From Aromatoleum toluvorans (lineage in GTDB: Bacteria; Pseudomonadota; Gammaproteobacteria; Burkholderiales; Rhodocyclaceae): a DNA stretch of 64,000 nt. This document shows positions 1-64,000 of this stretch, in pieces. The position numbers were made by a program, and so were the translations under genes. Where the stretch lies: assembly GCF_012910905.1 (NCBI RefSeq), contig NZ_WTVN01000003.1, forward strand, positions 1-64,000, written 5' to 3'. Below the pieces are notes generated by a model, which had not been told where the DNA came from, ran no database searches, and was given only the letters and a program-made list of their open reading frames with translations. Within the stretch, counting starts at the first letter, position 1. Every line of letters starts with the position of its first letter.

Positions 1-58
1 GTTCGGCTCCGGCGGGGGTGGGAGTTTCGGCGGCGGAGGCGCGTCAGGGCGATGGTAG
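1..58 (+). CDS. C-terminal end of a TPM-domain (YgcG-like) protein, partial
   Basis: Only the last 18 codons and the stop (TAG at 56-58) are inside the window. Reading from base 2 gives a Gly/Ser-rich tail with repeated FGSGGGG-like stretches ending in SGRW. Such tails are typical of membrane-anchored TPM-domain (YgcG/Psb32) proteins, which end in long Gly-rich segments. The next gene also encodes a TPM-domain protein and starts 31 bases later on the same strand, which supports the call. LemA-YgcG-TPM gene sets are common in betaproteobacteria. The body of the protein lies upstream and cannot be examined. Confidence 0.6.
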   Translation, partial: FGSGGGGSFGGGGASGRW

Positions 59-89
59 GGAAAACGAACGCCACGTCGGGGGGCAGGCA

Positions 90-623
90 ATGAGCGCCCT
101 CGCCCGCCTCGTTCGTCACCTGTGGCTGGACGCCGCCGATGCACGGCGGGCGGTCGGGCCCGACGCGATACGGCGTCTGGAGGCGCGCGTGCGCGAGAGC
201 GAGCGGCAGCACACGGGCGAGATCTGCCTGTGCGTCGAGGCGAGCCTTCCCATGAGCTACCTGTGGCGCCATCTAAAGGGGGCGCCGATCGCCGCCGTCG
301 TGCGCGAACGCGCCGTGACCCTGTTCGGCAAGCTGCGCGTCTGGGACACGGAGCTCAACAACGGCGTCCTGATCTACCTGCAGCTGGCGGAACACCGCGT
401 CGAAATCGTCGCCGACCGCGCCGTGGCGCGGACCGTGAGCGAGGCGGAATGGCAGCGCATGATCGCCGACGTCACGCCCGCATTCCGGGCGAACCGCTAC
501 GAGGAAGGTCTGGAGCGGACGATCGACGCGGTGAGCGCGGTACTCAGGTCCGGTTTCCCCGCGACGGATGCCGACGGCGCAGCAAGGTCGAACCAGTTGC
601 CGAACCGGCCCGTCGTGCGCTGA
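90..623 (+). CDS. TPM-domain protein
   Basis: A 177-residue protein. The start at 90 is chosen because a purine-rich stretch (GGGGGGCAGG) sits just upstream and follows the stop of the preceding gene. The core (about residues 25-150) resembles the TPM domain: helix-rich, with the recognisable segments SERQHTGEICL, LRVWDTELNNGVLIYLQLAEHRVEIVADR-type (given here only in part) and a C-terminal helix with GLERTIDAV. TPM proteins of this short class often sit next to a larger Gly-rich TPM protein, as here. The molecular function is not firmly established. No signal peptide or transmembrane segment is obvious, so it may act at the cytoplasmic face with its membrane-bound neighbour. Confidence 0.75.
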   Translation: MSALARLVRHLWLDAADARRAVGPDAIRRLEARVRESERQHTGEICLCVEASLPMSYLWRHLKGAPIAAVVRERAVTLFGKLRVWDTELNNGVLIYLQLAEHRVEIVADRAVARTVSEAEWQRMIADVTPAFRANRYEEGLERTIDAVSAVLRSGFPATDADGAARSNQLPNRPVVR

Positions 624-656
624 GCGGCGCCCCGGGGCGATACCCTTCCCTTACCG

Positions 657-1013
657 TTACCCGCACAGGCCCCGCCACGCGAGCAGCAGCCAGCCGGCGA
701 TCATCAGCGTGCCGCCGATCGGCGTGATCATCCCCAGCACGCGCCAGCCGCTCAGCGCCATCACGTACAGGCTACCGGAAAAGATCAGCGTGCCGAGCAC
801 GAGCAGCACCGCGGCGAGCCCTGCATTCGGGAGTCGCCAGGCGCCGAGCGCGAGCAGCCCGGTGGCGTGCCACATCTGGTACTGCACGGCGGTGTTCCAC
901 CAGCCGAGTTCGGCGGGGCCGAGCACATTGCGCAGGCCGTGCGCGCCAAAGGCCCCGAGGGCAACGCCCAGCCCGGCGAGCAGGCTGCCGGCGATCAGGA
1001 TGAATCGGTTCAT
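657..1013 (-). CDS. DUF423 small integral membrane protein
   Basis: A 118-residue, very hydrophobic protein starting MNRFILIAGSLLAGLGVALG. Four transmembrane segments can be read at about residues 4-24, 45-62, 67-90 and 95-115. The signature GAFGAHGLR after the first segment and the central QYQMWHATGL stretch are hallmarks of the DUF423 (YgdD/TMEM256-like) family, and the length fits. I chose the internal ATG at 1013 rather than one 18 codons upstream because the extra residues are basic, non-hydrophobic and would displace the N-terminal membrane helix. The function of the family is unknown. It faces the TPM gene convergently (33 bases apart). Confidence 0.85.
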   Translation of the reverse strand: MNRFILIAGSLLAGLGVALGAFGAHGLRNVLGPAELGWWNTAVQYQMWHATGLLALGAWRLPNAGLAAVLLVLGTLIFSGSLYVMALSGWRVLGMITPIGGTLMIAGWLLLAWRGLCG

Positions 1014-1198
1014 GAGTTTTCGCCCGTTGCGACGCAACGGATGCCGTGAAGCGTTGGATTCCCGCACGATATGACCGTGCGGCAGAGTGATCGCCCTGGG
1101 ACGCTGCCGACGATATGAACGGATAGTGTCCCCTGCCGCTCCCGGCCACGCAATCCCCGGCCATGCAATCCGACGAAACGCCGGCCGTCGGGCCGCCG

Positions 1199-3202
1199 TC
1201 AGACCCGCAGGCCGGAGACCGCGTGCCGCAGTCCGCCGGAGAGCGACTGCAGTTCATCGATGATGCTGCCGGTGTGGCGGGCCGCGGAGTGGTTCTCGTC
1301 CGCCATCGCCGACATGCGCTCGATGCTGCGCGCGATGTCGGTGCTGGCTTCGGTCTGCGCACGGGTCGCGACGACGATGTCGTTCACGAGGCTGGCCGAG
1401 TGCGATACCTCTTCGTGGATGGAAGCGAGCGTGTCGCGGACCTGCGAGAAGCTCGCCGAGCTCGCGTCCACGCGGTCGCTGCCCTGGCGGATGCGGGCCA
1501 CCACGTCCTGGATGCTGCCGCGCATCTCGCGGATCGTTTCCTCGATCTCGCGCGTGGATTTCCCGGTACGGTCGGCGAGCTTGCGGACTTCGTCGGCGAC
1601 CACCGCAAAGCCGCGCCCTACTTCGCCGGCGCGTGCGGCCTCGATCGCCGCATTGAGCGCGAGCAGGTTGGTCTGATCGGCGATCTCGGCGATCACGCCT
1701 ATCACGTGATCCACGTTGCGCGAGCGTTCCTCCAGCGCCAGCACGGCGTCGACCGCAGCGGCGATGTCCTCGACGACGCGCTGCATCTCGGCCTTCGCCC
1801 GATCGGCCACGTCGCGGCCCTCGGCGGAGAGATCGGCCGCCTGGCGCACGATGCGGCTCGTGTCTTCGGCGTGGACGGCGACCTCCTGAACGCTGACCGC
1901 AAGCTGCTGCACGGAGCTGGACGAGCTGGCCGCGGTCTCGCTCTGGCGGCCCGAGGCGGTGGTTACGTGCCCGATCTGGTCGGTCAGGATGCCGGCCGCG
2001 GATTGTGTGTCGCCTGCGGCGGCAGCGACCTTGCCGATGAGCTCGGCGAAGCTCTGCGCCATGGCGTTGAAGCCGCTGCCGACGTGGCCGATCTCGTCGC
2101 GCGTGCGCACGGCGACGCGGGTACGGAGATCGCCCGCCGTCATCGCACGGACGGCGCCTTCGAGTTCCCCGATGGAGCCCGTGATCGACGAATAGGCGCC
2201 GGAAAATATCCAGCCCAGCAGCACGATGGTCGCACCGAACACGATCATGCCCGCGTGGAAGGTCGTCCGTGCCTTGGCTTCGGACGTCGCCATCAGCCCG
2301 TCGATTCCGGGCGTGAGCGCTGCGCCGAAGGCCAGGGCGGCATCGAGGGCGGCGCTGCCCTTGGCGTGGAAGTCGGCCGCGGGGATGTCGAACTCGGTCG
2401 TGTTGATGAGCTTGGTCGTGAGGAGTTCCTGCAGGCCGAGGGTCGCGAGGTTGAGCGCGTCCAGCGGCGCGGCGAGCGCCTTGCCGGTTGCCGGGGCGAC
2501 CGCGCCGGTCTTTTCGATGCTCTTGCTCATCCACGTCAGGAGCGTGTCGAAGCTGCCGCGCAACATGCTCAGCGCGTCGCGCTGCGCCGAGCCGATGCGG
2601 CCGCGGGCAAGGACGCCGGTACCGGTGTCGCGCGCCTGTCCGAGGTTGTGCACCAGCGGGGCGAGTTGATCGTTAAGGATGCCGATTGCCACCTGCACGG
2701 AGAGCTCGTCCTGCAGGCCCAACCTGCTCCGGTCGACGATAACGTCACGCAGGCGGAAGAGCTCGTCCAGCATGCGCTCATGTGCTTCGCGGACCTGATC
2801 GGCGTCCTCGAAGCGTTGCCGGGCAAGCTCGTCCCATTGTCGGCGGATGCGACTGCCGTCGTCGCCGGCAAGGGGGTGGTCGAGTGCGGCCGGTGCGGCG
2901 CGTTCGAATTCGCTGGCCGACTGCGCGATGTGCGCGTCGAGCGCGGTGTCGCCGTGTGCGCTTGCCAGGGACGCGGCGTAATGGTCCTGCACGCTGCGCA
3001 CCAGTCCGAGGACGGGCATCTGCAGCGCGAGGCCTTGCCGCTGCAGGGCGATGCGGTCGATCGACTGCGACGCGTCGTGCAGCAGCAGCGCGGTGGTGCC
3101 GGCCAGGGGCAGGGAAAACAGCAGGAACGCGCCGAGCAGCTTGTGACGGAAACTCAGGCGTCCGGCAAGCCAGATCGTGGGTTGGAGGAGTCGCTTGAAC
3201 AC
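1199..3202 (-). CDS. Methyl-accepting chemotaxis protein
   Basis: A 667-residue chemoreceptor. Transmembrane helix 1 is at about residues 22-42. A mostly helical periplasmic region of about 270 residues follows, then transmembrane helix 2 at about 312-335, a HAMP domain ([11 protein letters not shown], about 350-400) and a cytoplasmic signalling domain with the highly conserved hairpin tip [19 protein letters not shown] at about 510-530. The start codon is GTG with a weak AAGG just before it. The ligand cannot be read from the sensor region. It would couple to CheA/CheW, which are not in this window. Its position 165 bases from the benzoate symporter invites the guess that it senses an aromatic, but orientation and spacing do not prove a link. 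Confidence 0.9.
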
Positions 3203-3327
3203 GGCCTTGGGATTCGCTGGAGACTGATACGGATCGACCGAGGCTAGCGGGTGCGTGTGTCGTTTTTATTACAAATTGTAATCGTTGGCCGTTGTCGCTA
3301 CGAATGGTTCGGCGATTCCGCGGCAAA

Positions 3328-3355
3328 CGGCCCGCCCCGACCGCGGGGCGGGCCG
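3328..3355 (-). terminator. Rho-independent-like terminator after the MFS transporter gene
   Basis: A perfect 12-bp inverted repeat with a 4-base loop (arms 3328-3339 and 3344-3355, nearly all G/C) begins 12 bases past the stop of the minus-strand symporter gene. In the direction of that gene it is followed by only three T residues, so it is a strong hairpin with a short U-tract. It would mark the end of the bzd region transcripts. Confidence 0.65.
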
Positions 3356-3367
3356 TACAAGGCAGCC

Positions 3368-4726
3368 TTACTCGGCCACGACGCCGATTTCACCGGCGAA
3401 GGCGAGCGGCTCCTCTTCCTCGGGCGCGTGCGGCGCGCTGCGGGCCACCAGCGACACGGCGAGTGCCGCAATGGCGCCGGGAATGGCGAAGAACAGGAAA
3501 TTGAAGTGCAGCGGCATTGCCATCGCGAGCAGCGTGCCGCCGACGATGGGCCCGAGGATCGCGCCGCTGCGGCCGACGCCGGAGGCCCAGCCGATGCCGG
3601 TCGAGCGGATCGCCATCGGATAGAACTGCGCGGCATAGGCGTACAGCAGGATCTGCGAACCGATGGTGGTCGCCCCCGCGAGCGCGACGAGGACGTACAG
3701 GACCTCGGTCGGGCTCTTGTAGCCGAGCAGGCTGATCGAGAACGCGCCGATCACGAAGAAGATCATCAGCACGGTCTTCAGGTGCAGGCGATCCGCCACG
3801 ACCCCGCCGCCGACGGCGCCGAAGATGGCCCCGAGGTTCAGCACCAGCAGGAAGGAGAGGCTCGAGCCGAGCCCGTAGCCCGCCTGCGTCATCAGCTTCG
3901 GCAGCCACGACGCGAGCGCGTAGACCATCAGCAGGCACATGAAGAACGCGACCCAGAACATCACCGTGCTGAGCGCGCGGCCGTGCTTGAACAGCGCCAC
4001 GAGCGGAACGTGGCCGGTCTTGCCCGTCGGGAAGTCGTAGCGGTCGCCGGGTTGCGGGACGAAGCTTCCTTCGACGCGCGCGAGCAGGATGGCGGCCTCG
4101 CGGTCGCGATTGGAGTGGAGAAGGAAGCCGATCGATTCGGGCAGCAAGTACAGGATCACGGGCAGCAGCAGCAGCGGCAATCCGGCGATGAAGAACACCG
4201 AGGACCAGCCGAAGGACGGGATCAGGTAGATGCCCAGGCCCGCCGACAGCATCCCGCCCACCGAATAGCCGCTGAACATGATCGCGACGAGCGTCGTGCG
4301 CAGCTTCTTCGGCGAGTACTCGGTCATCAGGGCGACGACGTTGGGCATCACGCCGCCGATCCCCAGTCCCGCGATGAAGCGGCAGACCGCGAACTCGGTG
4401 ACATCGCGCGCGAAGCCGTTGATGAAGGTGAACAGGCTGAACAGGGTCACGCACACCGCGATCACCTTCTTGCGCCCGAAGCGGTCGGACATCGGGCCGA
4501 AGATCAGGGCGCCGAACATCATGCCGAACAGCGCGTAGCTGCCGAGAGTGCCGGCCTGGATCGGCGTGAGGTTCCATTCCTTCATCAGCACCGGCAGCAC
4601 GACGCCGTAGATCACGAGGTCGTAGCCGTCGAAGATGATGATCAGGGCACACCAGAAGAGGACCTGCCAGTGGAAGCGATTGAATTTCGCCTCGTCGATC
4701 AGTTTGTGTACATCGATGTTTCTCAT
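3368..4726 (-). CDS. bzdK: Aromatic acid:H+ symporter (MFS, AAHS family), probable benzoate transporter
   Basis: A 452-residue major-facilitator protein with twelve predicted membrane helices. After the first helix begins it carries FDGYDLVIYG, the DGYD motif that marks the aromatic-acid:H+ symporter (BenK/PcaK) family. The loop motif GPMSDRFGRKK follows helix 2, and RFIAGLGIGG lies in helix 4. It would bring benzoate or a related aromatic acid into the cell with protons. It follows the ABC transporter ATPase gene by 88 bases on the same strand at the end of the bzd region, and a strong hairpin follows it. The name bzdK is used by analogy with the Azoarcus sp. CIB cluster; substrate assignment is inference from family plus context. 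Confidence 0.88.
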   Translation of the reverse strand: MRNIDVHKLIDEAKFNRFHWQVLFWCALIIIFDGYDLVIYGVVLPVLMKEWNLTPIQAGTLGSYALFGMMFGALIFGPMSDRFGRKKVIAVCVTLFSLFTFINGFARDVTEFAVCRFIAGLGIGGVMPNVVALMTEYSPKKLRTTLVAIMFSGYSVGGMLSAGLGIYLIPSFGWSSVFFIAGLPLLLLPVILYLLPESIGFLLHSNRDREAAILLARVEGSFVPQPGDRYDFPTGKTGHVPLVALFKHGRALSTVMFWVAFFMCLLMVYALASWLPKLMTQAGYGLGSSLSFLLVLNLGAIFGAVGGGVVADRLHLKTVLMIFFVIGAFSISLLGYKSPTEVLYVLVALAGATTIGSQILLYAYAAQFYPMAIRSTGIGWASGVGRSGAILGPIVGGTLLAMAMPLHFNFLFFAIPGAIAALAVSLVARSAPHAPEEEEPLAFAGEIGVVAE

Positions 4727-4814
4727 GCTGCCGTGTCTCCGTGAATCGTTGTAATGCCTCAGGGCGCCCTGTGAGGCCCTGCGGTTTGGTGATGGGTGTC
4801 CCGGTGATGGGCCC

Positions 4815-5531
4815 TCAGCTCACGCCCAGGTGTTTGTGCAGCACGTCGGGATTCGCGCGAAGGTCGGCGCTGCTCGCCTCGTGGGCGACCTGGCCTTTCA
4901 CGAGAATGACGTTCCGGTCGGAAATCGACGTCACTGCCGCATGGTTCTTGTCGATGACGATGGTGGCGATGCCGGTGGCACGGATCTGGCGGATGATGTA
5001 CCAGATCTCCTTGGCGATCAGCGGCGCCAGGCCTTCGGTCGCCTCGTCCAGGATCAGCAGGTCCGGGTTCGTCATCAGCGCGCGGCCGATCGTGAGCATC
5101 TGCTGCTCGCCGCCCGAGAGCTGGTTGCCGCCGTTGGTGAGGCGTTCGCCGAGCCGCGGGAAGGTGTCGAGCACGCGCTGGTAGGTCCAGTCGCGGCGCC
5201 CGTCGACGCCCGGTTTCGCGGCCATGAGCAGGTTTTCGCGCACCGACAGGTTCGGGAAGATCCCCCTGCCCTCGGGCACGTAGGCGATGCCCTTGCGCGC
5301 GATCAGATAGGGCCGCGCGCCGGTCATCGTCTTGCCGCGCACCGCGACGCGGCCGTGGCGCGGGCGCACGTGGCCGAGCATGCTGCGGATCAGCGTCGTC
5401 TTGCCCATGCCGTTGCGCCCCATCAGGCCGACGGTCTCGCCGCGGCTGATGCGGAAGTCGATGCCGTGCAGGATGTGGCTCGTGCCGTAGAAGGAATGCA
5501 GCCCTTCGGCTTCCAGAAGGATGTCACTCAT
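4815..5531 (-). CDS. Branched-chain-type ABC transporter ATP-binding protein (LivF-like)
   Basis: A 238-residue ATPase. Walker A is GRNGMGKTTLI, the ABC signature is LSGGEQQ, and Walker B is LLILDEATEGLAP, all typical of LivF-class proteins of the HAAT family. The start at 5531 is chosen because its ATG overlaps the stop of the upstream livG-like gene (8-base overlap, ATGAGTGA), giving translational coupling. It is the last gene of a five-gene transporter set directly downstream of the benzoate-CoA ligase gene, so it probably energises uptake of benzoate or another aromatic acid. This corresponds to one of the bzdB transporter genes of Azoarcus; the substrate is inferred from context. Confidence 0.9.
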   Translation of the reverse strand: MSDILLEAEGLHSFYGTSHILHGIDFRISRGETVGLMGRNGMGKTTLIRSMLGHVRPRHGRVAVRGKTMTGARPYLIARKGIAYVPEGRGIFPNLSVRENLLMAAKPGVDGRRDWTYQRVLDTFPRLGERLTNGGNQLSGGEQQMLTIGRALMTNPDLLILDEATEGLAPLIAKEIWYIIRQIRATGIATIVIDKNHAAVTSISDRNVILVKGQVAHEASSADLRANPDVLHKHLGVS

Positions 5532-6285
5532 CGTCGGGTTCTCCTGCGCCAAGGTAGGCTTCCTGCACCGCCACGCTTTCGCGGATCTGCTCCGGCGGGC
5601 CGCTCTCGAGCACCTGTCCGGTCACCATCACCGTGATCACGTCCGCGACGGCAAAGACAGCGTCCATGTCGTGCTCGACGAGCAGGATCGCGTGATCCGG
5701 CGTGAGCTTCTTCAGCAGGCCGACCATCGCCTGCGATTCCTCCGGCCCCATGCCGGCGAGCGGCTCGTCGAGGAGCAGCACCGACGGTGTCGTCGCGAGC
5801 ACCATCGCGATCTCCAGCTGGCGCTGCTCGCCGTGGCTGAGCGTGCCGGCGACGACGTCGCGCCGCGCGGAGAGCCCCGCCTGCCCGATCGCCTTGTCCG
5901 CCGCCTCGCACAGGTCGGCGTAGCCGGTGGCGTGCGAGAAGATGCGCAGCGCGCGCGGGGTGCGCGACTGCGCGGCGAGGCGGCAGTTCTCGAACACCGT
6001 GAAGCCGGGGAAGATGTTGGTGCGCTGGTAGCTGCGGCCGATGCCGTTGCGCGAGCGCCTGTCCGGGCTCCAGCCCGAGATGTCCTGCCCGCGAAGGAGG
6101 ATCTGCCCGCCCGACGGCGGCAGGTCGCCCGAAAGCAGGTTGATCAGCGTCGACTTGCCCGCGCCGTTGGGCCCCAGCACCGCGTGGAGCACGCCCTTGT
6201 GCATGTCGAGCGACACGTCCCTGTTCGCGTACAGGCCGCCGAAGCGGCGAGACAGCCCGCGCGCGGAGAGCACGAGTTCAGCCAT
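5524..6285 (-). CDS. Branched-chain-type ABC transporter ATP-binding protein (LivG-like)
   Basis: A 253-residue ATPase with Walker A GPNGAGKSTLI at about residues 38-48, a signature written LSHGEQRQ (His in place of the usual Gly, a known variant in this class), Walker B VLLLDEPLAGMGP and the switch His in LLVEHDM. The R-S-Y-Q-R-T-N-I-F segment after Walker A matches the LivG class. It overlaps the permease gene upstream by 8 bases and the second ATPase gene downstream by 8 bases, so all are translated from one message. It pairs with the LivF-like protein as a heterodimer on the cytoplasmic side of the two permeases. Confidence 0.9.
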   Translation of the reverse strand: MAELVLSARGLSRRFGGLYANRDVSLDMHKGVLHAVLGPNGAGKSTLINLLSGDLPPSGGQILLRGQDISGWSPDRRSRNGIGRSYQRTNIFPGFTVFENCRLAAQSRTPRALRIFSHATGYADLCEAADKAIGQAGLSARRDVVAGTLSHGEQRQLEIAMVLATTPSVLLLDEPLAGMGPEESQAMVGLLKKLTPDHAILLVEHDMDAVFAVADVITVMVTGQVLESGPPEQIRESVAVQEAYLGAGEPDDE

Positions 6286-7255
6286 GGCGGGCCCCTCCTC
6301 CGATCAGAAGCCCCTTCAGGCGTCTGGGCAGGCTCGACAGCCCGCCCGGCAGGACCATCACCACGGTGACGATCACCGCCCCCATCAGCAGCTGCCAGTG
6401 CTTCGTCAGCGCGCCAAAGACTTCCTGCAGCACGACGAAGGCGAAGGCGCCGATCGCCGCGCCGTTGAGCGTTCCCATGCCGCCCAGGATCACCATCAGC
6501 AGCACGTTGCCGGACTGGTGCCACGAGAGGATTTCCGGGGTGACGAAGCCGAACTGGCAGGCCGAGAGGAAGCCGGCGAGCCCCGCGAGTCCGCCTGCGG
6601 TGACGAAGCCCGCGAGCTTGTAGAGGAAGACCGGAAAGCCCAGCGACACCATGCGGTGCTCGTTGCTCTTGATGCCCGCCAGCGCGTGCCCGAGCGGCGA
6701 GCGCAGCAGCACGCGCAGGAACACGTAGGCGACGACCAGGAAGGCGAGCACGATGTAGTAGAACTGCATCGGCTCGTTGAGGTCGAGCAGCACCTTCTCG
6801 CCGATGCGCAGTTCCGGCTTCACGTTCAGGAAGGCGCCATCCGACCCCCCGCCGAGCGGCGTGTCGTGGAAGACGAAGTAGATCATCTGCGCGAACGCCA
6901 GCGTCACCATGATGAAGTAGATGCCCTTCGTGCGCAGCACGAACAGCCCCACGACGAAGGCGACCGCGGCGCCGGTGAGGATCGCCCCCGGCAGCACGAG
7001 CCACAGGTTCCCCGGATCGTACTTCGGCGACAGCAGCACGACGCTGTAGGCGGCGACCCCGAAGAAGGCCGCATGGCCGAAGCTCACCAGGCCGGTGAAG
7101 CCGACCAGCAGGTCGAGGCTCATCGCAAAGATCGTCATGATCATGATCTTCGCGATGAGCTCGTTGTAATAGGTCGAGCCGAAGATCGGGAACAGGGCCA
7201 GCGCCAGCAGCACCAGCGGGAGGTAGTTGCGCTTCTTCTTGGCGGGCAGCGGCAT
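6278..7255 (-). CDS. Branched-chain-type ABC transporter permease (LivM-like)
   Basis: A 325-residue inner-membrane protein with about nine or ten hydrophobic segments. The segment SLDLLVGFTGLVSFGHAAFFG near residue 45 (partly quoted) and LRTKGIYFIMVTLAFAQ near 115 are typical LivM landmarks; the conserved cytoplasmic loop before the last helices carries GALTKH. Its ATG lies one base after the stop of the LivH-like gene and its end overlaps the ATPase gene. It would form the heterodimeric channel with the LivH-like protein of the benzoate-cluster transporter. Confidence 0.9.
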   Translation of the reverse strand: MPLPAKKKRNYLPLVLLALALFPIFGSTYYNELIAKIMIMTIFAMSLDLLVGFTGLVSFGHAAFFGVAAYSVVLLSPKYDPGNLWLVLPGAILTGAAVAFVVGLFVLRTKGIYFIMVTLAFAQMIYFVFHDTPLGGGSDGAFLNVKPELRIGEKVLLDLNEPMQFYYIVLAFLVVAYVFLRVLLRSPLGHALAGIKSNEHRMVSLGFPVFLYKLAGFVTAGGLAGLAGFLSACQFGFVTPEILSWHQSGNVLLMVILGGMGTLNGAAIGAFAFVVLQEVFGALTKHWQLLMGAVIVTVVMVLPGGLSSLPRRLKGLLIGGGARHG

Positions 7256-7256
7256 G

Positions 7257-8123
7257 TCAGATCCTCCGGAAGATGCCTTCGGGCCGCCACAGCAGCACCG
7301 CGGCCATCAGCACATACACGGCCAGCCCCGCGTAGTCGGGCGCGATCACCTTGCCGAAGGTGTCGGTCAGGCCGATCAGCAGCGCCGCGACGAGCGCGCC
7401 CCACACCGATCCGACGCCGCCGATCACGACGACGACGAAGCAGATGATCAGCACCTGGTTGCCCATGCCCGGATACACCGACGACACCGGCGCCGCGAGC
7501 ATCCCCGCGAAGGCCGCGAGCGTCACGCCGAGACCGAACACGATGCGGTAGATCAGGTCGATGTTGATGCCCAGCGCCTGCACCATCTCGCGGTTGGAGC
7601 TGCCCGCGCGGATCATCATCCCGAGGCGCGTGTAGCGGATCAGCCAGTACATGAGCGCGGCGAGCAGGATGCATACGCCGGACATGAACAGCCGATACAC
7701 CGGGTAGCTGAGGGTTTCGCTCAACTGGATCGATGCCGACAGGAGCTCGGGGATCGGCACGCCATGCACGTCATCGCCGACGATCAGGCTGCGCAGCTCC
7801 TCGAAGATCAGGATCAGGCCGTAGGTCAGCAGCACCTGGTCGAGGTGGTCGCGCTTGTAGAGCCTGCTGAAGAGCCCCCATTCGAGCAGGAAGCCGATCA
7901 GCGCGCTGAGTGCGATGCCGACGATGACGGCCACGAGCAGGTTGCCCGACAGCGAGGTCAGCGAGAACGCCATGTAGGCGCCCATCATGTAGAAGCTGCC
8001 GTGGGCAAGGTTGATGATGCCCATGATGCCGAAGATCAGCGTCAGTCCGCTGGCCACCAGGAACAGCAGCAGCCCGTACTGAAGCGAGTTCAGCAGCTGG
8101 ATGAGGAAGGTCGAGAAATCCAT
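7257..8123 (-). CDS. Branched-chain-type ABC transporter permease (LivH-like)
   Basis: A 288-residue permease with about eight membrane helices. The landmark GIMGIINLAHGSFYMMGAY lies near residue 35 and VIGGVGSVWGAL near 235; both are typical of LivH proteins. The start is supported by a GGGAGGGA ribosome-binding site 8 bases upstream. The gene is separated from the binding-protein gene by 176 bases that contain a large inverted repeat, which may lower permease expression relative to the binding protein. It forms the channel with the LivM-like partner. Confidence 0.9.
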   Translation of the reverse strand: MDFSTFLIQLLNSLQYGLLLFLVASGLTLIFGIMGIINLAHGSFYMMGAYMAFSLTSLSGNLLVAVIVGIALSALIGFLLEWGLFSRLYKRDHLDQVLLTYGLILIFEELRSLIVGDDVHGVPIPELLSASIQLSETLSYPVYRLFMSGVCILLAALMYWLIRYTRLGMMIRAGSSNREMVQALGINIDLIYRIVFGLGVTLAAFAGMLAAPVSSVYPGMGNQVLIICFVVVVIGGVGSVWGALVAALLIGLTDTFGKVIAPDYAGLAVYVLMAAVLLWRPEGIFRRI

Positions 8124-8224
8124 CGCCGTATCCCTCCGGGCGCAGCCTGCGCCCGTGTGAAGGTGAGCCGAATCGGGCGTGCGCCGCCGCGAGGGCGAAC
8201 GCCGCCTGAAGCAGTGGTGCCGCG

Positions 8225-8285
8225 CCGGCGGGGCGTGTCCTGCGCGGGGGCGTCCCTTACGTCGCGCCCGCGCACGCCCCGCCGG
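8225..8285 (-). other. Intra-operon hairpin between binding-protein and permease genes
   Basis: Perfect 13-bp arms (8225-8237 and 8273-8285) enclose a 35-base interior that can itself pair partly through G/C-rich segments. It lies between the solute-binding-protein stop (8300) and the LivH-like start (8123). No T-run follows on the minus strand, so it reads as an mRNA-stabilising or attenuating structure rather than a full terminator. Similar structures follow binding-protein genes in many ABC operons. Confidence 0.6.
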
Positions 8286-8299
8286 GGCTGGCGACCGGA

Positions 8300-9487
8300 T
8301 TACATCCGGCAGCCGCGCGCCGGATCGGCCAGCGCCTTCGCGGCGACCGAGATAACCTTGTTCTGCTTGGCCTCCACCTTGCGGAGATAGATGTCCTGCA
8401 CGGGGTTGTGCGCCTTCGACAGCGTGAAGCGCCCGCGCGGACTGTCGATCGTCGCCTTCTCCATTGCCGCGACCAGCCCCTCGCGCTTCGTGACGTCACC
8501 GCCGACGCCGGCAAGTCCCGCCGCGAACAGCTGCGCCGCGTCATAGCCCTGCACGGCATACACGTCCGGCTGCATCTTGAATGCCATCGCGTAGGCGGTG
8601 CGGAAAGCCTTGTCCCGGGCGATGTCGAGCCCGTCGGCGTAGTGCAGCGTGGTGAGGATGCCCTCGGCGGAATCGCCCTGCGCTTCCAGCGTGCCGTCGG
8701 TGAGGAAGCCCGAGCCGTAAAGCGGGATGGTCTTCTTCAGGCCCGCGGCGTCGTAGTCCTTCACGAACTTCACCGCGCCACCGCCCGCGAAGAACACGAA
8801 CACGGCGTCGGGCTTGAGCGCGGCGATCTCGGTGAGGTAAGGCTGGAACTCGACGTTCGGGAACGGCAGGTACATCTCCTTCACGACCTTGCCGCCCGCT
8901 CTCTCGAACGCCTCCTTGAAGCCCGCGACCGACTGCTCGCCGAAGGAATATTTCCAGCTCAGCGTGACGACGTTCTTGTGCTTCTTCTCGGCCATCACCT
9001 GCCCCATCGCGTAAGCGGGCTGCCAGGCCGAAAACGAGGTGCGGAAGATGTTGGGCGAGCACAGCGGGCCCGTGATCTCGTCCGCGCCGGCGTTCGGGAC
9101 GATCAGCAGCGACTTCGTCTCGCGCGCGACACGCGTCATCGCCAGCGCCACGCCCGAATGCACGGTGCCGATCAGGACGTCGACGTTGTCGCGTTTGATC
9201 AGCTTGTTGGCGTTCTCGGGCGCTTTCGCGGCGTCCGACTCGTCATCGACGGTGAAGTACTCGATTTGGCGTCCGCCGAGCTTGCCGCCACCCTGCTCCA
9301 CGGCAAGCTTGAAGCCGTTGGTGATCGCGTTGCCCAGCGACGCGTAAGTCCCGGTGTACGGCAGCATCAGGCCGACGCGGATCTTGTTGGCGCTCTGCGC
9401 AAAAAGCGGCGCTCCGGGCAGGGCAAGCCCTCCCGCGATACCGGCAGTGGACAGCAGGAAACGACGGCGATTGAATCCTTGCTCCAT
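8300..9487 (-). CDS. bzdB1: ABC transporter substrate-binding protein (HAAT family) of the benzoate cluster
   Basis: A 395-residue periplasmic binding protein of the LivK/amide-urea type. The N-terminus FNRRRFLLSTAG is a twin-arginine signal, followed by a hydrophobic stretch and a cleavage site near LFAQS, so export by the Tat route is likely. The mature part begins KIRVGLMLPYTGTYASLG, the standard start of type I periplasmic binding proteins. A GGAGGAG ribosome-binding site precedes the ATG. It lies 65 bases after the benzoate-CoA ligase gene. In Azoarcus sp. CIB the gene after bzdA is called bzdB1. Ligand identity (benzoate or another aromatic acid) is inferred from position only. Confidence 0.87.
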   Translation of the reverse strand: MEQGFNRRRFLLSTAGIAGGLALPGAPLFAQSANKIRVGLMLPYTGTYASLGNAITNGFKLAVEQGGGKLGGRQIEYFTVDDESDAAKAPENANKLIKRDNVDVLIGTVHSGVALAMTRVARETKSLLIVPNAGADEITGPLCSPNIFRTSFSAWQPAYAMGQVMAEKKHKNVVTLSWKYSFGEQSVAGFKEAFERAGGKVVKEMYLPFPNVEFQPYLTEIAALKPDAVFVFFAGGGAVKFVKDYDAAGLKKTIPLYGSGFLTDGTLEAQGDSAEGILTTLHYADGLDIARDKAFRTAYAMAFKMQPDVYAVQGYDAAQLFAAGLAGVGGDVTKREGLVAAMEKATIDSPRGRFTLSKAHNPVQDIYLRKVEAKQNKVISVAAKALADPARGCRM

Positions 9488-9552
9488 TTCACACTCCTCC
9501 TTTGGTTAGGCCGCTTGAGCGGCTCTGGTTATTTATGTGTGCGCTACGGGAT

Positions 9553-11154
9553 CTACGCCCCTGAAAGCGACCGAAGCTTGAATCTCTGGATCTTGCCGGT
9601 TGCCGTCTTGGGCAACTCTTCGACGAACTCCAGCCAGCGCGGGTACTTGTACGGTGCGAGCTTGCTCTTGACGTGGAGCTTCAGCTCGTCCGCAAGGTCC
9701 GCCGCGGGCATGCGCCCCGGTTTCAGCACGACGAAGGCCAGCGGCTTGATCAGGCCGTCATCGTCCGCCTTTCCGACCACCGCCGCTTCGAGCACCGCAG
9801 CATGCGTGATGAGCGCCGATTCGACCTCGATCGGCGAAACGTAGATGCCGCCGACCTTGAGCATGTCGTCGTTGCGCCCGGCGTACACGTAGTTGCCGTC
9901 CGCATCCTGGCTGTACTTGTCGCCGCTGCGCGTCCACTGGCCGATGAAGGTCTCGCGGCTCTTCGTGCGGTTGTTCCAGTAGAGCGCCGCGCTGGTCGGC
10001 CCGCGCACCTGGAGTTCGCCCGCCTCGCCTTGCGCGACCTCCGCGCCGTCGTCGCCGATCAGGCGCAACTCGTATCCTGGCACTGGCTTGCCGCTGGTGC
10101 CGTAATGCACGTCACCTGACCTGTTCGAAAGGAAGATGTGCAGCATCTCGGTCGAGCCGAGTCCGTCCAGGATTTCGACGCCGAAGTGCTCGGTCCAGCG
10201 CTTGCCGACTTCCGCCGGCAGCGCCTCGCCGGCAGACGTGCAGCGGCGGATGGACAGTTCCTCGCGCCCCGGCAGTGCCGGGCTCGCCAGCATCGACGCG
10301 TAGAGCGTCGGCACGCCGCAATAGATCGTCGGCTGATGCTCGCGCAGCACGCGGAACACTGCGTCCGGCGTCGGCCGTTCGGCCATCAGCACCGCCGTGC
10401 CACCGGCGGCCAGCGGAAAAGTCAGGCCGTTGCCCAGGCCGTAGGCGAAGAACAACTTCGCCGCGGAGAAAACGACGTCGTCCTCGGTCACGCCGAGGAT
10501 CGGCTTCGCGTACAGCTCGGCGGTATGGATCAGGCTCGAGTGCAGGTGCACCGTGCCCTTCGGGGCGCCGGTCGACCCGGACGAATACAGCCAGAAACAG
10601 GGATCGTCGCAGCAGGTCTGCGCGGCCTCGTACGGCGGGCGCGGCGACGCGATCAGTTCGGCGAAGTCGAGATGTCCGCCGCGGGTGCCGGCGTCGCCGC
10701 CCGAGACGATCACGTTCTTGATGAAGGGGCTGGCTTCGATCGCGCTGGTGAAAGCCGGCAGCAGGGCCGACGAGACGACCAGGCCGCGCGCACGGCTGTC
10801 GCGCAGCATGTAGGTGTAGTCGGATGCCGTCAGCAGGGTGTTGACGGGGATCGGCACGACGCCGGCCTTGATGCAGCCGAGGAAGGCCGTGGGGAAATCG
10901 ACGGTGTCGAGCAGGCACAGCAGCACCCGCTCCTCCATGCGGATGCCCATCTCGCCCAGGGCGTGCGCGAAGCGATCGACGCGCTCGGCGAGTTGCGCAT
11001 ACGTATAGCTCCCCGCCTGGTCGATCACCGCCGTCTTGCCGCCGCGCCCAGCGCGCAGGTTGCGCTCGATCAGGTCGTGCGCGGCGTTGTATTCACGCGG
11101 AATCGTGATTCGCGGTGGGCTGACGCTCTGATCCGCGGCGCTAAGTTCTGCCAT
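9553..11154 (-). CDS. bzdA: Benzoate-CoA ligase
   Basis: A 533-residue AMP-forming acyl-CoA synthetase, the first enzyme of the pathway: benzoate + ATP + CoA to benzoyl-CoA + AMP + PPi. The P-loop YSSGSTGAPKG lies near residue 180, the adenylate-binding LGSTEM near 330, the hinge/ribose-binding segment AGRNDDMLKVGG near 425, and the catalytic lysine is in KTATGKIQR close to the C-terminus. The segment FFAYGLGNGLTFPL is characteristic of benzoate-CoA ligases. The start at 11154 is preceded by GGAGGAG; the ATG 13 codons upstream lacks this. It lies 58 bases after bzdZ in the catabolic operon. Confidence 0.95.
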   Translation of the reverse strand: MAELSAADQSVSPPRITIPREYNAAHDLIERNLRAGRGGKTAVIDQAGSYTYAQLAERVDRFAHALGEMGIRMEERVLLCLLDTVDFPTAFLGCIKAGVVPIPVNTLLTASDYTYMLRDSRARGLVVSSALLPAFTSAIEASPFIKNVIVSGGDAGTRGGHLDFAELIASPRPPYEAAQTCCDDPCFWLYSSGSTGAPKGTVHLHSSLIHTAELYAKPILGVTEDDVVFSAAKLFFAYGLGNGLTFPLAAGGTAVLMAERPTPDAVFRVLREHQPTIYCGVPTLYASMLASPALPGREELSIRRCTSAGEALPAEVGKRWTEHFGVEILDGLGSTEMLHIFLSNRSGDVHYGTSGKPVPGYELRLIGDDGAEVAQGEAGELQVRGPTSAALYWNNRTKSRETFIGQWTRSGDKYSQDADGNYVYAGRNDDMLKVGGIYVSPIEVESALITHAAVLEAAVVGKADDDGLIKPLAFVVLKPGRMPAADLADELKLHVKSKLAPYKYPRWLEFVEELPKTATGKIQRFKLRSLSGA

Positions 11155-11212
11155 TTGCTCCTCCTCTCCTTGTCGTTCGTATCGGTCTGGCATCTCCTTG
11201 CGGCGGCGGGAT

Positions 11213-11959
11213 CTAGTGAATCGTTAGTCCGCCGTCGGCTGCCAGAATCTGTCCCGTCACGTAGTTCGCCGCATCCGAAGCGAAGAACACGAACACCGGG
11301 GTAATTTCCTCCGGCTCGGCCCAGCGCCCGAGCGGAATGCGGTCGAGGTACTTTTCCTTGAATCGTTCGTCGGTGCGGATCGTCTCGGTCATCGGCGTCG
11401 CCGCTCCCGGCGCAATCGCATTCGCGGTGATGTTGTAGCGCGCCAGCTCCTTGGCGGTGCTCTTGGTCATGCCGAGCACGCCGGCCTTCGCGGCGCTGTA
11501 GTTGATCTGCCCGATCGTGCCGAGCACGCCGGCGGTGGACGTCACGTAGATGATGCGCCCGTACTGGCGCTCGATCATGCCGCCGACCACGGCCTGCAGG
11601 CAGTTGAATGCGCCGGTGAGATGCACCGCCAGCACCTGGTTCCACTGGTCCGGCGTCATCTTGTTGAGCATCGCCGTGCGCGTGATGCCGGCGTTATTGA
11701 CGAGGATGTCGATGCGGCCCCATTGCGCATTGACCTTGGCGGCCATCGCTTCGACCTGCTCGCGGTCCGCGACGTTGCACGCCACCCCGATCGCCTGTCC
11801 GCCGGCCTCGACGATCTGTCCGGCCACGCGGTCTGCGGTCGCCTGATCGAGATCGATCACCGCAACCTTCGCGCCCTCTTTTGCATAGGCCTTCGCAACG
11901 GCCGCCCCGATGCCCTGCCCCGCTCCGGTCACGATTGCGACCCTGTCTTTCAACTGCAT
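11213..11959 (-). CDS. bzdZ: Short-chain dehydrogenase/reductase
   Basis: A 248-residue SDR-family oxidoreductase. The N-terminal TGAGQGIG is the dinucleotide-binding glycine motif, DL at residue 37-38 suggests NAD(H) preference, NNAG stabilises the sheet, and the catalytic Ser-Tyr-Lys is visible in STAGV and YSAAK. In the Azoarcus bzd operon this position is bzdZ. It may act as an alternative or additional dehydrogenase of the cyclic hydroxyacyl-CoA or its ring-opened product; the exact substrate is not established by sequence. It is separated from bzdY by 155 bases holding a terminator-like hairpin. Confidence 0.88.
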   Translation of the reverse strand: MQLKDRVAIVTGAGQGIGAAVAKAYAKEGAKVAVIDLDQATADRVAGQIVEAGGQAIGVACNVADREQVEAMAAKVNAQWGRIDILVNNAGITRTAMLNKMTPDQWNQVLAVHLTGAFNCLQAVVGGMIERQYGRIIYVTSTAGVLGTIGQINYSAAKAGVLGMTKSTAKELARYNITANAIAPGAATPMTETIRTDERFKEKYLDRIPLGRWAEPEEITPVFVFFASDAANYVTGQILAADGGLTIH

Positions 11960-12026
11960 GCGAGTCCCCTGTCACTGCGTGGCGGTCGTCGATCCGCCGG
12001 TGAACTGCAATGCTCCCCCGGTAGAG

Positions 12027-12075
12027 AAAAGGCCGGGGTGGGAGGAGACAGCCGATGCCGTATCCACCACCCCGG
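12027..12075 (-). terminator. Terminator-like hairpin between bzdY and bzdZ (possible attenuator)
   Basis: Arms CCGGGGTGG (12033-12041) and CCACCCCGG (12067-12075) pair perfectly over 9 bp with a 25-base loop. In the minus-strand transcript the hairpin is followed by GGCCTTTTCTC, a short U-tract. It lies 40 bases after the bzdY stop and 70 bases before bzdZ. It could terminate part of the transcripts, so that bzdZ-bzdA and the transporter genes are made at a lower level or depend on another promoter. Confidence 0.5.
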
Positions 12076-12114
12076 GAAGGGAGAGACCTTATGAAACGTT
12101 TAGCTGCCCAGGCA

Positions 12115-13248
12115 TCAGGCCTTGGGCTTCGCCAGGACCTGCTCGGCGAAGTTGTCGTCGAACATGGCGCCTTCGGCGACGAGCTGGCGGAACTTGATGA
12201 AGTCGATGACGTCCTTGCCGGTCGCCTTCTTGTTGTTGAAGGCGGTGAAGCCGAGGTACGCCTCGTGATTCATGTTCGCCGCGAGCCAGTGCCGGTTGGC
12301 GAGCTTCAGCTGGTCCCAGAAGAACTTCTTCTTGCCGCGGATGCCGTCGATCGACTTGATCAGGCACTGCGGGAAGAGGTTCGTGAACTTCCACACGAGC
12401 GCATTGACTTCCGCGTCGAGGCGCGAGAAATCGGTCGCGCATTGGCCGATCAGATCCTTCGCCGCCTGGACCTTGTCGGCCGCGACCGGCTCGCCGTAGA
12501 CCAGCTCGCCGTCATCGACGTAGGCATCGGTGCGGACGAGCGGGTTGCGGACCCATTCGCCGTCCTTGTTCTTCAGCACCGGCACGACCTTGGTGATGAG
12601 GTTCTTCGACTTCATCTTGTACGCGCTCCACGGCTCGCACGAGATGCAGTTGTACATCGCGTCTTCCATGTTCAGCATCCACGGCAGGAAGTCCGTGGAG
12701 CCGCCATCCGGCGCGCTGCCGTGCTTCGGGCCGGCTTGGCCGAACACCGCCATGTCGGACGTGATCGTGATGTCGGTCGCCATGCCGATCTCCTGGCCGC
12801 CGCCGACGCGCATGCCATTGACGCGGCAGATCACCGGCTTCTTGCAGTTCAGTATGCCGTCGACCATGGCGTTGAACAGATCCATGTACTCGCCGTACTC
12901 GTTCGGGCGACGGGCATAGTAGGACGCGTATTCCTCGGTGTTGCCACCGGTGCAGAACGCCTTGTCGCCCATCGCGGTGAACACCACCGCCGTGACCGTG
13001 CGGTCGCCGGAGGCGCGCTGGAACCCGGCGATGACGCCCTTGACCATCTCGGTCGTGTAGGAGTTGTACTGCTTCGGGTTGTTCAGGATGATCCACGCGG
13101 CGTACAGGCCCGGAACCTGATTACCCTGCGGGTCCGTCACGGGACGCTTTTCGAAGATGACCGAGGGCGCCTCGGTGCCGAAATGCTCGTGACCGAGCAG
13201 GGCGTGATCCTTGGTTTCGTTGTCGCGGGGCAGCCAATCGAGTGCCAT
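12115..13248 (-). CDS. bzdY: 6-oxocyclohex-1-ene-1-carbonyl-CoA hydrolase (ring opening)
   Basis: A 377-residue crotonase-fold enzyme, longer than ordinary enoyl-CoA hydratases as expected for Oah/BzdY. It adds water twice to 6-oxocyclohex-1-ene-1-carbonyl-CoA and hydrolyses the ring to 3-hydroxypimelyl-CoA. Landmarks are FCTGGNTEEYASYYARRP near residue 115 and NGMRVGGGQEIGMATD near 160, where the oxyanion-hole backbone positions of the crotonase fold lie. The start at 13248 has AGGAGACATCTC before the ATG. An in-frame region upstream runs back into bzdX and is not credible as coding. It follows bzdX by 35 bases. Confidence 0.95.
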   Translation of the reverse strand: MALDWLPRDNETKDHALLGHEHFGTEAPSVIFEKRPVTDPQGNQVPGLYAAWIILNNPKQYNSYTTEMVKGVIAGFQRASGDRTVTAVVFTAMGDKAFCTGGNTEEYASYYARRPNEYGEYMDLFNAMVDGILNCKKPVICRVNGMRVGGGQEIGMATDITITSDMAVFGQAGPKHGSAPDGGSTDFLPWMLNMEDAMYNCISCEPWSAYKMKSKNLITKVVPVLKNKDGEWVRNPLVRTDAYVDDGELVYGEPVAADKVQAAKDLIGQCATDFSRLDAEVNALVWKFTNLFPQCLIKSIDGIRGKKKFFWDQLKLANRHWLAANMNHEAYLGFTAFNNKKATGKDVIDFIKFRQLVAEGAMFDDNFAEQVLAKPKA

Positions 13249-13283
13249 GAGATGTCTCCTGTTATGTCCAGTGGTGCGTGAAA

Positions 13284-14351
13284 TCAGAAATCGGGCGTCA
13301 GGATGACGCGACGCTTGAGCTTGCCGTGGTGTGCCTCGTCGAACACCTGTTCGATCTGGCTCATCGGACGCGTCTCGACGAAAGGTCCGAGCTTGATGCG
13401 GCCGTCCAGGCACATGTCGCGCACGGCGGCGTAGCGGTCCGGCGGGCAGCCCCAGGTGCCGATGATCTCGGCATCGAAGGCCATCAGCTTGGAGAGCATG
13501 TAGTTCGTCTCGGCCGTGCCGTAACCGACGATCACGAGCTTGCCGGTGAAGGACAGCAGCGACAGCGCGAGCTCCTGGCCGGGCTTGCTGCCGGTGACCT
13601 CGAAGATCTTCCAGCCGTAGTTCGACGGCAGGCCGCGCTCCTTGCAGAAGCCCTTGAACAGCTCCTTGACGTCCTTCGCGCTCTTGTCCTTCGGATTGAT
13701 GATGAAGTCGGCACCGAAGTCCTTCATCATCGTCAGCTTTTCTTCATTGATGTCGATGCCGATCACGGCCTTCGCGCCCATGCCCTTGGCGGTCTGCACC
13801 ATGAAGCTGCCGACGCCGCCCGCGGCGCCGATGACGATCACCAGGTCATCCTTCTTCAGGTCGGCGCGCACCGCGGCCTGGTAAGGCGTCGTCACGGCAT
13901 CGGCGACCACCGCGAGGTGCTCGAGCGGCGTGCTGCCGCGGTTCTCGACCACGCACAGGTACTTCGACTGCGCGACGATGTGGCTCGAATAGCCGCCGTA
14001 GATGCCCATCGAATTGCCCGGCATCTTCTGCGACAGGCAGCGGTTGCCGCGACCGGTCTTGCACAGCTCGCACTCGCCGCAGGGGATGACGGCCGGCACG
14101 ATCACTTCCTTGCCGATCATCGACGCTTCGCCGCCGATCACCGTGCCGGAGATCTCGTGGCCCAGCGATAGCGGGGGCTTCTGCACCGTCGGCACGCCCA
14201 TGTAGTAGTAGGACAGGTCGGTATGGCACACGCCGCAGCCGGCGATCTTCACGACGACGTCGCCCGGGCCCAGGGCGGGCATCGGCACACGGGTCTTCTG
14301 CAGCTTGCCCGGCTCGGTCATCTGCCAGGTATCGATGAATTCAGGAATCAC
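13284..14351 (-). CDS. bzdX: 6-hydroxycyclohex-1-ene-1-carbonyl-CoA dehydrogenase
   Basis: A 355-residue zinc alcohol dehydrogenase (MDR family) that oxidises 6-hydroxycyclohex-1-ene-1-carbonyl-CoA to the 6-oxo compound with NAD+. The catalytic zinc site is visible as GCGVCHTD and GHE; the structural zinc site as CGECELCKTGRGNRC; the coenzyme site as GAAGGVGSF near residue 180. Length and motifs match the Had enzyme of Thauera and BzdX of Azoarcus. It is preceded by an unusually long 174-base gap after bzdW that contains a long inverted repeat. Confidence 0.95.
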   Translation of the reverse strand: MIPEFIDTWQMTEPGKLQKTRVPMPALGPGDVVVKIAGCGVCHTDLSYYYMGVPTVQKPPLSLGHEISGTVIGGEASMIGKEVIVPAVIPCGECELCKTGRGNRCLSQKMPGNSMGIYGGYSSHIVAQSKYLCVVENRGSTPLEHLAVVADAVTTPYQAAVRADLKKDDLVIVIGAAGGVGSFMVQTAKGMGAKAVIGIDINEEKLTMMKDFGADFIINPKDKSAKDVKELFKGFCKERGLPSNYGWKIFEVTGSKPGQELALSLLSFTGKLVIVGYGTAETNYMLSKLMAFDAEIIGTWGCPPDRYAAVRDMCLDGRIKLGPFVETRPMSQIEQVFDEAHHGKLKRRVILTPDF

Positions 14352-14428
14352 GCTTCGTCTCCCACGTATGATTTCGTATCTTCAAAACCTTCGTTTCAGG
14401 CACGGCCCGAGGGTTTGCCGCGCAGCAG

Positions 14429-14501
14429 CCCCCGATTGGGCGTGTTTCGTGCCGAGGCGTCCGCTTGCGCCAACGAGGCGCGGAACACGCCCGGTCGGGG
14501 G
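14429..14501 (-). other. Long inverted repeat between bzdW and bzdX
   Basis: Arms 14429-14449 and 14481-14501 can pair at 18 of 21 positions with a 31-base loop. The structure begins 25 bases after the bzdW stop. No T-run follows it in the direction of transcription, so it is not a clear terminator. It may stabilise or be a processing site of the bzd message, or mark an old insertion. The remaining sequence of the 174-base gap shows nothing recognisable. Confidence 0.55.
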
Positions 14502-14525
14502 CGGGTCGTCAGCACCACGGCCCGC

Positions 14526-15305
14526 TTAGGTGTTCCGCCAAACCGGCTTCCGCTTCTCCAGGAAGGCAGCCAGCCCTTCCTTCGCGTCGTCGGTGTTCAT
14601 CAATTCCTTCAGGTAGATGTTCTCGGCGGTGTCGAGCGCGGCAGCGAAAGGCTTGTCGGCCACGGCGCGGATCGTCTTGCGGGTGCTGGCCAGTGCTGCA
14701 CGGCTGAGCGTCAGGAACGGAGCGACGAAGCCCTGCACGTCCGCGGCGAAGCTCTCCTTCGCGAACACGCGATTCACCAGCCCGATCGCCTTCGCCTCGT
14801 CCGCGCCGATGTTCTCGCCGCCCAGCAACAGCTCCAGCGCACGCGCCGGCGGCACCAGGCGCGGCAGCAGCACCGCGGCGATCGGCGGGAACACCGCGAG
14901 CTTGATCTCCGGCTGGCCGAACTTCGCGTTGGACGCCGCGACGAGCATGTCGCACGCAATCGCCACTTCCATGCCGCCCCCGAGCGCCACGCCATTCACC
15001 GCGGCCAGCGTCGGAATCGGCAGCTGCTGCATGCGGCGGAAGATGCCGTGGAACACCTCGATCATGCGATCGACCTTGTCCGGCGTGTGGTCAGCGACCT
15101 CGACGCCGGCCGAGAAAGCCTTCTCGCCCGCACCGGTGATCATCAGCAGCTTCACGCTGTTGTCCGCCAGGCAGCGGTCCAGCGCGACGTTCATCTCCTC
15201 CATCGTCGGGATGTCGAGGACGTTGAACGGCGGGCGGTTGATCGTCAGCGTCGCGAGGCCGTCGGCCACGCCGTAGGTGATGAACTGGAATTGCGCACTA
15301 CTCAT
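14526..15305 (-). CDS. bzdW: Cyclohexa-1,5-diene-1-carbonyl-CoA hydratase
   Basis: A 259-residue crotonase-family protein that adds water to the diene produced by benzoyl-CoA reductase, giving 6-hydroxycyclohex-1-ene-1-carbonyl-CoA. The oxyanion-hole segments are FSAGVEVADH near residue 65 and GVALGGGMEVA near 110. The N-terminal TINRPPFNVLD and the length match Dch/BzdW rather than ordinary fatty-acid hydratases, and the context (next to the dehydrogenase and the ring hydrolase) fixes the assignment. It follows the small Cys-rich gene by 45 bases. Confidence 0.94.
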   Translation of the reverse strand: MSSAQFQFITYGVADGLATLTINRPPFNVLDIPTMEEMNVALDRCLADNSVKLLMITGAGEKAFSAGVEVADHTPDKVDRMIEVFHGIFRRMQQLPIPTLAAVNGVALGGGMEVAIACDMLVAASNAKFGQPEIKLAVFPPIAAVLLPRLVPPARALELLLGGENIGADEAKAIGLVNRVFAKESFAADVQGFVAPFLTLSRAALASTRKTIRAVADKPFAAALDTAENIYLKELMNTDDAKEGLAAFLEKRKPVWRNT

Positions 15306-15350
15306 CTCGTGTCTCTCCTCGTTCTCGTTCGCTCTGCGTGTTTTAGTACT

Positions 15351-15533
15351 TCAGTTCTCGTTCTTCATCTGCAGCCGGTAGGGGCAAACCGCGTCGCAGT
15401 CCGCACAGCACACCTCGCCGTCGCAGCGGATATGCCATAGATCCGCGCCGCAATTCGTGCACCGGCACTTCGCTTCCGGCTTGATGGCGGGGCGGATCTC
15501 CTCCGCCGACCAGAAATCGATGACCTGTCCCAT
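15351..15533 (-). CDS. 60-residue Cys-rich protein inside the bzd operon
   Basis: A small gene between bzdV and bzdW. It starts 12 bases after the bzdV stop and has a near-ideal ribosome-binding site (GGAGG, 5 bases before ATG), so it is probably translated. The C-terminal half holds eight cysteines in the pattern CxCxxC...C...CCxxC...C (residues about 23-51, beginning CRCTNCGADLW), which suggests a zinc ribbon or a metal/Fe-S site. The N-terminal MGQVIDFWSAEEIRP is soluble, and no membrane segment is seen. I do not recognise the family; the operon naming (V then W) leaves no letter for it. A role in redox or assembly of the iron-sulfur enzymes is only a guess. Confidence 0.78.
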   Translation of the reverse strand: MGQVIDFWSAEEIRPAIKPEAKCRCTNCGADLWHIRCDGEVCCADCDAVCPYRLQMKNEN

Positions 15534-15545
15534 GTCGGCCTCCGG

Positions 15546-18095
15546 TCAGAAGAGGTCGTCGAGTTCGTCGGATCCGCCGCCGGGCATCTTCCCGAACTGC
15601 TGCAGGTAGGCCTGGATCATCTGGCTTTCGCGCGAGGTGAAGAGCGCGGCTTCCTCGAACACGAAGTTCGTCGCGTCGCCGCCGCGCTCAAGCTGCTCCA
15701 TCAAGCCTTCGCGAAGGTTCTCGACGCCCTTGATCATCAGCACGTTCTTGTTGCCGTCGAGCAGCTGGAACACGCCCGACTCGGTCGGCACGGACGCGAT
15801 CGTCGCCTCGTCGAACTTCAGCGAGGACTCCGGCGGCAGGATCGCCTCGGCGATCTTCGGCGCGAGGTTGCACTTGAAGCAGCGCGCTGCTTCGGCACGG
15901 GCCGTCGCGTCGTCGAAGCCGAGTTCCACCTCGTCCCAGCCGGTGCGCTGTTCTGGCGCCAGCATGATCGGGTGGAACTTGCGGATCTTGTTGAAGCCTT
16001 CCTTGCGGCCGATGCGCGGGTTGGTCTCCCAGCCGTTGCGCAGCAGCACTTCGGAGATGTCGCCGTCTCCGCCGAGCACGATGTCCATCGCCGAAGCCGC
16101 AACCCGGCCCTGCGCCACGGACTCGATCAGCGTCGAAGGTCCGAGCACGCAGTCGCCGCCGGCATAGACCTTGGGCCGGCTCGTCAGCATCGAATCCTCG
16201 CGCACCGTGATGCGGCCCTTGCGGTCCGTCTCGACGCCGAAGCCTTCGAAACGCTTCGGGAACTGGCCGATCGCGGCGATCACCAGATCCACGCCCTCGA
16301 CCACTTCCTCGCCGGTCTCGACCGGCTTGCGGCGGCCGGAGGCATCCGCCTCGCCGAGCGCCATCTTCGCGTAGGTGATCTGCAGCCGGAAACCGTTGGT
16401 GCCCGGCTCGATCTTCTTCGGCGCGAGCAGGTAGCGGATATTCACGCCCTCCTCCACGCAGCCCTCGAACTCCTCCAGGCGCGCCGGCATCTCCTCGCGG
16501 GTGCGGCGATACACCATGTCGACCTCGGCGCCGAAGCGGCGCGAGCTGCGCGCGTTGTCGGTCGCGACGTTGCCGCCGCCGATCACCGCGACCTTCTTGC
16601 CGGTCTGGATGCCCTCGGGCGTATTCACGAGGCCCATCGTCACGGCCTTCAGGTAGGTCGGGCTGTCGACCACGCCCGGCAGGTCGTCGCCGGGGATCCC
16701 CAGCTTGTCGCCGCCTTGGGCGCCGATGCCGACGAACACGGCGCCGTAACCGTCATTGAACAGCGTATCGACGTTCTCGACCTTCGCACCGAAGCGGAAC
16801 TCGACGCCCAGCGCCGACACCTCGGCGACCTCGTTGTCGATCACTTCGGCCGGCACGCGGTAGGACGGGATGCCGTAGCGCGCCATGCCGCCCGCAGCCG
16901 GCTGCGCGTCGAACACCGTGACGCCGTGCCCCTGCTTCGCGAGGTAGTAGGCCACCGTCAAACCGGCCGGACCGGCACCGATCACCGCGGCCTTCTTGCC
17001 GGTCGCGGGCAGCTTCTTCGCATGCTCACGCCAGATGCCCGTGTCGTTGTCGGCGGCGATGCGCTTCAGGTTGCGGATCGACAGCGGATCGTCGAGATCC
17101 TTGCGGCGGCAGGCCGATTCGCACATCGCGAAACAGGCGCGGCCGAGGATGCCCGGGAACGGCAGGCGCTCGCGCACCACCGCGATCGCTTCGCCGTATT
17201 TGCCTTCGGCGGCGAGCTGCACGTAGCGCGGCACATCGATGCCGGCCGGACAGGCGTTCTTGCACGGCACCATCGACTCCTCGCGCTTGGCGGGGTCGAG
17301 CGTGCGGTCCATCAGCGCGCCGGTCGGGCACACGGTCACACAGGCTTGGCAGAAGGTACAGCCGGACTCGATCAACGTCGGCGCGATCGTGCCGACGTAG
17401 GTGCGCTTGCCCTGCGGCGTCTCGACTTCCTTGACTTCGAGACAGCCCACGCCGCGCACGTCGTTACAGGCGACGAGGCAACGACGGCAGTCGATACAGA
17501 GGTTGTAGTCGCGATCGAAGAAGGGTTCGTCCTTGATGATCGGCAACTGCACCGGCTTGTACGGCGGTGTCGTGTTCGGAATGCCGATGTAGTCGGAGAC
17601 CTTGCGCAGCTCACAGGACGAGAAGATCGTGCAGCAGCGCGTTTCCTGCGGGTTGCCATAGGAGCACTGCGAGCGCGAACAGCCGTCGCGCTGCGGACAG
17701 GTCAGGCAGACATGGGGGTGCGGGCCGAGGATCTTGGCGAGGCTCGCCTGGCGCACTTCCTGGATCGCCGGCGACTTCGTCGTCACGACCATGCCGGCCG
17801 TGACGGTGGTCGAACAGGCCTTCACGACCCCGTCGACACCGTCGATTTCGACCATGCACAGATTACAGCCGCCGTCGCCAGCGCCGCGCTGACCGGCGGG
17901 CGGAAGATCGGGGTGCGCGCACAGCGCAGGAATGTAGAGACCCGCGGCGGTCGCCGCATTCAGGACCGACGCACCCACCGGGGCCTCGACCTCGACGCCA
18001 TCGATGCTCAGCTTCACCGGCGCACCGAACTCGGCCATCCCCGCCGGCTTGCTCGCCTTCCACCACCTGATTTCCGATGTCTGTACGGCTTCCAT
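15546..18095 (-). CDS. bzdV: Multi-domain iron-sulfur flavoprotein, putative NAD(P)H:ferredoxin oxidoreductase
   Basis: An 849-residue protein proposed in Azoarcus to supply electrons to the BzdM ferredoxin. Reading the chain: a NuoG-like [2Fe-2S] domain with cysteines from about residue 58 to 95; a Cys/His segment around 128-145 (HVCLTCPQRDGC); two ferredoxin-type clusters at about 200 (CIDCRRCLVAC) and 250 (CTFCQACVTVCP); a GltD-like helical domain from about 277 (CKNACPAGIDVPRYV); an FAD site near 370 (VIGAGPAGLTVAYY); an NAD(P) site near 502 (VIGGGNVATD); and a second FAD-contact segment near 650 (YAGGD). A further CFKC motif is near 735, followed by a C-terminal extension of about 100 residues. 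It replaces the KorAB system used by Thauera. Confidence 0.9.
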   Translation of the reverse strand: MEAVQTSEIRWWKASKPAGMAEFGAPVKLSIDGVEVEAPVGASVLNAATAAGLYIPALCAHPDLPPAGQRGAGDGGCNLCMVEIDGVDGVVKACSTTVTAGMVVTTKSPAIQEVRQASLAKILGPHPHVCLTCPQRDGCSRSQCSYGNPQETRCCTIFSSCELRKVSDYIGIPNTTPPYKPVQLPIIKDEPFFDRDYNLCIDCRRCLVACNDVRGVGCLEVKEVETPQGKRTYVGTIAPTLIESGCTFCQACVTVCPTGALMDRTLDPAKREESMVPCKNACPAGIDVPRYVQLAAEGKYGEAIAVVRERLPFPGILGRACFAMCESACRRKDLDDPLSIRNLKRIAADNDTGIWREHAKKLPATGKKAAVIGAGPAGLTVAYYLAKQGHGVTVFDAQPAAGGMARYGIPSYRVPAEVIDNEVAEVSALGVEFRFGAKVENVDTLFNDGYGAVFVGIGAQGGDKLGIPGDDLPGVVDSPTYLKAVTMGLVNTPEGIQTGKKVAVIGGGNVATDNARSSRRFGAEVDMVYRRTREEMPARLEEFEGCVEEGVNIRYLLAPKKIEPGTNGFRLQITYAKMALGEADASGRRKPVETGEEVVEGVDLVIAAIGQFPKRFEGFGVETDRKGRITVREDSMLTSRPKVYAGGDCVLGPSTLIESVAQGRVAASAMDIVLGGDGDISEVLLRNGWETNPRIGRKEGFNKIRKFHPIMLAPEQRTGWDEVELGFDDATARAEAARCFKCNLAPKIAEAILPPESSLKFDEATIASVPTESGVFQLLDGNKNVLMIKGVENLREGLMEQLERGGDATNFVFEEAALFTSRESQMIQAYLQQFGKMPGGGSDELDDLF

Positions 18096-18152
18096 GTCTC
18101 TCTCGTCCTCTATTCTGCTCCGGGCTTAGCGTGTGCCCGTGTCCGGCCCTTC

Positions 18153-18794
18153 TCAGGCAGCCTGCGCGAGTTGCGCGTAACCGGGGTAGTAGCTCCCCTG
18201 GCAGGCACCAGCGCGGACCGCCGCGATGAAACTCGCCATGTCGGTGACCGGTTGCGAGAATTTCGTCGCGCACCGTCCGACGGCAATCGTCTTGTGGCAA
18301 TCGCTGCCGCCCAGCGCTGGCAGGGCCATGTGGCGAGCGGCACTGATTGCCAGATCGTTGTCGCTGTCGAGGTTGCCGCCGTTGTGGGTTTCCACGGCGG
18401 CAATCCCGGTGATGTCGAGCAGCCCGTGCAGCAGGCTCGCGACCCCGACCTCGCGGAACGGATGAGCCGGTACGCAGATTCCGCCGATGCTGTTGATATG
18501 CTCGATGACCTCGTTGATCGGGAGGTAGTTGTCGCGCCCCCAGATGTTCCAGCCGTCATCCTGCATACCGTACGCCAGCATGTGCCCGCGATCGGTTGCG
18601 ATCTCCACGCCGCGCAACACCAGGAAACCCTCGTCGCGCCCCACCTGTTCGACAGGCAGCGACGCTTCGTACGAGTAATGCTCGGTGATGCACACCCCGT
18701 CGAGTCCCAGTTCCTTCGCGCGGCGGATCAGATCCACCGGCTCCAGCCAGTTGTCGTAGGAGTACTTGGTATGGCAATGGCAATCGATCCACAT
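18153..18794 (-). CDS. bzdU: PHP-domain phosphoesterase-like protein
   Basis: A 213-residue PHP-domain protein. The metal-binding residues are all visible: HCHTKYS at residues 6-12, ITEHYS near 37, GVEI near 62, PAHPFR near 110 and GGSDCHK near 170. Such proteins hydrolyse phosphate esters with two or three metal ions. What it does in anaerobic benzoate degradation is not known. In the Azoarcus operon this position is bzdU. It is 30 bases after bzdT and 57 before bzdV, in line with a single transcript. The complete metal set argues that it is catalytically active. Confidence 0.85.
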   Translation of the reverse strand: MWIDCHCHTKYSYDNWLEPVDLIRRAKELGLDGVCITEHYSYEASLPVEQVGRDEGFLVLRGVEIATDRGHMLAYGMQDDGWNIWGRDNYLPINEVIEHINSIGGICVPAHPFREVGVASLLHGLLDITGIAAVETHNGGNLDSDNDLAISAARHMALPALGGSDCHKTIAVGRCATKFSQPVTDMASFIAAVRAGACQGSYYPGYAQLAQAA

Positions 18795-18824
18795 GGGACG
18801 GACTCCGCGCGCCGGCCTGGCCGC

Positions 18825-19277
18825 TCAGGAAACGGTGTACTCGAGGTTGATGCGCTTGGACGGCGAGAAGCGCTGGCGGGAGAAGAATTTCTCCAGCGCG
18901 AAGTCGTCCCAGTTCACCAGCGTGTAGACCTTCTTCACGCCCGCGGCCTTCATGTTCATCATGAACTGGTCGAGCAGTTCGCTCGCCACGCCACGATTCT
19001 GGAAGCGCGGATCGACGCCGATCGTGTCGATCGTCGCGGTCGACTCCGGAATGCCGAACTCGCCGAAATACACGTCGCCCATCACGAAACCGGCAAGCTT
19101 GCCGTCGATCTCGCACACAAGGGAGGAGTTGATGTTGTGCTGCGGATTGAGAACCCCTTCCAGCTTCCGCTCGTAGTACTCGCGACGATTCTGCTTGGAC
19201 CCTGCAGCGTCGATCTCGACGATCGCATTCAGGTCTTCCTTCTTCAGCACCCGCATCACACGCTTCTGGTCAGACAT
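18825..19277 (-). CDS. bzdT: GNAT-family N-acetyltransferase
   Basis: A 150-residue protein with the GNAT fold: an N-terminal strand-helix (RVLKKEDLNAIVEID), a central strand with GKLAGFVMGDV and the acetyl-CoA pyrophosphate-binding motif DPRFQNRGVASELL, close to the consensus Q/RxxGxG/A, near residue 95. The substrate is unknown. It corresponds to bzdT in the Azoarcus operon. It could acetylate a pathway protein or a small molecule, but nothing in the sequence decides this. Confidence 0.85.
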   Translation of the reverse strand: MSDQKRVMRVLKKEDLNAIVEIDAAGSKQNRREYYERKLEGVLNPQHNINSSLVCEIDGKLAGFVMGDVYFGEFGIPESTATIDTIGVDPRFQNRGVASELLDQFMMNMKAAGVKKVYTLVNWDDFALEKFFSRQRFSPSKRINLEYTVS

Positions 19278-19328
19278 TTACCTATCTCCTTTGGTTGGCA
19301 GTTCCGCGTCCGTTCGCGGCGCCGCCTC

Positions 19329-19628
19329 TCAGAACAGTTCGTCTTCCTGCTGGGGCTTCGTCGAGCGGCGGGTGTATACCGTGCCGATGACCTTCCCCAT
19401 TTCCTGGTCGGTGTCGAGGCAGGTCGTGCAGCCGTCACCCTCGGTCTGGTAGCTCTCGACGTGAACCTCGAAACCCATGCCCCGGTACGCTTCGGCGATC
19501 TCGGACAAGCGCGGCTCGCCAATCGTCGTCAGCCGCTTCCACCCTTCGCGCAGCAGCCGATCCTCAGCCTCCTCTTCGCGAGGGGCACTACCGGCCAGCT
19601 TGATCGGGATCGTCTTCTTCGTGCTCAT
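19329..19628 (-). CDS. bzdS: Small protein of unknown function in the bzd operon
   Basis: A 99-residue hydrophilic protein starting MSTKKTIPIK. The ATG at 19628 is preferred over one ten codons upstream because GGAGGG lies 8 bases before it. It contains one Cys pair, GCTTCLDTD, around residue 70, and no membrane helix or signal peptide. I do not recognise a wider family. Its position between the ferredoxin gene and bzdT matches bzdS of the Azoarcus cluster, whose function is not established. Confidence 0.75.
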   Translation of the reverse strand: MSTKKTIPIKLAGSAPREEEAEDRLLREGWKRLTTIGEPRLSEIAEAYRGMGFEVHVESYQTEGDGCTTCLDTDQEMGKVIGTVYTRRSTKPQQEDELF

Positions 19629-19668
19629 CTTGGAACCCTCCGTCATCGCCGGGAACATGGTTTACTCC

Positions 19669-19953
19669 TTACCAGGAATGCTTGATCGCGCCCGGCGTGC
19701 AGGCGGTGGTACAGGGCAGGCCGGTGTAGCCGCCGGCCGGCTTGCAGTCGGCACAGTCATAGGCGAGTGCCCGGGTCTTCTCCTTCTTCACCCACGCCAC
19801 TTCATCGTCGTAGTCGTCGGTGATGATTTCGAACATCTGCTGCGGACAGGCCTTCAGGCAAGCCCGCTCGGCCGCACAGTCGATGCACTTGTCCGTGTCG
19901 ATGCTGATGTAGTACTCGCCGGAACCGTCCTTGTAACCGTAGTTCGCGATCAT
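19669..19953 (-). CDS. bzdM: 2[4Fe-4S] ferredoxin, electron donor for benzoyl-CoA reductase
   Basis: A 94-residue ferredoxin with two cluster-binding motifs: CIDCAAERACLKACP near residues 23-37 and CADCKPAGGYTGLPCTTACTP near 67-86 (quoted in part). Both have inserted residues between the second and third Cys compared with a plain CxxCxxC motif, a feature also of the Thauera benzoate ferredoxin. It carries low-potential electrons to the BzdNOPQ reductase. It lies 62 bases after bzdQ and 40 before bzdS. Confidence 0.93.
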   Translation of the reverse strand: MIANYGYKDGSGEYYISIDTDKCIDCAAERACLKACPQQMFEIITDDYDDEVAWVKKEKTRALAYDCADCKPAGGYTGLPCTTACTPGAIKHSW

Positions 19954-20015
19954 TTCCCTCTCCTGGATTCAATGCGCCGCGGCGCCCTTGCGGACCGCCG
20001 CGGCCTTCGCGCCAA

Positions 20016-20921
20016 TTACTTGGCGGCCTGCTTCTGCATCAGCGTGTAGCCGAACAGCGCGGCGCCCAGCGCGCCAGCGATCTGGCTATCGATCTTGGTA
20101 TCGATCTGCTTGATGCCCAGCAGACGCTCGATCCGCTTCACGACGCCCGGGTTCTTCGCGATACCGCCGGTGATGAAGAAGCCCTCTTCCACGCCGATCC
20201 GCTCCAGCAGGCTCACGACGCGCTCGGCCATCGCCTGGCAGTAAGCCGCGATCACCATGTTCTTCGTGTAGCCGGCCTTGAGCAGACCCAGTGCCTCGGA
20301 CTTCGCGAACACCACGCAGATCGACGACACGGCTTCCGGTTCGGTCTCAACGTCGAAGGAGCGCGGGCCCAGCTCGGCGATGGGGATCTGCATCAGGTCG
20401 GAGATGACTTCCATGCCGCGGCCGGTACCGGCTGCGCACTTGTCGTTCATCAGGAAGTTCGTGACCTTGCCCTTGTCGTCGCAATGGATGGCCTTGCAGT
20501 CCTGGCCGCCCATGTCGAGGATGGTGCGCACCTTGTTGCCGCCCATGTAGTTCGCGCCGCGGGCATGGCACGCGATCTCGGTGATCGCCTTGTGGGCGAA
20601 GGGCACGTTTACCCGGCCGTAGCCGGTGCCGACGACATAGTTGATGTCCTCGAGCTTCATGCCGATCTTGTCCATGATGCCCTGCAGCGCATTCTTTGCC
20701 GAGTCCGGCGAGTTGTTGCCGGTGCGCATGCTGTTGTAGCCGTACAGCTCGCCGTCACAGACCAGCACCGCCTGCGACGACACCGAGCCGACGTCGATGC
20801 CGCAGGTGATGATCTTGGCGTCCTTCCAGTTCTTGGTCTCGTCGTACCAGGTATTTTCCTGCCAGCGCCAGAATTCCTTCTTCTCGGGGGCGGCGGTGGC
20901 GGCAGCAACTTCTGCATTCAT
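20016..20921 (-). CDS. bzdQ: Benzoyl-CoA reductase, ATPase/electron-activating subunit
   Basis: A 301-residue ASKHA-fold subunit of the BcrAD/HgdC family. CGIDVGSVSSQAV near residue 40 is the phosphate-binding loop, DMGGQDCKAI near 137 the second nucleotide-binding segment, and the two cysteines that bridge a [4Fe-4S] cluster between the two ATPase subunits are in KCAAGTGRG (about 160) and CVVFAKSEA (about 201). It couples ATP hydrolysis to electron transfer onto the ring-reducing subunits. The ATG at 20921 is preceded by AAGGAG; the Ala-rich N-terminal extension is typical of this subunit. It follows bzdP by 38 bases. Confidence 0.94.
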   Translation of the reverse strand: MNAEVAAATAAPEKKEFWRWQENTWYDETKNWKDAKIITCGIDVGSVSSQAVLVCDGELYGYNSMRTGNNSPDSAKNALQGIMDKIGMKLEDINYVVGTGYGRVNVPFAHKAITEIACHARGANYMGGNKVRTILDMGGQDCKAIHCDDKGKVTNFLMNDKCAAGTGRGMEVISDLMQIPIAELGPRSFDVETEPEAVSSICVVFAKSEALGLLKAGYTKNMVIAAYCQAMAERVVSLLERIGVEEGFFITGGIAKNPGVVKRIERLLGIKQIDTKIDSQIAGALGAALFGYTLMQKQAAK

Positions 20922-20959
20922 TTGATCGCTCCTTAATCCGTATCTGTTCGCGTGTCGGT

Positions 20960-21769
20960 TCAGTGCAGGCGCTCGGCTGCAATCAGCGCGCAACCCAGGG
21001 CGCTGACGAACTCGGGCAGTTCGGGCAGGAGAACCTCATCGACGTCCATCGCGGTCTTCAGCGACTGGACGAAACCGGGGTTGTGGCCCATGCCGCCGAT
21101 CAGCACCACGTTGCCTTCGATGCCGACGCGACGAACCATCGCGCAGACACGGCTCGCCACTGCATCCAGCACCGCCTTGGCGATGTCTTCCTTCGGCGTC
21201 GAGGAGTGGATCAGCGACACCACTTCCGACTCGGCGAACACGGTGCATTGCGCGTTCATCGGGATGCTCTTGTCGGACTTCAGGCTGGCCTCGCCGAATT
21301 CCTTGAGCGACAGCTGCAGCGCGCGGCTCATCGCCTCGGCGAACGAGCCGGCGCCCGCGGCGCACTTCTCGTTACCGGCGAAGTCGATCGCCTTGCCGTC
21401 GGAGTCGGTCTTGATGCCGCGGCCTTCCTCTGCACCGACGTCCACCACGGTGCGGGCCTGCGGGTACATGAACACTGCACCACGCGCCCCGGCGGTCATC
21501 TCGGTGACGCCTTCGGTCGCGAAGGCCACCTGGCCGCGGCCAGCACCGGTTGCGAAGATCGACTTCACCTGGTCACGCGTCACGCCTGCCTCGGCGAGCG
21601 CAGCGTCGAAGGCCTTCTCGGCGGCCTGATCGGCGTCGAGGTCACCCGGCAGCATCAGGTGAGCCTTCTTGACCGCGAAGCTCGGCTCCTTGGCACCTTC
21701 GACCTTGATTTGTTCCAGCAGCACAACCTTGACGCTGCGGGAGCCCATATCGATTCCAGCGGTAATCAT
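20960..21769 (-). CDS. bzdP: Benzoyl-CoA reductase, second ATPase subunit
   Basis: A 269-residue ASKHA-fold partner of BzdQ. The chain begins MITAGIDMGSRSVKVVLL, the first phosphate loop. The cluster cysteines are in NEKCAAGAG (about 135) and CTVFAESEV (about 175), and a late GGMGHNPG loop near 230 binds adenosine. The ATG at 21769 has AGGAGACGAGA before it; the upstream in-frame ATG 26 codons earlier lies inside the 3' end of bzdO and lacks support. BzdP and BzdQ together form the ATP-hydrolysing module that lowers the redox potential of the electrons. Confidence 0.94.
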   Translation of the reverse strand: MITAGIDMGSRSVKVVLLEQIKVEGAKEPSFAVKKAHLMLPGDLDADQAAEKAFDAALAEAGVTRDQVKSIFATGAGRGQVAFATEGVTEMTAGARGAVFMYPQARTVVDVGAEEGRGIKTDSDGKAIDFAGNEKCAAGAGSFAEAMSRALQLSLKEFGEASLKSDKSIPMNAQCTVFAESEVVSLIHSSTPKEDIAKAVLDAVASRVCAMVRRVGIEGNVVLIGGMGHNPGFVQSLKTAMDVDEVLLPELPEFVSALGCALIAAERLH

Positions 21770-21797
21770 TCTCGTCTCCTCTTGGCTCTGTTTCCGA

Positions 21798-23123
<1,326 letters not shown>

Positions 23124-23128
23124 TCAGT

Positions 23129-24268
23129 TCAGAACAGCTCTTCTTCGCTCAGCGTCTCGAGGAATGCCTCGATACGGATGCGGAAGGGCCCGATCGGATT
23201 GGTGATGTCGAATTCCAGGAACAGCGTCGGAATCCCGTTGTCCTCGAGATGACGCTTCAGATCCGGGTAATCGCCCTCGTGCGGATCGCAGAACTTCTGC
23301 TGCAGGAAGATCGCGCCCTGAACGCCGTAGTCCTTGGCCAGACCGAGAACGTGGTCGAAACGGGTGTGGGCCGGGTAATCCTTCGTCGGACAGGCCGGAC
23401 GGTCGCAGTAACGGTCGGCAATCGCCTTGATGACGTCGCCTTCAGGCTTCGAGGCGTTCCAGAAGTAACGGCTGCCGGAGCACTGGTCATCGACGACGAT
23501 GGTCGCGCCGACCGACTCCACCATGCCCATGAACGCCACGTCGTCGTTCTCGGAACCGATCGTCATGAAGCGGGCACCCGTCTTGCGCTCCATCTTGCGG
23601 CTCGGCAGCGCAGCGAGCACCTTCTTCAGCATCTCGTTGTGCTCGCGCTTGTCGATGAACTGCGCGGTCAGCGATGCGTACAGGGCCTCGACGCCGGTCA
23701 CCTTCGGGTCGGCTTCCTTGCGGTACTCATACAGTTCGCGCAGCAGGCGGCGGTTCTCGTCGCACACGGCCAGCGCGTCCGTCAGCATCGCGTCGGTGAT
23801 TTCCTTGCCGGTCAGCGTCTGCAGGAACACGCGGAAGGATTGCACTTCCTCGTAGTGGGCCTTGCGGGAATGCTGCGACTGGACTTCGTTGGGCATCGGC
23901 ACGTAGTAGTCCCACTTCACGGTGGGGACGTGCAGGCGCCAGGAACCGAAGGTCTGGCGATACTGGATGCACGACTGGGTCAGCGTGACGCCTTCCGCGT
24001 AGTCGAAACGGCCGAGCAGGCCCTGTGCGAGCGAATCGCGGCAGAACGGGCAGAACATGCCGAAGATGTGCGGCTCGGTCACGTTCTGCGGCTCGTGGGC
24101 GCCGAGGACGCGCACCGGCAGCATGCCGGCGGCGATCAGCAGCTCTTCCGGCGTATAGGTGCACATCGTTGCCACCACCTGGCCACCTGTCCGCGCCTTC
24201 CAGTCGCGTGCATAATCGTGGCGCTTCTCGTACCAGGTCTTGAACTGGTCGAACAAACCATCGCTCAT
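23129..24268 (-). CDS. bzdN: Benzoyl-CoA reductase, catalytic subunit (first gene of the operon)
   Basis: A 379-residue protein of the HgdA/BcrC family, the partner of BzdO. Landmarks are VATMCTYTPEELLIAAGMLPVR near residue 35 (quoted in part; the Thr-Pro-Glu-Glu segment near the active site), FCPFCRDSLAQG near 75 with candidate cluster cysteines, and KFCDPHEGDYPDLK near 325. It is the promoter-proximal gene of the catabolic operon; the leader between the predicted transcription start near 24346 and the ATG is about 78 bases, with a weak-to-fair ribosome-binding site (AGGAGAT). Confidence 0.94.
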   Translation of the reverse strand: MSDGLFDQFKTWYEKRHDYARDWKARTGGQVVATMCTYTPEELLIAAGMLPVRVLGAHEPQNVTEPHIFGMFCPFCRDSLAQGLLGRFDYAEGVTLTQSCIQYRQTFGSWRLHVPTVKWDYYVPMPNEVQSQHSRKAHYEEVQSFRVFLQTLTGKEITDAMLTDALAVCDENRRLLRELYEYRKEADPKVTGVEALYASLTAQFIDKREHNEMLKKVLAALPSRKMERKTGARFMTIGSENDDVAFMGMVESVGATIVVDDQCSGSRYFWNASKPEGDVIKAIADRYCDRPACPTKDYPAHTRFDHVLGLAKDYGVQGAIFLQQKFCDPHEGDYPDLKRHLEDNGIPTLFLEFDITNPIGPFRIRIEAFLETLSEEELF

Positions 24269-24321
24269 CGAACTATCTCCTCTGATATGTTCGCGGATCC
24301 GTTCCCCGACTCCGCGCTTGC

Positions 24322-24495
24322 TGCATTATTGTTCCGGCCCTGCATGATGTCGCATGTTACGCACTGGAGTGCATGCGATGTTGACCTAAGTCAAACGACT
24401 GGCAGGTTGATATGCACGGGACTGCATTTTCGATGTGTCAAAGTGCATCAATGCGCATTGCACTGCACAATAAATATGTAATTTTGTGCATTGCA
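24322..24495 (-). promoter_or_regulatory. Cluster of ten TGCA motifs: probable BzdR operators
   Basis: TGCA occurs at 24322, 24341, 24370, 24413, 24423, 24444, 24459, 24464, 24487 and 24492 (start of each). In random sequence of equal base use one would expect fewer than one in this length. BzdR of Azoarcus is known to bind operators built from TGCA repeats in the bzdN promoter and to be released by benzoyl-CoA. The spread both downstream and upstream of the predicted promoter fits several operator regions. Confidence 0.8.
24354..24394 (-). promoter_or_regulatory. PN promoter with FNR/AcpR-type box upstream of bzdN
   Basis: TTGACCTAAGTCAA at 24381-24394 is a perfect inverted repeat of the FNR type (TTGAC-N4-GTCAA). 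A minus-strand -10-like TAACAT lies at 24359-24354. With a start near 24346 the box is centred at about -41.5, the standard class II activator position. In Azoarcus the FNR-family protein AcpR activates this promoter without oxygen. The start site is inferred, not mapped. Confidence 0.85.
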
Positions 24496-24597
24496 GCAGA
24501 CGTGCGCCGTGCTCATACGCCCGGTAAATGGAATGCGGATGGCGACGGAAGCGGCGCTGCGAAAGCCGGTGAGGCTTCCGGGCATGCGGCAGCGGGC

Positions 24598-24620
24598 AAC
24601 AAACCCGCCTCGCCGGCGGG
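24598..24620 (-). terminator. Weak terminator-like hairpin downstream of bzdR
   Basis: CCCGCC (24604-24609) and GGCGGG (24615-24620) form a 6-bp stem with a 5-base loop. On the minus strand it is followed by TTTGTTG. It lies about 125 bases past the bzdR stop and could separate bzdR from the operon promoter. The rest of 24500-24744 shows no gene or clear signal. Confidence 0.4.
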
Positions 24621-24744
24621 ATGTTGCAGTGCCAAACCCGTTGGCGGAGGGATTACGGGAGGTGTCGGCGCGAGCGCGCCGTGTCAGTGCGCGCCCGGTC
24701 ACTCGGCGCGCGCACAGGCCCGAATGGGCGCGAAGGTGGCCGGA

Positions 24745-25641
24745 TCAGCGGCTCAGGACTTCGAGGATGTCGAGGAAGGATTCTTCGGCCGTGCGGCCGG
24801 AGGTGTCGATGATTGCGTCGGCCTTGCTGTACATGGCCGTGCGACCAGCCAGGATGCGCTTGAGATCCTCCATCGCCTCCTGGTTCCCGTTCATCGGGCG
24901 GTAGTCGCCCTGCGCCATCACCCGCGCCATATGTTCTTCCGGCGACGCGCGCAGCCAGATCGTGAAGCACGACGACAGCAACAGGTCGAAGTTGGCCGGC
25001 TCGGAAACGATGCTGCCGCCGGCGATGAGGACGAAGGCCTCGTTGTTCGCGACCACGGATTCCAGCCCGCGCCGCTCGTAGCGGCGATAGGCCGACTGGC
25101 CGTAGAGCGAGAAGATTTCCGAAAGATCCGCCCCCGCTTCCTGCTCGATCACTTTCGCCAGTTCGAGGAATGGCACCCCGAGATGGTCGGCGAGCATCGT
25201 GCCGAGTGTCGTCTTGCCGGCCCCGCGCAGGCCGATGAAAGCGATGCGCTGCCGCCTTGCCGTACGTCCGGTCGATTCCAGTTCGTTCTGCAGCAGGCGG
25301 CGCGCCCATTCGTGCGTCTTGGGCGGGAAGCGGCCCAGGTATTGCATCAGCAGGGTGAGCTCCGGCGACTGCTCGGGTTCTTCGCGCACGAGATCGACGA
25401 TCGGAAAGCCGAGGCCTTGCGCGATCTGTCGCAACAGGATGATCGAGATGTTGCCGTGCCCGGTTTCCAGCTGGGCAAGGTAGCGCTCCGATACGCCCGA
25501 CTGCTGCGCCAGCATCTTGCGCGTCATTCCCCGCTGCGCGCGCAGGTCGCGAATGCGGTCGCCGAGCATCAGCAGGTAGTTGTTTTCCTCTACCGACAGA
25601 TCCGGACGCTTGAGGCGCGACGAATTTTCATCGTTGGACAT
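24745..25641 (-). CDS. bzdR: BzdR transcriptional repressor (HTH-XRE plus shikimate-kinase-like domain)
   Basis: A 298-residue regulator. Residues about 25-85 form an XRE-type helix-turn-helix (LRAQRGMTRKMLAQQSGVSE and LAQLETGHGNIS, in part). A linker follows, and from about residue 130 the chain resembles shikimate kinase, with a Walker A loop GLRGAGKTTLG near 143. This two-domain architecture defines BzdR, which represses the bzdN promoter until benzoyl-CoA binds to the C-terminal domain. It is transcribed in the same direction as the operon, with a 476-base gap before bzdN. TGCA motifs upstream of its own -10 suggest autorepression. The kinase-like fold is thought to be a ligand-binding domain rather than an enzyme here. 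Confidence 0.95.
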   Translation of the reverse strand: MSNDENSSRLKRPDLSVEENNYLLMLGDRIRDLRAQRGMTRKMLAQQSGVSERYLAQLETGHGNISIILLRQIAQGLGFPIVDLVREEPEQSPELTLLMQYLGRFPPKTHEWARRLLQNELESTGRTARRQRIAFIGLRGAGKTTLGTMLADHLGVPFLELAKVIEQEAGADLSEIFSLYGQSAYRRYERRGLESVVANNEAFVLIAGGSIVSEPANFDLLLSSCFTIWLRASPEEHMARVMAQGDYRPMNGNQEAMEDLKRILAGRTAMYSKADAIIDTSGRTAEESFLDILEVLSR

Positions 25642-25681
25642 TTGGGGCTACCCCTTGAAAACGGCAATAAAGTGCCGATGA

Positions 25682-25719
25682 ATTATAGTGCGCAAGGTCG
25701 GGGCAGATTGCAACATGCA
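25682..25719 (-). promoter_or_regulatory. Probable bzdR promoter with TGCA motifs
   Basis: A perfect minus-strand TATAAT lies at 25687-25682, about 41 bases before the bzdR start. Two TGCA motifs (25709-25712 and 25716-25719) sit where a -35 region would be; TTGCAA at 25708-25713 is a -35-like hexamer but with a 20-base spacer, which is long. The TGCA overlap with the promoter fits autorepression by BzdR. Confidence 0.6.
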
Positions 25720-25836
25720 AACGTCGCTCGGGGCATTCGTACAAACCGCAGGAAATCGCGGTCAGGCGCCTGGGAAAAGGGGCGTGGCATCGTGGATGAT
25801 GCATATGGCATCATTCGCTTTTTTGCGAACGCATGT

Positions 25837-26313
25837 ATGAATTGCATGAATCGAGCACGAGCCCTTCTTCCCCTCCTCTTCTCGGCCGCCTTCGCATTCG
25901 TTCAACCCGCGCACTCCGGGCAGGTGTTCAAGTGCGTTGCCGACGGCAGTCGCGCCACCTATCAGGCCCTCCCCTGCCAGGCTGAAGGGGACCGCATGGA
26001 GTTGCGCGTGCACGATCCCGATCCGGGAGAACGCGCCGCAGCGCGAAAGCGGGCCGCCAAGGAGCAGCGCTTCGTCAGGACCGTCGAGGCGGAGCAGGAA
26101 GCCACGAGGCGCAGCGCGCAGGCGCAACAGGATCTGCGCGACAAGGAGCGGCAGGCGCGTGAATCGCGCTGCGCGGGCTATCTCCAGCGTGCCGAGCGAG
26201 CCGAAGCCGACGCGCGGACGCACGTGAAACGCAACCGCTACAAGCGCGACCACGAGTTGCGCGCGCGCACCCTGCGCGATCGGCACTTCACGGAATGCTT
26301 TGCGGCCGGTTGA
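25837..26313 (+). CDS. Secreted DUF4124-like protein
   Basis: A 158-residue protein (ATG at 25837; a second in-frame ATG at 25846 would give 155 residues and is equally possible). A signal peptide is clear: basic RAR, hydrophobic LLPLLFSAAFAF and a cleavage site near PAHSG. The mature start VFKCVADGSRATYQALPC resembles the DUF4124 domain, with its Cys pair and Thr-Tyr-Gln-x-x-Pro-Cys ending. The rest is a charged, Arg/Glu/Gln-rich helix, probably coiled coil, with a further Cys pair. The function is unknown; it is likely periplasmic. It runs divergently from bzdR. Confidence 0.75.
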   Translation: MNCMNRARALLPLLFSAAFAFVQPAHSGQVFKCVADGSRATYQALPCQAEGDRMELRVHDPDPGERAAARKRAAKEQRFVRTVEAEQEATRRSAQAQQDLRDKERQARESRCAGYLQRAERAEADARTHVKRNRYKRDHELRARTLRDRHFTECFAAG

Positions 26314-26337
26314 ACGGCCGCACGCTGCAAACAAGCG

Positions 26338-27735
26338 TCAGACGTAGCGGGCCATCCGGGCCAGTACGCGGTCGCGCCCGAGCACTTCGAGCACGGCGTC
26401 GATCGCCGGCGTCTGCGCCACGCCCAGCGTTGCCACGCGCAGCGGAATGGCGACCTGGGGCATCTTCAGTCCATGTTCGGCCATCGTGTCCTTGATCGCC
26501 TGGTTGAGCGCGGCCTTCTCCCACGGAGCGGATTCGAAGCGCGCCTTCAGGCTCGCAAGCGCGATGCGTGCCGCCTCGCCCAGGTGCTGCGCGATGAGTT
26601 CGGGCGCCGGATGCACCTCGACGCAGTACAGCTCGACCGAGTCGGCCAGTTCGTTGAGATTGGCGACACGCTCCTTGTACAGCGCGACAACCGATTCCAG
26701 TTCGGGCCCCGTTTCGGGATCGACACCGCGGCGGGCAAGCCGGCGCGAGACCTCGGCCGCAAGGTGCGCGTTGTCGGCCTGCTTGATGTAGTGCGCGTTC
26801 AGCCAGTTGAGCTTTTCAGTGTTGAACTGCGCGGCCGAGGGGGTGATGTGATCCAGGTCGAACCACTCGACGAACTGCTCGCGCGAAAAGATCTCGTCGT
26901 CGCCGTGACTCCAGCCGAGGCGGCCGAGGTAGTTCACGACCGCTTCGGGCAGATAGCCCTCGTCGTCGTACTGCATGACGCTGACGGCGCCATGCCGCTT
27001 CGACAGCTTGGTGCCGTCGTCGCCGAGGATCATCGACAGGTGCGCGTACAGCGGCACCTGCGCGCCGAGCGCCTGCAGGATGTTGATCTGGCGCGGCGTG
27101 TTGTTGACGTGGTCGTCGCCGCGGATCACGTGCGTGATCCCCATGTCGAGGTCGTCGACGACGACGCAGAAGTTGTAGGTCGGCGTGCCGTCGGCACGGG
27201 CGATCACGAGGTCGTCGAGTTCGGCATTCGCAATCTCGATGCGCCCCTTGACGAGGTCGTCCCAGGCGACCACGCCTTCTGCCGCGTTGCGGAAGCGCAC
27301 CACCGGCTTCACGCCCTCCGGCGGTGTCGGCAGGACCTTGCCCGGCTCGGGCCGCCAGCGGCCGTCATAGCGCGGCTTCTCCCCGCGGGCGCGCTGCTCC
27401 TCGCGAATGCGGTCGAGCTCCTCGGGCGACGTGTAGCAGTGATACGCCGTGCCGGCCGCCAGCATCTGCTGGATGACTTCCTTGTACCGGTCCATGCGCT
27501 GCATCTGGTAGAACGGCCCCTCGTCGGCGTCGAGCCCCAGCCAGGCCATGCCGTCGAGAATCGCCTGCACCGCCTCGGGCGTCGAGCGTGCGACGTCGGT
27601 GTCCTCGATGCGCAGGATGAACGTGCCGCCGTGCCGGCGTGCAAACGCCCATGAGAACAGCGCGGTACGCGCGCCGCCGATGTGAAGGTAGCCGGTGGGG
27701 CTGGGGGCGAAACGGGTGCGAACGTTGGAAGCCAT
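26338..27735 (-). CDS. gltX: Glutamyl-tRNA synthetase
   Basis: A 465-residue class I aminoacyl-tRNA synthetase that charges tRNA-Glu. The ATP-binding HIGH motif is seen in [16 protein letters not shown] near residue 10-25, and the KMSKS equivalent as KLSKRHG near 245. The helical anticodon-binding half follows. I start it at 27735 ([15 protein letters not shown]); the 44 residues available upstream run into the tRNA terminator and are not protein-like. The length is normal. It lies downstream of two tRNA genes on the same strand, separated by a terminator. Confidence 0.97.
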
Positions 27736-27824
27736 CGATGGGGACTCGGGACCGGATCTAAAGACGCGGATTCTACGCCGACCCTCCGCCACGGCGGAGG
27801 CGATGGCTGCAGGAATCCGCACGC

Positions 27825-27860
27825 AAAAATACAAAAGCCCTGAAACCGAAGCTCCAGGGC
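27825..27860 (-). terminator. Rho-independent terminator after the tRNA-Val genes
   Basis: GCCCTG (27837-27842) and CAGGGC (27855-27860) form the stem base, with additional pairing inside. On the minus strand the hairpin is followed by TTTTGTATTTTT. It lies 10 bases beyond the 3' end of the second tRNA gene and ends the tRNA transcript before gltX. Confidence 0.85.
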
Positions 27861-27869
27861 CTTGCATTG

Positions 27870-27944
27870 TGGTGGGCGGTACTGGGATCGAACCAGTGAC
27901 CCCTGCCGTGTGAAGGCAGTGCTCTACCGCTGAGCTAACCGCCC
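27870..27944 (-). tRNA. tRNA-Val (anticodon CAC), copy 2
   Basis: Minus-strand 75-base tRNA with encoded CCA. The acceptor stem GGGCGGT pairs with ACCGCCC, the D arm reads GCTCAGCGGTAGAGC, the anticodon stem CTGCC/GGCAG encloses loop TTCACAC (anticodon CAC, reading GTG codons), and the T arm contains GGTTCGATCCC. It is identical to the copy 27 bases upstream. Confidence 0.96.
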
Positions 27945-27971
27945 GGAATTCCGTGCGTCTTCGTCATCGAC

Positions 27972-28046
27972 TGGTGGGCGGTACTGGGATCGAACCAGTG
28001 ACCCCTGCCGTGTGAAGGCAGTGCTCTACCGCTGAGCTAACCGCCC
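27972..28046 (-). tRNA. tRNA-Val (anticodon CAC), copy 1
   Basis: Identical in all 75 bases to the neighbouring copy, with the same cloverleaf, CAC anticodon and encoded CCA. It is the promoter-proximal member of the pair. The two were probably produced by tandem duplication and are co-transcribed up to the terminator near 27825-27860. GTG is a very common Val codon in this GC-rich sequence, so an extra gene copy makes sense. Confidence 0.96.
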
Positions 28047-28259
28047 AGTGTGGCGAAGAGGCGCGATTGTAGTGGGACGGGAATTCTTTCGTCAAGCGCG
28101 GGAGGATATTCGCTTTGGCGAGTACCCGTCATATGTCGTATCACTGTCGCCGCGGAGCGGTGATCGCCCGTGGCTTCGCCGCCTTGTTCTCAATCGTGCC
28201 AAAATGTTACTCGACGTCCCTCGACGGATGTTGTTGAAAAATAATCAGGAGACAATCAA

Positions 28260-28769
28260 ATGGGAGTGGTTTTCGCGAAGACCGCGAAGGGACAGGAAGA
28301 ATTCGTCAGCCGCAGCGGAGGGCTGTCGCCGCGTGTGCGCAGGGTGCTGATTCTGGTCGATGGCCGGCGCACCGTCAGCGAGTTGCGCGAGCTGGTCGCG
28401 GCGGATGATCTGACGCATACGCTGGGATCGCTCGAGGAACTCGGGATGATCGAAGTGTCCCGACCGGAATCCGCATCCGCGGCCGGCCAGGAGCCTGTAG
28501 AGCCCCTGCCCTCGATCACGGCGTTTCGCGAGCTGCCCGCGGCACGCAATGCCAGGGAACTCGAAATGGCGCGGAACTTCATGATCAACACGCTGAAGAA
28601 CTTCTGCAGCCTGTACGGCCCGATCTCGCTGATGAGCAACATCAACTCGGCGGATTCGCACGAGGGTCTGCGCGACCTCTACCCCGAGTGGTATCGGCTC
28701 ATCGTGGACAGCCGCTCGGGCCGGCGCCGGGCGGAAGATCTGCGCAACGACCTGCTCAAGGTGCTTTGA
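28260..28769 (+). CDS. Conserved protein of unknown function with winged-helix-like N-terminus
   Basis: A 169-residue soluble protein. Residues about 18-65 (beginning GLSPRVRRVLILVDG) look like a small winged-helix domain of the type that reads RxxSELxxL..LxxLxxxGxI. The C-terminal part is helical and contains NFMINTLKNFCSLYGP and a charged end. I cannot assign a function. AGGAG lies 10 bases upstream of the ATG. It converges with the HDOD gene (9 bases apart). The 213-base gap before it, after the tRNA genes, holds no recognised signal. Confidence 0.75.
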   Translation: MGVVFAKTAKGQEEFVSRSGGLSPRVRRVLILVDGRRTVSELRELVAADDLTHTLGSLEELGMIEVSRPESASAAGQEPVEPLPSITAFRELPAARNARELEMARNFMINTLKNFCSLYGPISLMSNINSADSHEGLRDLYPEWYRLIVDSRSGRRRAEDLRNDLLKVL

Positions 28770-28778
28770 GGGGAAACC

Positions 28779-29714
28779 TCAATCGACCCACGACGAGGGC
28801 AGGGCCGTGATGACGGGTTTGGGCAGGCGCACCAGATCCGTCCATATCGGCAGTTCCGCCAGCGCATCCATGGCGAGTTTGCGCGTCTCTTCCGGCGTCA
28901 GGTCGAGAATGGCAGCGCGCAGATAGACCGTACCCACCGTCTCGGCATCGGGTTGCGCGGCCAGACAGGTTTCCGAAAGCCGGGTTGCGAGCTGCAGGCC
29001 GCAGGCGAGCCGGTAGGAGCGCGATTCGGGATCGAAGCCGCCGCCCTCGGGATCGCGCTGCCAGTACACGACATCGGCGAGCGCTGTCGGGATGCCCCAA
29101 TCCGCGAGCAGGACGGCGGATAGTTCGTGCCGGTCGAAACCGAAGGTCGCGATCTCGGCGGTTTCGACCGGTTCGGAGACGCGCGCGGCCTGTTCCAGGG
29201 TGAGGTCGAAGGTCGCGGGCGCGGCCGTGGCGAACGCGAGCGTGCCGATCTCGCTCAGCAGCCCCAGCGTGAACGCTTCCGCAGCGGGTAGATCGCCGCG
29301 GTGGGCGGCCACGGACTCCATCACGGCTGCGGTGAGGAGCGACGTGGTCCAGAACGCGTTGTAATTGAAGCGCTTCGAGGTCACCTTCGGCCGGTTCGCG
29401 ACCAGCGACAGCGCGACGGCGTGGGCGCGCACGATGTTCATGCCCAGGCGGATCACGGCCTGCTGGAGATCCAGCGAGCGCTCGGTGCGGCCGAAGCGGG
29501 CGGCGGACGCCGCGCGCAGCACGAAGCCTGAGAGCGCGGGGTCCGAGCGGATCACGCGCACGACGGCGTCGATGCGGACTTCGGGGTCGCGGGCGAGCTC
29601 GATCAGCTTCAGCGCGGCACCGCGCGGGCTCGGGAGTTCATCCGCAGCGAGCAGGAAGTCGCGGATGTTTCCGGTCACCTGTCCGCGATCACGCTGGGTG
29701 CTGGCTGAATTCAT
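28779..29714 (-). CDS. HDOD-domain protein
   Basis: A 311-residue protein with the HDOD domain (a HD-related output domain, usually without phosphodiesterase activity) from about residue 20 to 220. Typical landmarks are LPSPRGAALKLIELARDPEVR, VIRSDPALSGFVLRAASAA, and AVIRLGMNIVRAHAVALS (each read in part). HDOD proteins act as signalling adaptors in motility, biofilm or stress responses. The DUF1631 gene lies upstream on the same strand, 148 bases away, and may be functionally linked. Confidence 0.88.
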   Translation of the reverse strand: MNSASTQRDRGQVTGNIRDFLLAADELPSPRGAALKLIELARDPEVRIDAVVRVIRSDPALSGFVLRAASAARFGRTERSLDLQQAVIRLGMNIVRAHAVALSLVANRPKVTSKRFNYNAFWTTSLLTAAVMESVAAHRGDLPAAEAFTLGLLSEIGTLAFATAAPATFDLTLEQAARVSEPVETAEIATFGFDRHELSAVLLADWGIPTALADVVYWQRDPEGGGFDPESRSYRLACGLQLATRLSETCLAAQPDAETVGTVYLRAAILDLTPEETRKLAMDALAELPIWTDLVRLPKPVITALPSSWVD

Positions 29715-29862
29715 TCACGTTCTCTCTAGTGATGCGCAGGCGGTTGGCGTTGTTGCCGTATCGATGGCGCCAGCGTGCGCCTGCGTGGTTCTTCTTCCTG
29801 TCCTGCAGCTCGGCCGCGCCGCGGGCAGTTAGCTCCGCCGGCCGCCCTTTCCGCTCCAACGT

Positions 29863-32025
29863 TCAGCCTCGCAGCTCGTCCAGCACGTCGTCCACGACGC
29901 GGTCCAGCAGCGGTTCCTGATCGGCGGTTGTCGCCTCCCCGTTCGCAAAGCGTCGCGTCAGCTCCGCGCGCGTCAGGGCGAGTGCGCGCTGTCCCTGGCG
30001 ATTCGCGAACAGATACATGGTCCGCGCGGGACTGATCCAGGTGAGGCGCACGCGACGCACTTCGCCGGATTCGTCCCTGAGCTCCACCCAGCTGCCACGG
30101 GTGAGAAGGTCGAGTTCGAGCATTTCCGGGGTGGGATCGTCGCCGATGGGCTGAAGGCCCGGCAAGGGCCCGGCCCGACGTGCCGGCGCATTCGGCGGGG
30201 GCGGAGGTGCCGGCGGTGGCGCGGAGGCGATCGGGGCTTTCAGCGCGGCGGCGTGGCACTGCACGAGTTCGGAAAAGAACGCCTTCTGGCGAACCTCGTC
30301 GATCGCCGCCGTCGTCATTCCTGCCTTCAGGTTGCGCAGGATCACCGGGAGCTGCTTCACCATGCGCTGGCGCTCTTCCATGCTCTGCTTGGGCAGGACG
30401 CTCCACACGAGGTCGGCGCTTGCGGTGATGGCGCTGGTCCAGCGTTCGCTGTTGGCCGGCGGCGCGTTCGTGGCGCCGCTCTCGAGCGCGGCATGTGCCA
30501 GCACCCGCGTCCAGATGTCGCGGATGAAGTCCCGCACGACGGCAGGAAGTTCTTCGTTCGCGAGATGGCCCGCCATCGCGTCCTCACCGACCTTGCGGGC
30601 GAGGTCGATGCGCTCGCGTTCCTTGAGGCGCTCGGTCAGGGTGGCCGCGCGTTCGTCGGCGTAACGCTCCTGCTCGGTCAGGTAGTTCTCGAACTCCTGC
30701 AGGCAGGATGCAAACACGCTCGCGTCTTCCGCAAACTGGTTCTGGATGCGGACGACGGCCCCTTCGGCGGTGCGATACAGCGAGCTGTCCTCGGTCAGCG
30801 GGCCATCCCAGGTCACGCTCGCCTGCGCGAGGGAGTTGATCAGGCGTCGCGCCGGGTGGGCGCGGTTGGAGAAGAAGCCGTGATCCATCATGGCAAGCTT
30901 CAGCACCGGGATCTGCAGACGCCCGATCAGCCCCTTCATTGCATCGGGGACGCGCGAGTCGTCGAAAATGTAATCGAACAGGGTGGCGACGACATCGATG
31001 ACGATGCCGTCGATGGAATTTGCCTGTTTGCTGAGCCCGGCCTCGATCAGCGCGCTGATGATGTTGCCGGTCGCGTCCACGCCGGCCGGCAGGGCGAAGC
31101 TCTGGCCGCCGAACTGCAGGTCGCCCTGCCCTTGCTGCAGGCCGTTCAGCAACTGCATGAGGTCCGACGTTCCGGTGCGCTGTTTCCAGTCGTTTTTTTC
31201 GACTGCAGCCGCCTTGGCCGTGAAGATCTGCTTCACGAGGTCCGACGGATCGGGTTCTCCGGGGAGCACCACGTCCTTGCGCGCGGCCATCCGTTGCGAG
31301 GCCTTGCCACGGCGCGCCCGGGGGCGGACGTTGGGCATGACGCGCCGCGCCACCAGCAGCGCATTGACGTCGTGATAGACGGTCGACATCTCTCCGGCCA
31401 GTCGGCCGACCAGGAGCTCGAGCGCGGTCGCGCGCAGCCCGCCCGACGCGTCCTGCTCCCAGCAGATGTTCTTGAGCGCTTCGCAGATCGCCGCTGGTCC
31501 GATCGGATTCGCAGCCCCATCGATGTCGCTTTCGCCGAGCATGAAGGCGACCCGGGTCTGGAGGTCCTGGTTTTCGGCTTCGCACGCCCGTTCGAGGCGC
31601 GTGGCGAGATTCTTCACGGCGATCGTGGTGTCGATTTCCGTTTCGTCGACCAGTTTGAGCTCCGGAAAGAAACCCATCTCGCTCCCGCTCTCGTAGAAGG
31701 TGCTCGCGGCATTGGAGGTCTTGGCCCGTTCCTGGAACTGGTCCTCGAACCCCGTGCTGAAAGTGCGATCGATTTCCGCTCCGATGGTGTGCAGAAGTGC
31801 CAGCAACTCGATCAGCTTCTGGGCTTCCTCGGCGTTCTTCGCGGCCAGTCGGCGGGCCTGGAGTTCGTCGCGGAGCTCGCCGACCGACCGCGCGAGCGCT
31901 TCACGCACGCGCTGGCCGACGAAGTCGCGGCATTCGAGCAGGACACCCTGATGCGGACGGAAGGCGTCGGGTACTCCGGTCTGGCGCGTTAAATGTTCGT
32001 TGATCACGACATGCTCCGCTTTCAT
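29863..32025 (-). CDS. DUF1631-family protein
   Basis: A 720-residue, largely helical, acidic/charged soluble protein. The repeated helices, the N-terminal segment VLLECRDFVGQRVREAL and the central PVLKLAMMDHGFFSNRAHPARRL (in part) are typical of DUF1631. A Pro/Ala-rich linker (PPPAPPPPPN) near residue 600 leads to a small C-terminal domain (about 620-720) with TRGSWVELRDESG and RLTWISPARTMYLF, which resembles a PilZ-like beta-barrel; c-di-GMP binding is possible but the full motif is not convincing. I start at the ATG at 32025; a TTG five codons earlier is an alternative. Family function is unknown. Confidence 0.82.
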   Translation of the reverse strand: MKAEHVVINEHLTRQTGVPDAFRPHQGVLLECRDFVGQRVREALARSVGELRDELQARRLAAKNAEEAQKLIELLALLHTIGAEIDRTFSTGFEDQFQERAKTSNAASTFYESGSEMGFFPELKLVDETEIDTTIAVKNLATRLERACEAENQDLQTRVAFMLGESDIDGAANPIGPAAICEALKNICWEQDASGGLRATALELLVGRLAGEMSTVYHDVNALLVARRVMPNVRPRARRGKASQRMAARKDVVLPGEPDPSDLVKQIFTAKAAAVEKNDWKQRTGTSDLMQLLNGLQQGQGDLQFGGQSFALPAGVDATGNIISALIEAGLSKQANSIDGIVIDVVATLFDYIFDDSRVPDAMKGLIGRLQIPVLKLAMMDHGFFSNRAHPARRLINSLAQASVTWDGPLTEDSSLYRTAEGAVVRIQNQFAEDASVFASCLQEFENYLTEQERYADERAATLTERLKERERIDLARKVGEDAMAGHLANEELPAVVRDFIRDIWTRVLAHAALESGATNAPPANSERWTSAITASADLVWSVLPKQSMEERQRMVKQLPVILRNLKAGMTTAAIDEVRQKAFFSELVQCHAAALKAPIASAPPPAPPPPPNAPARRAGPLPGLQPIGDDPTPEMLELDLLTRGSWVELRDESGEVRRVRLTWISPARTMYLFANRQGQRALALTRAELTRRFANGEATTADQEPLLDRVVDDVLDELRG

Positions 32026-32201
32026 GGCGGTACGGGACAAGGGCGATGATGTCGCCCGCTTCCGGATGAAGCAAAAACTTATTCAGTTTGACACATTTTT
32101 GCACCCCGTCACCCACGAAACGACGCTGCGACGCGCCATGCGGGCCGTCGGCGCCCGGTGCGCCGCGAAATCTGCGGACATCGCCGCGGGGGAGTGCTCC
32201 G

Positions 32202-32207
32202 TATAAT
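32202..32207 (+). promoter_or_regulatory. Consensus -10 element upstream of the thioesterase gene
   Basis: A perfect TATAAT lies 39 bases before the ATG at 32247 and would give a leader of about 33 bases. I see no convincing -35 at the right distance, so an activator may be needed or the match may be chance. The remainder of the 206-base divergent gap shows only a TTGACA at 32088-32093 without a matching -10. Confidence 0.5.
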
Positions 32208-32246
32208 GATTACGGACCGGAGCGAAAACTCTTTAGCGATATTCAC

Positions 32247-32675
32247 ATGCCACGAATCAAGATCGACCTGCCCGAGCGTTTCACGTTCGCGACCGAAATC
32301 CCGGTACGCGCACATCATGTCAACTGGGCCGGCCATGTCGACAACGCGCAGCTGGTGGTATTGCTCTCCGAAGCGCGCATGGCCTATTTCGCCAGCCTGG
32401 GATACACGCAGGAGAACGTCGAAGGGGTCGGGACGATCGTCGCCGACATGGCCATCCAGTATGTATCGGAGGCCTTCGAGGGGGAGACGCTGGTCTTCGA
32501 CATGGCGGCCGACGACTTCAACAAGTACGGTGCCGATCTCGTCTGCCGCGTGCGCGATCGCGACGGCGGGCGGGAGGTTGCCCGGGCCAAGATCGGGTTC
32601 GTGTTCTTCGACTACGCGGCGCGCAGGATAGCGCCGGTGCCGGGGCGTTTCGCGGAGCGGGCCACGGCCGCCTGA
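32247..32675 (+). CDS. Hot-dog fold acyl-CoA thioesterase
   Basis: A 142-residue protein of the 4-hydroxybenzoyl-CoA thioesterase/YbgC-like class. The core motif VNWAGHVDNAQLVVLLSEAR near residue 28-47 (read in part) contains the Gly-His-Val-Asp-Asn helix start and the acidic residue at the end of the hot-dog helix, a variation on the usual YxxY-NxxYxxxFE pattern. Substrate is unknown; a role in hydrolysing short or aromatic acyl-CoAs is plausible given the genome's lifestyle but not shown. It ends 14 bases from the convergent sugar dehydrogenase gene. Confidence 0.8.
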   Translation: MPRIKIDLPERFTFATEIPVRAHHVNWAGHVDNAQLVVLLSEARMAYFASLGYTQENVEGVGTIVADMAIQYVSEAFEGETLVFDMAADDFNKYGADLVCRVRDRDGGREVARAKIGFVFFDYAARRIAPVPGRFAERATAA

Positions 32676-32689
32676 TTCGGGTGCCCTGC

Positions 32690-33880
32690 TCAGCCGGGGT
32701 CGAGCCGCAGGATCCGGCCGTCGGTTTCGTCGAGGAGATAGAGTTTCCCGTCGGGCCCCTGGCGCACGTCGCGAATCCGTTTGCCCAGTTCGGTGAGCAG
32801 GCGCTCCTCGCGGACGACCTTCTCGCCGTCCAGTTCGAGCCGCGCGAGCAGCTGGCCGCGCAGCGCACCGACGAAGAGGCTGCCCTTCCATTTCGGAAAC
32901 GCGTCGCCGGTGTAGAACGTCATTCCGGACGGCGCGATGGAGGGGATCCAGACGCGGACGGGCGGCACCACGTCGGCCCGTTCCGTCCCCTCGCCGATGC
33001 TGAATCCGGTGACGTACTCCTTGCCGTAGGTGATGACCGGCCAACCGTAGTTGCCGCCGGCGCGGACCACGTTTACCTCGTCTCCGCCCTGCGGCCCATG
33101 CTCGTGCGCCCACAGTTTTCCGGTGACGGGGTGCAGCGCCGCGCCCTGGACGTTGCGGTGGCCCCAGGACCAGATTTCCGGTTGGGCACCGGCTTTGCCT
33201 ACGAAGGGATTGTCCGGCGGGATGCCGCCGTCGGGGCGGATGCGGACGATCTTGCCGAGATGGCTCGCGAGATCCTGCGCGCTGTCCCGGTGGGAAAAGC
33301 GGTCGCCGAGGGTGACGAAGAGGTTGCCGTCGCGGTCGAACACCAGGCGCGATCCCCAGTGGTTGCGGCCATCGGGATCTTCGCGTTGGGCGAAGACGAC
33401 CTCGACGTTCTGCAGGCTGCGGGCGGTGTCGTCCAGCCGTGCGCGGGCGACTGCCGTGCGTGCGCCCTTCGATGTCGGTTGTGCGAAGGACAGCCAGATG
33501 AGGCGGTCGCGGGCGAAGTTCGGCCCGATGACGACGTCGAGCAAGCCGCCCTGCCCTGCGGCATGAACCCGGGGGACGTTCAGGATCGGCGCGGAAAGCT
33601 TTCCGTCGGGCGATACGATGCGCAGGCGTCCCGGGCGTTCGGTGACCAGCATGTTTCCGTCGGGCAGGAAGGCGAGCGACCAGGGCGTTTCCAGTCCGCG
33701 CGCGACTTCGGTAACGCGCACCGGCCCCGCTTCGCTGCGCACGACCGTCTGCGCTTCTGCGACAGGGGGAAGGCCGAAGAACGCGATCAGCGAGCACGTG
33801 GCGACGCAGCCCCGCCAGCGCCCCCATCGGCCTGCGCGTACGCCGGGCGCGGTCGGAGGTGACGACGAGAATCGATGCAT
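32690..33880 (-). CDS. PQQ-dependent sugar dehydrogenase (soluble, Asd/YliI type)
   Basis: A 396-residue exported beta-propeller enzyme. The start at 33880 has GGGAGA 7 bases before the ATG. An Arg-rich N-terminus with a hydrophobic stretch (CVATCSLIAFFG) and a likely cleavage site near AEAQT form the signal peptide. Landmarks of the family are ETPWSLAFLPDGNMLVTERPGRL (in part), GGLLDVVIGP, the conserved HxHG-type segment GHRNVQGAALHP and EHGPQGGDEVN. It would oxidise aldoses in the periplasm with PQQ and pass electrons to the respiratory chain. Confidence 0.9.
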   Translation of the reverse strand: MHRFSSSPPTAPGVRAGRWGRWRGCVATCSLIAFFGLPPVAEAQTVVRSEAGPVRVTEVARGLETPWSLAFLPDGNMLVTERPGRLRIVSPDGKLSAPILNVPRVHAAGQGGLLDVVIGPNFARDRLIWLSFAQPTSKGARTAVARARLDDTARSLQNVEVVFAQREDPDGRNHWGSRLVFDRDGNLFVTLGDRFSHRDSAQDLASHLGKIVRIRPDGGIPPDNPFVGKAGAQPEIWSWGHRNVQGAALHPVTGKLWAHEHGPQGGDEVNVVRAGGNYGWPVITYGKEYVTGFSIGEGTERADVVPPVRVWIPSIAPSGMTFYTGDAFPKWKGSLFVGALRGQLLARLELDGEKVVREERLLTELGKRIRDVRQGPDGKLYLLDETDGRILRLDPG

Positions 33881-33935
33881 GGAAATCTCCCTCGCAGGAA
33901 ACCCGAAATCCCGGATCGCGCGTTTGACCCCGGAT

Positions 33936-33949
33936 TTGACGGGTATCAA
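33936..33949. promoter_or_regulatory. Candidate FNR-type box in the divergent gap
   Basis: TTGACGGGTATCAA matches the FNR consensus TTGAT-N4-ATCAA at 9 of 10 fixed positions. It lies between the divergent sugar dehydrogenase (start 33880) and FmdE-like (start 34073) genes. For the minus strand a -41.5 position would put the transcript start near 33901, just before that gene. No strong -10 is visible on either side, so this remains a candidate. Confidence 0.45.
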
Positions 33950-34072
33950 TGAGACGCGCCCCGCCTTGTTGAGATCCTTGAAACGTGAGGGAATGGGCGG
34001 CGATGCCCGAACCCGACGCCGCGTGACCAGTGCGCGGCCCCCGACAACACTCCGAAGGATACGAGGTCGCAG

Positions 34073-34684
34073 ATGGGTTTTCCCGATTTTTTCGCTGACG
34101 CAAGACGAATCGAGCTTCGCGATCCGCTCGCGGCGTTTCTCGGTGCGAGCGCGGGGGGCGTGATCGCTTACGGTTATGAGGACGCGGTGAAGCTCGCCGG
34201 CCACTCCTGCCCGACCGTGGCCTCGGCCTACATGCTCACCGCGCATGCCCTGCGGGCGCTGTATCGGGACGAGATGCCCGAGCGCGGCGGCATCCGGGTC
34301 GCGTTTCGGGGGCGTATCGACGAGGGCGTCACCGGCGTCATCGCGAGCGTCGTCACGCTGCTGACGGGCGCCGCGCACGACGGCGGGTTCAAGGGGCTCG
34401 GCGGCCGGTTCGTGCGCCGCGGGCTGCTGGATTTCGCTGCCGATGTGCCGCTGGCGATGAGGTTTACACGCGTCGACACGGGAGCAGCCGTCGATGCGCA
34501 GGCGGATCTCTCGTCGGTGTCGGCCGATCCGGAGATGCCCGAACTGCTGATGCGCTGCCTTCACGGGCCCGACGCCGCCGAGCTGACGAGCCGTTTCGGG
34601 CAAATGTGGCAGGACCGGGTACGCAGGATCCTGATCGACCACGGCGACGATCCGGCCGTATTCCGCGTCAGCGCGAGCAACTGA
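34073..34684 (+). CDS. FmdE-like (formylmethanofuran dehydrogenase subunit E family) protein
   Basis: A 203-residue protein whose N-terminal half carries KLAGHSCPTVASAYMLTAHAL, close to the GHxCPG...-type motif of the FmdE family, with a His/Cys pair that could bind metal. The later zinc-finger found in some family members is absent here, and the C-terminus is an unrelated helical stretch. True methanofuran chemistry is not expected in this organism; stand-alone FmdE-like proteins are of unknown function. A GAGGTCGCAG ribosome-binding site precedes the ATG. It stands alone on the plus strand. Confidence 0.7.
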   Translation: MGFPDFFADARRIELRDPLAAFLGASAGGVIAYGYEDAVKLAGHSCPTVASAYMLTAHALRALYRDEMPERGGIRVAFRGRIDEGVTGVIASVVTLLTGAAHDGGFKGLGGRFVRRGLLDFAADVPLAMRFTRVDTGAAVDAQADLSSVSADPEMPELLMRCLHGPDAAELTSRFGQMWQDRVRRILIDHGDDPAVFRVSASN

Positions 34685-34776
34685 TCCGCTCCCGGCAGGG
34701 CGGGCAGAGGACCGGACGCGGACAAAGGGCGCGTGCCGGGGGCCGGATATGCTAGCCTCGGGGCTTACTGCACCGA

Positions 34777-35187
34777 ATGTCTCCGTCGATGAACGCCCCT
34801 GCCCTGCCCGAACTGCTCGTCGTCTGCCTGTGCGCCGAATGGTGCGGGACCTGTCGCGAGTATCGCGCCGGGTTCGAGGCGCTCGCAGGGCAATGGCCGC
34901 AGGCCGCGTTCCACTGGGTGGACGTCGAGGACGATGCGGACGTCGCCGGCGACCTCGACATCGAGAACTTCCCCACCTTGCTGATCCAGCGCGGGGATGT
35001 GGTGCTGTTCTTCGGCACGATGCTGCCGCAGCACGTCTTCCTGCAGCGCACGCTTGAAACGCTCACCGCCCTCGGCGACGAGGAGGCGCGCGCCTACGCG
35101 TTCGCCAACGACGAACGGCGCGCGTGGCAGCGGGAATGCAATCTTCGCCCCGCGCTTGAACAGCATCTCGCGCGCAAGGCTGCCTGA
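34777..35187 (+). CDS. Thioredoxin-like protein
   Basis: A 136-residue thioredoxin-fold protein with the redox motif CAEWCGTCREY near residue 20-30 (active site Cys-Gly-Thr-Cys) and the cis-Pro segment ENFPTLLI near residue 66. No signal peptide is seen, so it should act in the cytoplasm. The first ATG at 34777 is used; a second ATG four codons on is also possible. The active-site dipeptide Gly-Thr differs from thioredoxin's Gly-Pro. It is followed after 28 bases by a small Cys-containing gene. Confidence 0.85.
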   Translation: MSPSMNAPALPELLVVCLCAEWCGTCREYRAGFEALAGQWPQAAFHWVDVEDDADVAGDLDIENFPTLLIQRGDVVLFFGTMLPQHVFLQRTLETLTALGDEEARAYAFANDERRAWQRECNLRPALEQHLARKAA

Positions 35188-35215
35188 CCGCGCTTTCCTT
35201 TCCGTTTCACCTTCC

Positions 35216-35428
35216 ATGTCCGTCCAGCCCGCCGACCGCAAGCGCTGCGTTTCCTGCAAACGCTGGGGTGGTGCGCGCAAACCCGGTGCCAATCCGGGCG
35301 AAGTCGAGTACGAGGACGACGCGCGCGGCGCGTGCAACGAGGGGCCGTGGCACGGCACCCTGCGCAGCCCGCGCAACGCCTGCGGGCAATGGGTGATGTG
35401 GGCGGAGCTGCAGCTTCCCGTAGGCTGA
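35216..35428 (+). CDS. Small protein with four cysteines, unknown function
   Basis: A 70-residue protein beginning MSVQPADRKRCVSCKRWGG. It has a CVSC pair near residue 11 and two more cysteines (in RGACNEG and RNACGQW), which suggest a single zinc site. The Trp-rich C-terminus QWVMWAEL is distinctive. I do not recognise the family. It follows the thioredoxin-like gene by 28 bases on the same strand and could be co-transcribed; a weak CTTTCC-type leader gives little ribosome-binding support. Confidence 0.6.
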   Translation: MSVQPADRKRCVSCKRWGGARKPGANPGEVEYEDDARGACNEGPWHGTLRSPRNACGQWVMWAELQLPVG

Positions 35429-35524
35429 CGCGGGCGCCCGGCGCACGGGCGAAGCATCGGCAGATCGTTATATTGCAGTGCAGCTTGCATTCCGTTCCGG
35501 GGGCAGGTAATTTTCGCACCGCTC

Positions 35525-35539
35525 CGTATAACGTATACG
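35525..35539 (+). promoter_or_regulatory. Palindromic operator candidate before the GntR gene
   Basis: CGTATA-ACG-TATACG is a perfect 6-3-6 inverted repeat ending 20 bases before the GntR start codon at 35560. FCD-type GntR proteins bind short palindromes of this shape, so autoregulation is likely. A TATAAC inside it may also serve as a -10. Confidence 0.6.
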
Positions 35540-35559
35540 ATCTTACGCAAAACCCATCC

Positions 35560-36258
35560 ATGGCATCGCCACTCGAACAACTCGCAGTCCCGCGCGTATT
35601 GCGGCTCTCGGCATCCGACCAGATTGCCGGTTCGCTGCGCGACGCGATTGTCGGGGGGCATCTCGCGACCGACGAGGTGCTGCGCCAGGATGAGATCGCG
35701 GCCCGTTTCCATGTCAGCAAGATTCCGGTGCGCGAGGCACTGAAGCGGCTGGAAGCGGAAGGCCTGGTACGCTTTGCGAAGAACCGTGGTGCTGTCGTGG
35801 CCGGCCTGTCGCAGGCCGAGATCCTTGAATACATGGACATCCGCGCGCTGCTGGAAGCGCGCGCAGCCGGGCTCGCTGCAGCCCGGATCAGCGATGAACG
35901 CCTGAACGACGCACGCCAAAAGCTTGCGGAGTTCGGCGCGTCGCAGGACCCCGGACGCTGGGGTGAACTGAACTGGCTGTTCCACTCGACACTGTATGCA
36001 GACGCCGACCGGCCCATCCTGCTGGCCGAGATCCGCGCGCTGTACGACAAGCTGGAACGCTATGTGCGCGCGCTGCTCGCGATGACGGCGCAGACCGAGA
36101 TGCCCAAGACGCAAAGCGAACACAGCGCGATCCTCGATGCGTTCGCAAGGCGCGACCCCGACGCTGCAGCGTCCCTGACGCGGGCCCATGTGCTCGATGC
36201 GGGGGCGTCGCTCGTGCAGTACCTGAAGAACCACAGACACCACGGAGGAAACACATGA
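35560..36258 (+). CDS. GntR-family regulator (FCD subfamily)
   Basis: A 232-residue regulator. The winged-helix DNA-binding domain covers about residues 12-80, with the GntR signature around LRQDEIAARFHVSKIPVREALKRLEAEGLV (in part). The C-terminal FCD domain (about 90-215) is all-helical with the metal-binding His/Asp residues in HSTLY, HSAIL and RAHVLDA. It probably controls the ABC transporter operon that follows: its stop overlaps the start of the binding-protein gene by four bases. The inducer is probably a small organic acid or amino acid, but cannot be read. Confidence 0.9.
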   Translation: MASPLEQLAVPRVLRLSASDQIAGSLRDAIVGGHLATDEVLRQDEIAARFHVSKIPVREALKRLEAEGLVRFAKNRGAVVAGLSQAEILEYMDIRALLEARAAGLAAARISDERLNDARQKLAEFGASQDPGRWGELNWLFHSTLYADADRPILLAEIRALYDKLERYVRALLAMTAQTEMPKTQSEHSAILDAFARRDPDAAASLTRAHVLDAGASLVQYLKNHRHHGGNT

Positions 36259-37352
36259 AGAAGACCCTGATTGCGACCGCCTTCCTCGCGCTCGGCGCGC
36301 AGGCCCAGCTCGCCCACGCCGACCTGACGGTGGCGATCGCGGGCCCGATGACCGGCCAGTACGCCTCGGCCGGCGACCAGATCCGCCGCGGCGCGGAGAT
36401 GGCAATCACCGACATCAACGCCAAGGGCGGCGTGCTCGGTCAGAAGCTGAAGCTCGAAGTCGGCGACGACGCTTGCGATCCGAAGCAGGCGGTGTCGGTC
36501 GCGAACACGATGGTGAACAAGAAGGTCGTGTTCATGCATGGCCACTGGTGTTCGAGCTCGACGATTCCCGCCTCCGAGGTGTACGTCGAGGCCGACATCC
36601 CGATGGCGACGGTGTCGACCAACCCGCAGGTCACCGAGCGCGGCCTGAAGAACATCTTCCGCATCATGGGTCGTGACGACCAGCAGGGTCTGGTCGCGGG
36701 CGGCTACATCGCCGACAAGTTCAAGGGCAAGAAGGTCGCCGTGCTCGACGACAAGAGCGCCTACGGCAAGGGCCTGGCCGACGAGATGGCCAAGGCGATG
36801 ACCGCCAAGGGCCTGAAGCCGACGCTGCGCGAGTCGATCACCGCGGGCGAGAAGGACTACTCCGGCATCGTGACCAAGCTCAAGCAGGCCGGCGTCGAAG
36901 TGCTGGCCTACGGCGGCTACCACACCGAAGTCGCGCTGATCCTGCGCCAGGCGCAGCAGGCCGGCCTCAAGCTGACCGTGATGGGCGGCGACACGATGAC
37001 CAACTCGGAGCTCGTCACCGCCGCGGGCGCGAACGCCGACAACGTGATGTTCACGTTCTCGCCCGACCCGCGCAAGAACCCGGACGCCGCGCCGGTCGTG
37101 AAGCGCTTCCGCGACGCCAAGGTCGAGCCGGAAGGCTACGTGATGTACGCCTACGCTGCGATGCAGCTCTTTGCGGAAGCCGCGCCCCAGGCCAAGAGCA
37201 CCAAGTTCGCCGATCTGGAGAAGGCGATGCGCGGCGGCACCTTCAAGACCGTGATCGGCGATCTCTCCTTCGACGCCAAGGGCGACCAGAAGAAGCCCGG
37301 CTTCGTCGTCTACCAGTGGAAGGGCGGCCAGTACGACTACGCCGCCAAGTAA
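36255..37352 (+). CDS. ABC transporter substrate-binding protein (LivK-like)
   Basis: A 365-residue periplasmic protein with a Sec signal peptide (KKTLIATAFLALGAQAQLAHA, in part; cleavage near AHAD). The mature start DLTVAIAGPMTGQYASAGDQ and the DDACDPKQAV segment, whose Cys pairs with the one in GHWCSSST, are typical of branched-chain amino acid-binding proteins (LivK/LivJ). It has a good ribosome-binding site (GGAGG) inside the end of the regulator gene. The ligand may be a branched-chain or other hydrophobic amino acid, or another organic acid. Confidence 0.92.
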   Translation: MKKTLIATAFLALGAQAQLAHADLTVAIAGPMTGQYASAGDQIRRGAEMAITDINAKGGVLGQKLKLEVGDDACDPKQAVSVANTMVNKKVVFMHGHWCSSSTIPASEVYVEADIPMATVSTNPQVTERGLKNIFRIMGRDDQQGLVAGGYIADKFKGKKVAVLDDKSAYGKGLADEMAKAMTAKGLKPTLRESITAGEKDYSGIVTKLKQAGVEVLAYGGYHTEVALILRQAQQAGLKLTVMGGDTMTNSELVTAAGANADNVMFTFSPDPRKNPDAAPVVKRFRDAKVEPEGYVMYAYAAMQLFAEAAPQAKSTKFADLEKAMRGGTFKTVIGDLSFDAKGDQKKPGFVVYQWKGGQYDYAAK

Positions 37353-37508
37353 TCCCGCGTAGTTTCTGTTACCGGCCGGGCGACCCGCCCGGCCTGCGCG
37401 CCGCCGGTCCAAAAGGCCGGCGGCGCCATCTCCCGGGTGAGTTCGGCGCAGCCCTGCCCGCCGGGATCGCGCGCGAGACATCCGCACAAAACGACAAAGG
37501 AGACTGCT

Positions 37509-38422
<914 letters not shown>

Positions 38423-38423
<1 letters not shown>

Positions 38424-39724
38424 TGAGCGCCGTCATCATCGCGCGCCACGCGCGCACGCCGGCCGAGCGCTTCAAGGACGCGGCCTGGGTGGCCTTCGTC
38501 GCGCTGCTGCTGGGCATTCCGATGGTCGGCCTGACGACCGTCGACGAGGGCGGCGCGCTGACCGTCCAGACCCGTTTCGGCATGCTCGCGATCTTCGTCG
38601 GCGTGTCCTTCGCGGGCCGTTTCATCTTCCGCTGGATCATGGACCAGGTCCGTGGCCGTCGCGCGGCGAAGTCCGCGGTGGCGAAGGCCGACCGCACGCC
38701 GCTCGCGATCAGGGTGATCGGCTGGGCGGTGCTCGGTGCGTCGGTGGCACTGCCGATCATGTTCTCCGAGAACCGCTACGTGATCGATACTGCCACGACG
38801 GTGCTGATCTACGTGATGCTCGGCTGGGGGTTGAACGTCGTCGTGGGCCTCGCCGGCCTGCTCGACCTCGGCTACGTCGCCTTCTACGCGGTCGGCGCCT
38901 ACACCTACGCCCTGCTCTTCTCGCATTTCGGCTGGACCTTCTGGGAGGCCTTGCCGGTGGCGGGCGCGATGGCGGCGACCTTCGGCATCCTGCTCGGTTA
39001 CCCGATCCTGCGCCTGCGCGGCGACTATCTCGCCATCGTGACGCTGGGCTTCGGCGAGATCATCCGCGTGATCCTCGTGAACTGGACGGAGCTCTCGAAC
39101 GGCCCCAACGGCATCGGCTCGATCCCGCGCCCGACGCTGTTCGGACTGCCCTTCGAACGCAATCCGGCAGAAGGCACGCAGAGCTTCGCGACCTTCTTCG
39201 GGCTGGACTTCTCGGGCATGCACCGGATCATCTTCCTGTACTACCTGATCCTGGTGCTGGCGCTGCTCACCAACGTGTTCGTGTCGCGCCTGAGGAAGCT
39301 GCCGGTCGGCCGCGCGTGGGAAGCGCTGCGCGAGGACGAGATCGCGTGCAAGGCGATGGGCATGAACGTGACCAACGTGAAGCTGTCGGCCTTCGCGATC
39401 GGCGCGATGCTGGGCGGTTTCGCCGGGGTGTTCTTCGCCGCGCGCCAGGGCTTCATCTCGCCCGAGAGCTTCACCTTCACCGAGTCGGCGACGATCCTCG
39501 CGATCGTCGTGCTGGGCGGCATGGGCAGCCAGCTCGGCGTCGTGCTCGCGGCCCTCGTGCTGGTGCTGCTGCCGGAACTGGGCCGCAACTTCTCCGAGTA
39601 CCGCATGCTGATGTTCGGCACGGCGATGGTGCTGATCATGGTGTGGAAGCCGAGCGGCCTGCTCGCGTCGCGCGAACCCACGATCCGTCTCAACAAGGCC
39701 GCGGCCACGGGAGGTGAAGCATGA
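38423..39724 (+). CDS. livM: Branched-chain-type ABC transporter permease (LivM)
   Basis: A 433-residue permease, longer than the typical 320-360 because of an N-terminal region of about 110 residues with two or three extra membrane helices, as in E. coli LivM. The core has GWGLNVVVGLAGLLDLGYVAFYAVGAY, LRLRGDYLAIVTLGFGEI and LREDEIACKAMGMN (each read in part), the last being the coupling loop for the ATPases. It overlaps livH by one base and livG by four (ATGA). Confidence 0.92.
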
Positions 39725-40544
39725 GCGCGACCCTGCTCTCCGTCGAGAACCTGACGATGCGCTTCGGCGGCCTCACCGCCATCGACGACCTGTCGGTGTC
39801 GGTGCCCGCCGGCAAGATCACGGCGATCATCGGCCCGAACGGGGCCGGCAAGACGACCTTCTTCAACTGCCTGACCGGCTTCTACAAGCCGACGGTCGGC
39901 AGCGTGCGCCTCGCGCATCCGAAGAAGGGCGAGATGCGCCTGGAGACGATGACCGGCCACCGCGTCGCCCGCGATGCGCAGGTGGTGCGCACCTTCCAGA
40001 ACATCCGCCTGTTCCCGAAGATGACGGTGCTGGAGAACCTGATCGTCGCGCAGCACAACTTCCTGCAGGAGGCCTCGCGCTTCTCGATCGCCGGTATCTT
40101 CCGGCTGTCGGGCTACCGCAAGGCGGAATCAGAGGCCTTGAAGACGGCCGCGCACTGGCTCGAGCGCCTGGGCCTCACCGACATCGCCGACGTTGCCGCC
40201 GGCGATCTGCCCTATGGCACGCAGCGGCGAATCGAGATCGCGCGTGCGCTGTGCGTCGATCCGGTACTGCTGTGCCTCGACGAGCCGGCGGCAGGCCTCA
40301 ACCCGCGCGAATCGGCCGAGCTCAACACGCTGCTGCTGTCGCTGTGCCGCGAGGAAGGCATCGCGATCCTGCTGATCGAGCACGACATGAGCGTGGTGAT
40401 GAACGTGTCCGACCACATCTGCGTGCTCAACTACGGCCGCAAGATCGCCGAAGGCACGCCCGAGGAAATCCGCAACGACCCGCAAGTCATCAAGGCCTAT
40501 CTCGGCGAGGATGACGAGGAAACCGCATCCGGGGAGAAAGCCGC

Positions 40545-40548
<4 letters not shown>
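39721..40548 (+). CDS. livG: ABC transporter ATP-binding protein (LivG)
   Basis: A 275-residue ATPase with Walker A GPNGAGKTTFF near residue 39, a signature segment DLPYGTQRRIEIARAL (LPYG in place of LSGG, usual for LivG), Walker B LLCLDEPAAGLNP and the switch His in LLIEHDMS. It overlaps livM by four bases and livF by four bases. It forms the ATPase heterodimer with LivF. Confidence 0.93.
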
Positions 40549-41254
<706 letters not shown>

Positions 41255-41258
<4 letters not shown>

Positions 41259-42160
41259 CCGATCGCGCCGCCGCCCCGCCCCGCTGGCTGCCCTTTGCCG
41301 TGCTCGGCATCGGGCTGCTCGCCGTTTCGTTCGGCGCGATCTTCGCCCGCCTGGCCCAGGGCGAAGGGGTTCCGTCGTTCACCGTGGCGACCTGGCGGCT
41401 GGGGCTGGCGGCGCTGATCATCACGCCCGTCGCGCTGTTCCAGTCTCACCGCGCGCTCAAGGAGCTGAACCGGCGTCAGTGCCTGCTCGCGCTGGCGGCC
41501 GGTTTCTTCCTCGCGCTGCATTTCGCGACGTGGGTCAGTTCGCTCGAATACACTTCGGTCGCCTCCAGCACCGCGCTGGTCACGACCAATCCCCTGTGGA
41601 TCGGGCTGGTGTCCTTCGTGCTGTTCGGCGAGCGGCCGGGCCGCATGATGCTGGGCGGCATCGCACTGTCATTCGGCGGCAGTCTGCTGATCTTCTGGAG
41701 CGACAGCCAGACCGTGAGCGCCGGGGCGAATCCGGTGCTGGGGAATGTGCTCGCGCTGGCCGGTTCGTGGTGCTTTTCCGCCTATCTGCTCATCGGCAGG
41801 CGCCTTCGCGCCGGTTTGCCCCTGCCCGCCTACGTATGGCTTGCCTACGGCGCGGCCGCAGTGCTGCTGGCCGGCGCGAGCGGCGCGTCGGGGGCCCCGC
41901 TGAGCGGTTTCGGCACGACTGCGTGGGCAATGCTTGCCGGCATGGCGCTTGGCCCGCAGCTGCTCGGACACACAGCGTACAACTGGTCGCTGCGGCATGT
42001 TTCGGCCACCTTCGTCGCCGTGGTTACCCTGGGCGAGCCGGTGTGCAGCGCAGCGATGGCTTTCGTCCTCTTCGGCGAGGGCTTCGCGCCGCTGCAGTTC
42101 GCGGGGTTCGCGCTGCTGCTCGCGGGCATCTACTTCGCGGCGCGCGGCGAGAAGTCCTGA
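41255..42160 (+). CDS. EamA/DMT-family transporter
   Basis: A 301-residue protein with ten hydrophobic segments in two EamA repeats (about 15-140 and 155-295). The start is a TTG at 41255 overlapping the livF stop (TTGA), with GGAAGG 8 bases upstream; no ATG gives a better fit. SLEYTSVASSTALVTTNPLW in the first repeat and LGEPVCSAAMAFVLFGE in the second (in part) are typical. DMT proteins usually export amino acids or metabolites; here it may prevent over-accumulation of the operon's substrate. Confidence 0.85.
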
Positions 42161-42172
42161 TCGACCTTCGTT

Positions 42173-42817
42173 TCAGCCCCTGATCCAGCCGCGCTTGAGG
42201 GCGTAGCTGGCGAGCCCCGCCGCCGTCTCGATGCCGAGCTTGCGGCGCAGGTTGAGGCGATGCGTCTCGACGGTGCGCACGCTGACGTCCAGCTTCTGCG
42301 CGATGCGCTTGTTGCTGTCGCCCTGGGCGACCAGGATCAGCACTTCCCGCTCGCGCTCGGTCAAGGTTGCCGCGTCGTCCGCCTGCGTCGACAGCGCGGC
42401 GGTCAGGGCACTGCTGAAATAGGCGCCCCCGGCCGCGACCGCCCGGATCGCCGCGATGATCTCCGCCGACGGGGCATCCTTGAGCACATAGCCGCGCGCG
42501 CCGGCGCGCATCGCCGACATCACGTAACCCTGGCTGTCGTACATGCTCAGGATCAGCACGCGCAGCTCGGGGCGCTGCCGCGCGAGTGCCTCGGTCAGCT
42601 CGATGCCGTTGATGTCGGGAAGGCCGATGTCGACCAGCGCAAGATCCGGCCGCAGGGCCTCGGCGGCCGCCAGCGCCTGCCGGCCGTTGGCGGCCTCGCC
42701 GACGATTTCGATCTCCGGAATGTCGCCCAGCCGCGCCCGCAGGCCGTCACGGACGAGTTGATGGTCGTCGACGAGCAGCAGGCGAATCGTTGCGCCGGGC
42801 CCGGTTGTATCGCTCAT
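42173..42817 (-). CDS. NarL/FixJ-type response regulator
   Basis: A 214-residue two-domain regulator. The receiver domain has the acidic pair DD in LLVDDHQLVRDGL, the phosphoacceptor Asp in LALVDIGLPDING near residue 61, Ser in ILSMYD and Lys in LKDAPS. The LuxR-type DNA-binding domain covers about 145-214, with LTEREREVLILVAQG and RTVETHRLNLRRKLG. The start at 42817 overlaps the kinase stop by four bases (ATGA), which identifies its partner. It probably regulates the divergent cstA operon. Confidence 0.93.
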   Translation of the reverse strand: MSDTTGPGATIRLLLVDDHQLVRDGLRARLGDIPEIEIVGEAANGRQALAAAEALRPDLALVDIGLPDINGIELTEALARQRPELRVLILSMYDSQGYVMSAMRAGARGYVLKDAPSAEIIAAIRAVAAGGAYFSSALTAALSTQADDAATLTEREREVLILVAQGDSNKRIAQKLDVSVRTVETHRLNLRRKLGIETAAGLASYALKRGWIRG

Positions 42818-44184
42818 GACAAGCTCCCCTTCTTCGCATTCGGGCATGGCAGTACTGCCCTGAGCGCGGTGTGTCCCGGCATCGAGTTGACCGCAAGTTG
42901 TCCGCCGTGGTGTTCGATGCGCTCGCGCATGTTGCGCAGGCCGATTCCGCCACTGCGGGGGTAATCGATCCGAGCCGTGTCGAAGCCGCGTCCGTCGTCC
43001 GCGATCACGAGGTGCACGGTGCCTCGTCCGGACGCCAGGGTCAGGCGGACGTGGTGCGCGTCGGCATGGCGCTCGATGTTCGTCAGCGCTTCCTGCGCGA
43101 TGCGATACAGCGTCGTCGCCCCGGCAACGTCGGCCGACAGGTCGACCCTGGCGATGTCGGCATCGACGACGATGCCGGTGCGCACGCGGAATTCGTCGAG
43201 CAGCTGCTGCAGCGCGGCCGGCAGGCCGAGGTTGTCGAGCAGCGAGGGCCGCAGGTTGTGCGAAATGCTGCGGATCTCGCCGATCGCCACCCCCAGGCCA
43301 TCGAGTCCCTTGCCGATGTGTTCCGCGACGTCGTCACGCCCTGCGAGCGCCCGCTCCTTCGCGAGTTCGAGGTGGTACTTGACCGACACCAGCAACTGGC
43401 TGAGTCCGTCGTGCAGGTCGCGTGCGACACGCGTGCGCTCCTCCTCGTGCGAGGTCACGATGCGCTGCGCGAGTCCCTTCAGGCGGCGGTCCGCGAGCTG
43501 GTGTTCGCTGATGTTCAGCGCCATGCCGCCCGCGAACACGATCAGGGCCGCGACGATCCCCACGACGGTGAAGCCCAGGACGGTTGCCGCGATGCGTGAC
43601 GCCATCTGGTCGCGCAGCTTGCTGCGGATGGTTTCGACGTCGTCGAGGTAGATACCCGTCCCGAGCACCCAGCCCCAGCGATCGAGCTTCACGACATAGC
43701 CCAGCTTGGCGGTTTCCTTGCCCGTCGAGGGCTTGTTCCACTTGTACGGGAGGAACCCGTCGCCGGAAGTCGCCACCGCGATCAGGCGCTGGATGACCGG
43801 GAGCCCCTCGGAATCCTGCTTCTCCCACAGGTTGCGGCCGACGAGCTCGGACTGGCGCGGATGGACGATGTTGAGGCCGCTGATTTCGTAGGCGAAGAAA
43901 TAGCCGTCGTCGCCGTAGTTCATCTCGCTGAGGATGCGCTTGGCCTCGTTCTTGGTCGCTTCGTCGTCGCGGCCCGAGGAATACAGGTGGTCGATCGAGG
44001 TCTGCGCGAGCTGGACATAATGCTGCAACTCCGCGCGCTTGGCGGCCATCATTGCCTCGTTCAGCACGACCTCCTGCTGCCGCTCCAGGTCGCGCGCCTG
44101 CACCGCGACCATGATCGCGATCGCCGCCACTGCCGCGATGAGCGGCAGCACGGCCAGGACGATGACTTTGTACTTGAGACGCAA
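42814..44184 (-). CDS. Cache-domain sensor histidine kinase (HisKA_3 type)
   Basis: A 456-residue kinase. A membrane helix at about residues 8-28 is followed by a periplasmic single-Cache domain (about 35-185; landmarks DDGYFFAYEISGLNIVHP and GWVLGTGIYLDD, in part), a second membrane helix at about 200-222, the dimerisation/phosphorylation helix with ARDLHDGLSQLL (phospho-His near 265) and a HATPase with DDGRGFD and GIGLRNMRER. Cache domains of this class often bind pyruvate, acetate or other small carboxylates, which fits the divergent carbon-starvation gene set. Confidence 0.93.
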   Translation of the reverse strand: MRLKYKVIVLAVLPLIAAVAAIAIMVAVQARDLERQQEVVLNEAMMAAKRAELQHYVQLAQTSIDHLYSSGRDDEATKNEAKRILSEMNYGDDGYFFAYEISGLNIVHPRQSELVGRNLWEKQDSEGLPVIQRLIAVATSGDGFLPYKWNKPSTGKETAKLGYVVKLDRWGWVLGTGIYLDDVETIRSKLRDQMASRIAATVLGFTVVGIVAALIVFAGGMALNISEHQLADRRLKGLAQRIVTSHEEERTRVARDLHDGLSQLLVSVKYHLELAKERALAGRDDVAEHIGKGLDGLGVAIGEIRSISHNLRPSLLDNLGLPAALQQLLDEFRVRTGIVVDADIARVDLSADVAGATTLYRIAQEALTNIERHADAHHVRLTLASGRGTVHLVIADDGRGFDTARIDYPRSGGIGLRNMRERIEHHGGQLAVNSMPGHTALRAVLPCPNAKKGSLS

Positions 44185-44256
44185 GTGCTACTCTCCCCTC
44201 GATTCGCCTGCGATTGTAATGCGCCGGAACCCTCACCCGGCGCCCTTGCGCGGCGC

Positions 44257-44278
44257 GTCTGCGTAGAACTACGCAGAC
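44257..44278. promoter_or_regulatory. Perfect palindrome between the two-component genes and cstA
   Basis: GTCTGCGTAG and CTACGCAGAC are perfect 10-bp arms separated by AA. The element lies in the 242-base divergent gap, 73 bases upstream of the kinase start and 149 upstream of cstA. It is a good candidate site for the NarL-type regulator. A second, shorter hairpin (arms 44339-44346 and 44351-44358) is nearer cstA. Confidence 0.6.
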
Positions 44279-44426
44279 CCTGAAAGTAGTAGTGCGAATG
44301 GCCCGGTGCGCGCCGATCCGCGACATTACCGCGTGATCCCCGGCACAGGGGTGCCGGGACCCGGGACCAGATCCGGTAAGACCAGAGCCTGAATCAACGG
44401 CCTATCCGGAGAGAGGAGGAGTATAA

Positions 44427-46493
44427 ATGGCCACGCTGTCGAGACATGCGCTATGGGCGCTTGTCGGCATCTTCGGCGCTTTCGCGCTCGCATATATCGC
44501 ACTCAATCGCGGTGAAACGATCAACGCCCTGTGGATCGTCGTCGCCGCGGTTTCCGTGTACCTCATCGCTTACCGCTACTACAGCCTCTTCATCGCGAAG
44601 CGGGTGATGTCGCTCGACCCCGATCGCATGACCCCCGCCTACCGGCACAACGACGGCCTCGACTACGTGCCGACCAACAAGTACGTGCTGTTCGGCCACC
44701 ACTTCGCCGCCATCGCCGGCGCCGGCCCGCTGGTCGGCCCCGTGCTGGCGGCGCAGATGGGCTACCTGCCGGGCATGCTGTGGATTCTCGCCGGTGTCGT
44801 CATCGCCGGCGCGGTGCAGGACTTCATGGTGCTGTTCGTGTCCACGCGCCGCGACGGCCGCTCGCTGGGTGACCTGGTCAAGTCCGAACTCGGCGCCGTT
44901 CCCGGTGTCATCGCACTCTTCGGCACCTTCCTGATCATGGTGATCATCCTCGCGGTGCTCGCCCTGATCGTCGTGAAGGCGCTGGCCGAGAGCCCGTGGG
45001 GCACCTTCACCGTCGCGGCGACGATTCCCATCGCGATCTTCATGGGCCTCTATACGCGCTACATCCGCCCGGGCCGCATCGGTGAAGTGTCGGTCATCGG
45101 CTTCATCGGCCTGATGGCCGCGATCATCGGCGGCGGCCAGGTCGCCGCGAGCCCCACCTGGGCGCCCCTGTTCACGTTCACCGGCGTGCAGCTCACGTGG
45201 ATGCTGATCGCCTACGGCTTCATCGCCTCGGTGCTACCCGTGTGGCTGCTGCTTGCGCCGCGCGACTACCTGTCGACCTTCCTGAAGATCGGCGCCATCG
45301 CCGCCCTCGCGATCGGCATCCTGTTCGTCGCCCCCGAGCTGAAGATGCCCTCCGTCACGCGCTTCATCGACGGCACGGGCCCCGTCTGGGCCGGCAACCT
45401 CTTCCCCTTCCTCTTCATCACGATCGCCTGCGGTGCGGTATCCGGCTTCCACTCGCTGATCTCGTCGGGTACGACGCCGAAGATGATCGAGAATGAATCG
45501 CACGCGCGCCTGATCGGCTACGGCGGCATGCTGATGGAGTCCTTCGTCGCGATCATGGCGCTGGTCGCTGCCTCGATCATCGATCCGGGCATCTACTTCG
45601 CAATGAACAGCCCGCTCGCCGTGCTCGGCCCCACCGCCGAAAGCGCCGCGCAGGTCATCTCCAACTGGGGCTTCGTCGTCACCCCCGACGTCCTCACGCA
45701 GACGGCCGCCGCAGTCGGCGAGAACACCATCATCGCCCGTGCCGGCGGTGCGCCGACGCTCGCGGTCGGCATGGCGCAGATCTTCTCGGTGATGTTCGGC
45801 GGCACCGCGATGATGGGCTTCTGGTACCACTTCGCGATCCTGTTCGAGGCGCTCTTCATCCTCACCGCCGTCGATGCGGGCACCCGCGCAGGCCGTTTCA
45901 TGCTGCAGGATCTCCTCGGCAACTTCGTGCCGGCGATGAAGCGCACCGACTCGTGGGTCGGCAATGCCATCGCGACCGCCCTGTGCGTCGCGACCTGGGG
46001 CTACTTCCTGTACCAGGGCGTCGTCGATCCGCTCGGCGGCATCAACACCCTGTGGCCGCTCTTCGGCATCTCCAACCAGATGCTCGCCGCCGTGGCGTTG
46101 ATCCTCTGCACCGTCGTGCTGTTCAAGATGAAGCGCGAGCGCTTCGCATGGGTGACCGTCGTGCCGACGATCTGGCTGCTTGCCTGCACGCTGACCGCCG
46201 GCTGGCAGAAGCTGTTCGACGCGAACCCGAAGGTGGGCTTCCTCGCGCAGGTGTCGCGCTACCAGGCTGCGCTGGATCGGGGTGAACTGCTCGCGCCGGC
46301 GAAGAACGTCGGCCAGATGAAGCAGATCATCCTCAACAACCAGATCGACGCCGGCCTGTCGCTGTTCTTCATGCTGGTCGTCGTGAGCATCCTGGTGTAC
46401 GGCGTGCGCTCGTGCTGGCAGGCGTACCGCGCTGCGCACCCGACGACGCAGGAAGTCGGCGCACCGGCGGCGTCGCAGAGCGCCGCGGCGTAA
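44427..46493 (+). CDS. cstA: CstA-family carbon starvation / pyruvate transporter
   Basis: A 688-residue inner-membrane protein with about 16-18 hydrophobic segments. The N-terminal signature [38 protein letters not shown] (read in part) is diagnostic of CstA/BtsT proteins, as is [14 protein letters not shown] near residue 340. CstA and BtsT take up pyruvate (and in some bacteria peptides) at the expense of the proton gradient. It has a strong ribosome-binding site (AGGAGG). The two small genes that follow are the usual partners. Confidence 0.95.
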
Positions 46494-46497
46494 GCCC

Positions 46498-46692
46498 GTG
46501 TTCAACGACCTCTCCAAGCTCGGCAAGTATCTCGGGCAGGCCGCCCGCCTGATGGTGGGCCTGCCCGACTACGACACCTACGTCGCGCACATGAAGGCGA
46601 CGCACCCGGACCGCCAGGTGATGAGCTACGAGGAATTCTTCCGCGAGCGGCAGGAAGCGCGCTACAACGGCGGCACCGGCCGCTGCTGCTGA
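46498..46692 (+). CDS. yjiX: YbdD/YjiX-family small protein
   Basis: A 64-residue protein starting at GTG 46498, four bases after the cstA stop. [22 protein letters not shown] and [21 protein letters not shown] (read in part) and a C-terminal RCC are standard for the family (YbdD, YjiX). It is thought to be needed for the activity of its CstA/BtsT partner. The position in cstA-yjiX-yjiA order matches the E. coli arrangement. Confidence 0.93.
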
Positions 46693-46719
46693 GGCACCGT
46701 GACGGACCAAGGATCGAGC

Positions 46720-47754
<1,035 letters not shown>

Positions 47755-47778
47755 TGTCCGGCGCGGCGGTCGGCGCGG

Positions 47779-48024
47779 CTACAAGGTCTTGTGCGTCCCG
47801 TCGCAATACGGCTTGTTGCCGGTGCGCTTGCAGCCGCACAGATAGGCGGTGCCCGTCTCGGCCGCTATGAACCTGACCGGCAGGAAGGGGCCGCCCTTGT
47901 GCGATCCGTCGCAGAACGGCTGGTGCTTGCTGTTGCCGCATTGGCACCAGTAATACTCCTTGCCGGCTTCCAGTTCGACGGCGTACGGCCCCTTCTGCGC
48001 AATATTGGGAACGGGATCGGTCAT
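47779..48024 (-). CDS. CDGSH iron-sulfur domain protein
   Basis: An 81-residue protein with two CDGSH-type motifs, each a CxC followed by CDGxH: CQCGNSKHQPFCDGSHK near residues 27-43 and CGCKRTGNKPYCDGTHK near 63-79. Each should bind a [2Fe-2S] cluster by three Cys and one His. Such dual-CDGSH proteins transfer electrons or clusters; the partner is unknown. It converges with the GTPase gene (24 bases apart). The final LxxHKTL matches family endings. Confidence 0.93.
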   Translation of the reverse strand: MTDPVPNIAQKGPYAVELEAGKEYYWCQCGNSKHQPFCDGSHKGGPFLPVRFIAAETGTAYLCGCKRTGNKPYCDGTHKTL

Positions 48025-48150
48025 GACGCGTTCTCCTGAATGTCATCACGCGGACCGCGGCGCCGCAAATCCGCACGGTTTCAATCTAGACTGCCCCGCC
48101 CGCGAAAAGCCAGGAAAATGTGCCTCGGCAGGACGTCGCGGGCCCGAAGT

Positions 48151-49329
48151 TCAGCCCGCGGAGGGCGCCGGGAGGTCGAGGTAGCTGCGCAGCTTGCCTT
48201 GCAGCGTTTCGCGATCGACGGGCTTTACGACGAAATCGACCGCCCCCGCCTTCAGGCTGTCGACGACCACCGATTTTTCGGCCCGCCCGGTGATCATGAC
48301 GACCGGCACGTTTGCGAGTGCCGCGTTGGATTTCAGCCGCCGCGTCGCCTCCACGCCGGAAAAATCGGGGAGGTTTACATCCATCAGGATGAGATCCGGA
48401 CGCCGCCGGCGCAGCACACCCAGTGCCTCGGTGCCCGAACTCGCGTAAAGGATCTCCAGCTGCATGTCCCCCAGCAGGCGACCGATCAGCTTGTGCTGGA
48501 GTTCGTCGTCGTCCACGACCAGCACAACGGGGGGAATCCGGTCTGCCAGCGACTGCAGTTCACGCGCCGCCTGCAGTTGCGGGCGAAACGCCTCCTCGAT
48601 CGAATCGATCCATAGCGTCAGCGGCCGGACGGCACTCCCCGCCTCCTCCAGCCGTCTTTCCACTTCGTCGGTCTTCAGGCGCGAGAGCTCGCGCTCGAAT
48701 CCGCCCTGATCCTTGATCTCTACAACGTCACGGAACTCACCCATCGCCATGCGCCGCGAAAAACCGTCGATCGCCGCCCCGATCTCGCTGCCCGCATGCC
48801 GGAACGAGCGGCTCACGTGCTCGATCTGCTGCCCGCCCTTCGACGCGTACTGCCGGAGCTGCTCTTCCAGTTCGGCGATGTGCCGGGCCTGTGCGGCAAG
48901 TTCGCGTGCCGTCGGCGTGCCGGCACCGGCCGCAGTCATCTGACGCAGCGCGTGAATGACCGCCATCGGCAGACGCGGCGTGTCGTGCGTCATCGGCCAG
49001 AACAGGATGTAGTCATCGAAATACTCGCGCTTGCACAGCTCGTACACGCGCTTCAGGTCGTCCTTGTTGCACAGGATCAGCGTCCGGTGCGGATGCCCAT
49101 GCACGAGCGTGCCCAGCCGGTAGAGGCCGAGGTAGTAGCGCTCGGCCTTCTCCAGCGAATTGAACGCAAGGACGAGCACCTGCGGCTTGACCCGCTCGAA
49201 GTCCTCCACGCTCTTGTCCGGCAGGGTCGAGAGCGACACGTTCTCGAATTCGTCGCTCAACAGCTTGCGCACCAGGGATGCATCGACGGCTACGTCACTG
49301 GCGACCAGGATGCGCGCGGTGCCGTTCAT
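48151..49329 (-). CDS. Double receiver-domain response regulator
   Basis: A 392-residue protein. The N-terminal third (about 1-125) is a receiver-like domain that lacks the phosphoacceptor Asp (VLVLAFNSLEKAE at the expected place). A coiled-coil linker (about 140-260) follows, then an intact receiver (about 270-385) with VVDDDE, the acceptor Asp in LILMDVNLPDFSG, MITG and VKPVD. There is no output domain, so it may act in a phosphorelay or as an adaptor. The ATG overlaps the stop of the EAL gene by four bases. The final gene of the operon. Confidence 0.88.
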   Translation of the reverse strand: MNGTARILVASDVAVDASLVRKLLSDEFENVSLSTLPDKSVEDFERVKPQVLVLAFNSLEKAERYYLGLYRLGTLVHGHPHRTLILCNKDDLKRVYELCKREYFDDYILFWPMTHDTPRLPMAVIHALRQMTAAGAGTPTARELAAQARHIAELEEQLRQYASKGGQQIEHVSRSFRHAGSEIGAAIDGFSRRMAMGEFRDVVEIKDQGGFERELSRLKTDEVERRLEEAGSAVRPLTLWIDSIEEAFRPQLQAARELQSLADRIPPVVLVVDDDELQHKLIGRLLGDMQLEILYASSGTEALGVLRRRRPDLILMDVNLPDFSGVEATRRLKSNAALANVPVVMITGRAEKSVVVDSLKAGAVDFVVKPVDRETLQGKLRSYLDLPAPSAG

Positions 49330-50524
49330 GACCCCATGCTCACGAGCGTCGGGCGCCGGACCTCCCAGTCGGCGACCCAGTCGGGGATCTGCTCGGGCGG
49401 CATTGCCCTGGAAACGAACCAGCCCTGGGCAAAGTCGCAGCCCGTCCCTTGCAGGAAATCCCAGTCCTCGCGGTCTTCGACGCCTTCGGCGACAACCTTC
49501 ATGCCGAGCTGCCGCGCCATGCCCAGGCTCGCCTCGAAGATCGCGCGCAACGACGCGTCGCGGCTGGCCCCATGCACGAAACCTCGATCGATCTTGAGTT
49601 CGGTGAAGGGGATGTCGCGCAGCTGTGCGAGCGAGGAATGGCCGGTGCCGAAATCGTCGATCGACAGCCCGATCCGCTTGAGCCGCAGGCGCGTGAGGAT
49701 CTCGAGCGGCGTCAGCGGATCCTTCATCAGCCGGCTCTCCGTCACCTCGAGCATCACGCTGCCGGAAGGCAACCCGGATTCGTGCACCGCACGCTCCACG
49801 ACATCCGGAAAATCGAGGGACACCAGATTGTCCATCGACACGTTGATCGCAACCTGAAGCGGCAGCCCGTCCATATGCCACTGGTGCGCGTGGCGCAGCG
49901 CGTCGAGCAGCACCGTTCGCGTGAGTTCGCCGATCAACCCGTTGTCTTCGGCAAGTGCGATGAACTGGTCGGGGAAGATCAGGCCGTCCTGCGGATGCGC
50001 CCAGCGCACCAGGGTCTCCACGCCGGTCACCGCACCGGTCGCGAGGTCCACCTTGGGCTGATAGTGATTGACCAGGTTGCCTGCGGCGATTGCGTGGCGC
50101 AGCGCGTCCACCGTGTAGGTGTGCCTGCTTGCCCGGACAGCGGCCGGTTCGGGTGACGCCCGCTGCTGGAGGACATGCCGCAGTTCATCCATGGTCACCG
50201 GCTTGCTCAGCGCGCCCAGCACGTGGAGCCGGTGGCCCTGGGCCAGCTTCTCGGCCGTTTGCAGGATGCGTTCGCCTTCGCCGCTCACGAGGACGAGCTT
50301 TCCGGCATATCCCTGCCGGGTCAGGTGGCGCACGAACTCGATCCCGTCCATCCCCGGCATCTGCAGGTCGCAGAAAATCAGGTCGATGCCCTCGCGCGCC
50401 GTGGCAAGCACCGTCAGGGCGTCGTGGCCGCTGGCACAGGCTTCGACATCCTCGATTCCGAGCCGGCCCAGTTGGTGAACGATTAGCTTGCGCTGAATCG
50501 GCTCGTCATCGACCACCAGGATTT

Positions 50525-50528
<4 letters not shown>
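49326..50528 (-). CDS. Response regulator with EAL c-di-GMP phosphodiesterase domain
   Basis: A 400-residue protein. The receiver (about 1-120) has DDE, acceptor Asp in LIFCDLQMPGMDG, LVSGE and SKPVT. The EAL domain (about 140-385) has a variant signature GVETLVRW in place of EAL, but the catalytic residues are kept: Asn in INVSMDNL, Glu in EVTESRL, Asp-Asp in DDFGTG, Lys in LKIDRGFV and Glu in AEGVED. So it should hydrolyse c-di-GMP when phosphorylated. It overlaps the hybrid kinase and the double-receiver genes by four bases on each side. Confidence 0.92.
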
Positions 50529-55054
<4,526 letters not shown>

Positions 55055-55150
55055 CAGGCCAGCGGTTGTTCGTCGCGATCCGCGTGGTTCATCTGTCACC
55101 CACGAACGACCAGGCGGCCCTTCGCATTCTGGCAAAAGTGAATTTCGGAT

Positions 55151-55351
55151 TCAATAATGCGGCGGAATCTCGTCGCGCAGATCGCGGCGCTCGCCGGGCG
55201 AGCCTGCCGCGATCTGCCGGTGCAGTTCCAGGATCTGCTGCTGCAGGCGGTCGATCTGCTGTTGCTGCCTGAACACCGTGAGATTGAGCTCGTCGATGGT
55301 GTCCTCGGCCAGCGCGAGCTTGCTTTCGATGCGGTCGAGACGCTCATCCAT
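55151..55351 (-). CDS. slyX: SlyX-family protein
   Basis: A 66-residue protein, mainly a coiled coil (DRIESKLALAEDTIDELN and QQQIDRLQQQILELH, in part) ending in DLRDEIPPHY; the PPHY ending is diagnostic of SlyX. Its ATG overlaps the stop of the FAD-protein gene by four bases. Function is unknown in most bacteria. It was too short to stand out but is well supported by motif and coupling. Confidence 0.92.
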   Translation of the reverse strand: MDERLDRIESKLALAEDTIDELNLTVFRQQQQIDRLQQQILELHRQIAAGSPGERRDLRDEIPPHY

Positions 55352-56976
55352 CACGCCTCCTCCGCCACGACGGTCACGTCGCCGAGGATGGACTTCGCCA
55401 CCGCCTCGGCCACGCGGATGCCATCGACACCCGCCGAGAGGATGCCGCCCGCGTAGCCCGCGCCCTCCCCGGCCGGATACAGGCCCTTCACGTTGAGGCT
55501 CTGGCAGTCGGCGCCGCGCGTCATGCGCAGTGGTGACGAGGTGCGCGTCTCGACGCCGGTGAGCACCGCGTCGCGCATCGAGAAGCCCTTGATCTGGCGC
55601 TCGAAGGCCGGCAAGGCTTCGCGCACCGCTTCGATCGCGTAGTCGGGCAGGCTTGTCGACAGGTCGCCGAGCTTCACCCCCGGCTTGTACGAAGGTTCGA
55701 CCGAACCGAGCACGCTCGACGGCTGGTTCCTGATGAAGTCGCCGACGAGTTGCCCCGGCGCGATGTAGTCGCCGCCGCCGAGCTCGTAGGCGCGCGACTC
55801 CCACTGCCGCTGGAACGCGATGCCCGCCAGCGGGCCGCCCGGGTAGTCGTCCGGCGTGATGCCGACGACGATGCCCGCGTTGGCGTTGCGCTCATTGCGC
55901 GAATACTGGCTCATGCCGTTCGTGACGACACGGTTCGGCTCGGACGTCGCGGCGACCACCGTGCCGCCGGGGCACATGCAGAAGCTGTACACGGACCGGC
56001 CGTTCTTCGCGTGATGCACGAGCTTGTAGTCGGCCGCGCCGAGCAGCGGATGGCCGGCGTTGGGGCCGAAGCGCGCCTTGTCGATCAGGGATTGCGGATG
56101 CTCGACGCGGAACCCGACCGAGAAAGGCTTGGCCTCCATATACACGCCGCGCTCGTGCAGCATCTCGAAAGTGTCGCGCGCGCTGTGGCCGAGCGCGAGC
56201 ACGACGTGGTCGCTGCGGATCTCCTCGCCGTTCGCGAGCACCACACCGCGCAACTGGCCGTCCTCGATCAGCACGTCGGCCACGCGTTGCTGGAAGCGGA
56301 TCTCGCCGCCCAGCGCGATGATCTCGGCGCGCATGGTCTCGACCATGCCGACGAGGCGGAAGGTGCCGATGTGCGGCTTGCTCACGTACAGGATCTCTTC
56401 GGGCGCGCCCGCCTTCACGAACTCGGTCAGCACCTTGCGCCCGTAGTGCTTCGGGTCCTTGATCTGGCTGTAGAGCTTGCCGTCCGAGAAGGTGCCCGCC
56501 CCGCCCTCGCCGAACTGCACGTTGGACTCGGGGTTGAGCACGCTCTTGCGCCACAGGCCCCAGGTGTCCTTGGTACGTTCGCGCACGGCCTTGCCGCGCT
56601 CCAGCACGATCGGGCGGAAACCCATCTGCGCGAGGATCAGCGCCGCAAAGATGCCGCAGGGGCCGAAGCCGACGACCACCGGGCGATGCGCAAGCCCTTC
56701 CTGCGCCTTGCCGACGAAGCGGTAATTCGTGTCCGGCGTCTTCGTCACGTTGCGGTCGCCGGCGAACTGTGCGAGCAGCGCCGCCTCGTTCGCGACGGTC
56801 ATGTCGATGGTGTAGATCAGCGTGATCGCCGTGGCCTTGCGCGCATCGTAGCTGCGCTTGAACACGGTGAACTCGCCGAGTTCGGCTGGCTTGATGCCCA
56901 GGCGGGCGACGATGGCGTCCCTCAGGGCGCCCTCGGGGTGGTCGAGCGGCAGCCTGAGTTCGTTGATTCGCAGCAT
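55351..56976 (-). CDS. FAD-dependent dehydrogenase/oxidoreductase of unknown substrate
   Basis: A 541-residue flavoprotein. A small N-terminal domain (about 1-90, with VFKRSYDARKATAITLIYT read in part) precedes the dinucleotide-binding loop GFGPCGIFAALILAQMG near residue 103. GEGGAGTFSDGKLYS and the C-terminal AGEGAGYAGGILSAGVDGI (in part) mark a widespread family of large FAD proteins often called NAD(FAD)-utilising dehydrogenases. The reaction is unknown. The stop overlaps slyX. An ATG at 56976 starts the conserved region directly. Confidence 0.9.
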   Translation of the reverse strand: MLRINELRLPLDHPEGALRDAIVARLGIKPAELGEFTVFKRSYDARKATAITLIYTIDMTVANEAALLAQFAGDRNVTKTPDTNYRFVGKAQEGLAHRPVVVGFGPCGIFAALILAQMGFRPIVLERGKAVRERTKDTWGLWRKSVLNPESNVQFGEGGAGTFSDGKLYSQIKDPKHYGRKVLTEFVKAGAPEEILYVSKPHIGTFRLVGMVETMRAEIIALGGEIRFQQRVADVLIEDGQLRGVVLANGEEIRSDHVVLALGHSARDTFEMLHERGVYMEAKPFSVGFRVEHPQSLIDKARFGPNAGHPLLGAADYKLVHHAKNGRSVYSFCMCPGGTVVAATSEPNRVVTNGMSQYSRNERNANAGIVVGITPDDYPGGPLAGIAFQRQWESRAYELGGGDYIAPGQLVGDFIRNQPSSVLGSVEPSYKPGVKLGDLSTSLPDYAIEAVREALPAFERQIKGFSMRDAVLTGVETRTSSPLRMTRGADCQSLNVKGLYPAGEGAGYAGGILSAGVDGIRVAEAVAKSILGDVTVVAEEA

Positions 56977-57033
56977 TGGTGATTCCGGTTGCAGGTTCTC
57001 TGGGACGTGCCGGGCACGTCGAAGCCCGCGATT

Positions 57034-58233
57034 TTAAACGGGATTGCCTGCCGTCACCGCGTTTTCGCGCGTCCGCGCGGCCATGCCCCGGAGCACTGCG
57101 ACCAGAATTGTCCCGACCGCCATCACCGCCGCCGCCATGTAGAGGCCGTCGGCGTAGCTGCCGCCGTGTGCCGCGAGCGTGCCGGTCACGGCCGGGCCGG
57201 CGATCTGCGCGACGCCGTAGGCGATGGTCATCTTGCCCATCATCTTCGCCGGGCGGGTCGGATAGTAGCGGCCGGCCATCGTCAGGACGAGGCTCACCGC
57301 ACCGATGAAGTTGCCGCCGAAGAGGATCGCGCCGGTGAACGCCGGGATCAGCCCGCCCGCAAGCGGCAGCAGCATGCCGACGATCTGCAGCACGAAGGAC
57401 AGCAGCAGCGAGTTCAGGTAGCCGACGCGGCGCGCGATGAAGTCCCACACGATGCACGCCGGTGCCGCCGAGAGGCCGAGCACGAGGAACACGAGCGCCC
57501 CTTGCCCGCCCAGGCCGGGCAGTTTGTCGATGATCGCGACGATGAAGGTCGCGCTCACGACGTAGCCGATACCGGCGCAGAAGTAGGCGGCCATGAACAC
57601 GCGCAGGAAGCCCGCACCGGGCGGGTTGTCCTCCATCTTCTGCCCGCCGACCGTGACGGCCGTGGCGTCGGGCGGGGGCAGCCAGCGCCACGCCGGGATC
57701 AGCAACAGCACGCCCAGCACGCTGAACACGAACCACTGCGTGCGCCAGTCCAGCCACTGCGTCATCAGCGCCACCGCGGCGGCGCAGCCGGCAATGCCGA
57801 GACCGATGCCGGTGAAGTGGATTCCCAGCTCGGAACGGTGCTGGTGGCGGATGAGCCAGTTGAGGATCAGCCCCGTGCCCAGCAGCATGCCCCCGGCGGT
57901 GCTCAGTCCGGCAAGGAAGCGCGACACCGACCACCAGAAGACGCTGGTCGTGAGGCCCATCATGATCGTCGTAAGCACGGCGACGACCAACCCGATGCGG
58001 TAGAGGCGGTCCTTGAGCACGAGGTCGCTGATCATCGAGGCGACCAGCGCGCCGCTGAGGTAGCCCGCGTAGTTCCATGCCGCCAGCCAACCGGCGTCCG
58101 CCACGCCGAGGCCCGCCTGCTGCTGCATCAGCGGAAGCAGCGGCGTGTAGGCGAAGCGCGCGACGCCCATCACCAGGATCAGGCTCAGGACGCCCGCCCC
58201 GAGGACCTTCATCCGCTGCATCTGCTCTCTCAT
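57034..58233 (-). CDS. YbfB/YjiJ-family MFS transporter
   Basis: A 399-residue transporter with twelve predicted helices. The start MGVARFAYTPLLPLMQ near residue 22 (in part) and LAAWNYAGYLSGAL are typical of the YbfB/YjiJ family, whose substrates are not known. FARFAYTPLLP-type motif and the length fit. No regulator is adjacent; the 56-base gap to the FAD gene and 239 bases upstream hold no clear signal. Confidence 0.88.
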   Translation of the reverse strand: MREQMQRMKVLGAGVLSLILVMGVARFAYTPLLPLMQQQAGLGVADAGWLAAWNYAGYLSGALVASMISDLVLKDRLYRIGLVVAVLTTIMMGLTTSVFWWSVSRFLAGLSTAGGMLLGTGLILNWLIRHQHRSELGIHFTGIGLGIAGCAAAVALMTQWLDWRTQWFVFSVLGVLLLIPAWRWLPPPDATAVTVGGQKMEDNPPGAGFLRVFMAAYFCAGIGYVVSATFIVAIIDKLPGLGGQGALVFLVLGLSAAPACIVWDFIARRVGYLNSLLLSFVLQIVGMLLPLAGGLIPAFTGAILFGGNFIGAVSLVLTMAGRYYPTRPAKMMGKMTIAYGVAQIAGPAVTGTLAAHGGSYADGLYMAAAVMAVGTILVAVLRGMAARTRENAVTAGNPV

Positions 58234-58472
58234 CGAGGGTTGTCCTTATCGTTGGTCTCGATACGGTATGGTATGGAAAGCGGCGGCGCAAGCTATCCTG
58301 ATTCCGACACGAACCCCCTTGATACGCCCGAGCACGTGCCGGACGGAATACGACATCCGCCGCGTGACGCACGCCACGCCATGCACGGATCGTTACGCAT
58401 CGGGGTCCGGGCAAGACCGGAGTGCTTCTCTATACTGGGAGCGCTGCCCGTTCAATCCTCGAGGAGAGCGCG

Positions 58473-58682
58473 ATGTCCGCCCACACCTACAAACTCGTCG
58501 AAATCGTCGGCTCGTCCCCGGACAGCGTCGATGCCGCGATCCGCAACGCCATCGAGACTGCCGGCAAGACGGTTCGTCACCTGGACTGGTTCGAGGCGAC
58601 CGAGATCCGCGGCCACATTGCCGACGGCAAGGTCGCGCACTACCAGGTCAAGCTGAAGGTGGGGTTCCGGCTGGAGGACTGA
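58473..58682 (+). CDS. Dodecin (flavin-storage protein)
   Basis: A 69-residue protein starting MSAHTYKLVEIVGSS with GAGGAG 5-10 bases upstream. KTVRHLDWFEATEIRGHI contains the Trp that stacks on flavin in dodecins, and the final KVAHYQVKLKVGF is the third strand of the fold. Dodecins form hollow 12-mers that bind FMN/riboflavin or CoA. The 3' end overlaps the convergent GTPase gene by 35 bases. Confidence 0.94.
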   Translation: MSAHTYKLVEIVGSSPDSVDAAIRNAIETAGKTVRHLDWFEATEIRGHIADGKVAHYQVKLKVGFRLED

Positions 58683-59556
58683 TCCCGCGGTCGCCTTCGA
58701 GCATCGCGCGGCGCGTCTCGGGCGTCTCGAGGCTGATGCGGCCGAGCGCGCCGCTGCGGTAGTCCGTGAGCAGGATCTGCGCGGCCTTCTCGAGGTCGGG
58801 TGCCCCGCCCTTGAGGCGGCAGCCGCGGCGCGCCGCAACGGTCTCGACGACGCCGACGCCGTCGAGCGCCTCCATGCGCTCGGGCGCGATGCCGTAGCGC
58901 CTGGCGACGAGATCGGGATAACGCTCCAGCAGCAAGTTGCCGAGGAAGGCGGCGACCTCCTCGTCGATCACCGCGTTGCGACCGATCGCATGGCTCGCCG
59001 CGAGCATGAAGCCGTCCGAGTCGTGCTCGATCTTGGGCCACATCAGGCCCGGCGTGTCGGTGATCGTCATGTGCGAACCGAGGTCGAAGGTCTGCTGCTG
59101 CTTGGTCACCGCCGGTTCGTCGCCGACCGCCGCGACGCGCCGCTTCAGCAGCGCATTCATGAGCGTCGATTTGCCGACGTTGGGGATGCCCATGATCATC
59201 AGGCGCAGCAGCTTCGTGCCGTCGTTGCGGTGCGGCGCGAGCGCCTGGCACAGGCCCGGCACGCGCGCGACGTCACCCGGCTTCTTGCACGACAGCGCCA
59301 CCGCCTTCACGCCCGGCTGGGCGTTGAAAAAATCCAGCCAGGCGCGCGTCGCCACGGGGTCGGCGAGGTCGACCTTGTTGAGCAGCTTGAGGCACGGACG
59401 CTGCCGGAACAGGCGCAACTCGCGGATCATCGGGTTGCTGCTCGCCTCGGGAACGCGGGCGTCGAGCACCTCGATGACGACATCGGTCATCGCCATGGTC
59501 TCGGCCGCCTTCTTGCGCGCCGAGGTCATGTGACCGGGAAACCACTGGATGGACAT
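58648..59556 (-). CDS. rbgA: Circularly permuted ribosome-assembly GTPase (YlqF/RbgA family)
   Basis: A 302-residue GTPase with motifs in permuted order: G4 KLLNKVDLAD near residue 58, then G1 GIPNVGKSTLMN near 122, then G3 DTPGLMWPK near 165. The N-terminal WFPGHMTSARKKA is diagnostic of YlqF/RbgA, which assist assembly of the large ribosomal subunit. The C-terminal helical domain is complete, and its last codons overlap the convergent dodecin gene by 35 bases. Confidence 0.94.
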   Translation of the reverse strand: MSIQWFPGHMTSARKKAAETMAMTDVVIEVLDARVPEASSNPMIRELRLFRQRPCLKLLNKVDLADPVATRAWLDFFNAQPGVKAVALSCKKPGDVARVPGLCQALAPHRNDGTKLLRLMIMGIPNVGKSTLMNALLKRRVAAVGDEPAVTKQQQTFDLGSHMTITDTPGLMWPKIEHDSDGFMLAASHAIGRNAVIDEEVAAFLGNLLLERYPDLVARRYGIAPERMEALDGVGVVETVAARRGCRLKGGAPDLEKAAQILLTDYRSGALGRISLETPETRRAMLEGDRGISPPAGTPPSA

Positions 59557-59644
59557 CTGGAACGTTGGCGGTGGACAAGGCGCGCATTATCGCCTCGTTC
59601 GGTCCGCGATTGGGGCAAAATGGCGGCCTTTCGAGGGGCAGTGA

Positions 59645-60217
59645 ATGAATCGTGACGAAGTGATCGCGGCGACGCGGCAGTGGATCGAGAAGGCGGTGAT
59701 CGGGCTCAACCTGTGCCCGTTCGCGAAATCGGTGTACGTGAAGAACCAGGTGCGCATCGTCGTCAGCGAGGCGAAGCATGTCGACGCCTTCCTCGAGGAC
59801 CTCGACCGCGAACTCGAATTCCTCGCCGCCGCCGACCCGGCCGAGGTCGACACGACGCTCCTCGTGCATCCGACCCTGTTCCCGGACTTCCTCGACTTCA
59901 ACGAGATCGCCGGCATCGCCGAGGAAGCGGTCGAGGAGCACGAGCTCGAGGGCATCCTGCAGGTCGCGAGTTTCCATCCGCGCTTCCAGTTCGAGGACAC
60001 GGCCGAAGACGACATCGAGAACTTCACCAACCGTTCGCCCTTCCCCACGCTGCACCTGTTGCGCGAGGAAAGCATCGAGCGTGCGGTCGCGGCTTACCCG
60101 GAAGCCGAGGCGATCTACGAGCGCAACATCGAGACGATGCAGAAGCTCGGGCTGGAAGGCTGGAAGGCGCTGGGCATTCCCGGCCAGTGGGACCAGGTGG
60201 GGGACGAGAAGAAGTGA
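59645..60217 (+). CDS. DUF1415-family protein
   Basis: A 190-residue acidic protein. GLNLCPFAKSVY near residue 20 and ASFHPRFQFEDTAEDDIENFTNRSPFP near 108-134 (read in part) are hallmarks of DUF1415. No function is known. It shares a four-base overlap with the downstream methyltransferase-like gene (GTGA), so the two are translated together. Confidence 0.92.
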   Translation: MNRDEVIAATRQWIEKAVIGLNLCPFAKSVYVKNQVRIVVSEAKHVDAFLEDLDRELEFLAAADPAEVDTTLLVHPTLFPDFLDFNEIAGIAEEAVEEHELEGILQVASFHPRFQFEDTAEDDIENFTNRSPFPTLHLLREESIERAVAAYPEAEAIYERNIETMQKLGLEGWKALGIPGQWDQVGDEKK

Positions 60218-61095
60218 GCCGCGCACGCCACAAACCGGCGTCGACGACGCCTGTCGCGCCTGCGACGGCGATCCCGGACGTCCGGCCGGGGCAGTCGATC
60301 GAGCTCCTCAAGGAACTCCACATCCTCACGCGCGACGGCAAGCTCAACCAGGACAGCCGGCGCAAGCTGAAGCAGGTGTACCACCTCTACAACTTCATCG
60401 AACCGCTGCTCGATGAAGTCATGTCGGCCCGCGGCGATCTCACGCTGGCCGACCACGGCGCGGGCAAGTCCTACCTCGGCTTCATCCTTTACGATCTCTT
60501 CCTCAAGGCGCGCGAAGGTGCGCAGGATCGCGGCCACATCTACGGCATCGAAACGCGCGAAGCGCTCGTCGCCAGTTCGCGCGAGCTCGCGGCGAGGCTC
60601 GGCTTCGAGCGCATGAGCTTCCTGAACCTGTCGGTCGAGGAATCCATCCACTCGAGCGAACTGCCCGAGCGCATCGACATCGTCACCGCGCTGCATGCCT
60701 GCAACACCGCGACCGACGACGCGATCCGCTTCGCGCTGGAGAAGCACGCGCGCTTCATCGTGCTCGTGCCCTGCTGCCAGGCCGAGGTCGCCGCCACGTT
60801 GCGCAAGCACAAGAACGAATCCTTCGGCCGCACGCCGCTGTCCGAGCTGTGGCGCCATCCCATCCACACGCGCGAGTTCGGCAGCCAGATCACCAACGTG
60901 CTGCGCTGCCTGCTGCTCGAGTCGCACGGCTACCAGCTCACCGTCACGGAGCTCGTGGGCTGGGAGCATTCGATGAAGAACGAGCTGATCATCGCCCGCG
61001 CCACCGGCCAGCGCCGCGGCAACGCGCGCGAGCGGCTGGAGCAGATCCTCGCCGAACTGAACCTGGAAGACTTGCGCGAGCGCTTCGTCTATTGA
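60214..61095 (+). CDS. SAM-dependent methyltransferase-like protein
   Basis: A 293-residue protein beginning at GTG 60214, which overlaps the DUF1415 stop. An N-terminal helical region is followed by the SAM-binding loop LADHGAGKSYLGFILYDLF (motif I DHGAGKS near residue 84) and ALHACNTATDDA near 163, then LVPCCQAE near 185 and a basic C-terminus. This pattern matches the methyltransferase families with DxGxGKSYL and LVPCCQ motifs found in bacteria and in eukaryotic GSTCD-like proteins. The substrate is unknown (tRNA is one guess). Confidence 0.82.
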   Translation: MSRARHKPASTTPVAPATAIPDVRPGQSIELLKELHILTRDGKLNQDSRRKLKQVYHLYNFIEPLLDEVMSARGDLTLADHGAGKSYLGFILYDLFLKAREGAQDRGHIYGIETREALVASSRELAARLGFERMSFLNLSVEESIHSSELPERIDIVTALHACNTATDDAIRFALEKHARFIVLVPCCQAEVAATLRKHKNESFGRTPLSELWRHPIHTREFGSQITNVLRCLLLESHGYQLTVTELVGWEHSMKNELIIARATGQRRGNARERLEQILAELNLEDLRERFVY

Positions 61096-61190
61096 TCCGG
61101 ATTCGGGCGGTCAAACTTGATCGCGGTGAAGTACGGAGTGGTGGCGCGCTGGTAAGCTCAGGGTTCATAAACTGACTGCGGCGCACAACC

Positions 61191-61478
61191 ATGTCCGATG
61201 TCCCCTTCCCCGTCCTGGTCGCCGCCGTCTTCCTGTTCGGTTCGCTCGCCATCGTCCACCTGGCCATGCGGCATCAGGATGCGCAGCGCGCGCTGCCCGA
61301 ACGCGATCAATACCTCGCTACCCACGGTCTGCAGTCGGTGAGCTGCGCGCATTGTCAGTCCACCGAGACGCGCGAACTCGGTCTCGACGATGCCGAGGAC
61401 GATAGGCGCATCGTGGCCTGCGCCCGCTGCAACAAGCTGCTTTTCCGCTACACACGAGGCGTCTCGCTACGCGAATAG
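61191..61478 (+). CDS. Small membrane protein with Cys-pair zinc ribbon
   Basis: A 95-residue protein. One membrane helix (about residues 6-27) is followed by a soluble part with two cysteine pairs: CAHCQSTETRELG near residue 52 and CARCNKLLFRY near 77. This looks like a small membrane-anchored zinc ribbon. I do not recognise the family. It stands 52 bases upstream of the aldehyde dehydrogenase gene on the same strand and might be co-transcribed. Confidence 0.72.
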   Translation: MSDVPFPVLVAAVFLFGSLAIVHLAMRHQDAQRALPERDQYLATHGLQSVSCAHCQSTETRELGLDDAEDDRRIVACARCNKLLFRYTRGVSLRE

Positions 61479-61530
61479 AACAATCGGGTTTCTGCAGGGT
61501 CAACGGGGCATCGTCGCCCCGGAGTCCGTC

Positions 61531-63051
61531 ATGGAACTCGCATCGCTGACCTCGTCCCTGCTCACCCGGTTCGGTGTTGCCACGGACCGCTTCGACCACG
61601 GCGACATCGCCGTCCATAGTCCGATCGACGGCAGCCTCATCGGTCACGTCGCCTCGACCTCCCGACCCGCCGCGGAAGCGGCACTCGCCACCGCGCACGA
61701 GGCCTTCGAAGCCTGGCGCATTGTCCCTGCCCCGCGGCGCGGAGAACTCGTCCGCCGCTTCGGCAACCTCCTGCGCGAATACAAGACCGATCTCGGCACG
61801 CTGGTCACGATCGAGACCGGCAAGATCCGCCAGGAAGGCCTCGGCGAGGTGCAGGAGATGATCGACATCTGCGACTATGCCTGCGGCCTGTCGCGCCAGC
61901 TCCACGGCCTGACGATCGCCAGCGAGCGGCCCGGTCATCGCATGATGGAGCAGTGGCATCCGGCGGGCGTCGTCGGCGTGGTGTCGGCCTTCAACTTCCC
62001 GGTCGCGGTGTGGGCGTGGAATGCCACGCTCGCCTGGGTGTGCGGCGACAGCGTGGTGTGGAAGCCGTCGGAACGCACCCCGCTCAGCGCCATCGCCTGT
62101 GCGGCACTCTTCGAGCGCGCCTGCCGGGGGCTCGGCGAGGCGCCGAACGGGCTGCTCGGCCTCCTGACGGGCGGTCGCGCGCACGCCGAGCTGCTCGCCG
62201 ACGACCGGCGCGTCGCGGTGTTTTCCGCGACGGGTTCGTGTGCGATGGGGCGTGCGCTGGCGCCGCGCGTTGCGGCACGTCTCGGTCGCTCGATCCTCGA
62301 ACTCGGCGGCAACAATGCGGCGATCGTCTGCCCCAGCGCGGACCTCGCCCTCGCCGAGCGCGCGATCCTCTTCGCGGCTGCCGGCACCGCGGGCCAGCGC
62401 TGCACGACGCTGCGGCGGCTGATCGTGCACGAATCGATCGCCGATGCGCTGATCGAGCGCCTGCGCGCCGCATGGCGGCGCATCCCGGTCGGCAATCCGC
62501 TCGATGCGACCTCGCTTGTCGGCCCGCTGATCGCGCCGGCCGCGGGTGAAGCGATGGCCGCGGCACTGTCCGAGGCGGCCGCCGCCGGCGCAACGCTGTT
62601 CGGTGGCGATCCGGTGACGGTGCACGGCTGTGAAGGCGGCTGCTACCGCCGTCCCGCGCTAGTGGAGATGCCGGCGCAGACCGACCTCGTCCGACGCGAG
62701 ACTTTCGCCCCCATCCTGTACGTGCTGCGCTACTCGAGCTTCGACGAGGCGATCGCGCTTCACAACGACGTGCCGCAAGGCCTGGCGTCGTCGGTCTTCA
62801 CGCAGGATCTCGGCGAGGCCGAGCGCTTCCTCTCCGCTGCGGGCAGCGACTGCGGCATCGCCAACGTGAATATCGGCCCGTCCGGCGCCGAGATCGGCGG
62901 CGCGTTCGGCGGCGAGAAGGATACCGGCGGCGGCCGGGAATCCGGTTCGGACGCGTGGAAGGGCTACATGCGGCGCGCGACCTGCACGATCAACTATTCG
63001 GGCGCCCTGCCCCTCGCGCAAGGCATACGTTTCGGGCTCGACGAGTCCTGA
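61531..63051 (+). CDS. amaB: Aldehyde dehydrogenase, ALDH7 type (L-aminoadipate-semialdehyde dehydrogenase)
   Basis: A 506-residue NAD(P)+-dependent dehydrogenase. The catalytic Cys is at residue 291 (TAGQRCTTLRR), the general base Glu at 257 (LELGGNNA), and SATGSCAMGR marks the coenzyme loop. The ELGGNNA wording and GGEKDTGGGRESGSD (in part) near the end are typical of ALDH7/AmaB enzymes in lysine degradation. The start ATG at 61531 gives the full normal length. It oxidises 2-aminoadipate semialdehyde to 2-aminoadipate if the assignment is right. Confidence 0.9.
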   Translation: MELASLTSSLLTRFGVATDRFDHGDIAVHSPIDGSLIGHVASTSRPAAEAALATAHEAFEAWRIVPAPRRGELVRRFGNLLREYKTDLGTLVTIETGKIRQEGLGEVQEMIDICDYACGLSRQLHGLTIASERPGHRMMEQWHPAGVVGVVSAFNFPVAVWAWNATLAWVCGDSVVWKPSERTPLSAIACAALFERACRGLGEAPNGLLGLLTGGRAHAELLADDRRVAVFSATGSCAMGRALAPRVAARLGRSILELGGNNAAIVCPSADLALAERAILFAAAGTAGQRCTTLRRLIVHESIADALIERLRAAWRRIPVGNPLDATSLVGPLIAPAAGEAMAAALSEAAAAGATLFGGDPVTVHGCEGGCYRRPALVEMPAQTDLVRRETFAPILYVLRYSSFDEAIALHNDVPQGLASSVFTQDLGEAERFLSAAGSDCGIANVNIGPSGAEIGGAFGGEKDTGGGRESGSDAWKGYMRRATCTINYSGALPLAQGIRFGLDES

Positions 63052-63066
63052 GGTGGCCGTGACGTC

Positions 63067-64000
63067 CTACTGCGCGTGCGGGCCCGGAGCCGCCTCGCGT
63101 GTTACGAGCAGCTGGTCGATCCGGTAGTTGTCGATGTCGACCACCTCGAACTTGTAGCCGCCGTAGATCACGGAATCGGTGCGCTTGGGCACCTTGCGCA
63201 GCGCATACATCATGAATCCGGCGAGCGTCTCGTAGTTCTCGCTGCCTTCGAACTCGTCGATCTCCAGCGCATGCATGACGTCCTCGATCGGCGCGATGCC
63301 GTCGATCAGCCAGGAATCGCCGTCGCGCTCGACGATGAGCTCCTCCTGCAGCGTGCTGCCCAGCTCGCCCATCACGGTGTTCATGACGTCCTGCAGGCTC
63401 AGCAGGCCGACGATCAGCGCGTATTCATTGACGATCAGCGCGAAGTCCTCGCGTGCGGCGCGGAAGCGGTCGAGCGCCTCGAACAGCGTGAGCGTGTCGG
63501 GAATGACGAGTACGCTGCGTACCATCGGGTCCGCGCGCAGCGAGAGTTTCTGCCCCGACAGGATGCGCCCGAAGATGTCCTTCAGGTCCACGTAGCCGAC
63601 CACCGTGTCGATCGTGCTCTCGCACACGGGGAACTTGCCGTGCGGCTGTTCCGTGAGTTTCTTGCGGATGCTCTCGTCCGATTCGCTGAGCGTGAAGAAG
63701 ATGATGTTCTCGCGGTTCGTCATCGCCGACCCCACCGTCCGCGTATCGAGCTCGAACACGTTGGCGATCAGTTCGCGCTCCTGGTTCAGCAGGGTGCCGG
63801 TCGCGGCGCCGGCCTCGGCCATCGCGACGATGTCGTCCGACGTGATGTCCTCCGCACGCACGTTGGGCAGCTTGAAGAGCGCGAACAGGCGGTTCGCCAG
63901 TCCGTCGAAGAACCACACCGCCGGGGCGAAGATGATGAGGAACAGCCGGATCGGCTTGACCACCGCGACGGCGACGCGTTCGGGCGCGACCATCGCCAGG
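63067..64000 (-). CDS. CNNM/CorC-HlyC family CBS-domain membrane protein, 5' end missing
   Basis: The visible 311 residues end with the stop at 63067. The reading frame runs off the window end with LAMVAPERVAVAVVKPIRLFL, the usual junction between the DUF21/CNNM membrane domain and its last helix, so the true start lies outside. Two CBS domains follow (about 85-210 of the visible part; MTNRENIIFFTL and MNTVMGELG landmarks), then a CorC_HlyC domain (WLIDGIAPIEDVMHAL to the end). Such proteins are metal-ion transporters or regulators at the inner membrane. It converges with amaB (15 bases apart). Confidence 0.88.
   Translation of the reverse strand, partial: LAMVAPERVAVAVVKPIRLFLIIFAPAVWFFDGLANRLFALFKLPNVRAEDITSDDIVAMAEAGAATGTLLNQERELIANVFELDTRTVGSAMTNRENIIFFTLSESDESIRKKLTEQPHGKFPVCESTIDTVVGYVDLKDIFGRILSGQKLSLRADPMVRSVLVIPDTLTLFEALDRFRAAREDFALIVNEYALIVGLLSLQDVMNTVMGELGSTLQEELIVERDGDSWLIDGIAPIEDVMHALEIDEFEGSENYETLAGFMMYALRKVPKRTDSVIYGGYKFEVVDIDNYRIDQLLVTREAAPGPHAQ

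What the first reader, a model, noticed from the sequence alone, without database searches (positions are those of the whole stretch)
15351..15533. Overlooked Cys-rich 60-residue gene inside the bzd operon
It starts 12 bases after bzdV with an ideal ribosome-binding site and encodes eight cysteines in a metal-binding pattern. The standard operon naming has no gene between V and W. It could be a zinc-ribbon or Fe-S helper for BzdV or the reductase.
Basis: partly seen in the sequence, partly recalled or inferred. Interest (0 to 1): 0.72.

Follow-up and report, generated by a model that had tools for sequence, protein, structure and literature searches.

The report
Conserved zinc-ribbon gene in benzoate operon
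A small unnamed gene in the operon for oxygen-free benzoate breakdown is a real, strongly conserved protein that probably holds one zinc atom and works next to the operon's electron-supply enzyme BzdV, although many related operons do without it.

Summary
A 60-codon frame on the minus strand (15533 to 15351) starts 12 bases after the bzdV stop and ends 45 bases before bzdW. It is a real gene. In 395 genomes of the same family, 71 have BzdV and 28 have this gene. All 28 are among the 71; none of the 324 without BzdV has it. In 27 of the 28 it lies between bzdV and bzdW; in the 28th it follows bzdV and the contig ends. Within the genus it is under strong purifying selection (dN/dS 0.01-0.08). 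In 4 of 29 copies its start codon overlaps the bzdV stop. Of eight cysteines five are invariant and a sixth is in 28 of 29 copies; CxxC-x14-CxxC suggests one zinc ribbon. Cysteine count alone is weak evidence. The gene is missing after BzdV in 38 of 69 judged loci, so it is an accessory, not a core reductase part. Best reading: zinc-ribbon accessory subunit or assembly helper of BzdV. Partner, metal and fold are inferred, not shown. 'Overlooked' could not be checked against record annotation.

The parts
15351..15533 (-). small zinc-ribbon gene, 60 aa
   Evidence: frame and translation; copies in 28 of 395 family genomes; dN/dS 0.01-0.08 within the genus
15450..15461 (-). first knuckle C25xxC28
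   Evidence: both Cys in 29 of 29 copies; place computed
15396..15410 (-). second knuckle C42-C43xxC46
   Evidence: all three Cys in 29 of 29 copies; place computed
15384..15386 (-). C50 of the CPYR motif
   Evidence: Cys in 28 of 29 copies
15534..15545 (-). 12-base spacer with GGAGG ribosome-binding site
   Evidence: the spacer is -1 to 14 bases in 28 of 29 copies
15546..18095 (-). bzdV: NADPH:ferredoxin oxidoreductase-like, 849 aa; NuoG-like iron-sulfur N-part and GltD-like flavin part
   Evidence: Pfam and NCBIfam matches
14526..15305 (-). bzdW: enoyl-CoA hydratase family (dienoyl-CoA hydratase by place)
   Evidence: ECH_1; best NCBIfam match TIGR03189, below its cut-off
13284..14351 (-). 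[quoted passage not shown]
   Evidence: TIGR03201 over cut-off
12115..13413 (-). bzdY: 6-oxocyclohex-1-ene-1-carbonyl-CoA hydratase (frame overlaps bzdX, so the true start is probably further in)
   Evidence: TIGR03200 over cut-off from residue 68
11213..11959 (-). bzdZ: short-chain dehydrogenase
   Evidence: adh_short_C2
9553..11193 (-). bzdA: benzoate-CoA ligase
   Evidence: TIGR02262 over cut-off
18153..18794 (-). bzdU: PHP-type metallohydrolase
   Evidence: PHP and PHP_C
18825..19277 (-). bzdT: GNAT acetyltransferase
   Evidence: Acetyltransf_1
19329..19658 (-). bzdS: no family
   Evidence: 0 Pfam families at E 0.01
19669..19953 (-). bzdM: ferredoxin
   Evidence: 4Fe-4S matches, each under its curated cut-off
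21798..23102 (-). bzdO: benzoyl-CoA reductase subunit O
   Evidence: TIGR03191 over cut-off

Best explanation
The gene encodes a small one-zinc protein. C25, C28, C43 and C46 hold one zinc ion in a zinc ribbon, with the invariant W33 in the stretch between the knuckles. The invariant C42 and near-invariant C50 are spare thiols. The well-kept head (MG-Q/T-VIDF) and the CPYR tail are docking surfaces. It is made in step with BzdV by translational coupling and binds BzdV as a small accessory subunit or assembly/stability factor of the NADPH:ferredoxin branch that feeds the benzoyl-CoA reductase. Shown: gene reality, fixed place after bzdV, tie to BzdV, cysteine pattern, overlapping stop/start in some copies, absence from many BzdV loci. 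Inferred: zinc, ribbon fold (weak model), coupling, binding to BzdV, helper role.
For: 28 of 28 gene-bearing genomes have BzdV, against 0 of 324 genomes without BzdV. The gap to bzdV is -1 to 14 bases in 28 of 29 copies, and the start overlaps the bzdV stop (TGATG) in 4 of 29. Some copies have no clear Shine-Dalgarno (e.g. tgagcggcaccgac), which fits re-initiation after bzdV. Purifying selection. C25, C28, C42, C43, C46 in 29 of 29 copies. The low-confidence AlphaFold2 model (pLDDT 64.9, strands 33-35 and 41-43) has the TFIIB zinc ribbon as its first Foldseek match (1.3 A, 27 columns, E 0.86); the 26 profile matches in the PDB (E 0.17 or worse) include several that I recall as zinc-binding (MsrB, GATA, TFIIB, uS14).
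Against: 38 of 69 judged BzdV loci have no copy and the BzdV tree needs at least 6 changes of presence, so BzdV works without it. Tree and distance tests do not single out BzdV over BzdW as partner: 4 against 6 changes on 63 rows, distance correlations 0.66 and 0.64 on 17 rows; in the 4 overlapping copies bzdW also starts only 2 bases after the gene. No fold or family match is significant for the window protein. No expression or binding data.
Confidence: 0.45

Rival explanations
1. It is a small iron carrier (rubredoxin-like or small Fe-S protein) that passes electrons between BzdV, the ferredoxin BzdM and the reductase.
For: It sits in a redox operon beside an iron-sulfur flavoprotein and a ferredoxin; six conserved cysteines; a designed mini-rubredoxin is among the weak PDB matches (E 0.74, 1.8).
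Against: No ferredoxin or rubredoxin family for the window protein at E 10 in Pfam or NCBIfam; of 14 members one matches a ferredoxin-like NCBIfam model at E 0.071. The second knuckle CCADC lacks the CPxCG of rubredoxin (motif recalled). 19 of the 38 loci without the gene show bzdM on the stretch (my tally), so BzdV and BzdM work without it.
Confidence: 0.15
2. It is a regulator: a zinc-ribbon protein that binds RNA, DNA or RNA polymerase and tunes the operon.
For: Its first, non-significant, structural and profile neighbours include transcription factors and ribosome chains; distant relatives are stand-alone small genes outside bzd.
Against: It lies deep inside the operon, tight to bzdV, and the operon already has the repressor BzdR (passage of PMC6678401); the matches are not significant.
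Confidence: 0.15
3. It is a redox or oxygen sensor/protector: a zinc ribbon with spare thiols (C42, C50) that switches BzdV off or guards it when oxygen arrives.
For: C42 in 29 of 29 and C50 in 28 of 29 copies although one zinc needs only four Cys; PMC9765128 on facultative EbN1 says that keeping benzoyl-CoA reductase under oxygen may require yet unknown protection (passage).
Against: I have no data on the oxygen habits of hosts with and without the gene; inference only.
Confidence: 0.15
4. It is not a gene: a chance Cys-rich frame.
For: Cys-rich small frames are common in this window (11 of 286).
Against: Frame, start, stop and core cysteines are kept in 24 distinct proteins among 29 copies, at 58-98% identity to the window copy and 47% for one, with dN/dS 0.01-0.08 in the genus.
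Confidence: 0.02

Closest known systems
Zinc-ribbon domains (such as the TFIIB N-terminal domain)
   Same: Two CxxC pairs, here 14 residues apart; first but non-significant Foldseek match (E 0.86) and among the weak PDB profile matches
   Different: Whole protein is about one ribbon, with an extra C42 and a CPYR tail; no Pfam or NCBIfam ribbon model matches the window copy at E 10
Stand-alone small zinc-ribbon proteins of related bacteria (L046, L047, L052, L180)
   Same: Head like VVRLDEYR or IIDMAKYR followed by a CxxC...CxxC core; profile E 1.0e-8, 8.2e-8, 9.7e-6 and 1.2e-7
   Different: About 66-107 aa, outside bzd clusters, rest of the protein unlike
Rubredoxins
   Same: Two CxxC pairs in a very small protein
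   Different: No Pfam or NCBIfam match; second knuckle is not CPxCG (recalled motif)
2-oxoglutarate:NADP+ oxidoreductase of Azoarcus evansii (recalled, no paper read)
   Same: One of its subunits is recalled to be BzdV-like, so a small extra subunit could be looked for there
   Different: No 7-kDa subunit is recalled; not checked

Membership tests
bzd operon gene | Same strand and close spacing inside the operon in several species | tested here: met
   27 of 28 gene-bearing family genomes have it between bzdV and bzdW; in the 28th the contig ends after it
bzd operon gene | Present in every cluster of the kind | tested here: not met
   absent after BzdV in 38 of 69 judged loci, 7 more not judged
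bzd operon gene | Needed for growth on benzoate | not testable with these tools
   needs a deletion strain
Zinc ribbon | Two CxxC knuckles conserved | tested here: met
   C25, C28, C43, C46 in 29 of 29 copies
Zinc ribbon | Ribbon fold | tested here: inconclusive
   AlphaFold2 pLDDT 64.9, two short strands; Foldseek best E 0.86, 0 of 77 matches at 0.001
Zinc ribbon | Binds zinc | not testable with these tools
   needs metal analysis
Rubredoxin / ferredoxin | Match to a family model | tested here: not met
   0 Pfam and 0 NCBIfam families for the window protein at E 10
DUF7567 (Pfam PF24451) | Score over the curated cut-off | tested here: inconclusive
   8 of 14 members match at E up to 1, best 0.001; the window protein has none; cut-off not shown for them
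BzdV complex subunit | Physical binding to BzdV | not testable with these tools
   no two-chain prediction or pull-down available

The most novel reading that the evidence does not exclude
The gene is an unrecognised small subunit of the NADPH-driven ferredoxin-reducing enzyme (BzdV type) whose spare cysteines act as an oxygen or redox switch, giving facultative denitrifiers a fast brake that protects or gates the ATP-burning benzoyl-CoA reductase; lineages with other habits lost it.
Probability: 0.1. Interest if true: 0.75.

Novelty: new member of a known kind. Interest (0 to 1): 0.42.

Why it matters
The bzd operon is a much-studied model for oxygen-free benzoate breakdown in denitrifiers and was cloned from strain CIB as a working cassette described as bzdNOPQMSTUVWXYZA plus bzdR, with no gene named between V and W (PMC5658619, passages). 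If the small protein belongs to the electron-supply step, work on BzdV has missed a partner. How low-potential electrons reach the reductase from NADPH is, to my knowledge (recalled), not settled; a deletion and a pull-down of this gene would test part of it directly.

Tried and rejected
Cysteine richness as proof was rejected: frames overlapping real genes in this window are often Cys-rich. Phage or plasmid origin: best E 0.6 in plasmids and 1 in phages, and in viral contigs 43 stretches matched a pattern but none was a relative. Wider spread: class search with the first profile gave the own genome plus 9 weak matches (0.001-0.01) of 369 genomes; order search 2 of 310, the second a distant stand-alone protein; phylum search 1 of 309, the own genome. 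These are samples of much larger groups. Linking the gene to bzdV rather than bzdW by tree or distance was not decisive. The AlphaFold2 model is of low confidence, so no geometry was read from it. G737 has a 241-base V-W gap; in the 300 bases printed after its bzdV no frame with two CxxC is seen.

Rows dropped before counts: in the BzdV tree, two loci repeating family genomes and one fragment (G553b) were left out and 7 rows without the BzdV end were not scored; in the distance test, 10 near-identical same-genus rows were dropped by hand and rows without a usable BzdW fell out, leaving 17.

Full report
What is there. The window carries a bzd operon on the minus strand: bzdO is over its curated cut-off, and after the finding come a dienoyl-CoA hydratase-like BzdW, BzdX, BzdY, a short-chain dehydrogenase (BzdZ) and benzoate-CoA ligase BzdA. 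Gene letters follow the published order bzdNOPQMSTUVWXYZA (PMC6678401: passages, section 3.1). Between bzdV (15546-18095) and bzdW (14526-15305) lies a 60-codon frame, 15533 to 15351, minus strand. Twelve bases with GGAGG separate it from the bzdV stop, and 45 bases from bzdW.

Is it a gene? Cysteine count is poor evidence: 11 of 286 frames of 40-120 aa in this window have eight or more. Conservation is strong evidence. Among 101 relatives, the own genome included, 18 had a match better than 1e-20; all 18 are among the 22 with bzdO. Against 15 other same-genus copies the window copy shows 9-22.5 synonymous and 1-9.5 amino-acid-changing differences, dN/dS 0.011-0.079; five copies outside the genus give 0.14-0.39. 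All are compared with one reference and the copies are related, so these are not independent tests.

Tie to BzdV. In 395 genomes of the family, 71 have a BzdV match at 1e-120 or better and 28 have the gene at 1.9e-23 or better. Comparing the two lists, all 28 are among the 71, so 0 of 324 genomes without such a BzdV have it and 43 of 71 with BzdV lack it. One search scored at most 14 candidates a genome at E 0.001, so a very divergent copy could be missed. It also listed six weaker matches: three at 1.0e-8 to 9.7e-6 to other small proteins and three near 1e-3 to frames of about 800 aa. I examined 76 stretches with BzdV: 71 genomes, two of them with two stretches, and three named-record loci of which two appear to repeat family genomes. 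In 69 the BzdV end was on the stretch: 31 have the gene directly after BzdV (29 without repeats) and 38 do not; 7 could not be judged. G517 has one BzdV locus with the gene and one without. BzdW was found after the gene in every gene-bearing stretch but G478, whose contig ends.

Coupling. From the bzdV stop to the start there are -1 to 14 bases in 28 of 29 copies; the start in G478 is uncertain. In four copies (G571, G642, G623, G775) the start overlaps the bzdV stop as TGATG, and in the same copies bzdW starts 2 bases after the gene's stop. This fits translational coupling, with both neighbours.

Patchiness. On a quick BzdV tree of 73 rows, 66 scored (29 with, 37 without), the fewest changes are 6. 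On the 63 rows with a usable BzdW the count is 4 on the BzdV tree and 6 on the BzdW tree. Since the gene is always at the same place, one old gain with several losses is the simpler story, but the tree cannot tell gain from loss. Of clusters with at least 1,200 bases upstream of bzdV on the stretch, 27 of 27 with the gene show bzdT and bzdU there, against 17 of 31 without it (my tally; 2 with and 7 without the gene were too short and left out). So the gene sits in the fuller operon type.

Protein. Across 29 copies (24 distinct) C25, C28, C42, C43, C46 and W33 are invariant, C50 is in 28, H34 in 27, C23 in 22, C37 in 16. Eight of the 29 copies have a longer tail with another Cys (as in RRAECSLA). 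The pattern C25xxC28-x14-C43xxC46 is that of a one-zinc ribbon. Pfam, NCBIfam and PHROGs give nothing for the window protein at E 10. For 14 members the best are DUF7567 (8 of 14, best E 0.001), one member to an RRQRL zinc-binding model at 0.0016 and one to a phrog without a name at 0.0023. The AlphaFold2 model is poor (pLDDT 64.9, 12 rows). Of 77 Foldseek matches none reaches 0.001; the first is the TFIIB zinc ribbon, and most of the 50 listed are chains of ribosome structures. Together this favours a zinc ribbon, without proof.

Mechanism. The likeliest reading is a zinc-ribbon accessory subunit or assembly helper of BzdV, made in step with it. BzdV joins a NuoG-like iron-sulfur part to a GltD-like flavin part and is described as a putative NADPH:ferredoxin oxidoreductase (legends in PMC6678401, and PMC5658619). 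Against it: BzdV lives without the gene in more than half of the judged loci, and the data do not separate BzdV from BzdW as partner. Rivals are an iron carrier, a regulator and a thiol switch.

Literature. I searched for bzdV/bzdW/anaerobic benzoate (20 of 190 listed), bzd/Azoarcus/zinc ribbon (20 of 45), Aromatoleum proteomics terms (20 of 114), the A. evansii enzyme (6 of 6), DUF7567 (none), the operon string (6 of 6) and benzoyl-CoA with zinc ribbon or small protein (4 of 4). No title or shown start of an abstract in these listings describes this gene; I read passages of four papers (PMC6678401, PMC5658619, PMC9795900, PMC9765128) and one section of the first. The 2004 paper on the cluster is not held. 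The CIB cassette was made from native fragments (PMC5658619), so it would carry the gene if CIB has it.

Noticed in passing
window 15546-15590 and the BzdV loci: BzdV ends in a conserved acidic tail (DE-L/M-DDLF, DALDDLF in distant copies) in the loci I printed, whether or not the small gene follows; it looks like a docking tail for a shared partner.
   Followed up: no
window 18153-19277: bzdT (GNAT acetyltransferase) and bzdU (PHP metallohydrolase) are not seen upstream of bzdV in 14 of 31 comparable clusters that lack the small gene, but are seen in 27 of 27 with it (my tally).
   Followed up: partly
L150, L151, L152, L156, L157: A BzdV-like clade (G569, G553, G641, G488, G583) matches only up to residue 632-778 and shows none of bzdM, S, T, U, W, X on its stretches; probably another system.
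   Followed up: no
L143 and L060: BzdW identity to the window does not track BzdV identity (G491: W 84%, V 68%; G053: W 61%, V 82%), which suggests swaps of bzdW inside the operon.
   Followed up: partly
L046:5043-5333, L047:4555-4878, L052:4570-4884, L180: Stand-alone small zinc-ribbon proteins with a similar head occur outside bzd; the first three end in a WWW-W stretch and are followed by a frame with a shared TGGRSEN-like motif.
   Followed up: partly
L114, end: The G478 contig ends in what looks like an Illumina adapter (recalled sequence), so its last bases are probably an assembly artefact.
   Followed up: no
L107, L057: In G008 extra, palindrome-like sequence lengthens the stretch between the small gene and bzdW to 124 bases, against 28-70 in the other 60-62-aa copies measured.
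   Followed up: no
G000:C45:22112-23401: The window's genome has a second bzdO-type gene and no second copy of the small gene; perhaps a methylbenzoyl-CoA reductase cluster (recalled).
   Followed up: no
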